Source: Candidatus Babelota bacterium (lineage in GTDB: Bacteria; Babelota; Babeliae; Babelales; Vermiphilaceae). Taken from it: a stretch of DNA of 52,669 bases. The position numbers and the translations under genes are program-made. The notes beneath the pieces were generated by a model. That model made no database searches. It was not told where the DNA came from and was given only the letters and a program-made list of their open reading frames with translations. Below, in pieces: positions 1-52,669 of this stretch. The stretch's first letter is position 1; every line of letters begins with the position of its first letter. The DNA is taken from NCBI GenBank assembly GCA_013287855.1, contig JABDCY010000006.1, positions 1-52,669 of the forward strand. The letters are read 5' to 3'.

Positions 1-1
1 G

Positions 2-277
2 TTTGAAGAATGTCTGAATGATCCCCTCTACAGACTTACTCTCGAAAAACAATATAGAGTGCAAAAAAACGCTGAACTTGAATCCACTCAAAAGCAAATC
101 AGTAAATTGTTGGAAGAGGCAAAGAAGCTTCATACCGATAACAAGGCTTTAATGGCTATGCAAAAACTAACAACCATGTTACAAAGAAGTCCAAGCCAAC
201 AAGATTTGGAAATCTTCTTTGATAAGTCTGATGGCACTATACTTATTTCAAGTAAGACTGAAAAAACAGCACATTAA
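2..277 (+). CDS. C-terminal part of a hypothetical protein, truncated by the window edge
   Basis: Frame is open from base 2 (FEECLNDPLYRLTLEKQYRVQKN...) to the stop at 277; coiled-coil-like, no family recognised. Confidence 0.6.
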   Translation, partial: FEECLNDPLYRLTLEKQYRVQKNAELESTQKQISKLLEEAKKLHTDNKALMAMQKLTTMLQRSPSQQDLEIFFDKSDGTILISSKTEKTAH

Positions 278-282
278 ACAGC

Positions 283-969
283 TTATTTTTGAACTGGTGT
301 TTGCTTCAGACAACAGGCGTGCACCAGTTCAAACACTTCCTCAATACTATCGGTAACTTTCACCATCGGTAAAATATCTGGCCGAATCATATCTCTTTTT
401 ACGCCATAATCTTCAAGCCACGTGATCAAGGGCATCCAATATTCCTTGCCTATCAAAATGACATGCGATGCCTGAAGCATTTTATGCTTTTCTAAATTAA
501 GCACATCAAAAAATTCATCGAGCGTGCCGATGCCTCCAGGAAACACTACAATAACTTGAGAAAATTGGGTTAAAAACCATTTGCGCATGAAAAAATATCT
601 AAATTTAATTTCAGGAATTCGTGGGTCATGTGGCTCATCTTCTAGGCCACGCGTCGAAATACCTAAACTTCGCGTTATTTTTTTCCCTTGGTCTAATTCC
701 ATGTGCGCTGCACCAAGATTAGCCGCCTGCATAATGCCCGGCCCACCGCCCGTGATGACAGAAATTCCCTTTTGCGCAAGCATATTGCCAAGTAAGTAGG
801 CATGATAAGCATATTCATTGTTGGGATCCAGTCGGGCGCTGCCAAAAACTGTCACGACAGGCTGAGGAACTCGTAGCAGTACGCGTAAATTCCATAAAAA
901 ACCCCAACCGATGCGAAAAACGCGGACAGTATATTGAAAATATATTTTAATAAATAAAAACCATGACAT
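283..969 (-). CDS. LOG-family protein (Rossmann-fold, PGGxGTxxE)
   Basis: Motifs GGGPGIMQAAN and PGGIGTLDEFF; ATG at 969 (MSWFLF) preceded by GAAGGAG. Confidence 0.9.
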   Translation of the reverse strand: MSWFLFIKIYFQYTVRVFRIGWGFLWNLRVLLRVPQPVVTVFGSARLDPNNEYAYHAYLLGNMLAQKGISVITGGGPGIMQAANLGAAHMELDQGKKITRSLGISTRGLEDEPHDPRIPEIKFRYFFMRKWFLTQFSQVIVVFPGGIGTLDEFFDVLNLEKHKMLQASHVILIGKEYWMPLITWLEDYGVKRDMIRPDILPMVKVTDSIEEVFELVHACCLKQTPVQK

Positions 970-980
970 TGAATTCTCCT

Positions 981-1652
981 TCAATTAATTTTTTGTTGAG
1001 CTGATCGGAGACATTCATCCCGTACCAACGAAAAAACCGTTTCTATGTCGTCGGTGATAATAAAAAGTTCCATTTCATCCTTACTAATGAGTCCATCTTT
1101 TTCCGAACTCTGTTTTACCCACTTCATAAAATAATCCCAATATTCAACACCAACGAGAACAATAGGCACTCTTCCTAATTCATGTGCATCAAAAAGCTGT
1201 AAAATTTCAGTAAGTTCATCGAGTGTTCCCAAGCCTCCCGGAAAAACAATAAATGCCGAGGAAAATCTAATCAGTAGTAACTTGCGGGTAAAAAAATAAC
1301 TGAGCTCAATATATTCTTGAACACATTCATTGCGCCTTTCGCTAAATTTAGTAACGCCAATGCCGACACTTCTGATTTCCCCTTTTTCATGCGGAACAGC
1401 ACCGCAACTGGCCGCATGCATAATACCAGCACCACCACCGGTAAGCACCGTGATATTTGCATGCATAAGTTTATGTGCCAATTCAAAGGCTTTTTTGTTA
1501 AATTCTGATTCCCCTGCAACAAGCGCCCCACCAAAAATAGTTACCATCGGTTCGTGAAGTTTAGTAAATCGCCAAAAGGCATGCATTGTTTGTAAAAAAA
1601 CCTTAAATAATTCATATCCTTCTACACAAAACCTCTTTATACGTTGCCACAT
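981..1652 (-). CDS. LOG-family protein, tandem paralog
   Basis: Motifs GGGAGIMHAASCGA and PGGLGTLDELTE. Confidence 0.9.
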   Translation of the reverse strand: MWQRIKRFCVEGYELFKVFLQTMHAFWRFTKLHEPMVTIFGGALVAGESEFNKKAFELAHKLMHANITVLTGGGAGIMHAASCGAVPHEKGEIRSVGIGVTKFSERRNECVQEYIELSYFFTRKLLLIRFSSAFIVFPGGLGTLDELTEILQLFDAHELGRVPIVLVGVEYWDYFMKWVKQSSEKDGLISKDEMELFIITDDIETVFSLVRDECLRSAQQKIN

Positions 1653-1711
1653 ACTTTCTCCTTAATAACATGATGTGAGAACTATTCTCACACCATGAGA
1701 AATCATCACAC

Positions 1712-1725
1712 TAGGGTATACCCTA
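1712..1725. promoter_or_regulatory. Perfect 14-bp palindrome TAGGGTATACCCTA upstream of the LOG pair
   Basis: Sequence palindrome 60 nt upstream of the first LOG start; possible operator. Confidence 0.35.
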
Positions 1726-1998
1726 AATAACCATTACCTTTTTCTCAATACTAAGTCATATATTAGTTCTGCTAACTTCGAATACCGCCATCTAACGACT
1801 TGTTCATAAAAACCGTTTATGATACGATTGCAATAAATCGCACATACGATAATATCACCCCAACATAATCATTTTTTGTAATTTGTAGCGCTCACTACGC
1901 GGTTTTTTGCACAATTGATATTTCAGTTTGAAAATTTAACATTGGTTTTGCTAAAATGAGAGTAGAATTTAGATATCAAAGTGGTGAGTTGCAAATTT

Positions 1999-3336
1999 AT
2001 GAAATTTAGGAAAATTACAAAAACATTATTAATAAGCCTGTTCTTCTTCTTAATTCCCGCCAACGCGGTATGTGCATCCCGCAAAAAAACGGCACATCAA
2101 GAAGAGCAGGAAGTTTGGATCACGGTCTTTGTACACGGCATTATGAGTGTACAGCCTCATATGAATCTTGAGACGGTCTTTAGATTATTTAAAGACGAAG
2201 TAGAAGACAGCTTCTATGCACATACGGTAAAAACTATCCGTACCGACCCCTTCTTTCACCGTAATCAGGCAATGCAAGAATTGGGCATGCAGGCTATTGA
2301 TAAACAAAGTTCTTACACCGGTGACGCTTCCTGTGCACTGGCAATACTATTTGATGAAGTATATGCCATGAAAGGCACCAATAAACCTGAACAAAACCAT
2401 TATTATACGTTTGGTTGGTCCGGTCTTCTGAGTCCCTCAATTCGTTTGCGTGAAGCGCGTAGTTTTTATGTCAGTCTTGGTCATATCATACAAAAGTTCC
2501 GCAAGCGTGGAATTAACCCCAAAATCAGAGTTATTGGCTATAGCCATGGGGGAAATATCGTTTTGGGAGCAGCGCAAGGCCGACGCGATAACCTTACCGA
2601 TTTTGATTATTTAATTGATGAAGTCATATTGCTTGGTGTACCTATTCAATCAGAAACTGATTTTTATATTAACGATCCATTTTTCAAAAAGATTTATAAC
2701 GTGTACTCGATGGCAGACCGGATTCAAACCGTTGATTGTTTTGCAGGCAGTCGATTTGGCTCAAATAAGTATTTCAAGAAACGGTATGACTTAGTTTTAC
2801 CTAATAAATTGACGCAGATAGAGTTAAAGCTCCTGCGTAATACCAATAACAAAACACACAAACCACGTAATCGTGATAAGCGGTTTAATTTTGATGATCC
2901 CGCAATTGTATCAGGAAGATCACATGGATTGCGCGATAGCTCGCCAGGCCATTGTGAATTGTGGTTTTTTGGCTGGACTCATGCCCATTATCGTACCCAT
3001 TTCCCATTTTCGCCTTTACCTATAGTTGCAATATTACCTTATATTCTAGAAACGATTAAAGAAGTAGAACATACCCTCCCACGACAAGAACACATTATTG
3101 CCGATATACGGCCCCATCAAGAAACTCTCGTTGTACGCACCAAAAACTCTTGCCACAAAAAACACATCTGTAATTTCTTAAATAACGATCAATTAGAAGA
3201 TCTCAAAGATAGAGCCCGAGAATTTTCATTTAAACGTGTTACCTACGAAGATTATAAGGAGCATATAAAGGCCGCTTTTGAACAAACGCGAGAACAGTTA
3301 GCAAATATGCTTTTCGATTCTTGTCCCGAAATGTAA
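1999..3336 (+). CDS. Secreted alpha/beta-hydrolase-like protein
   Basis: N-terminal signal peptide; FVHGIMS oxyanion-like segment and nucleophile elbow GYSHGGN. Confidence 0.65.
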   Translation: MKFRKITKTLLISLFFFLIPANAVCASRKKTAHQEEQEVWITVFVHGIMSVQPHMNLETVFRLFKDEVEDSFYAHTVKTIRTDPFFHRNQAMQELGMQAIDKQSSYTGDASCALAILFDEVYAMKGTNKPEQNHYYTFGWSGLLSPSIRLREARSFYVSLGHIIQKFRKRGINPKIRVIGYSHGGNIVLGAAQGRRDNLTDFDYLIDEVILLGVPIQSETDFYINDPFFKKIYNVYSMADRIQTVDCFAGSRFGSNKYFKKRYDLVLPNKLTQIELKLLRNTNNKTHKPRNRDKRFNFDDPAIVSGRSHGLRDSSPGHCELWFFGWTHAHYRTHFPFSPLPIVAILPYILETIKEVEHTLPRQEHIIADIRPHQETLVVRTKNSCHKKHICNFLNNDQLEDLKDRAREFSFKRVTYEDYKEHIKAAFEQTREQLANMLFDSCPEM

Positions 3337-3453
3337 TCCAATCAGATTTTCCAGTAGCTGGTCTTTTGCAGCCTGTTGACAGTCTATTGCAAAATACTTA
3401 AAGTCCTAACTAAGATATCAGTATTGGATCTTTCAATTTACTGGAGGTTATTT

Positions 3454-3858
3454 ATGAAAAAGTCATTATTAATAATCACCCTAACTCTTTGTAATATTGG
3501 TCAAATTTATGGTTTCGGCGATTATTATCATGAACAGGCTGCTCTTCAAATTGCTAGAGAAAAAGCAATAGAAATTGCAGAAAGAGCCCGTCTTAATGCA
3601 CAACGTGATTTTGAGGCTTTTCTTGCCTTATGCGCGGGTATCTGCAAAGGTATCAGTTATACCATACTCTCTACCGGAAAAGTCATTTGCCAATGCCAAA
3701 TAGATGATACGACAGAAAAGATAGTAGGCACTATTGGCGTTGTTGGAATAGCTGTCGCTTCAGGAATAGGGATTTATAAACTGTATAAATCGTTCACTGA
3801 AGAAAAGGAAAAACGGTCTAACCCTGAGACAACTAATCTCATCTTAATTACCAACTAA
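3454..3858 (+). CDS. Hypothetical secreted/membrane protein
   Basis: SD GGAGGTTATTT before ATG 3454; signal peptide MKKSLLIITLTLCNIGQIYG; C-terminal hydrophobic helix. Confidence 0.6.
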   Translation: MKKSLLIITLTLCNIGQIYGFGDYYHEQAALQIAREKAIEIAERARLNAQRDFEAFLALCAGICKGISYTILSTGKVICQCQIDDTTEKIVGTIGVVGIAVASGIGIYKLYKSFTEEKEKRSNPETTNLILITN

Positions 3859-3992
3859 TTTAAATCTGATGGGGCCTTATTTGGGGTTATTTAACCCCCT
3901 CCAGGACCTAAATCCTGACCCCAAAAAGCATTTATTTCAAAACAGCCTGAAATACCTAGTTTTCTCCTGTAAAAATTTCATATATTTTCTAC

Positions 3993-4020
3993 TTGAAATT
4001 TTATATTTTTACTTTATACT
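3993..4020 (+). promoter_or_regulatory. Sigma70-like promoter TTGAAA-N16-TATACT
   Basis: Boxes 3993-3998 and 4015-4020 upstream of the CDS at 4062. Confidence 0.5.
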
Positions 4021-4061
4021 AAGTAAAGAATAGAATAAATAAGGAGAATTAGGAGGTTATT

Positions 4062-5009
4062 ATGTTAAAGAAGATTATCTTATCTGTTATGGGTATAGCT
4101 CTTTTAGGGTCAAATTTAGGCCTTAATGCTACTTATATAATGCCACAAAGCCCCTTAGCAAACCCTCAAATTATGCAAAATCAGGGTAAAACCCCTGAAA
4201 ATTCTGCACTTCAGGGAAACCCTTCAGAAAACGATCAAAAAGTCGACAAAACTACAGGTGAACCCACTCAGTCAAAGAGTTGGTTTGCAGGATTATGGCA
4301 TAAGGTAAAAAACACCTTTTCAGCTAAATCCGCAAATAAGCCTGAAGAAGCTAAAAAAGATGACCAGCCAGTTGCCAATGGGCAGCGGTTAGTTTCGTTA
4401 AAGCCGCTGAAAGAAGAAGGAATATGGGATAGTATGTGTGACGGCGCAAAATCAGCATTCGGGACACAGGCATCTGCAAACGTAATATATTGGTTAACGG
4501 GACAAAACGCACAACTTGCATCAGGAATAAATGGTGAGTTATCAGATGAAAAAGGAAATACTGCTGAATTAGCCCAAGCATTAGGTAAGTCGTATGATCA
4601 ATCTCAAATAATAGCCAATACAGCTTATAAAAATAATTATGAGAACGAATCGAATAAAAGATTCAGCGACGCAGTTATATCTCGAGCAATCTCACCAAAA
4701 GCTAGCCTTCTATCTGAGGTCTTAGCTTCAGCTGGAAAAATTCTTGAAGTAAAAAGTCATAATAGTAATCCTGAAAACCAGCAACAACAGAAGTCTTATA
4801 TAAAAGAGCTTCTTGAAATGTATAAACAAAAGGCATATAACATCTTATGCTATAAGCCTGGAACAACAAAATCGTGGACACAAGCAATTGCAAATTCTGC
4901 AGCCAGAGCTACAGCTTATTACGGAACTAGTATGATAACAGGACTTATTGCTGCACAAACAGGATGGCTAGGCACACTAGCACTTGGCGCTGCAGGGTAT
5001 TTTGCCTAA
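4062..5009 (+). CDS. Hypothetical secreted protein
   Basis: Signal peptide MLKKIILSVMGIALLGSNLGLNA; SD AGGAGGTTATT. Confidence 0.65.
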   Translation: MLKKIILSVMGIALLGSNLGLNATYIMPQSPLANPQIMQNQGKTPENSALQGNPSENDQKVDKTTGEPTQSKSWFAGLWHKVKNTFSAKSANKPEEAKKDDQPVANGQRLVSLKPLKEEGIWDSMCDGAKSAFGTQASANVIYWLTGQNAQLASGINGELSDEKGNTAELAQALGKSYDQSQIIANTAYKNNYENESNKRFSDAVISRAISPKASLLSEVLASAGKILEVKSHNSNPENQQQQKSYIKELLEMYKQKAYNILCYKPGTTKSWTQAIANSAARATAYYGTSMITGLIAAQTGWLGTLALGAAGYFA

Positions 5010-5026
5010 CTAAAAATAGATACAGC

Positions 5027-5057
5027 AAAAAAGCCAGCTTTAAGTAGCTGGCTTTTT
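5027..5057. terminator. Bidirectional intrinsic terminator
   Basis: AGCCAGCT-TTAAGT-AGCTGGCT flanked by A-tract and T-tract between convergent genes. Confidence 0.85.
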
Positions 5058-5843
5058 CTATGACTTTCGTAGCATATTCCACACATTAATCAGCTGTTCC
5101 TTATCCATTTGCTGCGCTCGCAATGCAAGAATTTCTTCGGGAATTGCGGTTATCTGATAATGGCTTTGGGATAAATTATTTCTGAGCGTTCTGCGTGGCT
5201 GACGAAATGCCACTTTAATAAATTTCCAAAATTCTTCTTCCTGAGGAATTTCCATCAGGTGTTGTATAGGCTTAAAATACAGCAGCCGCGAAAACACTTT
5301 TGGCGGTGGGTAAAATGCATTCGGCGAAATTTTAAGCATCAATTCCCAGTCAAAGTAGTGCTGAAAAAACAATGAAGGAAATCCATACCCACGGCCTCGA
5401 TGTTTTACAATCTTTTGGGCTACTTCTTCTTGCACCATAATGACGCCTTCTTTTAGCAGATGGCGGTTACGTTGTAACATATGCAAAATAGGGAATGTCA
5501 CATGATAAGGCAAATTCGCAAGCAGTGTCCATGGTTGGTAGGGTTCAAATGGTGCAAAATCAACATCGAGAATATTATCCTCAAATACCTGCAGGTGCTT
5601 ATTGCCCTCAAAAAGACCACGTAAATGAGTAACCCATTCATGATCTATTTCAAATGCCCATAATCGAGCAATTGGGGAATTGAGAATATGCTGCGTAAGG
5701 AATCCATCTCCCGGGCCGATTTCAAAAACTGAGGTGTCATGTGTCAGTTTTACGCGATCAAGCATGGCATAAACTACCGAGTCATCGCGCAAGAAATTTT
5801 GCCCATGCTTTTTTTTGAGAACTATACCATGCGACTTATGCAC
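5058..5843 (-). CDS. rsmA: 16S rRNA (adenine1518/1519-N6) dimethyltransferase
   Basis: KKHGQNFL, FEIGPGDGFLT, NLPYHV motifs. Confidence 0.93.
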   Translation of the reverse strand: MHKSHGIVLKKKHGQNFLRDDSVVYAMLDRVKLTHDTSVFEIGPGDGFLTQHILNSPIARLWAFEIDHEWVTHLRGLFEGNKHLQVFEDNILDVDFAPFEPYQPWTLLANLPYHVTFPILHMLQRNRHLLKEGVIMVQEEVAQKIVKHRGRGYGFPSLFFQHYFDWELMLKISPNAFYPPPKVFSRLLYFKPIQHLMEIPQEEEFWKFIKVAFRQPRRTLRNNLSQSHYQITAIPEEILALRAQQMDKEQLINVWNMLRKS

Positions 5844-5845
5844 GT

Positions 5846-6889
5846 TTACTCCATTAATGCATCTTTAAATACATCAAGATTTTCAAGCACTTTGCCGGCA
5901 CCTTTAACTACACAGAATAGAGGATCATCGGCCAAGTGTACTGGTAACCCTGTTTCTTTCGATAGCAATGCATCAAGACCACGCAGCAGCGAACCACCAC
6001 CGGCCATAACAATACCACGGTCAACAAGATCCGAGGAAAGTTCTGGTGGTGTATTTTCGAGCGCTACTCGCACGACATCAACAATGTTTGCGATGGTTTC
6101 CAGCAACGCTTCATTAACTTCTGGCCCTGTTAGGGTAATAGTTTTTGGCACTCCGGTGATAAGATCGCGGCCTTTAACTTGAATGCTTTGCTTTGCAATA
6201 TCACCAACCAACATTGCTGAACCAATTGCGATTTTGATGTGTTCGGCGGTACGTTCACCAATCAACAAATTATATTTACGTTTTACATACTGCACAATTG
6301 CGCGATCCATTTCATCGCCACCAACGCGCACCGAGCGACAGAACACGACGTTTTTGAGTGAGATAATGGCAACTTCGGTAGTACCGCCACCAATATCTAC
6401 AATCATGTTTCCAGATGGTTCTTGCACGGGAAGTCCAGCACCAATTGCTGCGGCCATAGGTTCAATGATAGTACGCACTGGTTCGCGCGCACCTGCTTGT
6501 TTTGCAGAATCTTTAATTGCACGCAGTTCAACTTGCGTAATACCAGAAGGTACACCAATTATCATGCGTGGACGCACTAACGTGCGGCGATCATCATGTA
6601 CAGTTCGTATAAAATAGCGCAACATGCTTTCGGTTAATTCAAAATTTGCGATCACGCCATCGCGCATAGGACGGCAGGCAATAATATTTTCGGGAGTTTT
6701 GCCAAGCATCTCTTTCGCAGCTTTACCGGCAGCAAGTACGACATTCGTATTGCTACGCACCGCCACCACCGTCGGCTCATTTAGTACGATGCCTTGATTG
6801 CGGACATAGACTACCGTGTTGGCAGTACCAAGGTCGATTGCCATGTCATTGGAGAAAACGCTAAATAATTTAGCAGGAAGAAATTTCAT
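5846..6889 (-). CDS. mreB: Rod-shape determining protein MreB
   Basis: DLGTANTVVYVRNQGIVLNEPTVVA, VGVPSG-like and DIGGGTTEVA actin-fold motifs. Confidence 0.96.
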   Translation of the reverse strand: MKFLPAKLFSVFSNDMAIDLGTANTVVYVRNQGIVLNEPTVVAVRSNTNVVLAAGKAAKEMLGKTPENIIACRPMRDGVIANFELTESMLRYFIRTVHDDRRTLVRPRMIIGVPSGITQVELRAIKDSAKQAGAREPVRTIIEPMAAAIGAGLPVQEPSGNMIVDIGGGTTEVAIISLKNVVFCRSVRVGGDEMDRAIVQYVKRKYNLLIGERTAEHIKIAIGSAMLVGDIAKQSIQVKGRDLITGVPKTITLTGPEVNEALLETIANIVDVVRVALENTPPELSSDLVDRGIVMAGGGSLLRGLDALLSKETGLPVHLADDPLFCVVKGAGKVLENLDVFKDALME

Positions 6890-6958
6890 ACTTTTATCCT
6901 TTTGTTATTTTTTTCAACATTATCCTGAGTACCGCTCAAAGAGCGACGTATCGAAGAA

Positions 6959-8236
6959 TTAAAAATGTACCTCTACACCAAGGGATATTTTATTTGTTTT
7001 ACTCATGTTATATGCCTTGAATAATTGCACAGGAAAATCCCATGTCAAATATACTCGCGCAGCTAAACCTTCGTCACACGTAAATGAATTAAAATCATAA
7101 TATGCGGTTAATGAAACATAATCATACGCCCATCGTAATTTCTCATCGAGCGGTCGCTCATTTCCAAGTGATTCAGGAATCGCCACCGGACGCAGATTTT
7201 CAGGTCGTCTATCGCGCCAATCATCAGGCTCATGTACCACCAAGGTATAACGCAAACGACCTCCTAAGCCCGCACGCACATGATCAAGTGCAACATAAGG
7301 ACTTGCCATAATAGTAGCACCTGGGTCAACAAAAATTGGCGCTGCTAGAACACCATATAATAATGAATTATCAACGATTTGCATGTTGCCATTATTAAGT
7401 ACCACTATGCAGCGCTCAAGGCGCGTTTTTGCGATTCGTTTGCTGGCGCGAATCATAATCCCTGCAATTAAATCTTCCTTCAACTCAAATTCACCTTCGC
7501 CCTGCACATAGAATCCCCAAAAGCCGTCCCCACCGAAGGGTACTGATGCGGGGCTGAAAATATTTCTTTTCACGCCTGTCGGAATAAGTGCGCCAACTTT
7601 TAAGCCAACATCCATACGTCGAAATTTGTAACAATATTCACTTAGATAGCCATATCGGATATAAAGCTCGATATCACCCGAACCACTTTGTTTTGCTTCT
7701 GGTCCACACAAACCAAGTATTTGATTCATTTGACGGCGTTCTTGATCCAACTCAAGCCGATCGGCATCAGTGAATCTCCCTGTCGAGTTATTATTATCAA
7801 AGAAGAAATTGTGCCACGAATTGGATTTCATAAAGAGCCATGTTCCACCAAAGGAGAACTGTTCGGTAATTGCCTGGTCATAATACAAAGCAATACCTTG
7901 CGCTTGTAGTTTGCCATCCATGCGCCATTTGATATCAAATCCACGCCATTCATCGAGCAAAGGACTCGGCAAGCCCAAATCTACCATGCCCTGGCTTTCA
8001 TTGGTTTGATCATAACGCCCGAAAATTTCTGGCCAGCCAATTGATTCTTCGCGATCTCCATAGCTCGAGTCTGCCGCCATAAAAAAAACTTCCGCACTAA
8101 ATTGCGAAGGACGTTCTTTAGTACGGGTATATGGTTTGGGAAATAACGGGAAAAAACGGTTATCAACTACCATTGCAGTGCATGATGCATAAACACCGCA
8201 CAGCATGATTACAAATAATGATCTTATATTGGACAT
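6959..8236 (-). CDS. Hypothetical secreted, probable outer-membrane beta-barrel-like protein
   Basis: Signal peptide MSNIRSLFVIMLCGVYASCTA; alternating aromatic strands; upstream 16 codons of the ORF lie in a repeat. Confidence 0.5.
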   Translation of the reverse strand: MSNIRSLFVIMLCGVYASCTAMVVDNRFFPLFPKPYTRTKERPSQFSAEVFFMAADSSYGDREESIGWPEIFGRYDQTNESQGMVDLGLPSPLLDEWRGFDIKWRMDGKLQAQGIALYYDQAITEQFSFGGTWLFMKSNSWHNFFFDNNNSTGRFTDADRLELDQERRQMNQILGLCGPEAKQSGSGDIELYIRYGYLSEYCYKFRRMDVGLKVGALIPTGVKRNIFSPASVPFGGDGFWGFYVQGEGEFELKEDLIAGIMIRASKRIAKTRLERCIVVLNNGNMQIVDNSLLYGVLAAPIFVDPGATIMASPYVALDHVRAGLGGRLRYTLVVHEPDDWRDRRPENLRPVAIPESLGNERPLDEKLRWAYDYVSLTAYYDFNSFTCDEGLAARVYLTWDFPVQLFKAYNMSKTNKISLGVEVHF

Positions 8237-8362
8237 AGAAAATCCTGAAGTTTTTAGCCCTACTTCGCTCTTACGAGCTTGCAAGGGCCCTTACTCCGCA
8301 ATTACGTTGATTATTCAATCCTTTAAGAAAAAGGCCCGCCTTACAAAGCCTTGACGGAGTAA

Positions 8363-8451
8363 GGAGAGAGTGGGATTCGAACCCACGGTCCCGGTCAACC
8401 CGGGACAATCGCTTTCGAGGCGACCGCTTTCGACCACTCAGCCATCTCTCC
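8363..8451 (-). tRNA. tRNA-Ser(CGA)
   Basis: Reverse complement GGAGAGATGGCTGAGTGGTCGAAAGCGGTCGCCTCGAAAGCGATT...GGTTCGAATCCCACTCTCTCC; loop CTCGAAA gives anticodon CGA; long variable arm; CCA not encoded. Confidence 0.93.
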
Positions 8452-8679
8452 GTGCATATTATGTATAAAAGAAGGCACGTTAAGTGTACTACACTCTGCT
8501 TTTTTTAAAAGTCTTATGTAACTGCAATCAAAAAAGTTTATTTGTTCACTTTGCAAATGAAGGGTAATTGTATATCGTAGACTTGAATCGGTTTTATGCT
8601 AAAATGCTTTACCAATGGAGAAGCTATGAAGCTCAAAAAAACAATTCTTGTGGCAGTATTATTAGTAAAAGGAGATCTT

Positions 8680-10152
8680 ATGGCTATCTATGACACTCAG
8701 GCAATAATATTAGCAGCCGGAACTTCCAGTAGACTCAACACTGGTCGCTCAAAACTCCTTGAAAAAATTTGCGGTCGCGAAATGGTCGTTTATTTGACCA
8801 AACTCTTTGAAGCAATGCAGATTCCAACCGTAGCCATCGTTGGATTTCAAAAAGAAGTAGTGCAAGAAGCTATTCAACAACAGCACGGCGATAATGTCAC
8901 GTTTGTAACACAAGACAAGCAACGCGGCACTGGCCATGCACTGCTCTGCTCCAAACATACTTGGAATGCGGATTCCATCCTTGTCGTAAATGGTGACATG
9001 CCTCTTATCACGCAAGAAATTATCGATAACTTATACAAAAAGCATATGCAATCGCGCGCAGCCATAAGCATCGTGCTTGCCCACCAAGCAGATCCAAGTT
9101 TGGGTGCATATGGACGTTTTGTGAAAACAGGCGATCATGTAGAGATTGTAGAAGCTCGCGATTTTAAAGGTGATCCAGCAGAACATTGTTTTATCAATGC
9201 TGGTATTTATCTGATTGATAGAAAATTCCTCGAAGAATCTATCAGCGCCCTGCAACAACACGAAAACTCAAAAGAATTTTATATTGTTGATCTAGTAAAA
9301 ATTGCAAGCAAGACAAGCCATGTTGTTGAAACTCTCGTCGTACCTTTTGACCAAGTGCGCGGTATCAATACCATGGAAGAACTCTGGAGCGTGGAACAAA
9401 TAAAAAAAGCTGAACTCATTAAACATTGGATGAGCAAAGGCGTTCGCTTTTATGCCACACATAATTTACACATCGATCATGATGTCACCATTGGCTCAGG
9501 CACGTATATCGGCTGCGGCGTTCACTTGTTGCGCGGCACACATATTGGAAAAAATTGCAAAATTAATGAATCTGTTTCCATTTACAGCAGCACTATCGGA
9601 GATAATGTAACGGTGTATCCGTTCAGCATGATCGTTGACTCAATAATTGGCGATAATGCGCAAGTTGGTCCATTTGCTCATCTGCGTACCAATGCTCATG
9701 TGGGTAATGGTGCTACCGTCGGCAATTTTGTTGAAGTTAAAAACAGCAACCTTGGTGAAAACACACAAGTTAAACATTTGTCATATCTTGGTGATACAAC
9801 TACAGGATCTGGCGTAAACATCGGTGCTGGCACAATTACGTGTAACTATGACGGATTCAAGAAAAATGTGACCACTATCAAAGATAATGTTTTTGTGGGT
9901 AGCAACAACACGTTAGTCGCTCCGGTAACCATCAACAAAAATTCTATTACCGCCGCAGGATCGGTGATCACCGAAGATGTTCCAGAAAACACTCTCGCTT
10001 TTGGGCGCGCACGGCAAATCAACAAAATCGGCTATGCACAAGTAATCAAAGAACGTCTCAAAAAAGATGCTGAAACAGCAACTCAGACGGCAGATAAAGA
10101 ATCTCAGCCTTTTGTTGCAGCCCGCAAAAGTGAGCATGAAAATACTATATGA
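8680..10152 (+). CDS. glmU: Bifunctional UDP-GlcNAc pyrophosphorylase / GlcN-1-P acetyltransferase
   Basis: IILAAGTSSRL N-terminal motif, NGDMPL, left-handed beta-helix hexapeptides, NIGAGTITCNYDG. Confidence 0.93.
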   Translation: MAIYDTQAIILAAGTSSRLNTGRSKLLEKICGREMVVYLTKLFEAMQIPTVAIVGFQKEVVQEAIQQQHGDNVTFVTQDKQRGTGHALLCSKHTWNADSILVVNGDMPLITQEIIDNLYKKHMQSRAAISIVLAHQADPSLGAYGRFVKTGDHVEIVEARDFKGDPAEHCFINAGIYLIDRKFLEESISALQQHENSKEFYIVDLVKIASKTSHVVETLVVPFDQVRGINTMEELWSVEQIKKAELIKHWMSKGVRFYATHNLHIDHDVTIGSGTYIGCGVHLLRGTHIGKNCKINESVSIYSSTIGDNVTVYPFSMIVDSIIGDNAQVGPFAHLRTNAHVGNGATVGNFVEVKNSNLGENTQVKHLSYLGDTTTGSGVNIGAGTITCNYDGFKKNVTTIKDNVFVGSNNTLVAPVTINKNSITAAGSVITEDVPENTLAFGRARQINKIGYAQVIKERLKKDAETATQTADKESQPFVAARKSEHENTI

Positions 10153-11384
10153 TAAAATTTATCCACACTGCCGATATTCACTTCGGCATGGAAAATTACG
10201 GACGCATTGATCCAAAGACGGGAATTCATTCCCGTCTTTTAGATTTTGAACGAGCACTTAATTTCTGCATTGATGTAGCAATAGAACAAAACATAGATTT
10301 TTTTCTATTTTCTGGTGATGCATACAAAACCGCACATCCTACACCCACCCAACAGCGTCTGCTCATGCAATGCTTGTTCCGCTTGTACAAAGCCAAGATT
10401 CCCATAGTGCTGGTGATTGGCAACCACGATAATCCTTTAAGTTTTGGCAAAGCACATGCCCTCGATGTTTTTGGTACTTTACCTTTAGATGGATTTCAAG
10501 TAATCGCACAGCCCACGATATTGAAATTAGATACAAAAAACGGCCCTGTTCAAATCGTGGGAATTCCATGGCCAACACGCAATACATTGGCATTGAGCGA
10601 CAAACATATATTTAAAAGTGCTCTACAAATTACAGAATATATTTCAAATGCGGTGGGAAAAATAATTACTTCATATGCTGAAAAACTCGATCCAACAATT
10701 CCTGCCGTTCTTGCTGGTCATCTCACGGTAAGTTCAGGAGTTTTTTCGGGATCCGAGAAGCGCGCGATCTATGGCACTGATCCGGTGCTCTTGCCCTCAC
10801 AACTTGCTATTGCTCCTTTTGATTATGTCGGCTTGGGACATTTGCATCGTTATCAAAATTTGAATCCACATGGTCATCCTGCTGTTGTTTACTCTGGTTC
10901 TATTGAACGAGTCGATTTTGGCGAACGCAAAGAAGACAAAGGATTTTGTCTAGTCACTATCGAATCAAAACAAAAGACAACGCACGAATTCATCACAACA
11001 CCGATGCGCCCTTTTGTGCAGATTGAAGTTGAGCTTGGCGCCGGGGATCAGACCAAACAAATTATTGACGCACTCAGTCAACATAACCTCGATGGAGCTG
11101 TGGTAAAAATTTTGTATCATGTCCCTGCCGGTAAAACCGATCATGTTGATCTGCAAGCAGTTGAACGTGCATGTTTACATGCCATGCATATAGTGGGCAT
11201 TTATCCTATTCGCACGCATGCTGCACGGGAAATGCGAGCAGCCTTAAAAATTGATATGGATTTTGCGACCTTGCTAAGCACTTATTTTGATGGCAAGCCT
11301 GAGTTGAAAGAAAAAAAACAGAGCCTTATAGAAAAGGCTCTGCAATTGTATGAAGAATCTAAACAAGAACAATCGGATCAATAG
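10149..11384 (+). CDS. sbcD: SbcD-like DNA repair exonuclease (Mre11 family)
   Basis: FIHTADIHFG, GDAYKTAHP, IGNHDNP, GHLT, GLGHLHR phosphoesterase motifs; start overlaps glmU stop (ATGA). Confidence 0.85.
   Translation: MIKFIHTADIHFGMENYGRIDPKTGIHSRLLDFERALNFCIDVAIEQNIDFFLFSGDAYKTAHPTPTQQRLLMQCLFRLYKAKIPIVLVIGNHDNPLSFGKAHALDVFGTLPLDGFQVIAQPTILKLDTKNGPVQIVGIPWPTRNTLALSDKHIFKSALQITEYISNAVGKIITSYAEKLDPTIPAVLAGHLTVSSGVFSGSEKRAIYGTDPVLLPSQLAIAPFDYVGLGHLHRYQNLNPHGHPAVVYSGSIERVDFGERKEDKGFCLVTIESKQKTTHEFITTPMRPFVQIEVELGAGDQTKQIIDALSQHNLDGAVVKILYHVPAGKTDHVDLQAVERACLHAMHIVGIYPIRTHAAREMRAALKIDMDFATLLSTYFDGKPELKEKKQSLIEKALQLYEESKQEQSDQ
11310..11342 (-). terminator. Intrinsic terminator for the minus-strand gene, embedded in the sbcD coding region
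   Basis: On the minus strand CAGAGCCTT-TTCTAT-AAGGCTCTG followed by a T-tract; lies before the sbcD stop. Confidence 0.7.
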
Positions 11385-12325
11385 TACACAATGGATGCTG
11401 CATCAAAGAGGCTTTTGCGATATTCTTCGAATAATTTATCATATAACGGTTTTCTGAGTTGACCCGAAATTTCTTGATAGCGTTTTTCGAGTGGCACCAA
11501 ACATTCTGGTTTTCTTTCAAGAACCTTGAACATTTCAAAGCCATCTTTAATTTGTTCGGGTCTTGATAATTTTCCTTCCTGCATGGTGGTTAGAAACTGT
11601 TTATCCTCAGCTATTTCACTTCGCTTTACCCAAAACGATGATGAAATTTCTGCGCCTGGAATTTCTTTTCCCAGCTTAAGACTACGATCGACAGTTTCTT
11701 GCATCTCTTTGGCAGATACATCATCTGCTGCCGGTACAAACACACGCTCTACAAGAAATGCTTCTTCTTCATAAACAGGATGTTCTTGATAAAAACTAAT
11801 AATTTTAGATTCAGGAACAATCAGGCGCGATTTCACTTTGAAATCAAGCACCGTATTAACTGCAAACATTACCGAAAGCTGCTGGCGACCTTCCTCAAAC
11901 GTGTAACCTGCTGATCTAAACATCGCCGTAATATCTGCCTGCGAAAGCTTATTTTCTCGCATTATCATCGCAATATACCGATCAACTGCTTCAGGATCAG
12001 CACCAATTTTAAATTTCAACGCATCCATATAAACAAGCTGTTCGAATATGGAGTCTGGCAGTGTCCGTGGTTTGCCATCCAAATTCAATTTTTCAGTGTC
12101 CGATTTTGTAATAATAACCGTTACATCATCACCGTAGATAATCGCAACAATCTGATCGACTACAAATAACTCAGGTTTTTTTTGAGGTTTTTGTTGTGCA
12201 GCAATTTTTTTAGTATCAGTTTTTTTTGATTCGGTTTTTTTTGGTTCAATTTTTTTATCACCACGTGCCGACACAAATGGTGTGGTACACAATATGACGA
12301 GACAAAACATATTTATTTTTTTCAT
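11378..12325 (-). CDS. SurA/PpiC-type periplasmic chaperone-like protein
   Basis: Signal peptide MKKINMFCLVILCTTPFVSA; SurA_N-like helical domain. Confidence 0.6.
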   Translation of the reverse strand: MKKINMFCLVILCTTPFVSARGDKKIEPKKTESKKTDTKKIAAQQKPQKKPELFVVDQIVAIIYGDDVTVIITKSDTEKLNLDGKPRTLPDSIFEQLVYMDALKFKIGADPEAVDRYIAMIMRENKLSQADITAMFRSAGYTFEEGRQQLSVMFAVNTVLDFKVKSRLIVPESKIISFYQEHPVYEEEAFLVERVFVPAADDVSAKEMQETVDRSLKLGKEIPGAEISSSFWVKRSEIAEDKQFLTTMQEGKLSRPEQIKDGFEMFKVLERKPECLVPLEKRYQEISGQLRKPLYDKLFEEYRKSLFDAASIVYY

Positions 12326-12360
12326 TATGACTCCTATTGACTATTTATTTGTTATTATAT

Positions 12361-12490
12361 CCCGTTCGTGGTGAGCCTGTCGAACCATAACGAACGCCTA
12401 AATATGTTTAGTTATCAGATTGGAGACCTTGCAAAAAAAAATAGATTTTTTTTGAGTTCGTGATGGTTCGACAGGCTCACCACGAACGGG
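12361..12490. repeat. REP/BIME-like inverted repeat pair (A)
   Basis: Arms 12361-12395 and 12456-12490, 34/35 complementary; core CCCGTTCGTGGTGAGCCTGTCGAACCA. Confidence 0.9.
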
Positions 12491-12561
12491 ATTGTTAAAT
12501 TTTTTTCTTTTATCCAAAAGTCTCTAAAAAAGCAGAGAACACAATTATATCAAAAAAGCTT

Positions 12562-12598
12562 AAAAAAAGGGAGCCTATCTTTGCAGATAGACTCCCTT
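12562..12598 (-). terminator. Intrinsic terminator of the minus-strand PpiC-like gene
   Basis: GGGAGCCTATCT-TTGC-AGATAGACTCCC, followed on the minus strand by a T-tract. Confidence 0.8.
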
Positions 12599-12623
12599 AA
12601 TTGAATAAAGTTGTCGAAATTAA

Positions 12624-13697
12624 TTATACAGCGCGTGCTGGTTGTGGAGCAGCTTCTTGTACTGCTTGTGTCGCTTGTTGTTGTGGTTGCGCTTGTTCTG
12701 GTGCTTGCGCTAATGCTGGCATAGCTGGTTGTTGCGCATTATCACTTCTCTTGAAGTAATCATCGTTAACCACTACCTTCATATCATTCTTGAGTCCGTC
12801 AACAGCTTTTTGCAATGCTTCGTTGCTCTTTTCACGTTCTACAACTTGACGAAGCGGCTGTTTTACATCTTCAAAGGCGCGATATTTAGCTTCTTCTCTT
12901 GAGGTAACTTGAATGACCCACCATGCTTTGTCACCAACTTTAATCATCTCGGTTGTTGGGAATTTTTCCATGGTTACAATTTTGTTGCGCAATGTGGTAT
13001 CGATACCAACGCTTTGCTTGTTAACCAATTTAAAATCGCGAACTTTGTCGGTCATTTTTTCAGTTTTCGCAACTTCAGAAATATTTTTGTTTTGGACTTT
13101 TGTCATGAAGGTTTTGGCTTCTGATTCTTTTTCGAATTGAATGCCAACAGTTTGACAACCACCGCGAGAAACTACCAGCTCTTGCATCTTGTCTTTGTTA
13201 GCGTCGTAGTATGCTTGTACTTCTTCGTCTTGAATATTTACTGGATGAGCTTGTTGGAAATATTTGGTGTTTAACATACGCACAACGGAGCGATGGAGAC
13301 GTTCCAAATCTTGTTGATATTCAAGTTTTTGATCAAGAGTGTTATCGCGCACGTACATGTCCACAATCTCTTGATTTACCAAACCTGTTAAGAAATTACG
13401 ACGAGCTTCAGGCATAAATGGTAATACTTGTTTAAGTTGTGGATTTTCTTCCATCAACATATCAAAATCGCGCTCGAAGCTTTTCACGGTAACAGCTGGT
13501 TTACCATTGATGGTTACTAGGATTTCGCTTGTGTCATCGACGGCTACGTTAGTCATCGGGCTACTCATGACCGACCTGCCTGCAGGAGAACATCCTAATT
13601 TACTCTTAACCCAATCCCATGCGCCACAGCCTGGCAAAAATAACGCAGGAATTAACAATCCCACATAAAAATATTTAGGGAAAGATTTAATATTCAT
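12624..13697 (-). CDS. SurA/PpiC-like peptidyl-prolyl isomerase lipoprotein
   Basis: Lipobox-like LFLPGC; SurA N-domain and PPIC-like C-terminal half; Q/A/P-rich tail. Confidence 0.7.
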   Translation of the reverse strand: MNIKSFPKYFYVGLLIPALFLPGCGAWDWVKSKLGCSPAGRSVMSSPMTNVAVDDTSEILVTINGKPAVTVKSFERDFDMLMEENPQLKQVLPFMPEARRNFLTGLVNQEIVDMYVRDNTLDQKLEYQQDLERLHRSVVRMLNTKYFQQAHPVNIQDEEVQAYYDANKDKMQELVVSRGGCQTVGIQFEKESEAKTFMTKVQNKNISEVAKTEKMTDKVRDFKLVNKQSVGIDTTLRNKIVTMEKFPTTEMIKVGDKAWWVIQVTSREEAKYRAFEDVKQPLRQVVEREKSNEALQKAVDGLKNDMKVVVNDDYFKRSDNAQQPAMPALAQAPEQAQPQQQATQAVQEAAPQPARAV

Positions 13698-13871
13698 AAA
13701 TAAATCCTTTTTTAATAATAAAGGTGGTACTTTTCTTATGAGGTAAGAGGTTATCACAGAATTTAGTTTTGACAATATCAAGTATTATATATCCCCACTA
13801 TCGCTTCTCTCTAAATTAGTAGTATGCTATGCCCTTGAAATATCTTCATCAATATTTCAAAGGAGAAAGTT

Positions 13872-15755
13872 ATGAAAAAAACAGTAGGACTCGCCATTGG
13901 TTTGTTAGTGTTCGGACACTCCATTATTGGGATGAACAAAGGTAAGCCCAAAGAACAACCTAAACCACCAACAAGCAAATCTAGTACCACGCCACTACAG
14001 CCACAGCAGACTGAATTTGAACTATTTGCAAAACCTTTTGACTTTGATCTAAAGAAACCTTTGCAACAACTTGCATCAGAAACTCAGCAGCAACCAAAGG
14101 ATGCAAACTCTTCGACATCATCAAGTAGTGGTGGTAGTGCTGGCTCAAAAAATTTATCGCAGCCGGTTAGCACCTTACAACAAGAACAACAAGCTCAAGT
14201 TTCTTCCACAGGTAGTGCAAAAAAAGACACTTCAACAGATTCATTTACTAATGCTCAAAGCAGTCTGCCAGTCACGCAAGGTGAACAAAAAAACGATGAA
14301 CAAAGTGCAAGCTCTTCACAGCAGCAGGAAAGCTCATTGTCAGTCAAGCTTCAACAAGAGCAACAACCTCAACTGCTTTCTACAGACAGTGAAACAAAAA
14401 AAAGTACTTCATCGGATTCATCAACACTTAATGCTCAAATCAGTTCATCAGTCGATGGCGACGGACAAAAAAAAGTCAAACAAAGCCCCGATTCTTCTCA
14501 ACCAACGGATTTCAGTTCGGGGCAAAATGCAAGCTCTTCACTGCAAACTGCCGTTATCAGTAGAGATGGGTCACACCAAGGTTCAAATCTCGTCGATATA
14601 ATCTCAGTACAACAGGAACCAACGAGCGTTGGTATTATTCCGACGGTACAGCAAGATATTCCAAGTAAAAACTTTTGGAATCTATGGGGCTGGAGCGATG
14701 AATTCAACACACGAGTATATGGTTATTATGCTACCTATGGTAAATATATTCTTAATGGAACTCTAGATGAGAAGTTAGGCATTCTCGAAACTTGTCCAAC
14801 TTCCCTTGATGAAAAATATAAATGGCATAGAAAGAATATAACTAAAGGCCATATTATAAGTCGCGCAATTCGGGAAAGAGAATATCACATGCGCAAAGTA
14901 GCTTCCAATGATGGCAAAGACGATCTTTTTAACCTTACGGATGCTTTAGAAAAACATAGCTACTTAATGGACAACAATGATCTTATTCTTATGATTCTTT
15001 CATTTACACATCGCAAACGATTGAAACTTCACAATCAAGTAGTAATGAGTCAGATAGATCAACGACTTCAGCGCAATCTAGCTATCAAAGAATCACAATC
15101 ATCAATAAAAGAGCTTCAACAACAAAGCGAAACAATTAATGCTTCGCTTCTCGCCATTAAGAAAATTCTTAGTGATTCGAGTAAGCGTTGCCTTACCCCC
15201 AATAGAGAGCCATCTGGTTCAACAACATATTATTTTAGCAAACTTTGTAATGAAACCTCATCTAGACTTGCAGGAGATGTAGCTACTTTTGGGCAGCACA
15301 TAGTTCAGGGCACACTTGAATCAAAATTAAAAATAAATGTTCCAATTCCGGAAACTGTTGAATCTGTTTTTGATTATTTAGAAGGAAAATATTCCTGCAA
15401 AGCTCAGGATATCGATGAATTTTTTGATTATTTGGGCAACCGTATTACGGAAGGACATGAAGTTAATCGTGTTCTTGCTGAACAGGCAATAGAAGTTTCA
15501 AGAAATCGTCAATCAAGTAATTCTGCAGAAACTCTCAAAACTTTAGATTTTCTGATCGAAGCATGCAATAAGCACCATTACTTAATATCAGGATATACCG
15601 CCAAAACTATCCGGTCGGTGGTTAATGATATCAAGAGACGAGATTCTGTAAGCGGATATGATTTTGAATCTATGCAAAAACAATTAGACGATACTTATAA
15701 GTTATTAAAGCAAGACGAAAAAAAAGACGATAAGATAACTGACCAAAAAAAATAG
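13872..15755 (+). CDS. Secreted Q/S-rich protein with duplicated C-terminal domain
   Basis: SD AAAGGAG; signal peptide; low-complexity repeats then two similar ~150-aa helical modules. Confidence 0.7.
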   Translation: MKKTVGLAIGLLVFGHSIIGMNKGKPKEQPKPPTSKSSTTPLQPQQTEFELFAKPFDFDLKKPLQQLASETQQQPKDANSSTSSSSGGSAGSKNLSQPVSTLQQEQQAQVSSTGSAKKDTSTDSFTNAQSSLPVTQGEQKNDEQSASSSQQQESSLSVKLQQEQQPQLLSTDSETKKSTSSDSSTLNAQISSSVDGDGQKKVKQSPDSSQPTDFSSGQNASSSLQTAVISRDGSHQGSNLVDIISVQQEPTSVGIIPTVQQDIPSKNFWNLWGWSDEFNTRVYGYYATYGKYILNGTLDEKLGILETCPTSLDEKYKWHRKNITKGHIISRAIREREYHMRKVASNDGKDDLFNLTDALEKHSYLMDNNDLILMILSFTHRKRLKLHNQVVMSQIDQRLQRNLAIKESQSSIKELQQQSETINASLLAIKKILSDSSKRCLTPNREPSGSTTYYFSKLCNETSSRLAGDVATFGQHIVQGTLESKLKINVPIPETVESVFDYLEGKYSCKAQDIDEFFDYLGNRITEGHEVNRVLAEQAIEVSRNRQSSNSAETLKTLDFLIEACNKHHYLISGYTAKTIRSVVNDIKRRDSVSGYDFESMQKQLDDTYKLLKQDEKKDDKITDQKK

Positions 15756-15758
15756 CTG

Positions 15759-16433
15759 TTACACCACGCGGCAAAATACAACAGCCGTAATTGATGCGGG
15801 TTGCACCATGCGCAACGCTCGCACGGCTTCTTGCAATGTGGATCCTGTGGTCATAAGGTCGTCAACAAGAATGAGATGCTTATCTCGATATTGTTCCATA
15901 TTTTGCTTGTGCAAGGAAAATGCTTCTTTGACATTACTCAGCCTAGCTTGGGGCGATAACAGCGCTTGAAATTTCGTACGCTTGTTGCGTTTGAGTAGTT
16001 CAGCAACTGGCTTGCCACTTTCTTGTGAAAATATCGCTGCCATTTCCGTAGCCTGGTTAAAACCTCTTGAGGCGAAACGAGTCCAATGCAGAGGAATGGG
16101 AACCCAATAATCACATGGTACTGCGTCAAGCATTCCAGTGGAACAAAATAATTTTGCTAAATCGCGAGAAGCAATGCGATCGCCATGATGTTTTGCTCGA
16201 ATGAGTGATTGTAGAGGTTCTTCATAAGCACCTAGTGCAAAAACTTTAATGTCATAAGTTCTGGTTATTGCAAGCTTCGCGCTGACTACAGGTCGGATCA
16301 TAAGTTTGCATTCATCACACAACACAGCACGGACTTTCATAAATTCTTTGCAATATGAGCAAAAAGGCGGTGCGAGAATATAGGTAGCAGCATACCAAAC
16401 CGAAGATAACAAATATTTAATATTGGCAAGCAT
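15759..16433 (-). CDS. comF: ComF family phosphoribosyltransferase-like protein
   Basis: CxxC zinc-like N-terminus (CSYCKEF, CDEC) and PRT motif ILVDDLMTTGST. Confidence 0.85.
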   Translation of the reverse strand: MLANIKYLLSSVWYAATYILAPPFCSYCKEFMKVRAVLCDECKLMIRPVVSAKLAITRTYDIKVFALGAYEEPLQSLIRAKHHGDRIASRDLAKLFCSTGMLDAVPCDYWVPIPLHWTRFASRGFNQATEMAAIFSQESGKPVAELLKRNKRTKFQALLSPQARLSNVKEAFSLHKQNMEQYRDKHLILVDDLMTTGSTLQEAVRALRMVQPASITAVVFCRVV

Positions 16434-16448
16434 AATGAATTGATTCTA

Positions 16449-16620
16449 TCCGTTCGTGGTGAGCATAGTCGAACCACAGTCCAAATAAAAAACCCTTCGG
16501 ATAATTTGTTTTTTTTCTAGGAACGATGTTTTGTTATTTTTTTTAAATAAGGCAGATGTTACGGCAAGTAAGTTAAAAATTATTCTGACTTATGGTTCGA
16601 CTATGCTCACCACGAACGGA
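16449..16620. repeat. REP/BIME-like inverted repeat pair (B)
   Basis: 28-bp perfect arms 16449-16476 and 16593-16620: TCCGTTCGTGGTGAGCATAGTCGAACCA. Confidence 0.9.
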
Positions 16621-16678
16621 ATAACTAAAATTTCTTTTTTTTAAAAAAGCAACGTTGCAAAATCTATATACCTTGTTT

Positions 16679-17143
16679 TCAGGACGCGCGGTACATCATC
16701 AGCCCCATCAGCAGAATGCCCAGCACAATGCTGCAATCAGCAACGTTAAATATTGGCCATGTCCAACCACCAACTGAGACAACAATAAAATCAATAACGC
16801 CACCATAAATAATGCGGTCTATGAAATTTGATAACGCACCCGAAAGCGTTAGCACTTCGCCAAATATCATATGGCCTTGATACCAGCGACGAATAGTGTA
16901 CACCGTGAGGCCCACAATGATGCAAGCAATAAATGCGGTGAGGACCATAAAAATAAGTACACTCGTTGAGTGAAATAAACTCCATGAAATACCACGATTC
17001 ATGACCAGATCAAATGATAAAAAAGACGTTACGTGATACGTGTCCTCTAAATTCAAAAGCACAAGCCATTTGGTCACACGATCGAGCAGGAAAATCATTA
17101 CTGCCAACAACACATAACCGGCTAAAATTTTATTTTTTCTCAT
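16679..17143 (-). CDS. lspA: Lipoprotein signal peptidase II
   Basis: [36 protein letters not shown] motifs, four TM helices. Confidence 0.93.
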
Positions 17144-19461
17144 CGTATGACGGCTCCTATTTTTTCCAGAGACTGAGTGATGCTATGCATAATAGAATCA
17201 ACTTCTTCTTTGGTTAAGGTCTTGGTAAAATCTTGAATAACGAGGCGAATCGTCAATGCTTTGCGATTTTTATCTTCTTCGCTCGTAAAATAATCGAGAA
17301 TATGAACATCGCGCAGCAAGGGGCTACCGGTTTTCACTAATGCAATAATCTGATCGACCATGACAGCTACGGGAACCCAACAACTGATATCACGGATTAC
17401 TTCTGGATATTTGCTGGTAGGCTCATATTTTCTAAGCGACTGCACATAATTTACTAAGAAATCTGCATCAAATTCAAAAATAAAACCATCGCCAAGGACA
17501 ACGCGGTGCAAGAATGATTGATCAATTTTTCCTGCCCTACCAACCTGCGTACCTTCATGTATGAGATACGCTGATTCATGGGGCGCATACCAAGGATCCT
17601 CAGGCGTTGCCATGTTCGTCCATGAAATGGGCAATGCAAGCATTGAACAAAATCGTTCAATATCTTGTTTTGCCGTATAAAAATCTATTACTCCTTTTTG
17701 ATGCACCATGATACCAGCAAGCACGCGCTTTTCAGCAATTTTGTCATTTGTCACTGACCAAGTTCTACCCCACTCAAAAAATCGTACATGGTCATGGTGT
17801 TCAGCATTTACTTGGACATTTTTAATAAGGTGGGGAATTAGCGACGTAACAAGCCGCTGCCAGTGTTCAGAAATAGGACTTTGTACTCGCGCTGCATCTC
17901 TTGGCGCCCAATCAAGTTGTTGTAAAAATTGCTCATCAAATAATGCATAGTTATATACTTCTTGCATCTGCACGCCATAGGCAAGAAATTGCTTAACCAT
18001 TCGGGTGCGCATCACTGGTGTCATGTCCCATGGTTTTAGATGCTGCACGGGGAGTGCTCGTGGAATGCGATCATAGCCATAACAACGTCCAACCTCTTCC
18101 ACAATATCTTCTTTAATTAATACATCTTTAGTTGCGCGGAATGGCGGGACAGTAATTTTGTAAAGCACGTCATCGGCTCTTTTCTCGATAGCAACTCCAA
18201 ATTCGAGATGCTCAAGAATGTTAATTACCTGTTTTTGCTCAAGCGTGACCCCTAACCTACTTTCGATAAAATGATGCGAAACTTCTATAGATTTTGTCTG
18301 GCCTTGTTCACCGACAAATAATATATGCGAGGCCGGTGTTATCCCAAGTTGCTGCACGTGCGCCAATTTTAAAAATCTACGGACAGCATATTCAGGCTCG
18401 TTTGCATCTAAGCTCTTTTCAAAACGCGCTGAACTTTCTGATCTTTTTTTGAGTCGCGCAGAGGCAAGCCGTATCATCGATGCATCAAAACAACCTGCTT
18501 CAATTAATATGCGTTTTGTTGCAAGCTGCGCACTGGTTGCTTTGCCGCCCATAATGCCAGCAAGAGAAATTGGATTCTTACCGTCAGTGATCACCAGATC
18601 ATAATCAGCGAGTGTCACTGTTTCGCCATCAAGCAACGCAAGTTTTTCTCCGGTTTTTGCCAGCCTAACACTTAACGTGTTTGTACCCACTGCTTGCGCA
18701 TCAAACACATGCATAGGGGCACCAATATCAAACATCACGTAATTAGTAAGATCAACAAGCGCATTAATTGGTCGCACATCAACTTTTGCTAAGGTAAATG
18801 CCATTGTTATAGATGAGGGACGATTTTCAGCAATCGTTGCATTCAGGGCTGCAAGACTTTTGCACCCTGCATTGTGCACAGAAAGAGAAAGAATATCTGC
18901 CGCTATGGTTTTTGGACCTCGTGTGATTGGCAAGGTATCAAGAAACTGCTCAAAAGGCTTTAATGGCACTCCTAAAATAGCACCACATTCGCGCGCAATA
19001 CCACGGTGGCCCCATAAATCTGGCCGATGAGTAATCGATTTATTATCGACTTCAATGATACAATCTTTTGTCAAAATCTCCTTTTTCCATGAACCGTCTT
19101 GCAGATGCTCTGGACAATAGAGATTTGGAACCATGCCATCTTTTCCACTACCAAGATCAGATAAAAACGCCCAGCGAATATCCACTGCTTCCTTTTTGAG
19201 TAAAAACCAGTCGCCAATGGTGGCACCTTCACGTGGATTGAGTGTTATTTCCTTGCGCCATTCGGGGCTAAAAAGCATACATTTTTGACTATCGGCAGCC
19301 ATGAGTTGAGCCATAGAGAATGTCATAAGGTCATAAGAAATAGGCTCTATCCGTTCGATTTCGGCAGTTTTTTGGTTAAATTGGGCAACGAGCTCATTAA
19401 TGGGGAATGCGTGCCAATCCGCGGCTAAATGCTCAAATATCCAGGCTATAGAAAATTTCAT
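17140..19461 (-). CDS. pheT: Phenylalanyl-tRNA synthetase beta subunit
   Basis: B3/B4 and B5 domain motifs ([33 protein letters not shown]), C-terminal FDX-ACB-like domain. Confidence 0.93.
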
Positions 19462-19722
19462 GAAATACCCTTAAAAAGTCTAAAATGATGCCAATGCTCT
19501 CTTATCTTACGTTAACCATAAAAACGTGCAATCCTAAGCCACTTAGTAAGGTGTTTTCTTATTAACTATTCCATGCTAGACTGGCGAAACATGTATAATG
19601 TGCTATAATAGAGTAAACTAACTAATACAGAAAGGTGGTGCGCCAAAAACTAAGTTAAAGAGGCACTAATATAAATACGAGTTGTTATTATTAATTTTTT
19701 TATAAAGAACAGTGAATATATA

Positions 19723-20094
19723 ATGAATACAATATACGTTGGAAATTTATCCCGAACAACAACTGAAAGCACGTTAAAGTCTCTTTTTGAAACTTATGGC
19801 TTGGTCTCATCGGTAAAAATGGTTAAAGATAGAGTGACTGGAGAACCTCGCGGTTTTGCTTTCGTCGACATGGAAGATGAAGAAGCTTCAAAACAAGCAA
19901 TTGCAGCTTTGAATGGCAAAGAAGTTGACGGTCAAAGACTTCGCATCAACGAAGCTCGTCCTCGTGAAGCTCGTCCTTCATTCAACCGTGGTGGCGGTTA
20001 TGATCGTGGACCACGTGAAGGTGGATTCCGTTCAGGCCCTCGCAGCGGTGGCTCAAGCAACGACCGTGGCGGCGGATTCCGTTCCCGTTTCTAA
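19723..20094 (+). CDS. Glycine-rich RRM RNA-binding protein
   Basis: RNP2 IYVGNL and RNP1 RGFAFVDM; RGG-like C-terminus. Confidence 0.93.
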   Translation: MNTIYVGNLSRTTTESTLKSLFETYGLVSSVKMVKDRVTGEPRGFAFVDMEDEEASKQAIAALNGKEVDGQRLRINEARPREARPSFNRGGGYDRGPREGGFRSGPRSGGSSNDRGGGFRSRF

Positions 20095-20158
20095 GGCTCT
20101 TATTTGTCATCCTGGACTGGTTTCAGGATCCATTCATTAGCTTTGATACAAAGAAATC

Positions 20159-20190
20159 AAACCCCATGCAGAAATGTATGGGGTTTTTTA
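20159..20190 (+). terminator. Intrinsic terminator
   Basis: AACCCCATGCA-GAAA-TGTATGGGGTTTTTT. Confidence 0.8.
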
Positions 20191-20279
20191 TTACCCTCTT
20201 AAAAGTATCCAGATTGATTATTTTTATAGAAAATTTATACTTTTATTAAACTATGTAATTTATTTCTAAATGGAGTGTT

Positions 20280-21257
20280 ATGAGACCATTTTTATCAAAA
20301 ATATCACTAATTCTAAGTTTTAGCCTTGCTTTAAGCATTAATGCAAGCAGCAAAGATTTCGCTTCTGCCTTTCTTAAAGAACACATGGTTCTCGACCCAC
20401 AACATGAAGCAATGCTCACTTCAATGATGGACAAGATAGCTGCAACTAAGCAAAAAGGTGGCAACTTTGAAAAAATTCTACTGTATGGCCCTTCAGGTGC
20501 AGGAAAAACATTATTTGCATTGCTCCTTGCGGATTATTGCAAATTTGCCACAGGCACCCATGCTTTACATAATTTTTACGAAGCTTTAACATTACTAACT
20601 GTCGAAAGAACTAAGTATTGGTTTATGTTGCATCCTGTAGATGAGAAAGAAGGAATAACACAGACTTATCTCATCATCGATAAAGCAGACGATTTTCTTG
20701 CATCTAAATCACATGCTAGTGATGCTCAAGAAGCTTTTGATATGGCTACTGGACACATAAAAAATCCTACGCAAAAGCTCTTACTTATATGTTGTACACG
20801 CAAATCACCTGAGGAATTAGATCCGGAACTCATGAAACATTTTGGCATAAAGATTAATTTTTCTTTGCCAGATCATGCAGCGCTGGTGGATATGCTCAAG
20901 ATGCATGTCGGCTATGTTTTTGAAAATAGAGACAACAACTCACATGCCGTTTATGCACTTATGAGAAACAAAGATAATAAAACGATCGATTACTCTCTGT
21001 TGAAAAATAGAGAATTTTTGGAAAGTTTGGCGCATCGCCTCAAAGGACATCCAGGTGGCAGTGCCATGATACTTGTTAGTTATATTCTTGGCTGCGTCCT
21101 TGCAGATAATAGTTCTGTGCTAACTCCGGACCATGTTGAAAAGGCATTTCAACTTATGGAGGCAACCTGGAAACATAAGGTTACGGTTAATTCTCCCGAT
21201 GAACTTCTACTCTTGCGTTATATTGACACGATAAAAAAATTGAACCCTTTTAGTTAA
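20280..21257 (+). CDS. AAA ATPase with N-terminal signal peptide
   Basis: Walker A GPSGAGKT, Walker B-like YLIIDKADDFL; MRPFLSKISLILSFSLALSINASS hydrophobic leader. Confidence 0.7.
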   Translation: MRPFLSKISLILSFSLALSINASSKDFASAFLKEHMVLDPQHEAMLTSMMDKIAATKQKGGNFEKILLYGPSGAGKTLFALLLADYCKFATGTHALHNFYEALTLLTVERTKYWFMLHPVDEKEGITQTYLIIDKADDFLASKSHASDAQEAFDMATGHIKNPTQKLLLICCTRKSPEELDPELMKHFGIKINFSLPDHAALVDMLKMHVGYVFENRDNNSHAVYALMRNKDNKTIDYSLLKNREFLESLAHRLKGHPGGSAMILVSYILGCVLADNSSVLTPDHVEKAFQLMEATWKHKVTVNSPDELLLLRYIDTIKKLNPFS

Positions 21258-21391
21258 CAACGCCAGAGTTCACATCAGTCCGCGAAAATTTTCGTTGATT
21301 GCTTTCCCTAAAATCAGCTGTTGAGTAATTAAAGGCTGAACAGATATAATAATGTTCAATTAAAATCAACACAGTGATCAATGAGGATAGC

Positions 21392-21916
21392 GTGAAATTA
21401 ACCATAATTTTTGCTCTGATTGCAATAAACTTCTTTACCACAATAGGCGCGATGGAAGCTACCCATGCTATAACACTGGCCCGCAATATTGCAGGTAGGC
21501 TCAATGAAATCGGCGGTACCATTTGGAAAACTAAATTAGACGATGATAATTTTAGATTTGTATGCGTCAACAACTCCATTACAAAAGGCAAGTTTATTTA
21601 CGATTCAGGCTCTATAAGAATGCATGAAGAATTCATCGTAGATTGCTGGGTTGATGAGCAACAACTAACAAGAATCGAAGAGAAAAATAAAAACAATCAA
21701 CTTCTTGCCAGCTATACCCAGTTTGCTCAAAAGACGTACAACAGCTATCAGAAAATCCTTGAGGCTTTTCCTGACACTGAAATGCATCTAACATTAGATT
21801 ACAAAAATAAAACTACTAATATTTGCCTTGGTGAGTGGTTTTGCGATCCACAAAAAATAAATCGTTCAGTAGTCCTTAATGTTGATGAAGTTCTCGCACT
21901 AATGCCTTCAAAATGA
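21392..21916 (+). CDS. Hypothetical secreted protein
   Basis: GTG start after GAGGAT; leader VKLTIIFALIAINFFTTIGA. Confidence 0.5.
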   Translation: MKLTIIFALIAINFFTTIGAMEATHAITLARNIAGRLNEIGGTIWKTKLDDDNFRFVCVNNSITKGKFIYDSGSIRMHEEFIVDCWVDEQQLTRIEEKNKNNQLLASYTQFAQKTYNSYQKILEAFPDTEMHLTLDYKNKTTNICLGEWFCDPQKINRSVVLNVDEVLALMPSK

Positions 21917-22007
21917 CGCGTTCTAAAATAAATGGATTGCCTTCCCTAAAATCTGATTTATAGTGTAAGAGGTTTACTAGTAATAACTCTTTTACACTAT
22001 AAAAATC

Positions 22008-23057
22008 ATGAACCTTGATTATAAAAAATATGACTCCCTTCATATGTTTGACACCATATTCAATTTTGCTGAGCAACTACATGAAGCTATGCGCATTGGC
22101 GAAAATGTAACGTTGCGGAAAGAGTATAAAAACATAAAAAATATCGTTTTTGTCGGCATGGGCGGATCTGCTATTGCTGGTGATATTGTTTGTTTATTAA
22201 GTCAACATACGACCACCATTCCCATGATTGTTACACGGACCTATTCTCTCCCAAATTGGGTTGATAAACATACGCTGGTTATCTGCCTAAGTTATTCCGG
22301 CAACACCGAAGAAACTCTCAGTGCATTTAAAGAAGCTGATGAAAAAAATGCCCATATTATTGGCATCACTTCTGGCGGCAAATTAATGCATGAACTAGAA
22401 ATACACCATTACGATATGATTACTATTCCACAAGGCCTACCTCCACGCGCAGCGCTTGGGTATCTGGCTGTGCCGCTCTTATATGTAATGCGCTCTCTTG
22501 ATCTAATTGAAAATAGCGTTAATCACGAGCTTGAAGATGCTGTCGACTTGCTCAAAAAACAGCGCGCCTTTTGGTCAGAAATTTCTGACAACAATGAAGC
22601 ACTACAAATTGCAAAGCAAATTTACCAAAGTTACCCATTAATTTATGGTGAAGCTGAGCATACAAGCACTATAGCGCGCCGTTGGCGTGGGCAATTTGCT
22701 GAAAATAGTAAGATGCTTGCCAGTTCTCAGGAGCTGCCTGAACTTGATCATAATGAAATTGTAGGCTTTGATAAAAATCCAGATATTTTAAAACGATTTG
22801 GTGTTATTTGGCTTATTGATAAAGAAATGAACAAGCGTATGGAAAAAAGACTTACCATCACAAAAGATATCATTAATGGTTCGGTAGCTTATCAAATTAC
22901 TATTCAAACGGCTGGTACTTCATTTACAGAACGTATGCTATACCTGATTCATCTCGGCGATTGGGTAAGCTTCTGGTGCGCTATTCTGCACAAGGAAGAC
23001 CCTACACCTGTTAAGCGCATTACGGCACTCAAAGAATTAATGAGTAAGCCATATTAA
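22008..23057 (+). CDS. Bifunctional phosphoglucose/phosphomannose isomerase (SIS domain)
   Basis: FVGMGGSAIAGDIV, LSYSGNTEETLSAF; C-terminal domain consistent with archaeal/bacterial PGI/PMI. Confidence 0.88.
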   Translation: MNLDYKKYDSLHMFDTIFNFAEQLHEAMRIGENVTLRKEYKNIKNIVFVGMGGSAIAGDIVCLLSQHTTTIPMIVTRTYSLPNWVDKHTLVICLSYSGNTEETLSAFKEADEKNAHIIGITSGGKLMHELEIHHYDMITIPQGLPPRAALGYLAVPLLYVMRSLDLIENSVNHELEDAVDLLKKQRAFWSEISDNNEALQIAKQIYQSYPLIYGEAEHTSTIARRWRGQFAENSKMLASSQELPELDHNEIVGFDKNPDILKRFGVIWLIDKEMNKRMEKRLTITKDIINGSVAYQITIQTAGTSFTERMLYLIHLGDWVSFWCAILHKEDPTPVKRITALKELMSKPY

Positions 23058-23073
23058 TTTTTAAGAAAATTGA

Positions 23074-23098
23074 AAGGCTCTGAAAAATTCAGAGCCTT
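23074..23098. terminator. Terminator hairpin between convergent genes
   Basis: AAGGCTCTGAA-AAA-TTCAGAGCCTT. Confidence 0.75.
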
Positions 23099-23104
23099 CT
23101 AGTT

Positions 23105-23932
23105 TTAGTTATCGCCATATAACTCTCGTATATCTTTATCTTCAAAGCTTGCTTGTGATTTACTTCTTCCTTTAATCTCCAAACTTTTTTTGAGAATATC
23201 CCCTTTAATAGAGTCACACCGTATTTTTAACATAAGATCAAAATTATTGCGTACCATTGGATTGATACAATGACATATTGTAGGACGTCCATGATTATCA
23301 TACATTACTTCTTTCAGTGCCACACCTTGCAAAAGTTGTTCTTCAGAACCGATTTCAAAACGTATAGCATGACAAGGCTTTTCCTCTTTACATCCTATTT
23401 CACCCCAAGAAAATATCCCTGGCTTATTTTTGTGAAAGTGCAGACCAAGGGAAGTATCATCACCATGCACTAATTTATCATAATAATTGGCAAATACATC
23501 TATTAATGCAATTAGGTATGTTTTTATATTTTGAGGCATCACTACCTCAAACTTGCCTACTAGATCAGCTTTGCGGTGTACTTCATACGATTGGTATGTA
23601 ACTCTTTCCGTTCCTTTATTTTTAGTCACGGTATAAAAAGCATCAAGATCAAATGTTGATAAGAACGACAAATATATGTTCTCATCAATAATCTTATCCG
23701 CAACAAGTTTCTTTAAAACACAAGAATTGAATTCTGCACTGATTTCATTAGAGTAAGTAGTAATAATAGCACCAGCCTTAGTGTCTAAGTAGCGATTTGA
23801 ATCCAATCTCATAAATCTTGCAAGCAAGCAATTTTTTGGATTAGAACCACTGTAGCTGGCCGATTGCATGCCATAGATATGGCTCATAGATAAAACTGCT
23901 ACCAAACTACCAATTAACCTCATAGCTTTCAT
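23105..23932 (-). CDS. Hypothetical secreted protein
   Basis: Signal peptide MKAMRLIGSLVAVLSMSHIYG. Confidence 0.6.
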   Translation of the reverse strand: MKAMRLIGSLVAVLSMSHIYGMQSASYSGSNPKNCLLARFMRLDSNRYLDTKAGAIITTYSNEISAEFNSCVLKKLVADKIIDENIYLSFLSTFDLDAFYTVTKNKGTERVTYQSYEVHRKADLVGKFEVVMPQNIKTYLIALIDVFANYYDKLVHGDDTSLGLHFHKNKPGIFSWGEIGCKEEKPCHAIRFEIGSEEQLLQGVALKEVMYDNHGRPTICHCINPMVRNNFDLMLKIRCDSIKGDILKKSLEIKGRSKSQASFEDKDIRELYGDN

Positions 23933-24090
23933 ATAAACCTCCACATATAAAATATCTATTATGTAATTTTTTCATACTTCTTAGTATATGACATTCATTA
24001 AATAATACAAGTGGAATAGTTAAAAAAGAGAGGTAAAAGGTTATTTACCGCAAATTAGGGATAAGAATAGGGAAGGTTACCAGCGCCGGT

Positions 24091-24263
24091 CATCCTGAGT
24101 ACCGAGCATTTTGCGAGGTGTATCGAAGGATCATCCTTAATTCAGACTTATGGTTCGATACAATTTGCTACGCAAATCACCCTTCGACCAAAGCTCAGGG
24201 GAGCCTCACCAAATATTCCGATCATGGTGAGTTCCCCGAGCGACGCGAGGGTGTATCGAACCA
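24091..24263. repeat. Mosaic of REP-like palindromic units (E)
   Basis: TCCTGAGTACCGAGC...TATCGAAGGATC plus inverted arms 24151-24211 / 24235-24263 sharing TGGTTCGATACA...CTCACCA. Confidence 0.7.
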
Positions 24264-24307
24264 CATGACCGGATTTGAGAAATTTTCCTTATCTCGAATT
24301 CTCATTA

Positions 24308-24327
24308 CAGGTTTGAACAGGTTAGAA
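24308..24327 (+). promoter_or_regulatory. Tandem 10-mer CAGGTTTGAA CAGGTTAGAA
   Basis: Direct repeat at one helical turn upstream of a sigma70 promoter; matching module at 45728-45747. Confidence 0.45.
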
Positions 24328-24357
24328 CCCTATCATCGTACCCCACCCCCCCCATTA

Positions 24358-24385
24358 TTGACAAATTGAATAAATAAGGTATGAT
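24358..24385 (+). promoter_or_regulatory. Sigma70-like promoter TTGACA-N16-TATGAT
   Basis: Boxes 24358-24363 and 24380-24385. Confidence 0.6.
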
Positions 24386-24468
24386 TTACTATAGATCTTC
24401 TAAATAATTAGCTCTATTTACAGGGATTTACAGGGATTCACAGGGTAAAATTAAGCCAAAAAATCTTA

Positions 24469-24496
24469 TTGACAAATAGAAGATTTAATATAAACT
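24469..24496 (+). promoter_or_regulatory. Promoter-like element TTGACA-N16-TAAACT
   Basis: TTGACAAATAGAAGATTTAATATAAACT closely matches the minus-strand element at 45660-45687. Confidence 0.5.
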
Positions 24497-24545
24497 AAGT
24501 AGTAGAAATTGTATTTTTTTTAAACCATATTTGGAGGTTATAATT

Positions 24546-25079
24546 ATGAAGATGGTTAAAAAACTCATTATAGCTGGCGTGTTGGTATCTATGGTATCAA
24601 TGAATGTCCAAGCATTGCAAGACGACCAAGGTCAACGACAGCAAGGCCAAGAAGGACAGGTTGAAGGCCAAAAAGGCGAAGATGCTAAAACACCTAGCTG
24701 GACATGGTCCGACATAGGTAGCGAAGCGGGTAAATGTATTGGCGCGATTATCTATGGCACAGTTGCTGGCAATATGCTTCAGTGTATACACGCCGATAAG
24801 GTTGCACAAGAAGCTACAGCTCTCACTGGATCAACCGTAAGCGCAATTACAGGTCATAATACCGTGAATAAAGTTGGTAGCATTGTTCTTGGAAACGGTG
24901 TACTTCTTGCTGGTGCATATGCGCTACAAAATCCTGAAGAAGTAAAGGACTTATATAATAATAAGACTCCGAAAAATGGGATTTTGGGAACGACTAAAAA
25001 GTTCATCAAAAACTACCGCCACTGGATTCTGACGGGTCTTGTTACCCTAGCTAGTTTATTCGGCAGCGATTCAAAGTAA
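24546..25079 (+). CDS. Hypothetical secreted/membrane protein
   Basis: Signal peptide MKMVKKLIIAGVLVSMVSMNVQA; hydrophobic segments; GGAGGTTATAATT upstream. Confidence 0.6.
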   Translation: MKMVKKLIIAGVLVSMVSMNVQALQDDQGQRQQGQEGQVEGQKGEDAKTPSWTWSDIGSEAGKCIGAIIYGTVAGNMLQCIHADKVAQEATALTGSTVSAITGHNTVNKVGSIVLGNGVLLAGAYALQNPEEVKDLYNNKTPKNGILGTTKKFIKNYRHWILTGLVTLASLFGSDSK

Positions 25080-25100
25080 TTTGACAATATCACGATAATA

Positions 25101-25130
25101 AAACCCCGTGAGGGAAACTTCACGGGGTTT
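25101..25130 (+). terminator. Terminator-like hairpin
   Basis: 11-bp perfect stem AAACCCCGTGA / TCACGGGGTTT, weak T-tract. Confidence 0.6.
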
Positions 25131-25159
25131 GTTATACACTAGTCCGACTAGGAAAAATT

Positions 25160-26095
25160 ATGACAAGTATTTTCAAAAGAATACCTAACATGCATGGCCT
25201 ATGGCTTGCGCTCATTATGTTATGTGCCACTAGCACGAGCTCCGCGCAAAATCTGGTTTACAATGCACAAGAAGCTGAGAAAGCTCTTGGCTTTGATCCA
25301 GGTATTACCTATGTGCCTCAAGAAAACGATAATGAACCTATTATTTGCGCCCATGGATTTGGTCACTATGGCCAATGGTATCAAAACAATGCTCATCTCT
25401 TTAAAAAATCACTCATCGCATTCAATTTTTCTGATCGTGCTTTTTTTAATCCCAAAACAAGTTTTTTGGGCAAATTATGGGCTGGATATTCAATCAATCT
25501 AGGTCAAGAGCGTGATGTCAAAACATTGCTATTTGTGCTTAAAACCTGCGTACAGAATGGTTTTAAAAAAGTTCATGCATTTGGGCATTCACGCGGGGCT
25601 GCAACTTGGATTAGAGCACTTCACGTCTTGGAAATGCCTACAAATGTTGAAAATGCGCTTATATTAAAAACAGTCGGCATTGATGAAGCTATGCGCAATA
25701 ACATTAAGAATATGCTTGTTCCCGGTTCTATAATACTTACCAGTCCTCTTTTGGATTTATACAGCTCGTTAAATTATCAAATGAAAAAAACGATATTTTC
25801 TTCTATCTCTCGTACAAGTGCATTTGTTGCTGCACTTTTTATACGCATGATCACACAATGCAATTTATGGTGTCAAAAACCTATTAACCTATTTCAAGAA
25901 CTCATTCGCAAATCAAGATATAAATTTTTTGTATCAATAGTACCTAAAGATGATTTATTAGGCAGCGATCATATCGATACAATCACCGATTTGTCGCAAA
26001 ACTCTCAAACACGACTAAGGCTTTTACCGTCAGGTGAAGATCACAATGACATTCATCATATTATTCAGTCGTGTCATGAACTTTGTCGCAATTAA
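25160..26095 (+). CDS. Secreted alpha/beta-hydrolase-like protein
   Basis: ICAHGFGHYGQW and nucleophile elbow GHSRGAA; hydrophobic leader. Confidence 0.65.
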   Translation: MTSIFKRIPNMHGLWLALIMLCATSTSSAQNLVYNAQEAEKALGFDPGITYVPQENDNEPIICAHGFGHYGQWYQNNAHLFKKSLIAFNFSDRAFFNPKTSFLGKLWAGYSINLGQERDVKTLLFVLKTCVQNGFKKVHAFGHSRGAATWIRALHVLEMPTNVENALILKTVGIDEAMRNNIKNMLVPGSIILTSPLLDLYSSLNYQMKKTIFSSISRTSAFVAALFIRMITQCNLWCQKPINLFQELIRKSRYKFFVSIVPKDDLLGSDHIDTITDLSQNSQTRLRLLPSGEDHNDIHHIIQSCHELCRN

Positions 26096-26240
26096 CCTAC
26101 GTGAAGAAAACTCACATTTAAAATCACAATTTCCTCATGTTGCGTATTTAAGCGCATCGATTGATGATCACTTGAGTCCAGACAAATTCATCAGTCCTGG
26201 TATTGGTGATTTTGGTGCTCGCTTTTTTGGGACTGACTAG
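26076..26240 (+). pseudogene. upp: C-terminal remnant of uracil phosphoribosyltransferase
   Basis: FPHVAYLSASIDDHLSPDKFISPGIGDFGARFFGTD matches the Upp C-terminus pattern (xPGLGDxGDRxFGT); no upstream Upp body; overlaps the hydrolase 3' end out of frame. Confidence 0.7.
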
Positions 26241-26287
26241 TGATGGCTTGTCGAAAATACATAATTTGGGTAGACTAGCGACTAATG

Positions 26288-26473
26288 GAGTTCGTGATGG
26301 TTCGACAGGCTCACCACGAACGGTTACATAAATTTCTTCTTATCTTTGTAGATTCCTCATACTACCTAAAATTTCTCTCTGAGAGGCTATGAAGAGCGCT
26401 AAGCACAACGTATAAGCTCTGCAAAAAATAATTAATCCCGTTCGTGGTGAGCCTGTCGAACCATCACGAACTC
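26288..26473. repeat. REP/BIME-like inverted repeat pair (C)
   Basis: 36-bp perfect arms 26288-26323 and 26438-26473 (GAGTTCGTGATGGTTCGACAGGCTCACCACGAACGG). Confidence 0.92.
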
Positions 26474-26517
26474 AAAAAAATGCGTAATTTGTTTACGTGT
26501 TAACGTTGAGAAAAAAT

Positions 26518-27474
26518 ATGAACACTATTCCATTGTTGCAAGTGCGCAACTTAGTAAAAATTTTTCAGCCGAAAAAAAAGTGGTTTTCACGAGCTCCAAA
26601 AAAAGAACCTTTTGTAGCGGTGAATAATATTTCCTTTGATCTGCATCAAGGTGAAATTTTAGGATTTTTAGGTCCAAATGGCGCGGGCAAAACAACGACT
26701 ATTCAGCTGCTGCTCAGCGTTATGTCACCAACTTCGGGAAGCATTTCCTATTTTGGCAAAGATCTTTATCGACATCGCAGTGAAGTGCTCGAATATATCA
26801 CGTTTGCAAGTACTTATGTAAAACTTCCTGGAAAGCTCACGATCTATGAAAATTTGGCAGTTGCTGGACAACTTTATGGCATACCGCGCAATGAAATCGA
26901 TGCTAAAATCAGAGAATTCATGAAATTTTTTGATATGTGGCACCTACGCGACCGTCTGTGCAGCACATTATCAGCAGGTCAAGCAACACGTGCCATGCTC
27001 GTGAAAGCGTTTTTAACTGAACCTAAAATTGCATTGCTCGATGAACCAACAGCAGCGCTTGATCCAAACATCGCCTACGAAATTCGCTCCTTCATTTTGC
27101 ACCAAAAAAAAGAGCGCGGCATTTCCGTGTTGCTCACTTCGCACAACATGGATGAAGTTGCCGAAGTATGTGATCGCGTTCTTGTACTTAAACATGGTAC
27201 TATTATCGCCGATAATACACCAAAAAAACTGGCCGCCAGTGTTGCCGGCGCTCACGTACACTTTATTATTACCGATGGCATGAAGCGTGCCCAAGAATAC
27301 CTGCAGCAGCGCTCCATCGCGCACTTTACTAAAGAGCGGCGCATAGAAATCACTCTTGATGAGGAAAAAATTCCACAACTCCTGACTGAACTTATGCAAC
27401 TTGGCGTCGTTTACTCGCATATCGCCATTGAACGTCCAACACTTGAAGATTATTTCTGGCACATAGCAGAATAG
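26518..27474 (+). CDS. ABC transporter ATP-binding protein (ABC-2 exporter)
   Basis: GPNGAGKTT, LSAGQ signature variant, ALLDEPTAALDP. Confidence 0.9.
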   Translation: MNTIPLLQVRNLVKIFQPKKKWFSRAPKKEPFVAVNNISFDLHQGEILGFLGPNGAGKTTTIQLLLSVMSPTSGSISYFGKDLYRHRSEVLEYITFASTYVKLPGKLTIYENLAVAGQLYGIPRNEIDAKIREFMKFFDMWHLRDRLCSTLSAGQATRAMLVKAFLTEPKIALLDEPTAALDPNIAYEIRSFILHQKKERGISVLLTSHNMDEVAEVCDRVLVLKHGTIIADNTPKKLAASVAGAHVHFIITDGMKRAQEYLQQRSIAHFTKERRIEITLDEEKIPQLLTELMQLGVVYSHIAIERPTLEDYFWHIAE

Positions 27475-27547
27475 CCCCAAACTTCCGTTTCATTCCACCT
27501 GGGGGCCCCAATCAAAAATTTAAAGAAGCATTGAAAGGAAAAAAATC

Positions 27548-28339
27548 ATGAATTTGCAGCGCATAACTACGGTCATACAAAAAAATCTGTTGTTGCTTTC
27601 TCGTGATCTTTTGCAAATTACCGATCTCGTGTATTGGCCATTGCTTGACATTACGCTGTGGGGATTCACCAGCGCTTGGCTTGGCACCAATCAACCTGGT
27701 GGCAATGTTGTGGCACTTACCACGCTAACGGCATTAACGCTTTTCCATATTATGAGTCGTTCGCACATGGATATTGCTGTTAGTTTGGTCAATGAATTGT
27801 GGGACAGAAATTTAGTAAATTTATTTTCAAGTCCGCTCAGCATTGGCGAATGGTCATTGAGCGCGATGCTTCTTGGCATGGTAAAATCTTCTTTCACCGT
27901 GCTATTTTGTTCATTCGTAATCTGGTTGCTCCATGGTTACAACGTATTTTCTCTTGGTTGGCTTATGATTCCACTCATGATGGCGCTCATTTTCTCGGGC
28001 TGGAGCACCGGATTTTTTGTATCAGGCATGTTATTAGGGTGGGGTCAACGGGTACAAAATTTTATCTGGTCAATTCCGTGGCTGTTTGCAGCATTCTGCG
28101 GTGTATTTTATCCGATCACCATTCTACCGCACTGGGCTCAGATTATCGCACGGCTATTGCCCATGACGTATGTGTTTGAAGGCACTCGGTATGCGATTGC
28201 CAATCATGCGCTGCCTTCTAAGTATATTTATTTGAGCATTTTGTTGAGCATCTTTTATTTTGTGCTTGGCTACATGTTTTTCCGCAAGATGTTTTCGAGA
28301 AGTAAAAATTTTGGACTCTCTCGCTTAGAGCAGGAATAA
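27548..28339 (+). CDS. ABC-2 type permease
   Basis: Six predicted TM helices; adjacent to the ATPase gene. Confidence 0.8.
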   Translation: MNLQRITTVIQKNLLLLSRDLLQITDLVYWPLLDITLWGFTSAWLGTNQPGGNVVALTTLTALTLFHIMSRSHMDIAVSLVNELWDRNLVNLFSSPLSIGEWSLSAMLLGMVKSSFTVLFCSFVIWLLHGYNVFSLGWLMIPLMMALIFSGWSTGFFVSGMLLGWGQRVQNFIWSIPWLFAAFCGVFYPITILPHWAQIIARLLPMTYVFEGTRYAIANHALPSKYIYLSILLSIFYFVLGYMFFRKMFSRSKNFGLSRLEQE

Positions 28340-28340
28340 T

Positions 28341-29057
28341 TTATTCATCATTGCTTGATGAATCAGACCATTCATGCGTATGTTCAGGTTTCTGAAAAAG
28401 ATCATAGTGAATCGCGTTTGCAGTTGCTCCATCATTGAATGAATAATAAATATACATAAAGAATTGATTAAAACCACAGCTACGCTTGTAGTCGGCAGGT
28501 AAATTATCCCGATAACTTTTTTCTTTTGTCTGTTTTCTTTTTTCGGTAGTTGCACTATTCTGCGCATGACTTTTTGATCTTTTACTTGGAACTTGCGGGC
28601 CATCAACAATAATTACCGGCAATTGCGTTGAGCTGGCTGAATCATTGGGAACTAACTCATGAGCCTTTCTCCGATCATCATTCCCAACCGAGTCATTGGC
28701 TGCTGTCGGTAGTGCTTTATGAACAATTACTTCTGACAAATTGGTGGTGCTTGCAACTACTACTTCACGTTGTTGTAGCGTTTGCATGCTTGTTGAAACT
28801 ACTGTTGGTTCTTGGCTAGGAAACAGATCTTCATACTTTTGAGGTTGTAGAGGTTTAGCTTTGGGGAGTTTTTCTTTGTTTATTGCGGTTGGTTTTATTT
28901 CGGGCAAGCTTGGCTTTGCACCTTGCACTGGCAAGTTTGACATAAAATCTTCGTCTAAATCAGATGTCAAAATTCGCCTAGAAGATACTGCTTGTTCCAT
29001 GCCATGACTAATCTGTGATAATAATAAAAACGTCACCGCAAATAATTTCAAGAGCAT
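28341..29057 (-). CDS. Hypothetical secreted protein
   Basis: Leader MLLKLFAVTFLLLSQISHGM. Confidence 0.55.
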   Translation of the reverse strand: MLLKLFAVTFLLLSQISHGMEQAVSSRRILTSDLDEDFMSNLPVQGAKPSLPEIKPTAINKEKLPKAKPLQPQKYEDLFPSQEPTVVSTSMQTLQQREVVVASTTNLSEVIVHKALPTAANDSVGNDDRRKAHELVPNDSASSTQLPVIIVDGPQVPSKRSKSHAQNSATTEKRKQTKEKSYRDNLPADYKRSCGFNQFFMYIYYSFNDGATANAIHYDLFQKPEHTHEWSDSSSNDE

Positions 29058-29071
29058 TACTTCATTTCTCC

Positions 29072-29338
29072 TTATTCATGTTCAGCTTCAAATAACTTTT
29101 CTCCTGAATCAGGGATTGGCTTTTTTTCTTCGTCTAATTGCCTCATGTTTTTTATAGTCTTATCAAACGTACCCGGATGTTCACCTTCCATCTGCTGTTG
29201 CGCAAGAACCTTCTGCACAGTTATAGGTTTTTTATTTTCATCACGTGAATTTCCTGTTGGAGATGTCTCCATGCAGCAAATTCTACAACTTAAACTTACA
29301 ACCAACACACTGCAAACTATCATTTTATTAATGAGCAT
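29072..29338 (-). CDS. Small hypothetical secreted protein
   Basis: Leader MLINKMIVCSVLVVSLSCRICCM. Confidence 0.5.
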   Translation of the reverse strand: MLINKMIVCSVLVVSLSCRICCMETSPTGNSRDENKKPITVQKVLAQQQMEGEHPGTFDKTIKNMRQLDEEKKPIPDSGEKLFEAEHE

Positions 29339-29507
29339 TTTTTTCTCTCAATTAATGATGATGGTTATAAAATACTTAGCCAAGTATTGTGGAATAGTCC
29401 AGAAAAATGCAAGCAGATTTTCATACCCTTGATGTAGTTTTATTGTAAATAACTACGCATCTCGTTATAGTAGATAAAAATATCATCTTCATAAATTCCA
29501 AATTCAT

Positions 29508-30287
29508 ATGAATATTTTAGAAATAAGAAATATCATCAAAACCTATCAGACACCGCATGGCAGCTTTAATGCTCTCGATGACGTTTCGCTCGATATCAAA
29601 CAAGGCGAGATTCTTGGTTTGCTCGGTGTTAATGGTGCTGGCAAAACCACCCTATCATCAATTCTTGCTACCTTGCATCCACCAACTTCTGGTGATGTGC
29701 TGTTTAAAGGTGAATCGATCTACCATACTTTATTAAATTACCGCAAAGCACTCGGCTTTTGCCCGCAACGACAAAACCTCGATATGCAATTAACGGTTGA
29801 AGAAAATTTGTTATTCGCGGGCCGGTATTTTTTACTTCCAGAAGCTGTGGTTCGTCAGCGAGCGCAAGAACTCATGGAGAATTTTCAACTTACGCGCTAC
29901 CGAGACTATGAAATCAATGCACTTTCTGGTGGCACCAAGCAACGAGTACTTATTGCACGTGCGCTCATGCACAACCCCGAAATTGTTATTCTTGATGAGC
30001 CAACCGTTGGTCTTGATCCTGACGTGCGCCGCATTTTGTGGGATTACATAAAACAACTCAAAGCAAAAGGCATCACCGTAATCTTGACCACCCACTATCT
30101 TGATGAAGCTGAAATTTTGTCTGACCGCATTTGCATTTTGAGCAAAGGCAAAGTTCTGCTCATCGCTGATGTAAAAGAGCTCAAATCAAAACATCAACAA
30201 AAATCACTCGAAGAAATTTTTATTGCGCTAACGCAAGAAGCCCATCAGAATGCTGCAACTGAGCTGGAGCAGAATAATCATGGCTAG
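29508..30287 (+). CDS. ABC transporter ATP-binding protein (multidrug/ABC-2 type)
   Basis: GVNGAGKTT, LSGGTKQR, VILDEPTVGLDP. Confidence 0.92.
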   Translation: MNILEIRNIIKTYQTPHGSFNALDDVSLDIKQGEILGLLGVNGAGKTTLSSILATLHPPTSGDVLFKGESIYHTLLNYRKALGFCPQRQNLDMQLTVEENLLFAGRYFLLPEAVVRQRAQELMENFQLTRYRDYEINALSGGTKQRVLIARALMHNPEIVILDEPTVGLDPDVRRILWDYIKQLKAKGITVILTTHYLDEAEILSDRICILSKGKVLLIADVKELKSKHQQKSLEEIFIALTQEAHQNAATELEQNNHG

Positions 30288-31071
30288 AGCATTAACCACC
30301 AACTTCAATGTGTTTTGGCAACTCGTTAAACGTGATGCGTATGTACTGAGTTTCCAGCTAAAAAGTAAATTAGTTGATGGCGCTGCCATTGTTGCTCTAC
30401 AAGTACTTGTGTTTGGACACCTTCTGCCTCTTGCGGGCATGGCGCCAAATCTAATTGCACCGACTTTTATTGGTACGATTATCCAGTTGTGCATAACACT
30501 CGGTTATGGACTTTCGTTGCGGTTGCTCTTTGATGTCGAATACAACCGCTTTATCAGCTACCGCTTAACACTGCCCTTGAACAAACAGTGGCTCTTTGGT
30601 GTTTACATTGTGAATTTTATGATTGAGCAGTTAGTCACTACCATTCCTCTTTTTTCTCTTGGCATCATCGCTCTTGGCTCTTCGTTTGTTACGGTGCATA
30701 CAAGTCCGCTGCTGTTTGTAGTGGTCTATTTTTTGTCATTATTTTTCATGGCAAGTCTATTTTTATCATTTAGCCTTATGTATAGCTTTAGATGGTTTTT
30801 CGACAATCTTTGGCCCCGCCGCCTGACTCCCTTGTTGTTATTTGGTGGTTCGTTCTTTCCCTGGAAAAAAGTTTTTGCGTTCTCACCAACCGTAGGCGTT
30901 CTGTTCTTGGCAAACCCATTTACCTATGTCGCAGAAGGGCTACGTGCAACGCTTATAGGCGGACCCGATTTTTTACCAATTTTTGTATCTATACCTATGT
31001 TGTTAGTTGGTATAACAGTCAGCTGGCTCTTATTTAGCCGCGGCGTGAGTAAACGCCTGGATCCAGTGTGA
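30280..31071 (+). CDS. ABC-2 type permease
   Basis: Multi-TM, coupled to the upstream ATPase; start MARALTTNF. Confidence 0.8.
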   Translation: MARALTTNFNVFWQLVKRDAYVLSFQLKSKLVDGAAIVALQVLVFGHLLPLAGMAPNLIAPTFIGTIIQLCITLGYGLSLRLLFDVEYNRFISYRLTLPLNKQWLFGVYIVNFMIEQLVTTIPLFSLGIIALGSSFVTVHTSPLLFVVVYFLSLFFMASLFLSFSLMYSFRWFFDNLWPRRLTPLLLFGGSFFPWKKVFAFSPTVGVLFLANPFTYVAEGLRATLIGGPDFLPIFVSIPMLLVGITVSWLLFSRGVSKRLDPV

Positions 31072-31079
31072 GGTACAAC

Positions 31080-31865
31080 ATGCTCAGAACAATGCATATT
31101 TTTTGCGTATTTTTATGGCGAGATTTTACCCTAGGATGGAAATCAAAAAATTCTTATTTGATCAATTACATTCTTATTTATCCGATGCTCTACGCATTCA
31201 CTTTTTTATATCTGCAATCCAATATTTATTTTGGCGCACATCAGCAAGCAATGGGCACGGCAATTTTTGTGGGCAATATTCTGCTCGCCCTCATCACATT
31301 ATCAAATAAGTACACCAACGAACTGATGTTTGATTTGGAACAAAATCGTTTTATCGACTATCAAATTTCGCTCCTGCCGCCGCGCTTTGTGCTCTTGGAA
31401 CGCATCACATTTGCTGCTCTGTGCACCTTTCTCATGTTAATGCCCTATTTTCCTGTAGCAAAGCTTGTTTTTCGTGATCAATTCGTCACGACCAATACTT
31501 CCTGGATTGCATTGGAGATTATGGTTTTTGTAGGCGCATTTTTCTGTTCATCGTACAATCTTCTAATGTCGTGCATCCTGAGAACAGCGCAAATTTCCCA
31601 ATTTTGGATTCGCATTAATCAGCCATTGCTCATTTTGGGTGGATTCTGGGTGCCACGTTACATTATTCAACAATTTTCTCCCTTGCTAGGCGCACTGACC
31701 TACCTCAATCCGCTCATGTATGTCACCGAAGGATTACGCCAAGCAGCAATTGGTGGCAATCAATTTTTACCACTGTGGATTTGTCTAGTAATGCTTTTAT
31801 TGTTTACCTGTCTGTGCATTATTACCAGTTTCTATTTCTTTAAAAAACGTACTGATCATATTTAA
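31080..31865 (+). CDS. ABC-2 type permease
   Basis: Multi-TM; shared ending NP..YVTEGLR with the upstream permease. Confidence 0.8.
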   Translation: MLRTMHIFCVFLWRDFTLGWKSKNSYLINYILIYPMLYAFTFLYLQSNIYFGAHQQAMGTAIFVGNILLALITLSNKYTNELMFDLEQNRFIDYQISLLPPRFVLLERITFAALCTFLMLMPYFPVAKLVFRDQFVTTNTSWIALEIMVFVGAFFCSSYNLLMSCILRTAQISQFWIRINQPLLILGGFWVPRYIIQQFSPLLGALTYLNPLMYVTEGLRQAAIGGNQFLPLWICLVMLLLFTCLCIITSFYFFKKRTDHI

Positions 31866-31871
31866 ATACAA

Positions 31872-31903
31872 AACAACCGCTCATCAATAGATGAACGGTT
31901 GTT
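31872..31903 (+). terminator. Terminator hairpin
   Basis: AACAACCGCTCATC-AATA-GATGAACGGTTGTT. Confidence 0.7.
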
Positions 31904-31925
31904 ATTTTAATTTCTTAATGAGGTG

Positions 31926-32198
31926 TTATTCCAGTGCGCCACCAGGTAATTCGGCTTCGCCTTTTTCGTAGAGCAACGGCGTACAGTTCGTAATTATGCA
32001 CTCGCTATACTCCTCACCCTCAGTTTGATCAAGACCGAGATTTCCTTCTTTCTCAAGTCTTTCTGCCTTTTTCTGACATACGACTTTACACTCTTTATAA
32101 GCTTTTTGACCTTTTTCTGATTTGCCTTTAGGTTCGTCCTTTGCTAATAGACCCGCGCTTACCAAAGAAATCAGCACAAAATACATAATTTTCTTCAT
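31926..32198 (-). CDS. Small hypothetical secreted protein
   Basis: Leader MKKIMYFVLISLVSAGLLA; charged Cys-containing mature part. Confidence 0.55.
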   Translation of the reverse strand: MKKIMYFVLISLVSAGLLAKDEPKGKSEKGQKAYKECKVVCQKKAERLEKEGNLGLDQTEGEEYSECIITNCTPLLYEKGEAELPGGALE

Positions 32199-32407
32199 TA
32201 CTACACTCCTTCTATAATTCCTTTTTTTCAAACGTTATATGGTTATTTTTAGAGTACCAGATTGGAGATTGATAATGCAATAGTAATTGACACATTGTAA
32301 TTGTTTTACGGCTATAAGCCTGGTATAAGGCATTATCAGGATAGCAATATATTGCTTATCAGGTTCATAAAAGTGTATCTTGAAAATAAGATTATCTAAA
32401 AAAACAA

Positions 32408-32524
32408 GATGTCACCCTGAACTCGTTTCAGGGTCCATGTTAGTACATAAAAAATGCCAAAAAATCTGATCTAATAAGCAGCAATAGGTAAAAATAGATC
32501 CTGAATCAAGTTCAGGATGACATC
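32408..32524. repeat. Second REP-like family, inverted pair (F)
   Basis: Units 32408-32437 and 32495-32524 (GATGTCAYCCTGAAC...TTCAGGRTC), each with its own 8-bp stem. Confidence 0.75.
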
Positions 32525-32580
32525 AATGAGGATATCGCTCACTAATACAGATTTTATGCGAGAAGGATTTTGAGAATTTT

Positions 32581-32955
32581 ATGAAAAAAATAGTGTTTTT
32601 AGGCTTGTTTTTAAGCATTTATACCTGTTTACATGCCGTTGTTGTGCGTCGGGTCGGAGGGGAAGTTTCATTTGTCGAGGAAGCTGCCGCTCGATTTTCT
32701 CCTGATAATCACTTTGTTTCAGGTGAAATAGTAATTGTGCACGATGAAGATGGCGCACCTCGTTATGCTCAGATAAGTTCAGATGAGCGAGTGACACCGC
32801 TCGAAGGTCACCAATATCTGGTTTATATGTTAGACCCGCAAAAAAATAGCTACATCGATTATGTAGAAACCTCGAAACTTGGCCAAATTCCTAATGAAGC
32901 GCTCACCGGCTTAAAAGCCGGTGTATCGCGCGGAATTCTTCGAAGCCAGAAATAG
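32581..32955 (+). CDS. Hypothetical secreted protein
   Basis: Leader MKKIVFLGLFLSIYTCLHAVV. Confidence 0.5.
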   Translation: MKKIVFLGLFLSIYTCLHAVVVRRVGGEVSFVEEAAARFSPDNHFVSGEIVIVHDEDGAPRYAQISSDERVTPLEGHQYLVYMLDPQKNSYIDYVETSKLGQIPNEALTGLKAGVSRGILRSQK

Positions 32956-33120
32956 TGACCCTACTTCGCTCTACGAGCTTCGAAGGGTTCTACCCTGCCA
33001 TTCATCCCCAGCCTTGAAAGGCATGGGGTTTTCTGGCGAAGTAGAACAAATAGCTGCAATCGACGATAAAAAATCTAGCTGGTATACTAAAAATTATGGG
33101 AATAATTTTTAGGATCTTCT

Positions 33121-35043
33121 ATGGCAAAAATTCTATTATATTACAAATATGTGACCATCTCACATCCACAAGAAATAGTTGCGTGGCAAAAAGCCTTATG
33201 TGCCGCCCTTGATCTCAAAGGCCGCATCTTAATCGCCAAGGAAGGCATCAATGGCACCTTAGGTGGTTCTGCGGACAGTCTCGAAATCTACAAAAAAACC
33301 ATGCTCGCACATCCACTCTTTAAAAAAATCGATTTTAAAGAAAATGACGGTGATATTGCCTACTTTCCACGGCTACGGGTAGTTGAGCGCAACGAGATCG
33401 TCACCATGGGCGTAGATCCTGAAAAAATTACAGCGCAACAATCTGGCAAGCATCTCACACCCCGCCAAGCACACAAATTTTTACAAAGTAAGCCAGATGA
33501 TCTGGTTATTCTTGATACTCGCAATCAGGTTGAATCAGCCATTGGCACGTTCAAGGATGCCATTACCCCACCATTACAACACTTTCGTGATTACCCGGCC
33601 TTCATCGATCAAAATTTGGATACCTTCAAAAATAAACAAGTTTTCATGTTCTGCACCGGCGGAGTACGCTGTGAACGTGCAAGCGCATATTTGAAATCAA
33701 AAGGCGTTACCAAAGAAGTGTATCAACTGGAAGGTGGCATTCACCGCTACATCGAACAATTTCCTGATGGTTTTTTCCGCGGCAAAAATTATGTGTTTGA
33801 TGGCCGTATTGCCGTAAAGGCAAATGACGATATTCTGGGAAAGTGTGCATTGTGTCCCGCCGCTTGTGATGAGTACAATAATTGTTTGAATGCCGACTGT
33901 AATAAACATTTTATTTGCTGTGATGCGTGCGTTGTAAAATATAATTACACCTGCGGGAGCACCTGTTTTGAGTTGGTTAAAAACAACCAAGTACGATTGC
34001 GACCTTTGTACCGAAAAACCAGTATTAATGCATCAAATGAACTACGCGAGAAAACAATTATGAACACGCAAACAACTTCGCATCAACAGCAACCAAGTCC
34101 TCGTTTAATTCAAGAAAATATTCCTCTCAAAGATAAAAACTGGTTCCAAACCGGAGGTCCTGCTCGTTATTTTGCAGAGCCAACCAATGCACAAGAATTT
34201 GCCCAAGCTCTCGATTTCGCTCGCACACAACAACTACCAATTTTTGTACTTGGACAAGGCGCAAATATCCTTATCAGCGATGAAGGGTTTGACGGCCTCG
34301 TAATTCGACCTCAGCTCACACAGATTACGCATGTCATACATAATGATGAAGTTCTTGTGCATGCTGGAGCTGGCGTCACCATGGATGCACTCATCGAATA
34401 CTGTCTTACGCATAATATTCTTGGGCTCGAAGAATTTAGTGGGATACCTGGCACGGTGGGCGGATCGGTTTATATCAACCTCCATTACTTTCAATTTTTG
34501 CTCGAGCAGTTCTTGCTTGATGCACAGGTTATTAATCATCTTGATAGCACCGTAAAAAATGTAACTCCCGCGTGGTTCAACTTTGGCTATAATCAATCAA
34601 CGTTGCTTGCGCAAGAATATTACTTAATTTCTGCAACTTTTCGTTTAAAAAAAGCTACTGATCTTGAAGTTGCTTTTGCGCGTGGCAGACGCGTGGAAAT
34701 CATTAGACATCGCGCAGCACGCTATCCAAACAAAAATACCTGTGGTAGTTTTTTCCGCAATTTTTATCCCGAGGAAGTAGCTGAGTTCATTGCAGGTACA
34801 GACAAAAAACTGATTTTCGTCGCCTATTATCTTGATAAAATCGGCGTCAAAGGCGTCTTGAGCGTTGGTGATGCCGTTGTTTCACATCAACATGCAAATA
34901 TGTTAGTGAATAAAGGCAATGCAACATCAACTGACCTCATCACCTTGGCACGCACAATGCAGGAACTTGTGCAAAAACAATTTGGCATTGTGCCACAGCC
35001 AGAATGCCAATTGGTTGGATTTAAAGAATGCCCATTGTTATAA
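33121..35043 (+). CDS. Fusion: TrhO-type rhodanese tRNA U34 hydroxylase + UDP-N-acetylenolpyruvoylglucosamine reductase (MurB)
   Basis: N-terminal ~300 aa with KEGINGTLGGS, MFCTGGVRCERAS and Cys-rich tail; C-terminal ~320 aa with WFQTGGPA, LGQGANILISDEGFDGLVI, GIPGTVGGSVYIN, CGSFFRN; single open frame. Confidence 0.88.
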   Translation: MAKILLYYKYVTISHPQEIVAWQKALCAALDLKGRILIAKEGINGTLGGSADSLEIYKKTMLAHPLFKKIDFKENDGDIAYFPRLRVVERNEIVTMGVDPEKITAQQSGKHLTPRQAHKFLQSKPDDLVILDTRNQVESAIGTFKDAITPPLQHFRDYPAFIDQNLDTFKNKQVFMFCTGGVRCERASAYLKSKGVTKEVYQLEGGIHRYIEQFPDGFFRGKNYVFDGRIAVKANDDILGKCALCPAACDEYNNCLNADCNKHFICCDACVVKYNYTCGSTCFELVKNNQVRLRPLYRKTSINASNELREKTIMNTQTTSHQQQPSPRLIQENIPLKDKNWFQTGGPARYFAEPTNAQEFAQALDFARTQQLPIFVLGQGANILISDEGFDGLVIRPQLTQITHVIHNDEVLVHAGAGVTMDALIEYCLTHNILGLEEFSGIPGTVGGSVYINLHYFQFLLEQFLLDAQVINHLDSTVKNVTPAWFNFGYNQSTLLAQEYYLISATFRLKKATDLEVAFARGRRVEIIRHRAARYPNKNTCGSFFRNFYPEEVAEFIAGTDKKLIFVAYYLDKIGVKGVLSVGDAVVSHQHANMLVNKGNATSTDLITLARTMQELVQKQFGIVPQPECQLVGFKECPLL

Positions 35044-35055
35044 AAAGGACCTATC

Positions 35056-36201
35056 ATGAAAAAATTTTTATTTTACGCCTTGCCGATTTTAATCACACTT
35101 CACGTGCAGGCTATGCGTAAAAATCAGCAGGATGATTCTTATCGCACGCTTAAAGGCATGACGGGGTTCCTTCATCGTATGTCTGAACAGATTGGTGATA
35201 ATAACTTTATCGTTAATTCAGTAGGCGTCTCAGAGGACTTCCCTGAATATGCTGAAGTCAGGCGGCTTGATGATAATCGCTTAGGAAAAAGATTCCAGTT
35301 TCCCAAAGGTCAGTCGTCCTACAACTTAACAGTGATCGATAACACTACGTTTGTCGCAAATCACATTCCTAAATTGGGAAAGTTACCTCAAAAAAATTTT
35401 TCGGTGAATAATATTGAAAACGCTACAACAAGATTTTTGCCTGGCCCAGGAACTTCAACTTCATGTTTAGTGCGATTAACCGATAGAGAAGTTGTTGTTG
35501 GTGGATGGGCAGACACCGACGCCATCCTTTTATATGATCTGCGTACCAATAAACCGAGCGGCTTTAACACGGGCAAGGCTGCAATAACAGCTCTTGCAAG
35601 TTTACCTAATAACAGCAACCAAATTTTATCTGGTCAGTACGGAGCAACAACTATAAAGCTCTGGGATGCAAGAAAGCCAAATAAGCCGATGCATGAACTT
35701 AAGGGCCACACTGATTCGGTAACAGGAATCTCTGCAACAATTAATAAACATAGTCTTTGGCCACATGTTGTCTCAATACAAAATGAGTCGGGTATAATTT
35801 GGAATTTGCAAGATAGTATTCCTTATAGAACATTTAGTATCGGCAAAAAAATGCTTATGCTAAAAGCGTTACGAAATCAGTACATTGCTACTATAGGAGA
35901 ATGGGGCCATGAAATATTTTTATTTGATCTGCATGGCAATTTGATAAAGACCCTGCGAGCTGATTATGAAGATCCTGATCTTTATCTTACGTGCGTAAAT
36001 GAACTGAGCAATAATGACATCCTTGCGACTGGCGAAGGATATATTAAATTATACAGGACACCTACTGAACAGAAAAGAGCTGATTATGAAGATGATTTTG
36101 ATGCTGATATAGATGCTTTAGAAACCGGCATTGAAACAGTGGTGAGTGGTGTTGGCGATGTGGTTCTCAAAATAGGTGATATTTGCGAGGATATTTTTTA
36201 G
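35056..36201 (+). CDS. Secreted WD40-repeat protein 1
   Basis: Signal peptide; TTIKLWDARKPNKPMHELKGHTDSV and related repeats. Confidence 0.8.
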   Translation: MKKFLFYALPILITLHVQAMRKNQQDDSYRTLKGMTGFLHRMSEQIGDNNFIVNSVGVSEDFPEYAEVRRLDDNRLGKRFQFPKGQSSYNLTVIDNTTFVANHIPKLGKLPQKNFSVNNIENATTRFLPGPGTSTSCLVRLTDREVVVGGWADTDAILLYDLRTNKPSGFNTGKAAITALASLPNNSNQILSGQYGATTIKLWDARKPNKPMHELKGHTDSVTGISATINKHSLWPHVVSIQNESGIIWNLQDSIPYRTFSIGKKMLMLKALRNQYIATIGEWGHEIFLFDLHGNLIKTLRADYEDPDLYLTCVNELSNNDILATGEGYIKLYRTPTEQKRADYEDDFDADIDALETGIETVVSGVGDVVLKIGDICEDIF

Positions 36202-36236
36202 CCATTGGATGAGATGTAAAATCAAGGAGGTATGTA

Positions 36237-36371
36237 GTGAAAAAGATACTGCTATGCACCCCACTCATCACCTTGGCATGCACTATGCAGGAGCTTGTAC
36301 AAAAACAATTTGGCATTGTGCCACAGCCTGAATGTCAATTGGTTGGATTTAAAGAATATCCATTGTTATAA
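36237..36371 (+). pseudogene. Chimeric mini-ORF: signal-peptide-like start joined to a duplicated murB 3' end
   Basis: VKKILLCTPLITLACTMQELVQKQFGIVPQPECQLVGFKEYPLL*; 36264-36371 matches 34936-35043 with 8 mismatches in 108 nt, no indel; AAGGAGG upstream. Confidence 0.85.
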
Positions 36372-36482
36372 ATTGATGTAAAAAATCTAAACATATTTTT
36401 GCATGTCTTGACTTTACTACTAAAACTAAGGAACCATTCAGATAATTCTTTCTGATTTTTCACCATACTTAAGGAGAGTGGG

Positions 36483-37597
36483 TTGAAAAAATTGTTCCTT
36501 TGTTTACACATTCTTTTCAGCATGCTCTATGCATGTACCATGCAATGCCATAAAGTTAAACTATCGGAAATCATACAAAAAACTTCACGCCCGTATCGTT
36601 CACATGAGATGAAAAATGATGTAGAGCTGCGAGATGTTGAACAGATTGGCAGCACGGAAAGATTTATTGTTAACTCAAACCACATCGACGTGCGGCATCT
36701 GTGACCAATCAGCTCGTAACAAGACTCTATTTTCCACCTTCTTGTCCTTCGTATCGCATGAAAATGGTTAATGACCGTGACATTGTTGCAAGTGTTTTCT
36801 CGGATGGCAACGAACATCCTGCTAACTATTTTTATCACCGTAAACTTAATGACCCGCAATTTCAACACATACTTCCTGGTCCCACAGAAGCTGTCACCTG
36901 TTTCAGTCCATTAACGGATAATGAATTTTTAGTTGGTGGACGCAATGCGACCGCTAAAGCAGCTATCGTCAAATATGATCTAAGATCATACGCGGCAACT
37001 AAATTTTCGACGGGCACAACGCAGATTACCTGTCTTGAAAAAAATCCTCATAACAATCTACAATTCTTTGCAGGAAACACAGGAAGCACTACCATCAAAC
37101 TCTGGGACGTGCGAAATACAGACAAACCCGTTGCAGAATTACAAGGACATAAATCTTATCCTGTTAGCATCAGTGCAACAGAAAATCAAAATAGCGCTTA
37201 TCCGCATCTTGTTTCTATCGCAGATCAAGAAGAAGGATATGAACCGGGTCTAATTTGGGACTTTAAAAATAGCGCGCCGGTCGCTAAATTTACTCATTCT
37301 TTTGGACGTCCAACTATAGTGCGTTCTCTAAAAAATGGAACTCTTGCTCTCTGCGCCGATTGTGAAGATGACATAGAAACATTTGATCTGACAACGGGAG
37401 AACAATTAGATACGTTGCATGGCAGTGATTATGCCACCTGCCTGAGTGAACTAAACAATGGTGACTTAATAACCTCTGCTATCGCATTTGTAGAGTTTTA
37501 CAAAACCAAATCTAAAAAAATTGAAGATGATGATCTTGAAGATATAGTTGCTACTATGGTAGATGCGGCAGATGAGCTTGCCGAAATATTCTGGTGA
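36483..37597 (+). pseudogene. WD40-repeat protein 2, split by a frameshift at ~36700
   Basis: ORFs 36483-36704 and 36701-37597 align consecutively to WD40 protein 1; overlap GTGA. Confidence 0.75.
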
Positions 37598-37607
37598 GGA
37601 AAACGCT

Positions 37608-38714
37608 ATGAAAAAATTAGTTTCATCAGTTGCTTTATCACTTGCGATGCAACTCTCAACTATGCAGGAAAAAATTACAATGCAATCACGAGATGGTTCA
37701 TATCGCACGTTGAAACATCAAGATTGGCTAGTTAATGCGGCTATTAACATCGAATTGATCCCACGGGGGAAAATGATTACAACAGGCTGCAATGCTATTA
37801 ATGTTTGGGATCTTGCAAAAGATACACCAATTAACATAATGAGAGACCTGCATGGTAGAATAACATGCGCAAAAATGATTTCCGACAATAACATCGCCAC
37901 CACAAAAACCACTTCGCTCGTTGTCACAATTCAAGACTTGCAAGGGAATGTTATTCGAAGCTTTTTTGGTCCTTGGGCTGTACTTGGCCATAGCATATGC
38001 AAACTGAATAACCATGAATTTGCTGTAGGTGGTTCTGAACAAAACAATAATCCTTCTCTAGTTGTTTTTGATCAAAGATCTCCTGGCCAAAAGCCATCTA
38101 TCCGAATGCGCCCTCGCGATTCATTAGAAAAAGATATCACTGCTCTTGAATGCTTAGACGAAAAACACTTATTGGCTGGACACTGGAATAATGCACCGGA
38201 AATTACTTTGTGGGATATCAGAAAGCCCGAGCGAGAACAAGGTGGTTTTACTACACAAGGTTCTCCACATAGCATTGCAGTGTTAGGAAAAACAGAACAA
38301 CATCCGCTCATAACTTCGGTAGAAAATGATTCCTTCCAACATCGCATTCTAAACTTGAAGGGTGAAATTGTTGCCAAATACACCACTCTCAGTCCTAATA
38401 AAGTAGTAACGTCGCTTGAATTTAATAAAGCATTTGCGACTGGTGGCGATAATGGAGATCTATCGCTCTTTACTCGAAGAGGAGCATTACTTGCGCTTCT
38501 TAAAGGACACACTACACGCGTACAAGATATTACTGAATTACCACATGGTGATGTACTTTCTGCGGATCTCGATGGTTACATAAAATTCTGGAAATTTCCT
38601 TCTCAAGAAAGTAAAGACAAAGAAAAAGATCTTGAAGATACTTTTTTTAGTGGTATTGAAACTGTTGTAGAAATGGCAGAAGACTTTGCTATCGATATGC
38701 TTGATGATATCTAA
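37608..38714 (+). CDS. Secreted WD40-repeat protein 3
   Basis: MKKLVSSVALSLAMQLSTM leader; INVWDLAKD, ITLWDIRKP, GHTTRVQDITELPHGDVLSADLDGYIKFW. Confidence 0.8.
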   Translation: MKKLVSSVALSLAMQLSTMQEKITMQSRDGSYRTLKHQDWLVNAAINIELIPRGKMITTGCNAINVWDLAKDTPINIMRDLHGRITCAKMISDNNIATTKTTSLVVTIQDLQGNVIRSFFGPWAVLGHSICKLNNHEFAVGGSEQNNNPSLVVFDQRSPGQKPSIRMRPRDSLEKDITALECLDEKHLLAGHWNNAPEITLWDIRKPEREQGGFTTQGSPHSIAVLGKTEQHPLITSVENDSFQHRILNLKGEIVAKYTTLSPNKVVTSLEFNKAFATGGDNGDLSLFTRRGALLALLKGHTTRVQDITELPHGDVLSADLDGYIKFWKFPSQESKDKEKDLEDTFFSGIETVVEMAEDFAIDMLDDI

Positions 38715-38769
38715 TTGGGAAAAAACGATTCAAGTAAAGCTTATTTCAAAATCATAAATTTTTTTTTCG

Positions 38770-39386
38770 TTAGGGGTTTTGCCACCCCTAACAACGGGCA
38801 CTAAAGAGACTTCGTCCCTTTAGAATCCCTACGCTTAGAAGTTGGCATTCGCCTTCCTACTTCGCTAAAGCTTCGTAGGACAAGACGGCTCACAATCCAC
38901 AGGCCTGCCCAAGGGGAAAGTATTCCCATCCCTCTCTTGGCACATCTTATTTTATGGTTGGCCTGTCGCCTGCTAAGCTAGAGCGGTGGATTATCAATTT
39001 TAAAAACATGGTAAATAGACGGCAGGTTGAACTCGCAGCTTGCCATGCGAACACCATGCACCTACTCGCCAGTGAGTCGCGTACCAATTCCCTTGATTTA
39101 AATCTCGCCGGTATCATGTTGATGAGCGTTGGTGCAGAGCATGCCCTTCGACAGGCTCAGGATAAAGTCCACCCGCAGTAGTCATTAGGCGAGTGTGGGC
39201 CCCAGGCGGAGCAAAGCGAAGGCTGGGTAAAGTAGTCACCGTTCGAGCGAAATGAGCAGGTCCAGGGCAGCAGCCCTGGTGCCCAGCTCGAGGGTGGCAA
39301 AACCCTCGAAAAAAAACACAGGAAAAAAAATCATAAAAATTGTATCAACGAAGATAAGTATCGGTTCTTAGGGGTGGCAAAACCGT
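38770..39386. other. Unexplained structured intergenic element with GGGTGGCAAAACC hairpins
   Basis: GTTAGGGG-TTTTGCCA-CCCCTAAC at the left, CCAGGGC-AGCA-GCCCTGG and CGAGGGT-GGCAAA-ACCCTCG near 39260-39310, third GGGGTGGCAAAACC near 39370; locally GC-rich. Confidence 0.5.
38855..38880. repeat. Palindromic unit TCCTACTTCGCTAAAGCTTCGTAGGA
   Basis: Near-perfect dyad; related CCTACTTCGCT...GAGCTT sequences at ~8250-8285 and ~32960-32990. Confidence 0.6.
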
Positions 39387-39418
39387 TAAAAAAATAAATA
39401 AAATACTGCGAATATGGT

Positions 39419-40099
39419 ATGCTTAATTCCATGAATGAACTAATTTTTCTCCTGCACGCCAGTGCACTCAGCCTCTTTCTCCTGATAGCCCTGCGTATGG
39501 GCAAAGAAGCGCTCATCGCGCTTATCAGCCTTTATGGCATTCTTGCTAACCTTTTTGTTACCAAACAAATCACTCTTTTTGGTCTTGGCGCAACTGCTTC
39601 TGATGCCTTTGCTGTTGCGGCCATTTTAGGGCTCAATTTGCTGCAAGAATATTTTGGCACTGCCATTTCAAAAAAAGCAATTTGGATCTGTTTTATGAGT
39701 CTTGTGGCTTACACCGCTGCAACACAACTGCATCTTGCATATATGCCAAGTAGCTTTGACATCACCCATGGTCATTTTTGTGCACTGCTGGAAGTTATGC
39801 CACGCATTACCTTCGCTTCTATCTTCACATTCTTCATCGTGCAACAAATTGATCGTTGGTTGTATGGCATCTTGCAAAATAAATTCGGCACGCGTTATTT
39901 TGTGCTGCGCAACTATGCGTCACTCGCCTTTTCTCAACTTATCGACACCATACTTTTCAGTTTTCTCGGATTGTTTGGTGTTGTTGAAAATATTGCTAGT
40001 ATCATCTTAGTAAGTTATATGATTAAGATGCTTGCAACATTCCTGACTACTCCATGGCTCATATTAAGCAAATACATTGCACCTCGACTAACAAAATAA
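39419..40099 (+). CDS. Queuosine precursor transporter (YhhQ/VUT family)
   Basis: Multi-TM; NLFVTKQITLFGLGATASDAFAVAAILGLNLLQEYFG and DTILFSFLGLFG. Confidence 0.82.
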   Translation: MLNSMNELIFLLHASALSLFLLIALRMGKEALIALISLYGILANLFVTKQITLFGLGATASDAFAVAAILGLNLLQEYFGTAISKKAIWICFMSLVAYTAATQLHLAYMPSSFDITHGHFCALLEVMPRITFASIFTFFIVQQIDRWLYGILQNKFGTRYFVLRNYASLAFSQLIDTILFSFLGLFGVVENIASIILVSYMIKMLATFLTTPWLILSKYIAPRLTK

Positions 40100-40148
40100 A
40101 TGGCATGCAAGCATAATTTCAGAAGATCCCTTTAAAAAGGAGGGCATT

Positions 40149-40625
40149 ATGAAGTATGTGCACAATGGTTTTTGGCTAATAACTTTGCTGATATCATTGA
40201 TTTTCTCATGTTGTGGCATGCAGAAAAATTCTACCATTCAACACAAAGTCGTTTACTCGAGAGAATTGGTATTAGATTTTAAGGGTGATGTTATCCATTC
40301 GCAGGACATTTCTGGAAACATACTAATTACCGCTACTAGTGTTTCTAATCTTACGTCAGTTTTGTTAAATGAGACAAACAAGGGGCTTTTTGGTTTTTGC
40401 ATTCTTGAGTATCGCGACACCGATCCAAGCTTTCTAAGAGCACAATTTACCAATGCCAAAGTATTATCATTATCAGCAAACAATATCCGACGAAATCTCA
40501 AATATTTTGAAGTGTACAATTTGCAAGAAGATAATACGGTAACTTTAGAAGCGCACGGCGATACTTCATTGAAAGTTTTTATCGGCAACCTTAATGAAAA
40601 CCCACAACGACTGGAAAAAGAATGA
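40149..40625 (+). CDS. Hypothetical secreted protein
   Basis: Hydrophobic leader; tandem paralog of the next CDS. Confidence 0.6.
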   Translation: MKYVHNGFWLITLLISLIFSCCGMQKNSTIQHKVVYSRELVLDFKGDVIHSQDISGNILITATSVSNLTSVLLNETNKGLFGFCILEYRDTDPSFLRAQFTNAKVLSLSANNIRRNLKYFEVYNLQEDNTVTLEAHGDTSLKVFIGNLNENPQRLEKE

Positions 40626-41152
40626 TGAAGTTTTTCTATTTTGCAATGGGACTCTTAGTAGTATCAATCACCAATCTTTCCCATACCATGGAAGAAGTAG
40701 AAGAACGAGAACTCATTCTGTTTGTCACTGGAAACATTCAATTTTCGACAGAAAACGATGAACAACCAAAAATAATTGGTAATAATATCACTCAGATCAC
40801 CGCCAGCTTGTTTTCATCAGATCAGGATGGCGATTTATTTTATGATAAAGATCGGCAACTTATTGATTTTCGACTTCTTAAATATCAAGAAAAAAAAACA
40901 TACTGGTATGAGGAAACAACATTTAACCTCCAAGCAACGTTCACCAATGTTGATCGAATAACATTAACCACCTCTGATGCATTTTTTCCTATGCTGTGTA
41001 AGATTAGGAAATTGCCTCGCACAGCACAAACAACCTCCCTCAAGATTCCTAGTGATAGTACCATAACCCTAGAACTTTCGGGCAAACGTCCTACAGGGGT
41101 AATGAGTTATTTTTTGGGATATGTACCTCCCCAAACCCCAAGGAAAGAATAA
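40622..41152 (+). CDS. Hypothetical secreted protein, tandem paralog
   Basis: Start overlaps preceding stop (ATGA); shared ELxL...FTNxxxLxxS...IxSDxTxTLExxG pattern. Confidence 0.6.
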   Translation: MMKFFYFAMGLLVVSITNLSHTMEEVEERELILFVTGNIQFSTENDEQPKIIGNNITQITASLFSSDQDGDLFYDKDRQLIDFRLLKYQEKKTYWYEETTFNLQATFTNVDRITLTTSDAFFPMLCKIRKLPRTAQTTSLKIPSDSTITLELSGKRPTGVMSYFLGYVPPQTPRKE

Positions 41153-41352
41153 TCCTTTTTCTAGACTTGAGGCTGAAGCAACCGGCATCGATACTATGTA
41201 TGGTATGTGGGGAGATCTTCTATTTAATATACCCAAAGGTAAAAAGACAATCTTACGAGTTTCTTGTCAAAATAAAACATTCAATGAATTTGTGAGCAAA
41301 CTTGGTCTTGATGGATCACAAGAAATTCATAACGAATGATAACATCTCAATC

Positions 41353-42447
41353 CTACTCCGATTGCGCTACGAGTTGCAGGCTTTTCACATCACAAGCTAC
41401 AATTTCAGAACCGCTTGACCAAGCAAGGCGTCCGTCATTAAGTACCTGAAGATTCCTTACCGGTTCTTTTTTGTGGTGACGAAACCGATGCTGCAAGACG
41501 CCACGTTTTACATCCCAAATTCCTATGGTGTTATCTTTAAGCGAAGCAATAGTGCCATCGGGTAATTTAAGTAAGGTATCACCAATACATGTAGTATCTG
41601 ACAAAGTAGTCACCGCATTTTTATCACTAGACTGAGGATCCCACACTTTAATACAATGGGGGCGAGCACAATTTACAGCGACACGACTATCAGCCAACTC
41701 AAGTAATTCAAAGGTTTGCAATTGATCGTCGTTGATATCCTTTGGCATATCAATGCTATGAGCATCTTTTTCATCTTTACCAAGACACCAAAGTTTAACC
41801 TTACCGTCAATCATGCCAGAGGAAACAAGTTGACCGTTGGTAAGGGCAAGAACTTGCCAAATAATGCTTCTATGTCCAAGCAATGTCGTTAAGCATTTGG
41901 CTTCATTAACATCCCAGATTTTGATCTCGCCGTAGCCAGCAGTAGCTACGCAATGGTTGTTAGTTGGAATCATAGAAAAAATATGTTCATGTCCCGTTGG
42001 AATTTCCACGCGTTCATTATCGTAGTGATAATGAATGACATCTTTCTTACAAGAAACAATTCCTCCTTTAAGCTCTACCAGGTGATCCCCGCCTACTATG
42101 GTTGTATTCGTTTTTTTCTGTAGGTCTAATATCGTCGCATTTGCGCTATGGCCAAGATTCGCAATAGAAGTATTTCGCAGCCTCATTATGCGACCAGCTA
42201 GAGGTTTATGAATCATCTTTTTTAAAGTTTCTCCAGAACCAAGCTGCCACTTTTTTACGACATCTGGCCGATGGGATGAAACAATACTATTATCCTCGTC
42301 CTGCAAGAAATCGGTGATTCGCCCATCGTTTTCTTGTTGTTTGAACACCGTTATAACCTTTTGTATCACTTTTTTGGGCACATCTCCTGCATCCAGCAGG
42401 TTACTGGCAACCATCGTAATCAATGACACGTGCAAGAATAGTCTCAT
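41353..42447 (-). CDS. Secreted WD40-repeat protein 4
   Basis: GEIKIWDVNEAKCLTTLLGHRSIIWQVLALTNGQLVSSGMIDGKVKLWC; leader MRLFLHVSLITMVASNLLDA. Confidence 0.82.
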   Translation of the reverse strand: MRLFLHVSLITMVASNLLDAGDVPKKVIQKVITVFKQQENDGRITDFLQDEDNSIVSSHRPDVVKKWQLGSGETLKKMIHKPLAGRIMRLRNTSIANLGHSANATILDLQKKTNTTIVGGDHLVELKGGIVSCKKDVIHYHYDNERVEIPTGHEHIFSMIPTNNHCVATAGYGEIKIWDVNEAKCLTTLLGHRSIIWQVLALTNGQLVSSGMIDGKVKLWCLGKDEKDAHSIDMPKDINDDQLQTFELLELADSRVAVNCARPHCIKVWDPQSSDKNAVTTLSDTTCIGDTLLKLPDGTIASLKDNTIGIWDVKRGVLQHRFRHHKKEPVRNLQVLNDGRLAWSSGSEIVACDVKSLQLVAQSE

Positions 42448-42639
42448 GGCAACCTTTCAAAAACAAATCATACCGATTGGCAAAAACTGGCATCACTATA
42501 AAAACATTTCTCAACATTATGCCAGTGTTTTTTTATCCATAGCATCAGATAATGAGTAAATTAGACAGTTCTGCTCATTTTAAATTTATGTATGGCCACT
42601 CCTTTTTGATTCTCCGCTCATATCCTTTATACTAGAGAT

Positions 42640-43770
42640 ATGGACTATTTTAAATTCGAATTACTCCACATTTCCAAAAAATCCAGAGCTCGCGTTGGCC
42701 GCATCCATACTCCCCATGGAGTTATTGATACGCCCAACTTTGTGGCTGTGGGCACTAATGCTACTCTTAAGGCTTTGGACAGCAAGACGGTCAATGATAT
42801 TGGCCTGCAGCTCATGTTTTGCAACACCTACCACCTCATACTCCAGCCAGGAGTAGCAACTGTGGCACAGGCTGGCGGATTGCATAAATTCATGAACCGC
42901 ACCATGCCCATTATTACCGATTCGGGTGGATTTCAGGTATTTAGTCTGGCAGCGGGGCAAGTATCTGATGAACTCAAAAGCCGTGGTACCAAAAAATATG
43001 AAGGTTCGGTTTTAAAAACTAATGAAGATGGGGTTTTGTTCAGATCCTACCGCGATGGACAGAAAATATTGTTAACGCCCGAAAGCTCCATTGCGGCTCA
43101 AAAAGCACTGGGTGCTGACATAATTATCCCTTTTGACGAGCTATTGCCCAATAATGTCGATCCGAGTGCTCTTGAGCGCTCGTTGCACCGCACCCATAGG
43201 TGGGAAAAACGGTCGCTGGACGCGCATCTTGCCAATCCCAATAATCAGGCAATGTATGCCGTGGTGCATGGAGGCACTGACCAGCGCTTGCGTGGCATGA
43301 GCACTGATTTCTTAACTAAATTGGATTTTGATGGTTTTGCACTGGGTGGCTCCTTTGGCAAAAATCATCAGGAAATGTTTGATCTGCTTGATTTCACGGT
43401 TCCGCGCTTACCAGCTGATAAACCGAATCATCTTTTGGGAATTGGCGATTTAAAATCGGTGGAAGAAGTTATCAAGCGAGGAATTGATACCATGGACAGC
43501 TCACATCCTACGCGCTGCGCGCGACATGGTTTGGTATTTACTAAAAATGGTCCTCTAAAAATATTAAAACCAGAGAATAAAACTAATTTTTATTCTCTGG
43601 ATAAAACCTGTGCTTGTTTTACCTGTCAAAATTTTACTGCAGCGTATATTCATCATCTATTCAAGGCTAGCGAAATGACCGGATATACCTTAGCAACCAT
43701 TCATAATTTGCATTTCATGGTGCAGCTCATGGCTGAATATCGTCAGAAAATTCTTAATGATGAAATATAA
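42640..43770 (+). CDS. tgt: tRNA-guanine(34) transglycosylase
   Basis: TDSGGFQVFSL, DELLPNN, zinc motif CACFTCQNFTAAYIHHL. Confidence 0.93.
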   Translation: MDYFKFELLHISKKSRARVGRIHTPHGVIDTPNFVAVGTNATLKALDSKTVNDIGLQLMFCNTYHLILQPGVATVAQAGGLHKFMNRTMPIITDSGGFQVFSLAAGQVSDELKSRGTKKYEGSVLKTNEDGVLFRSYRDGQKILLTPESSIAAQKALGADIIIPFDELLPNNVDPSALERSLHRTHRWEKRSLDAHLANPNNQAMYAVVHGGTDQRLRGMSTDFLTKLDFDGFALGGSFGKNHQEMFDLLDFTVPRLPADKPNHLLGIGDLKSVEEVIKRGIDTMDSSHPTRCARHGLVFTKNGPLKILKPENKTNFYSLDKTCACFTCQNFTAAYIHHLFKASEMTGYTLATIHNLHFMVQLMAEYRQKILNDEI

Positions 43771-43776
43771 TAATTT

Positions 43777-45579
43777 TTAACACCATCCAAACCACGTTGG
43801 GAACACCGTGGTGAAGAGATGCTTAATAGTATCTTTATAATAATACGCTAAACCACCAACAATTGCGCACGTTGCTGCTATAGGAAGATATTTGGCAAAT
43901 AGTGACCCATTCTCAAGCTTTTGTTTGGACGTCGCGATATCAGTATCTTCATTAAGAATAGCTTGTTTATTTTCTTGCTGAAGCTGCTCAGGTTCTTGTT
44001 TTTCAAATGGCACAATTTGCTTATATTCTTGCTTATCTTCCTTGAGCATTTGAACATCATCTTTTTGAGAACTATAAAATTCTAAAATTGATGTTCCATC
44101 ATTTTTTTCGGTAACAACCGCTTTAATTTCTAGACGACGAGAATTCTTTGTGAACTCCTTAACTTTACTGAAAATGATGTCATTGTCGCGCATTTGAGCA
44201 GTATACGTCATAGCATCTTGAGTTTCGTCCGCTGGAACAGACCCTAGAACAGTGAGATTTTTTTCTTTAGCTAGTCTCTTTCTTAAAGCACTCTCATTCT
44301 CGCAATTATCACTATTGAGTATTAAATTCTTAATAATGTCACGTTTCGTGCTATCAATAAGTTTCTGATCTGTTATCCGTTTATACGGAGTAAACTTCGA
44401 TTCTGATTTCTTTGGTTCTTTTCCAGTTACTGGTAGTTGCTTTTCATCAACCATTTCTTCATCAATTTTTACATCAAATTTTTTCAAAGGCAATAACACA
44501 GGGTTGCTTGTCGAGGTTTTGCTAGAATTTTCAAATATTTTTTCAAACTCGCACGTAAATGCCACATCCGATTTTCCATCACTTTTATGTTTGCCTTTGA
44601 AATTTGCAAGATCGGAAGAGTCTTTCCACTTAGCTTTTTCTTTAGTATTGTCAACGCTCGTTTTTTCGGTATATCCCTGTCCAATCAAAAATTTATTTAT
44701 TCGATTCGCATGTTTTCCACCAAGCCATACAACAGCCGATTGAGTATTATTATTTTTTAATGTAGTGAGCTCATCGATAGTTTTCAGCTCAAGGAAAAAA
44801 TTCCCAAAAATGTAATAAGGATTTATAAGGGCTGGACTTGTTGCCGTAGTTCCATAACTTGCTTCAAAGAATTCAGAAATTTGCTGTATGTTAGCACGGT
44901 TTGCATTTGTGTAATTTATTAGCATCTTATCAAAATTATAGGAGTCGAATCTCTTTAAATTCTCATCTACAAGAGGCTCAGCTTCTGACATATAATCTCT
45001 ATACTTTTTGCATAGTGGATTATTTGCTATTAATTCTGCTGCATCTTGTTGAAATTTAGCAATAAGCTTGAAAAAATCGTCGATAGTAAATTTGAATGTT
45101 TCATCTTGCGCTTCCCTAAAAGTAATAAGACGATGGGTATCAACATTACTAAACTTAATGTCACATTTTTCTGCTTTTTTGCAAAAGAGATAGAACATGT
45201 CATCTTCAAATGCATTAACGTTATTTTTTGACCACGCGGCTGAAAATTTTTGGCGTGTTTTATCGGTCCACGTACCCGGCATAGCTTCTGGATATTTTTC
45301 TAAATGTTCACCTGCATATATGCGGGCTTCAATAATTACAGGAATGCCGCGCTCCTGCGCTATTTTGAAAAGCTTATCGGGTTGATCGTGATAATAAATA
45401 GACGTACCGTTAGCAAAAGGAGCAACGTGAGCATCATAGAGCATGAATATTTCAGGATCACCAGCTTTTGTAAGACGCTTTGCCTCATAAATAGTAGCAA
45501 AGCAAGACTGGGCAACGATTAAGGAAAATAAAATACCTGCTATCGACAAATTTTTTGATATTTTTCTAAAATATTCCAT
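43777..45579 (-). CDS. Large secreted protein, candidate TraB/TIKI-like domain, C-terminal membrane helix
   Basis: Leader; MLYDAHVAP, PVIIEARI, VVWLGGKHANRINKFLIGQGY; C-terminal YLPIAATCAIVGGLAYYY. Confidence 0.6.
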   Translation of the reverse strand: MEYFRKISKNLSIAGILFSLIVAQSCFATIYEAKRLTKAGDPEIFMLYDAHVAPFANGTSIYYHDQPDKLFKIAQERGIPVIIEARIYAGEHLEKYPEAMPGTWTDKTRQKFSAAWSKNNVNAFEDDMFYLFCKKAEKCDIKFSNVDTHRLITFREAQDETFKFTIDDFFKLIAKFQQDAAELIANNPLCKKYRDYMSEAEPLVDENLKRFDSYNFDKMLINYTNANRANIQQISEFFEASYGTTATSPALINPYYIFGNFFLELKTIDELTTLKNNNTQSAVVWLGGKHANRINKFLIGQGYTEKTSVDNTKEKAKWKDSSDLANFKGKHKSDGKSDVAFTCEFEKIFENSSKTSTSNPVLLPLKKFDVKIDEEMVDEKQLPVTGKEPKKSESKFTPYKRITDQKLIDSTKRDIIKNLILNSDNCENESALRKRLAKEKNLTVLGSVPADETQDAMTYTAQMRDNDIIFSKVKEFTKNSRRLEIKAVVTEKNDGTSILEFYSSQKDDVQMLKEDKQEYKQIVPFEKQEPEQLQQENKQAILNEDTDIATSKQKLENGSLFAKYLPIAATCAIVGGLAYYYKDTIKHLFTTVFPTWFGWC

Positions 45580-45659
45580 TTCTATAACCTCCTTTTACCC
45601 AAGTCTCACTGAGTTCAACTTGGGGCCCATTTTTTTTATTATTTACCTATTTAGTATTA

Positions 45660-45687
45660 AGTTTATATTAACTTTTCTATTTGTCAA
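45660..45687 (-). promoter_or_regulatory. Promoter-like element TTGACA-N16-TAAACT
   Basis: Minus-strand TTGACAAATAGAAAAGTTAATATAAACT, near-copy of the 24469-24496 element. Confidence 0.5.
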
Positions 45688-45727
45688 TATTGGTTGTAAA
45701 TTCGATCATTACTACCTTTAATTTTTT

Positions 45728-45747
45728 CAGGTTAGAACAGGTAAGAA
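45728..45747 (+). promoter_or_regulatory. Tandem 10-mer CAGGTTAGAA CAGGTAAGAA
   Basis: Near-copy of 24308-24327; followed by a partial third copy CAGGTAAAG at 45772. Confidence 0.45.
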
Positions 45748-45795
45748 TTAAATGAAATTTACAGGTAAAGCCTTTGCGCTTCCGGTTTATCTAAA

Positions 45796-45823
45796 TTGAC
45801 AATTTGAATAATGATGCTAGAAT
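45796..45823 (+). promoter_or_regulatory. Sigma70-like promoter TTGACA-N16-TAGAAT
   Basis: Boxes 45796-45801 and 45818-45823, 28 nt before the CDS at 45852. Confidence 0.6.
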
Positions 45824-45851
45824 TAAAGCAACGTAGCAAAATGGAGGAAAC

Positions 45852-47072
45852 ATGCTAAAAAAATCTACTGTAATTCGATTTTTACTCCTGATAAATATAT
45901 ATCAGGTTACTTTTCCTGCGCCTGATGAAAGCAATGAATCAAGTCTATGGTGCCCTACAGCCTTGAGTACCATAATTTCTGTAGGTACATTCTTTGGCTT
46001 GAAAAAAATTAGTGAGAATGTGTTTGGTCAAAAACCCCTGATTTCAAATTTGATGGCACTTTCAGGAGCTGTGGCAGCATATTATCTGTGCCAAACCGCT
46101 TATACAAAACCAGTCCTTACCTTTGACAAGCAAGATTATAGCAAACCCAATGTACTGGACACGTGTCTGTCCAACCCAAGCAAAGCCTTAGAATACTCTG
46201 CCCAAACACAACAGAAATTAGGCCTTAAACCTGATTTGATCCGACTGGATAAGCCTCTTGATAAAGAACAGGTAGCAAAAGCTGAACAGCAGTGGCCTAT
46301 TTTCCTCTTAGATGAATGTCAGAAAGATAGCTGCATTCTGAGTAGAAACAAAAATCCTCAATTTCGAGGAAAATATGAAGAGCGAGTGAGTGAAGCATTA
46401 GGAAAAAAAATTAAGGAATCACCTTATGCAAGACTTAACTATACCAGTTTTGCATCTGGTAATATGTTCCAGGATTTTGTAATTTTGACAAAAGCGTTAG
46501 CAAAAAATCCTAGAGCACATATCATTATCAATCTCATAGACACAAAATATGCGTTTTACGAGCTCTATAAAGATCGAGTTAATAAGCATCGTATAGTACA
46601 AAAAGGAGATATAAATTTTGATACCTATAATCAGGTAGAAGATTTCCAGAAAAATATGATCTTATATCTTCATGTAGCTGCCAACCAGTTTACTAGAACG
46701 CTTGAAAATATGTTTCCTGAAGCAACATTAACGCTTGCCTTACATGCATCATGTGCTAGCTATATTAACTACTTAGAGGATAAAAAATATACGTATCCGG
46801 ATGTCCTAGTCTCCGCTGATATAATCACCGCTAAAGAGGATTCAGGTGCTGATTCTGATTATATAAAATTGATAACTGCAACACTTAAAAAAAATCAGGG
46901 TTGTAACAACCTGTGGCTTGATAAAGGTTTATATCAAACGAGCATAACAGCTCAACTTATAAGCTATTCACTTGAAAAATCTGAAGACGCCGAAAAACTC
47001 GTAGACAAAAGTGATAACAAAGAGATCTGCATTTTCCGTAAGATAGAAAATCTAGGCAATAGTGCGAGTTAA
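45852..47072 (+). CDS. Hypothetical secreted/membrane protein
   Basis: SD TGGAGGAAAC; leader plus second hydrophobic helix (LMALSGAVAAYYLC). Confidence 0.65.
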   Translation: MLKKSTVIRFLLLINIYQVTFPAPDESNESSLWCPTALSTIISVGTFFGLKKISENVFGQKPLISNLMALSGAVAAYYLCQTAYTKPVLTFDKQDYSKPNVLDTCLSNPSKALEYSAQTQQKLGLKPDLIRLDKPLDKEQVAKAEQQWPIFLLDECQKDSCILSRNKNPQFRGKYEERVSEALGKKIKESPYARLNYTSFASGNMFQDFVILTKALAKNPRAHIIINLIDTKYAFYELYKDRVNKHRIVQKGDINFDTYNQVEDFQKNMILYLHVAANQFTRTLENMFPEATLTLALHASCASYINYLEDKKYTYPDVLVSADIITAKEDSGADSDYIKLITATLKKNQGCNNLWLDKGLYQTSITAQLISYSLEKSEDAEKLVDKSDNKEICIFRKIENLGNSAS

Positions 47073-47290
47073 CGCCGCATTTTGGCATGAACAAGGAAGA
47101 TCAGTAGACTGCCACCTGCAGTGGTAGCTAGCATCTTTTTATGTTCCTTAAATTCCTGTTTTACCATGTTATAAAATAGAGAAATTCTACTTATGGAAGG
47201 CTCTTCCTCTTGATTTCTGGCATTCGCCCCTTGCACGGAGTTGGCTAGTATCATCAGAAGTATCAAATAGTTCATTTTCAGCTTTTTCAT
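47069..47290 (-). CDS. Small membrane protein
   Basis: N-terminal leader and C-terminal hydrophobic helix. Confidence 0.4.
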   Translation of the reverse strand: MKKLKMNYLILLMILANSVQGANARNQEEEPSISRISLFYNMVKQEFKEHKKMLATTAGGSLLIFLVHAKMRR

Positions 47291-47363
47291 AGAACCTCAT
47301 TTTTCTGTATGCTAGTATTTAGTAACTTAAGCTTTAGCTTAAATAGTATTTGAGGAAATTTCC

Positions 47364-48110
47364 ATGACCTTAATCAGTTCTCGTCAAAATCCGGCAATAA
47401 AGGCGGTTTGTGCGTTGCATAACGCCAAGGGTCGCCTTGAACAACAATGTTTTATTGCGCAAGGCCTGCGCACTGTTGCCACATTTTTGCACCATGCATT
47501 TGTGCCAGAAGCACTCTATGTAACACCTGAAATGCAACAAGCCGCACAACAAGAAGGCATCAACAATTTCCAGCTCGTCACCAGTGATGTCATGCAAAAA
47601 ATGAGCACCACCGAAACTCCCAGCGGCATTTTAGCTGTTTTTAAGATTCCAAAAACACCACCATCATCTACAATCAGATCGGGTTTGGTGCTTGCGCAAA
47701 TATCTGATCCTGGAAATATGGGAACACTGATCAGAACCTGTGCAGCTATGGGATTTAAAACGGTGGTAATTGTTGAAGGTTGCGATCCGTGGTCGCCTAA
47801 AGTTATTCAAGCAAGTGCGGGTACTATTGCATTGGTTAATATTTTTTCTTGGAACTGGCAAGAACTGGTTGCCAATAAAGGAAACACAAAATTGTGTGCT
47901 CTCGTAGTTTCTAGCGGAAAAAAACCAGAAGAATTAGATTTGCATAACAGTTTGCTCGTGGTTGGCAACGAAGCCCAAGGCTTGCCACAAGAGTGGGCAG
48001 AGCAATGCGAGCAAAAAATGACCATCCCGATGCCTGGCAACACAGAAAGCTTAAATGCTGCAGTTGCTGGTTCAATTGCGCTGTATTTGGCGGCTTTAAA
48101 ATTACACTGA
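47364..48110 (+). CDS. TrmH/SpoU family RNA 2'-O-methyltransferase
   Basis: ISDPGNMGTLIRTCAAMGF, VVGNEAQGLP, PMPGNTESLNAAVAGSI. Confidence 0.93.
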   Translation: MTLISSRQNPAIKAVCALHNAKGRLEQQCFIAQGLRTVATFLHHAFVPEALYVTPEMQQAAQQEGINNFQLVTSDVMQKMSTTETPSGILAVFKIPKTPPSSTIRSGLVLAQISDPGNMGTLIRTCAAMGFKTVVIVEGCDPWSPKVIQASAGTIALVNIFSWNWQELVANKGNTKLCALVVSSGKKPEELDLHNSLLVVGNEAQGLPQEWAEQCEQKMTIPMPGNTESLNAAVAGSIALYLAALKLH

Positions 48111-48206
48111 AACGGCGAACCAATATAATCCATTTACAAACAGACATATTCTTCTGTAGAATTATGTAAAGTACTTATTCGTTGTTTAATTAAAAAAAGG
48201 AATAGT

Positions 48207-48641
48207 ATGTATAAGAAGTTCTACAGCAGTTTATTTTTGCTCAGTTTGGTTGTTTCATCAGTTCACCCAAAACCCGAGCAGGAAGCAGAGGCTAAAAACA
48301 CCCTCATCAAGATAGAAAAAGCCCTAAAAAAGATCGATTATCCAACAAGCAAAGAGCTTCAACAAATTTTCCCGCTACTCATCGAACTTGGTGAAAATAT
48401 TGCGGAATATCGCTCTTTGTCTAAATATAAGAATCTCATTAATGAAATTAATCAAATCACCATTGCAATAGGTAATATGTTAAGCGCCTTTCAGGCTCAA
48501 GCTATCGGGGATCCAATAGAAGAAGCAAAGCTTCTGAAAGGGGCGCAATCACGGCTATCGTCTGACGATATTAAAAATGCATCTAAGGAGATGCAAAACA
48601 TTGCTAAAGAACTCACTCGTCTTATCAATGTGATGCAGTAA
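48207..48641 (+). CDS. Small hypothetical secreted helical protein
   Basis: Leader MYKKFYSSLFLLSLVVSSVHP. Confidence 0.55.
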   Translation: MYKKFYSSLFLLSLVVSSVHPKPEQEAEAKNTLIKIEKALKKIDYPTSKELQQIFPLLIELGENIAEYRSLSKYKNLINEINQITIAIGNMLSAFQAQAIGDPIEEAKLLKGAQSRLSSDDIKNASKEMQNIAKELTRLINVMQ

Positions 48642-48650
48642 TAATCGAAC

Positions 48651-48684
48651 AAAAAAAGCGCCGAAATACATCGGCGCTTTTTTT
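48651..48684. terminator. Bidirectional intrinsic terminator
   Basis: AAAAAAAGCGCCGA-AATACA-TCGGCGCTTTTTTT. Confidence 0.9.
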
Positions 48685-48718
48685 AGTCTTTATGCAAAAT
48701 TATTTATGATCTGATGAA

Positions 48719-49189
48719 TCAATTTTTTCTTGTTTCTAGGGCAACATTTGGCATAAATCTGCTTTTTGTAAACCGCTTCTTATTATCTTGCCATAGTTGA
48801 AACCGAGCAGCTGATGATTTTAAAATCTGTGTCGCGTGCTCTGGATTAAATACAATCGCACTATCATGTTCATTTCCTAATTCCTCGGCTCCATAGAATC
48901 GAATTTCATTTTTATAGATAGTTGCATACGTCGACGATCCAGGCAAAATCACAAAGATAAGATCGTCTCTTGTAGCTTTATGCATATAACTAGAATAGCT
49001 GATATCGACACCCGTTTTGCTATCAATAAAATTTCGAAATACCCCAATACTTTTATCTTGAAACTTTGGTTTTTTTTCTTTTTTTAAATAGTTCAATGTT
49101 GCTTGGCTGATGATCAAAGGTTTTTCCATTGCTCCCAAGTGAGTGAAGCATGTTGCGACACTTAAAAATATGATAACTTTTTTATTCAT
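48719..49189 (-). CDS. Hypothetical secreted protein
   Basis: Leader MNKKVIIFLSVATCFTHLGA. Confidence 0.55.
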   Translation of the reverse strand: MNKKVIIFLSVATCFTHLGAMEKPLIISQATLNYLKKEKKPKFQDKSIGVFRNFIDSKTGVDISYSSYMHKATRDDLIFVILPGSSTYATIYKNEIRFYGAEELGNEHDSAIVFNPEHATQILKSSAARFQLWQDNKKRFTKSRFMPNVALETRKN

Positions 49190-49234
49190 GTTTGTTCCTC
49201 TAAAAAATCGATGTGTAATATGCATATTATGTAT

Positions 49235-49251
49235 AGCTCACCACGAACGGA
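49235..49251. repeat. Truncated REP-like unit
   Basis: AGCTCACCACGAACGGA. Confidence 0.5.
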
Positions 49252-49311
49252 TTAATTATTAATTTCTTATGCATTATCAAATGAATTCTGCTGCAATTAA
49301 CGCATCATATA

Positions 49312-50673
49312 TTAAACCATTTGAAACTTGTTTCCAAATTTTTGTGCTATATCGATATAATACTGAGCACTTGATTTTAACGTGCGCTTGTGCGTTTCAA
49401 AATCAACATGGTACAAGCCATAGCGCTTTTTGCCCATGGTGCCCCACTCATAGTTGTCCATCAATGACCAGTAGAAGTAGCCACGCACATCGCAGCCTTC
49501 ATTCATGGCTTTGTGCATTGCATAATAATATCTGCGCAAGAATAATTCCCGATCTTCTTCTTTGACAGGTGCCACGCCATTTTCAGTCACATAAATTGGC
49601 ACGTTCAGTGGCTTTGCAATATGTGCATCAATTTCTTTGATCGCACGATAAAACCCTTCTGGATAAATCGTTTTATCCGGACACATGGTTTGCATCTCAT
49701 CAGGAAACGTGGATGTTTTTGGTCCATGCATCATAAAATGCGAGTAATAATTAAGACCTATAAAATCGAGCGATTTAGGTGCATCGGGTTCTTTGTGGTA
49801 CACATAGCCCATGCATGGAATGTAGAATCTGAAAACGCCGGTCTTAAAGAAATTGTACAAGCAGCGGTGGGAAATATAATCACCAAGCAGTGCAAATGGC
49901 TTGTCCCACATGCGCGCAGGTTCAAGCTGACAAATGTTGTGCAGGGTACCAACTTGTGCATGTGCCGTTATGCGGTCATGTTTGACTGCTTTGTACAAAC
50001 GCACATGCGCCACCAGCAGATTCTTCATTACTTCCGCCATAAGCTGCATATTTTTCTTACCCGGCGGCATGCGATTGGCCAAATAACCTTTGGCAGCATA
50101 ACTGGTTGGTGAATTGAACGTTAGCCACAGATGCACTTTGTTGTGTAACTTGTCGATAACTTTTTTTGCAAAGCGCACATACAATTGAATATTTTCTTCT
50201 TTTTCAAAACCACCCACATCTGCAAACCAGATAGGATCATTGTAGTGATGCAGCGTAATCACAGGCGCAATTCCACGCTTGAGCAGTTCATCACACATGG
50301 CAGCATAATGATCAAGTGCCGCTTCATCAAAAACACCTTGTTGTGGTTCTATGCGGCTCCACTCAACACCAAAACGATAGGCATTGGCGCCAAGATTTTG
50401 AATTAATTGTGCATCTTCGTGGTAGCGATTCCAGTGGTCGCACGCTTGTCCTGCTGCTTGCTCACATTTGCCTTCGTGTGCCCAGCGATCCCACACATTT
50501 TTGTTGCCGCCTTCAACTTGATAGGCTGAGGTGCCTACGCCGAATAAAAAATTTTTAGGAAAACTAATGGCATTGGTATCGATCGATTTCCAATCCCAAT
50601 ATTCGATGGATGCGGCATGCAGAGAGCCTAACGTTAAAATAAAGGCTATGCTAGCTATAAAACGATGTGTCAT
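49312..50673 (-). CDS. Secreted glycoside hydrolase family 1 protein with altered catalytic site
   Basis: FLFGVGTSAYQVEGG, DHWNRYHED, YRFGVEWSRIEP, LTFNSP (acid/base position), IYVTENGVA (nucleophile). Confidence 0.9.
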   Translation of the reverse strand: MTHRFIASIAFILTLGSLHAASIEYWDWKSIDTNAISFPKNFLFGVGTSAYQVEGGNKNVWDRWAHEGKCEQAAGQACDHWNRYHEDAQLIQNLGANAYRFGVEWSRIEPQQGVFDEAALDHYAAMCDELLKRGIAPVITLHHYNDPIWFADVGGFEKEENIQLYVRFAKKVIDKLHNKVHLWLTFNSPTSYAAKGYLANRMPPGKKNMQLMAEVMKNLLVAHVRLYKAVKHDRITAHAQVGTLHNICQLEPARMWDKPFALLGDYISHRCLYNFFKTGVFRFYIPCMGYVYHKEPDAPKSLDFIGLNYYSHFMMHGPKTSTFPDEMQTMCPDKTIYPEGFYRAIKEIDAHIAKPLNVPIYVTENGVAPVKEEDRELFLRRYYYAMHKAMNEGCDVRGYFYWSLMDNYEWGTMGKKRYGLYHVDFETHKRTLKSSAQYYIDIAQKFGNKFQMV

Positions 50674-50897
50674 AATACCTCACATTAAAAATTCAGCTCC
50701 TGCCAAATCACAGTATTGTCCTGGCTTCACTTTTTTGCTTGCCTTCCCTGATTATGTCCCTTCATCTCTGATTTTAGCAAAAATTCCAGGGTTATGCATA
50801 AGGTGCCCATCAAGATGATATAAACATTGCGAAAATGGCTATTTTACGTATAATCAGGAACATTAGTTAAACCACGAGGTAATCTTAACAAAAACAG

Positions 50898-50911
50898 TCA
50901 CCACGAACGGA
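50898..50911. repeat. Truncated REP-like unit
   Basis: TCACCACGAACGGA. Confidence 0.45.
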
Positions 50912-50940
50912 ATAGAGTTTTAATTTTTTTTTGGAGACCC

Positions 50941-51945
50941 ATGAATTTATCTCGCCTTATATTACCGCTAATATTACTTTCAGTTTCTAATTCCACCTTG
51001 CCAATCATTATTCATGCAAGTCAGTGGAGTAAAACAGGTGAAGATGGCACAACGCAAAATGTATATCTTTTTGGTGATCGACATCTGTGGCTCAAGGTTG
51101 AGCCTGCTATAATGCATGAACGCATTAAACAGCTAACCCATCAAGAGCAAACAGCAATTATTGACTGGGCAAAAAATCTTGAAGCTTTCGTAATCGCGGA
51201 AGATCTCACCGATTACTCAGTATCTGGTAAACTCGCTAAGCTTAAAAAGCATCTCCATAGCTGGTTTATTAACAAAAAGTGTGCGACAACATATTTGGCA
51301 AATCTGGTTGCAACATGCCGAACTCATAACATTGCTTGTCTTAATATAGAAAATCGTCACGAAATTTATCTTGCTTCGTTTATGGCAGAATACCTCAATG
51401 AAGTTCCCGAAACCATGCTTGAAATATATTTCTGTGCATATTTATATGATAAATTTGTCTCACCCTGTGAATTTTACCAAAGCCTGAAAACCTATCGAGC
51501 GTCTCTTTTTAGCGTTTTATACGCACCATTGCTACTCTGCTTAGAACCACTCTATAAAGCCCACCAGCACTATAAAGAAAGTGCCGCAAAAATTACAAAA
51601 CATGCAACTTTGCCAGATATTGCTGAGCGCATAAACAATGAATACAAAAATACACCTTTATTATGGCTTGTCTCCCCGATAGTACGATTCACGGGATGGC
51701 AAATTGATGTAAACATCATGGATGCAATTCTGCAAACACCAAAAGAAAAAACCATATTTGTATGTGCGGGAGATCTGCATGTTCGTAAAGTAGCACAATT
51801 TCTGAAAGAGCAAGGCTACACCCAGCAATCGTTCGAGGAAGATCGCATTGCTACAGTTACCGGCTATCGAAATGTGGACATTGAAAAGCCACTTGATATT
51901 GAACTATTCATGAAGAACGCATCTTTACAATGCGCACCCCTTTAA
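50941..51945 (+). CDS. Secreted protein, candidate TraB/TIKI-like
   Basis: Leader; NVYLFGDRH, AFVIAEDL, TIFVCAGDLHVRKVAQFLKEQGY. Confidence 0.6.
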   Translation: MNLSRLILPLILLSVSNSTLPIIIHASQWSKTGEDGTTQNVYLFGDRHLWLKVEPAIMHERIKQLTHQEQTAIIDWAKNLEAFVIAEDLTDYSVSGKLAKLKKHLHSWFINKKCATTYLANLVATCRTHNIACLNIENRHEIYLASFMAEYLNEVPETMLEIYFCAYLYDKFVSPCEFYQSLKTYRASLFSVLYAPLLLCLEPLYKAHQHYKESAAKITKHATLPDIAERINNEYKNTPLLWLVSPIVRFTGWQIDVNIMDAILQTPKEKTIFVCAGDLHVRKVAQFLKEQGYTQQSFEEDRIATVTGYRNVDIEKPLDIELFMKNASLQCAPL

Positions 51946-52104
51946 GTACAGTATTGGTTCGACCCTTCGTCTGGGCTCAGGGCAGGCAGCTATGGAAAAA
52001 AAATTAAATGAAGGGCGTTTACTCCCGAGCTTAGCCGAGGGATCACCACAGGCAATCGTATCCTGAATTAGAGTCAAATAAACAGTACATAATCGGATAA
52101 TTTC

Positions 52105-52669
52105 ATGACCGCACATCGTCCTCTTTCATTATTCACTGCCGTTCTCATTAACGTCAATGTCATGTTGGGCATTGGTATTTTCATGAATACGGTGGTGCTG
52201 AGCCAGCGTGCAGGGGCGTATGGATTTGTTGCTTACATTTTGGTAGGTCTCATGCTCCTTCCTCTCATTATTTCAGTCGCTGAGATGGTGAGATTGCACC
52301 CGCAAGGTGGATTTTATGTCTATGCTCAAAAAGAGATAAACAGTTTTGCAGGATTTTTAAGCGCATGGGGTTATTTCACCGGCAAATTAGGTTCTGGTGC
52401 TGTGGTACTCGATACTGCCATGCGCCTCATCCAACAACTTATCCCGGTGCTCAAGAGCATTCCAACCTTGATGCTCGATGCCGTTGTAATAGCAATTTTC
52501 GTGGGACTTAACACACTGCACATGCAAGCGGGCAGCAAAATACAAAAAGGGTTCATAGTATCCAAAACGGTACCTATTTTCTTTGCCATTGTAATGGGTT
52601 TCTTATTTTTCCATTCAGATTACATAACAACTGCAGAAATTGACTGGAGCGGCATTACTTTTTCATTGC
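52105..52669 (+). CDS. APC-superfamily amino acid permease, N-terminal part
   Basis: INVNVMLGIGIFMN..., multi-TM, frame open to the window end. Confidence 0.75.
   Translation, partial: MTAHRPLSLFTAVLINVNVMLGIGIFMNTVVLSQRAGAYGFVAYILVGLMLLPLIISVAEMVRLHPQGGFYVYAQKEINSFAGFLSAWGYFTGKLGSGAVVLDTAMRLIQQLIPVLKSIPTLMLDAVVIAIFVGLNTLHMQAGSKIQKGFIVSKTVPIFFAIVMGFLFFHSDYITTAEIDWSGITFSL

What the first reader, a model, noticed from the sequence alone, without database searches (positions are those of the whole stretch)
33121..35043. In-frame TrhO-MurB fusion linking tRNA wobble hydroxylation and peptidoglycan precursor synthesis
Seen: one 640-codon frame, N-terminal half with UPF0176/TrhO hallmarks (active-site Cys in CTGGVRCE plus a Cys-rich tail), C-terminal half with MurB FAD and catalytic motifs, joined by a short Q/S/P-rich linker. 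An internal ATG (MNTQTTSHQ, ~34060) could give separate MurB. Established: TrhO makes ho5U34 in tRNA; MurB reduces enolpyruvyl-UDP-GlcNAc. I know of no such fusion, but cannot search.
Basis: partly seen in the sequence, partly recalled or inferred. Interest (0 to 1): 0.8.

Follow-up and report, generated by a model that had tools for sequence, protein, structure and literature searches.

The report
One-genome TrhO–MurB reading-frame fusion
Two neighbouring housekeeping genes, one that modifies tRNA and one that helps build the cell wall, read as a single open frame in one uncultured Dependentiae genome, whereas all 50 relatives examined keep a stop codon between them, so this is a lone gene read-through (or an assembly slip) and not a new kind of system.

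Summary
The 640-codon frame at 33121-35043 is real in this sequence: an intact TrhO (UPF0176) N-half and an intact MurB C-half. Tight same-strand trhO-murB neighbours are common in this phylum (Dependentiae/Babeliales), and in all 50 relatives with such a pair a stop codon separates the genes. No other fusion was seen in 101 Dependentiae genomes or in a sample of 287 genomes from another phylum. There is no designed linker: residues 300-313 are TrhO's variable tail, and the Q/S/P-rich stretch is MurB's own N-terminal extension, starting at its native ATG (34060). The fusion is most simply a recent loss of TrhO's stop, by one-base indel or substitution. The MAG carries homopolymer-length frameshifts in conserved genes (ppsA, sufB), so an assembly error cannot be excluded without reads; codon usage supports the frame through the tail. 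If real, it most likely makes a 72-kDa tethered protein in which each enzyme does its usual job; nothing supports a functional link between the pathways. A side finding may be more interesting: Dependentiae MurB replaces the substrate-carboxylate Arg with Asn/Asp in all 62 homologues.

The parts
33121..35043 (+). fused open reading frame, 640 codons plus TAA
33121..33966 (+). TrhO/UPF0176 domain (residues 1-282: UPF0176_N, rhodanese, Rhodanese_C)
   Evidence: solved TrhO 9j5o matched over residues 3-292
33652..33675 (+). rhodanese active-site loop CTGGVRCE (Cys178)
   Evidence: Cys178, Arg183, Cys184 and Glu185 invariant in 54 Dependentiae homologues; CXGGXR motif of TrhO in PMC6599085
34018..34059 (+). 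variable TrhO C-terminal tail, residues 300-313 (TSINASNELREKTI); relatives have their stop in this stretch or close to it
   Evidence: codon-usage score +6.05 against 4.95 +/- 3.28 in frame and -2.39 +/- 3.49 off frame
34014..34018 (+). A5 run in the tail (possible slippage site)
34051..34054 (+). A4 run next to the murB start (possible slippage site)
34060..34063 (+). native-position murB ATG within ATGA; the TGA at 34061-34063 is in frame +1 relative to trhO
34060..35043 (+). MurB (327 aa if started at 34060)
   Evidence: AlphaFold2 pLDDT 94.0, best solved match S. aureus MurB 1hsk, E 1e-28

Best explanation
Shown: a tightly packed trhO-murB gene pair common in Dependentiae has no stop codon between its genes in this one genome sequence, giving one 640-codon frame with both enzymes otherwise complete. 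Inferred: the loss is recent and accidental (a one-base indel in an A-run of TrhO's tail, or a stop-codon substitution). The cell translates a 72-kDa tethered protein, possibly with some separate MurB from the retained ATG at 34060. The TrhO half still hydroxylates U34 of tRNA, and the MurB half still reduces UDP-GlcNAc-enolpyruvate, each independently. The tether has no regulatory role.
For: Both halves score as their families and keep residues invariant in the phylum. murA and murC are present in the same genome, so a MurB is needed, and only one full-length MurB was found. The pair is neighbouring and separated by a stop in 50 of 50 relatives. Met314 sits where native MurB starts lie. Codon usage fits frame 0 for residues 300-313: score +6.05, in-frame mean 4.95, off-frame mean -2.39. 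The ATGA at 34060 matches the 4-nt overlap of several relatives, and the nearest relatives in the tree have the overlap frame (f2). Stop loss by substitution is also easy: four codons of residues 300-313 lie one substitution from a stop.
Against: One MAG, 68% complete, with no second species of its genus held. The same MAG has homopolymer-length frameshifts in ppsA (two) and sufB (one) among 209 orthologue hits to G022 and 75 to G009, so an assembly error is a live alternative. No expression data. The Shine-Dalgarno match before 34060 is weak (-3.0 kcal/mol, within the range of non-start internal ATGs), so separate MurB is uncertain.
Confidence: 0.57

Rival explanations
1. Assembly or sequencing artefact: a one-base homopolymer-length error in the TrhO tail joins two genes that in the organism are separate and overlap by 4 nt (ATGA).
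For: All three indels inferred in conserved genes of this MAG lie in homopolymers (T6 and A8 in ppsA, T5 in sufB) and read most simply as too long. The tail has A5 and A4 runs. Frame +1 is open to a TGA overlapping the murB ATG, and nearest relatives have that frame relation.
Against: The rate is low, about 3 indels per roughly 200-300 kb of aligned coding sequence; by my estimate fewer than 0.1 such artefactual fusions are expected per genome. Codon usage favours frame 0 up to about residue 310, which speaks against the A5 run as the site, though not against the A4 run.
Confidence: 0.33
2. A selected bifunctional protein that couples wobble-uridine hydroxylation to peptidoglycan precursor synthesis.
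For: Intact domains in one frame; gene adjacency in many Dependentiae suggests co-expression.
Against: Seen in 1 of 51 pairs. No dedicated linker: the junction is made of the normal tail of one protein and the normal N-terminal extension of the other. In several Dependentiae families the two genes lie on different contigs or far apart. No paper linking the two was found.
Confidence: 0.05
3. The fused frame is a step in decay: TrhO is being lost, and MurB is made from its own start.
For: Many Dependentiae genomes show a MurB match but no TrhO match; a truncated murB 3' copy lies nearby at 36264-36372, so the region rearranges.
Against: The TrhO half has no stop or frameshift and keeps all invariant residues; its codon usage is normal up to the junction.
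Confidence: 0.05

Closest known systems
TrhO (YceA, UPF0176), oxygen-dependent tRNA U34 hydroxylase; PDB 9j5o and 4f67
   Same: UPF0176_N, rhodanese and Rhodanese_C domains, CTGGxR loop, cysteine-rich C-terminal part
   Different: here followed in frame by MurB instead of a stop codon
MurB, UDP-N-acetylenolpyruvoylglucosamine reductase (S. aureus 1hsk, E. coli 1mbb/2mbr)
   Same: fold (Foldseek E 1e-28 to 1hsk), FAD-binding domain, Ser543 and Glu628 at the catalytic Ser and Glu positions
   Different: GAN instead of GSN; NLHYF instead of the usual NAGAYGGE loop; Asn/Asp where other MurBs have the Arg of the YRxS motif (all Dependentiae examined, not specific to the fusion)
Other fusions of the TrhO family: YceA-TrmR in oomycetes and a diatom (as stated in PMC6599085)
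   Same: a TrhO homologue fused to another enzyme
   Different: that partner acts in the same tRNA modification pathway; MurB does not

Membership tests
TrhO / UPF0176 | equivalog HMM above curated cut-off | tested here: met
   NF001133: 244.5 bits, cut-off 170
TrhO / UPF0176 | CXGGXR rhodanese loop with active-site Cys | tested here: met
   C178 T G G V R183; Cys178 and Arg183 invariant in 54 homologues; motif from PMC6599085
TrhO / UPF0176 | O2-dependent ho5U34 formation | not testable with these tools
   needs an assay
MurB | equivalog HMM above curated cut-off | tested here: met
   TIGR00179: 160.3 bits, cut-off 144.5
MurB | MurB fold (FAD_binding_4 plus MurB_C) | tested here: met
   Pfam; AlphaFold2 model pLDDT 94 and top 18 PDB matches all MurB
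MurB | catalytic Ser, Glu and substrate-binding Arg (E. coli Ser229, Glu325, Arg159) | tested here: inconclusive
   Ser543 and Glu628 present; the Arg position is Asn491, and Asn or Asp in all 62 Dependentiae homologues; role of Arg159 and Glu325 from PMC12844806
TrhO-MurB fusion as an established architecture | recurs in more than one species | tested here: not met
   0 of 50 other Dependentiae pairs fused; none seen among listed matches of 287 genomes of another phylum

The most novel reading that the evidence does not exclude
The organism truly makes a stable 72-kDa TrhO-MurB protein as its only source of both enzymes, a previously unreported domain combination joining tRNA wobble modification and cell-wall precursor synthesis in one polypeptide.
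Probability: 0.25. Interest if true: 0.4.

Novelty: new variant of a known kind. Interest (0 to 1): 0.22.

Why it matters
If confirmed, it would be a fresh example of how neighbouring, translationally coupled bacterial genes become one protein by loss of a stop, caught while the downstream start codon is still in place. It would also caution against reading a functional link into a single-genome fusion. It does not by itself connect tRNA modification with cell-wall synthesis.

Tried and rejected
Two other apparent fusions in search output (G026, open frame 851; G068, open frame 700) were rejected: both have a TAA after TrhO. A single-sequence AlphaFold2 run of the whole fusion gave a useless model (pLDDT 35.7). 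A joint alignment of the fusion with separate TrhO and MurB proteins misaligned the TrhO rows and was not used. An A5-run indel as the cause is disfavoured by codon usage. No paper links TrhO with MurB (the one hit is unrelated).

Full report
Observation. The frame at 33121-35043 is open for 640 codons. Residues 4-233 match the NCBIfam TrhO equivalog above its cut-off, with UPF0176_N, Rhodanese and Rhodanese_C in Pfam. Residues 340-633 match murB above its cut-off. A frame of this length with two complete domains is not chance.

Where it comes from. The window lies in a 1.12-Mb, 48-contig MAG of 68% completeness. Relatives are named Candidatus Dependentiae/Babeliales. The nearest full-length matches in held genomes are only about 60% identical, and no second genome of the genus is held.

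Relatives. In 101 Dependentiae genomes, 98 have a match. I extracted the same-strand trhO-murB neighbour pairs: 50 relatives plus the window. All 50 have a stop codon after TrhO. In 13 the two genes share a frame with a stop between them. In 18 the start of murB overlaps the end of trhO by 1 to 20 nt (often ATGA or TAATG), and in 16 there is a gap of 0-50 nt. TrhO tails are highly variable after the last conserved cysteines and end at positions corresponding to about residues 300-326 of the window protein. MurB N-terminal extensions are equally variable. The window's junction is therefore TrhO tail plus MurB N-extension with nothing inserted, and Met314 is at the native MurB start. In a sample of 287 genomes of another phylum (reached through a Magasanikbacteria contig) the listed TrhO and MurB matches are separate and not adjacent.

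Real or artefact. I compared 1.05 Mb of the own genome with 0.8 Mb of G022 and 0.3 Mb of G009. Among 209 orthologue hits from G022 and 75 from G009, the conserved genes ppsA and sufB are frameshifted in the window's genome, at homopolymers (T6, A8, T5) that read most simply as too long. So the MAG does contain homopolymer indels, whether errors or real. In the TrhO tail, A5 (34014) and A4 (34051) runs are present, and the +1 frame is open to a TGA that overlaps the murB ATG as ATGA. The closest relatives on a TrhO+MurB tree have exactly that frame relation, though at long distances (0.74 substitutions per site or more) and with moderate support. Against an artefact: the codon usage of residues 300-313 in frame 0 scores +6.05, like genuine coding windows (mean 4.95, s.d. 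3.28), whereas the +1 frame scores -1.44, like off-frame windows (mean -2.39, s.d. 3.49). This argues that frame 0 is right up to about residue 310. It does not exclude a one-base change at the A4 run. From the indel rate I estimate (inference) fewer than 0.1 artefactual fusions per genome, so I hold about 0.6-0.65 that the frame is open in the organism.

Function. Cys178 and Arg183 of the CXGGXR loop and Cys242, 245, 255, 260 and 267 are invariant in 54 homologues. The MurB half models with pLDDT 94.0 and matches solved MurBs best, with the catalytic Ser543 and Glu628 in place. murA and murC are present, and no second full-length MurB was found, so the MurB half is probably needed. No peptidase-U32 (TrhP-type) protein was found in this incomplete genome, and nothing above the cut-off for the CmoB family. 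TrhO may therefore be the only route to ho5U34, but absence from a 68% genome is weak evidence. Each half can be expected to act alone. The internal ATG has a weak ribosome-binding match (-3.0 kcal/mol; gene starts have a median of -5.0, internal ATGs -1.7). In the relatives whose genes overlap, murB starts also have little such signal (median -0.7) and presumably rely on termination-reinitiation. Loss of the stop would remove that, so most MurB would be made as the fusion (inference).

Verdict. The sequence observation stands. It is a single-genome read-through of a common neighbour pair, not a known or recurring architecture, and possibly an assembly slip. No evidence links tRNA hydroxylation with cell-wall synthesis beyond the shared gene neighbourhood.

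Noticed in passing
window 34591-34593 (residue 491) and MurB of 62 Dependentiae homologues: The Arg of the MurB YRxS motif (E. coli Arg159, which binds the substrate carboxylate) is Asn (35) or Asp (27) in every Dependentiae MurB examined, together with GAN for GSN and an NLHYF loop with an invariant His in place of the usual NAGAYGGE. murA and murC are present, so this may be a divergent working MurB subfamily.
   Followed up: partly
window 36264-36372: A 109-bp copy of the 3' end of murB (93% identical to 34936-35044) lies between two WD40-repeat-like genes; it keeps the Tyr of GFKEYPLL usual in relatives where the full gene has Cys.
   Followed up: partly
G000:C8 about 1680 and 2640 (L094); G000:C2 about 70060 (L144): ppsA (two places) and sufB are frameshifted at homopolymers in the window's genome: a quality warning for single-base features in this MAG.
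   Followed up: yes
window 35056-38714: Tandem array of three diverged WD40-repeat-like proteins, some with signal-peptide-like N-termini, directly downstream of murB.
   Followed up: no
L142:9459-11147 (G000:C1): A 562-aa protein in the window's genome corresponds to two adjacent separate ORFs in relative G009 (L125): another gene fusion or split; the second half looks glycosyltransferase-like by eye.
   Followed up: no
L201 (G384), L039: Dependentiae-like MurB (55-57% identity) in genomes or contigs filed under other phyla, L201 with the same Asn/Asp-type motif: horizontal transfer or mis-binned contigs.
   Followed up: no
Dependentiae genomes: trhO and murB are same-strand neighbours in about half of the Dependentiae genomes held, often overlapping by 1-20 nt: a common pair of functionally unrelated genes.
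   Followed up: yes
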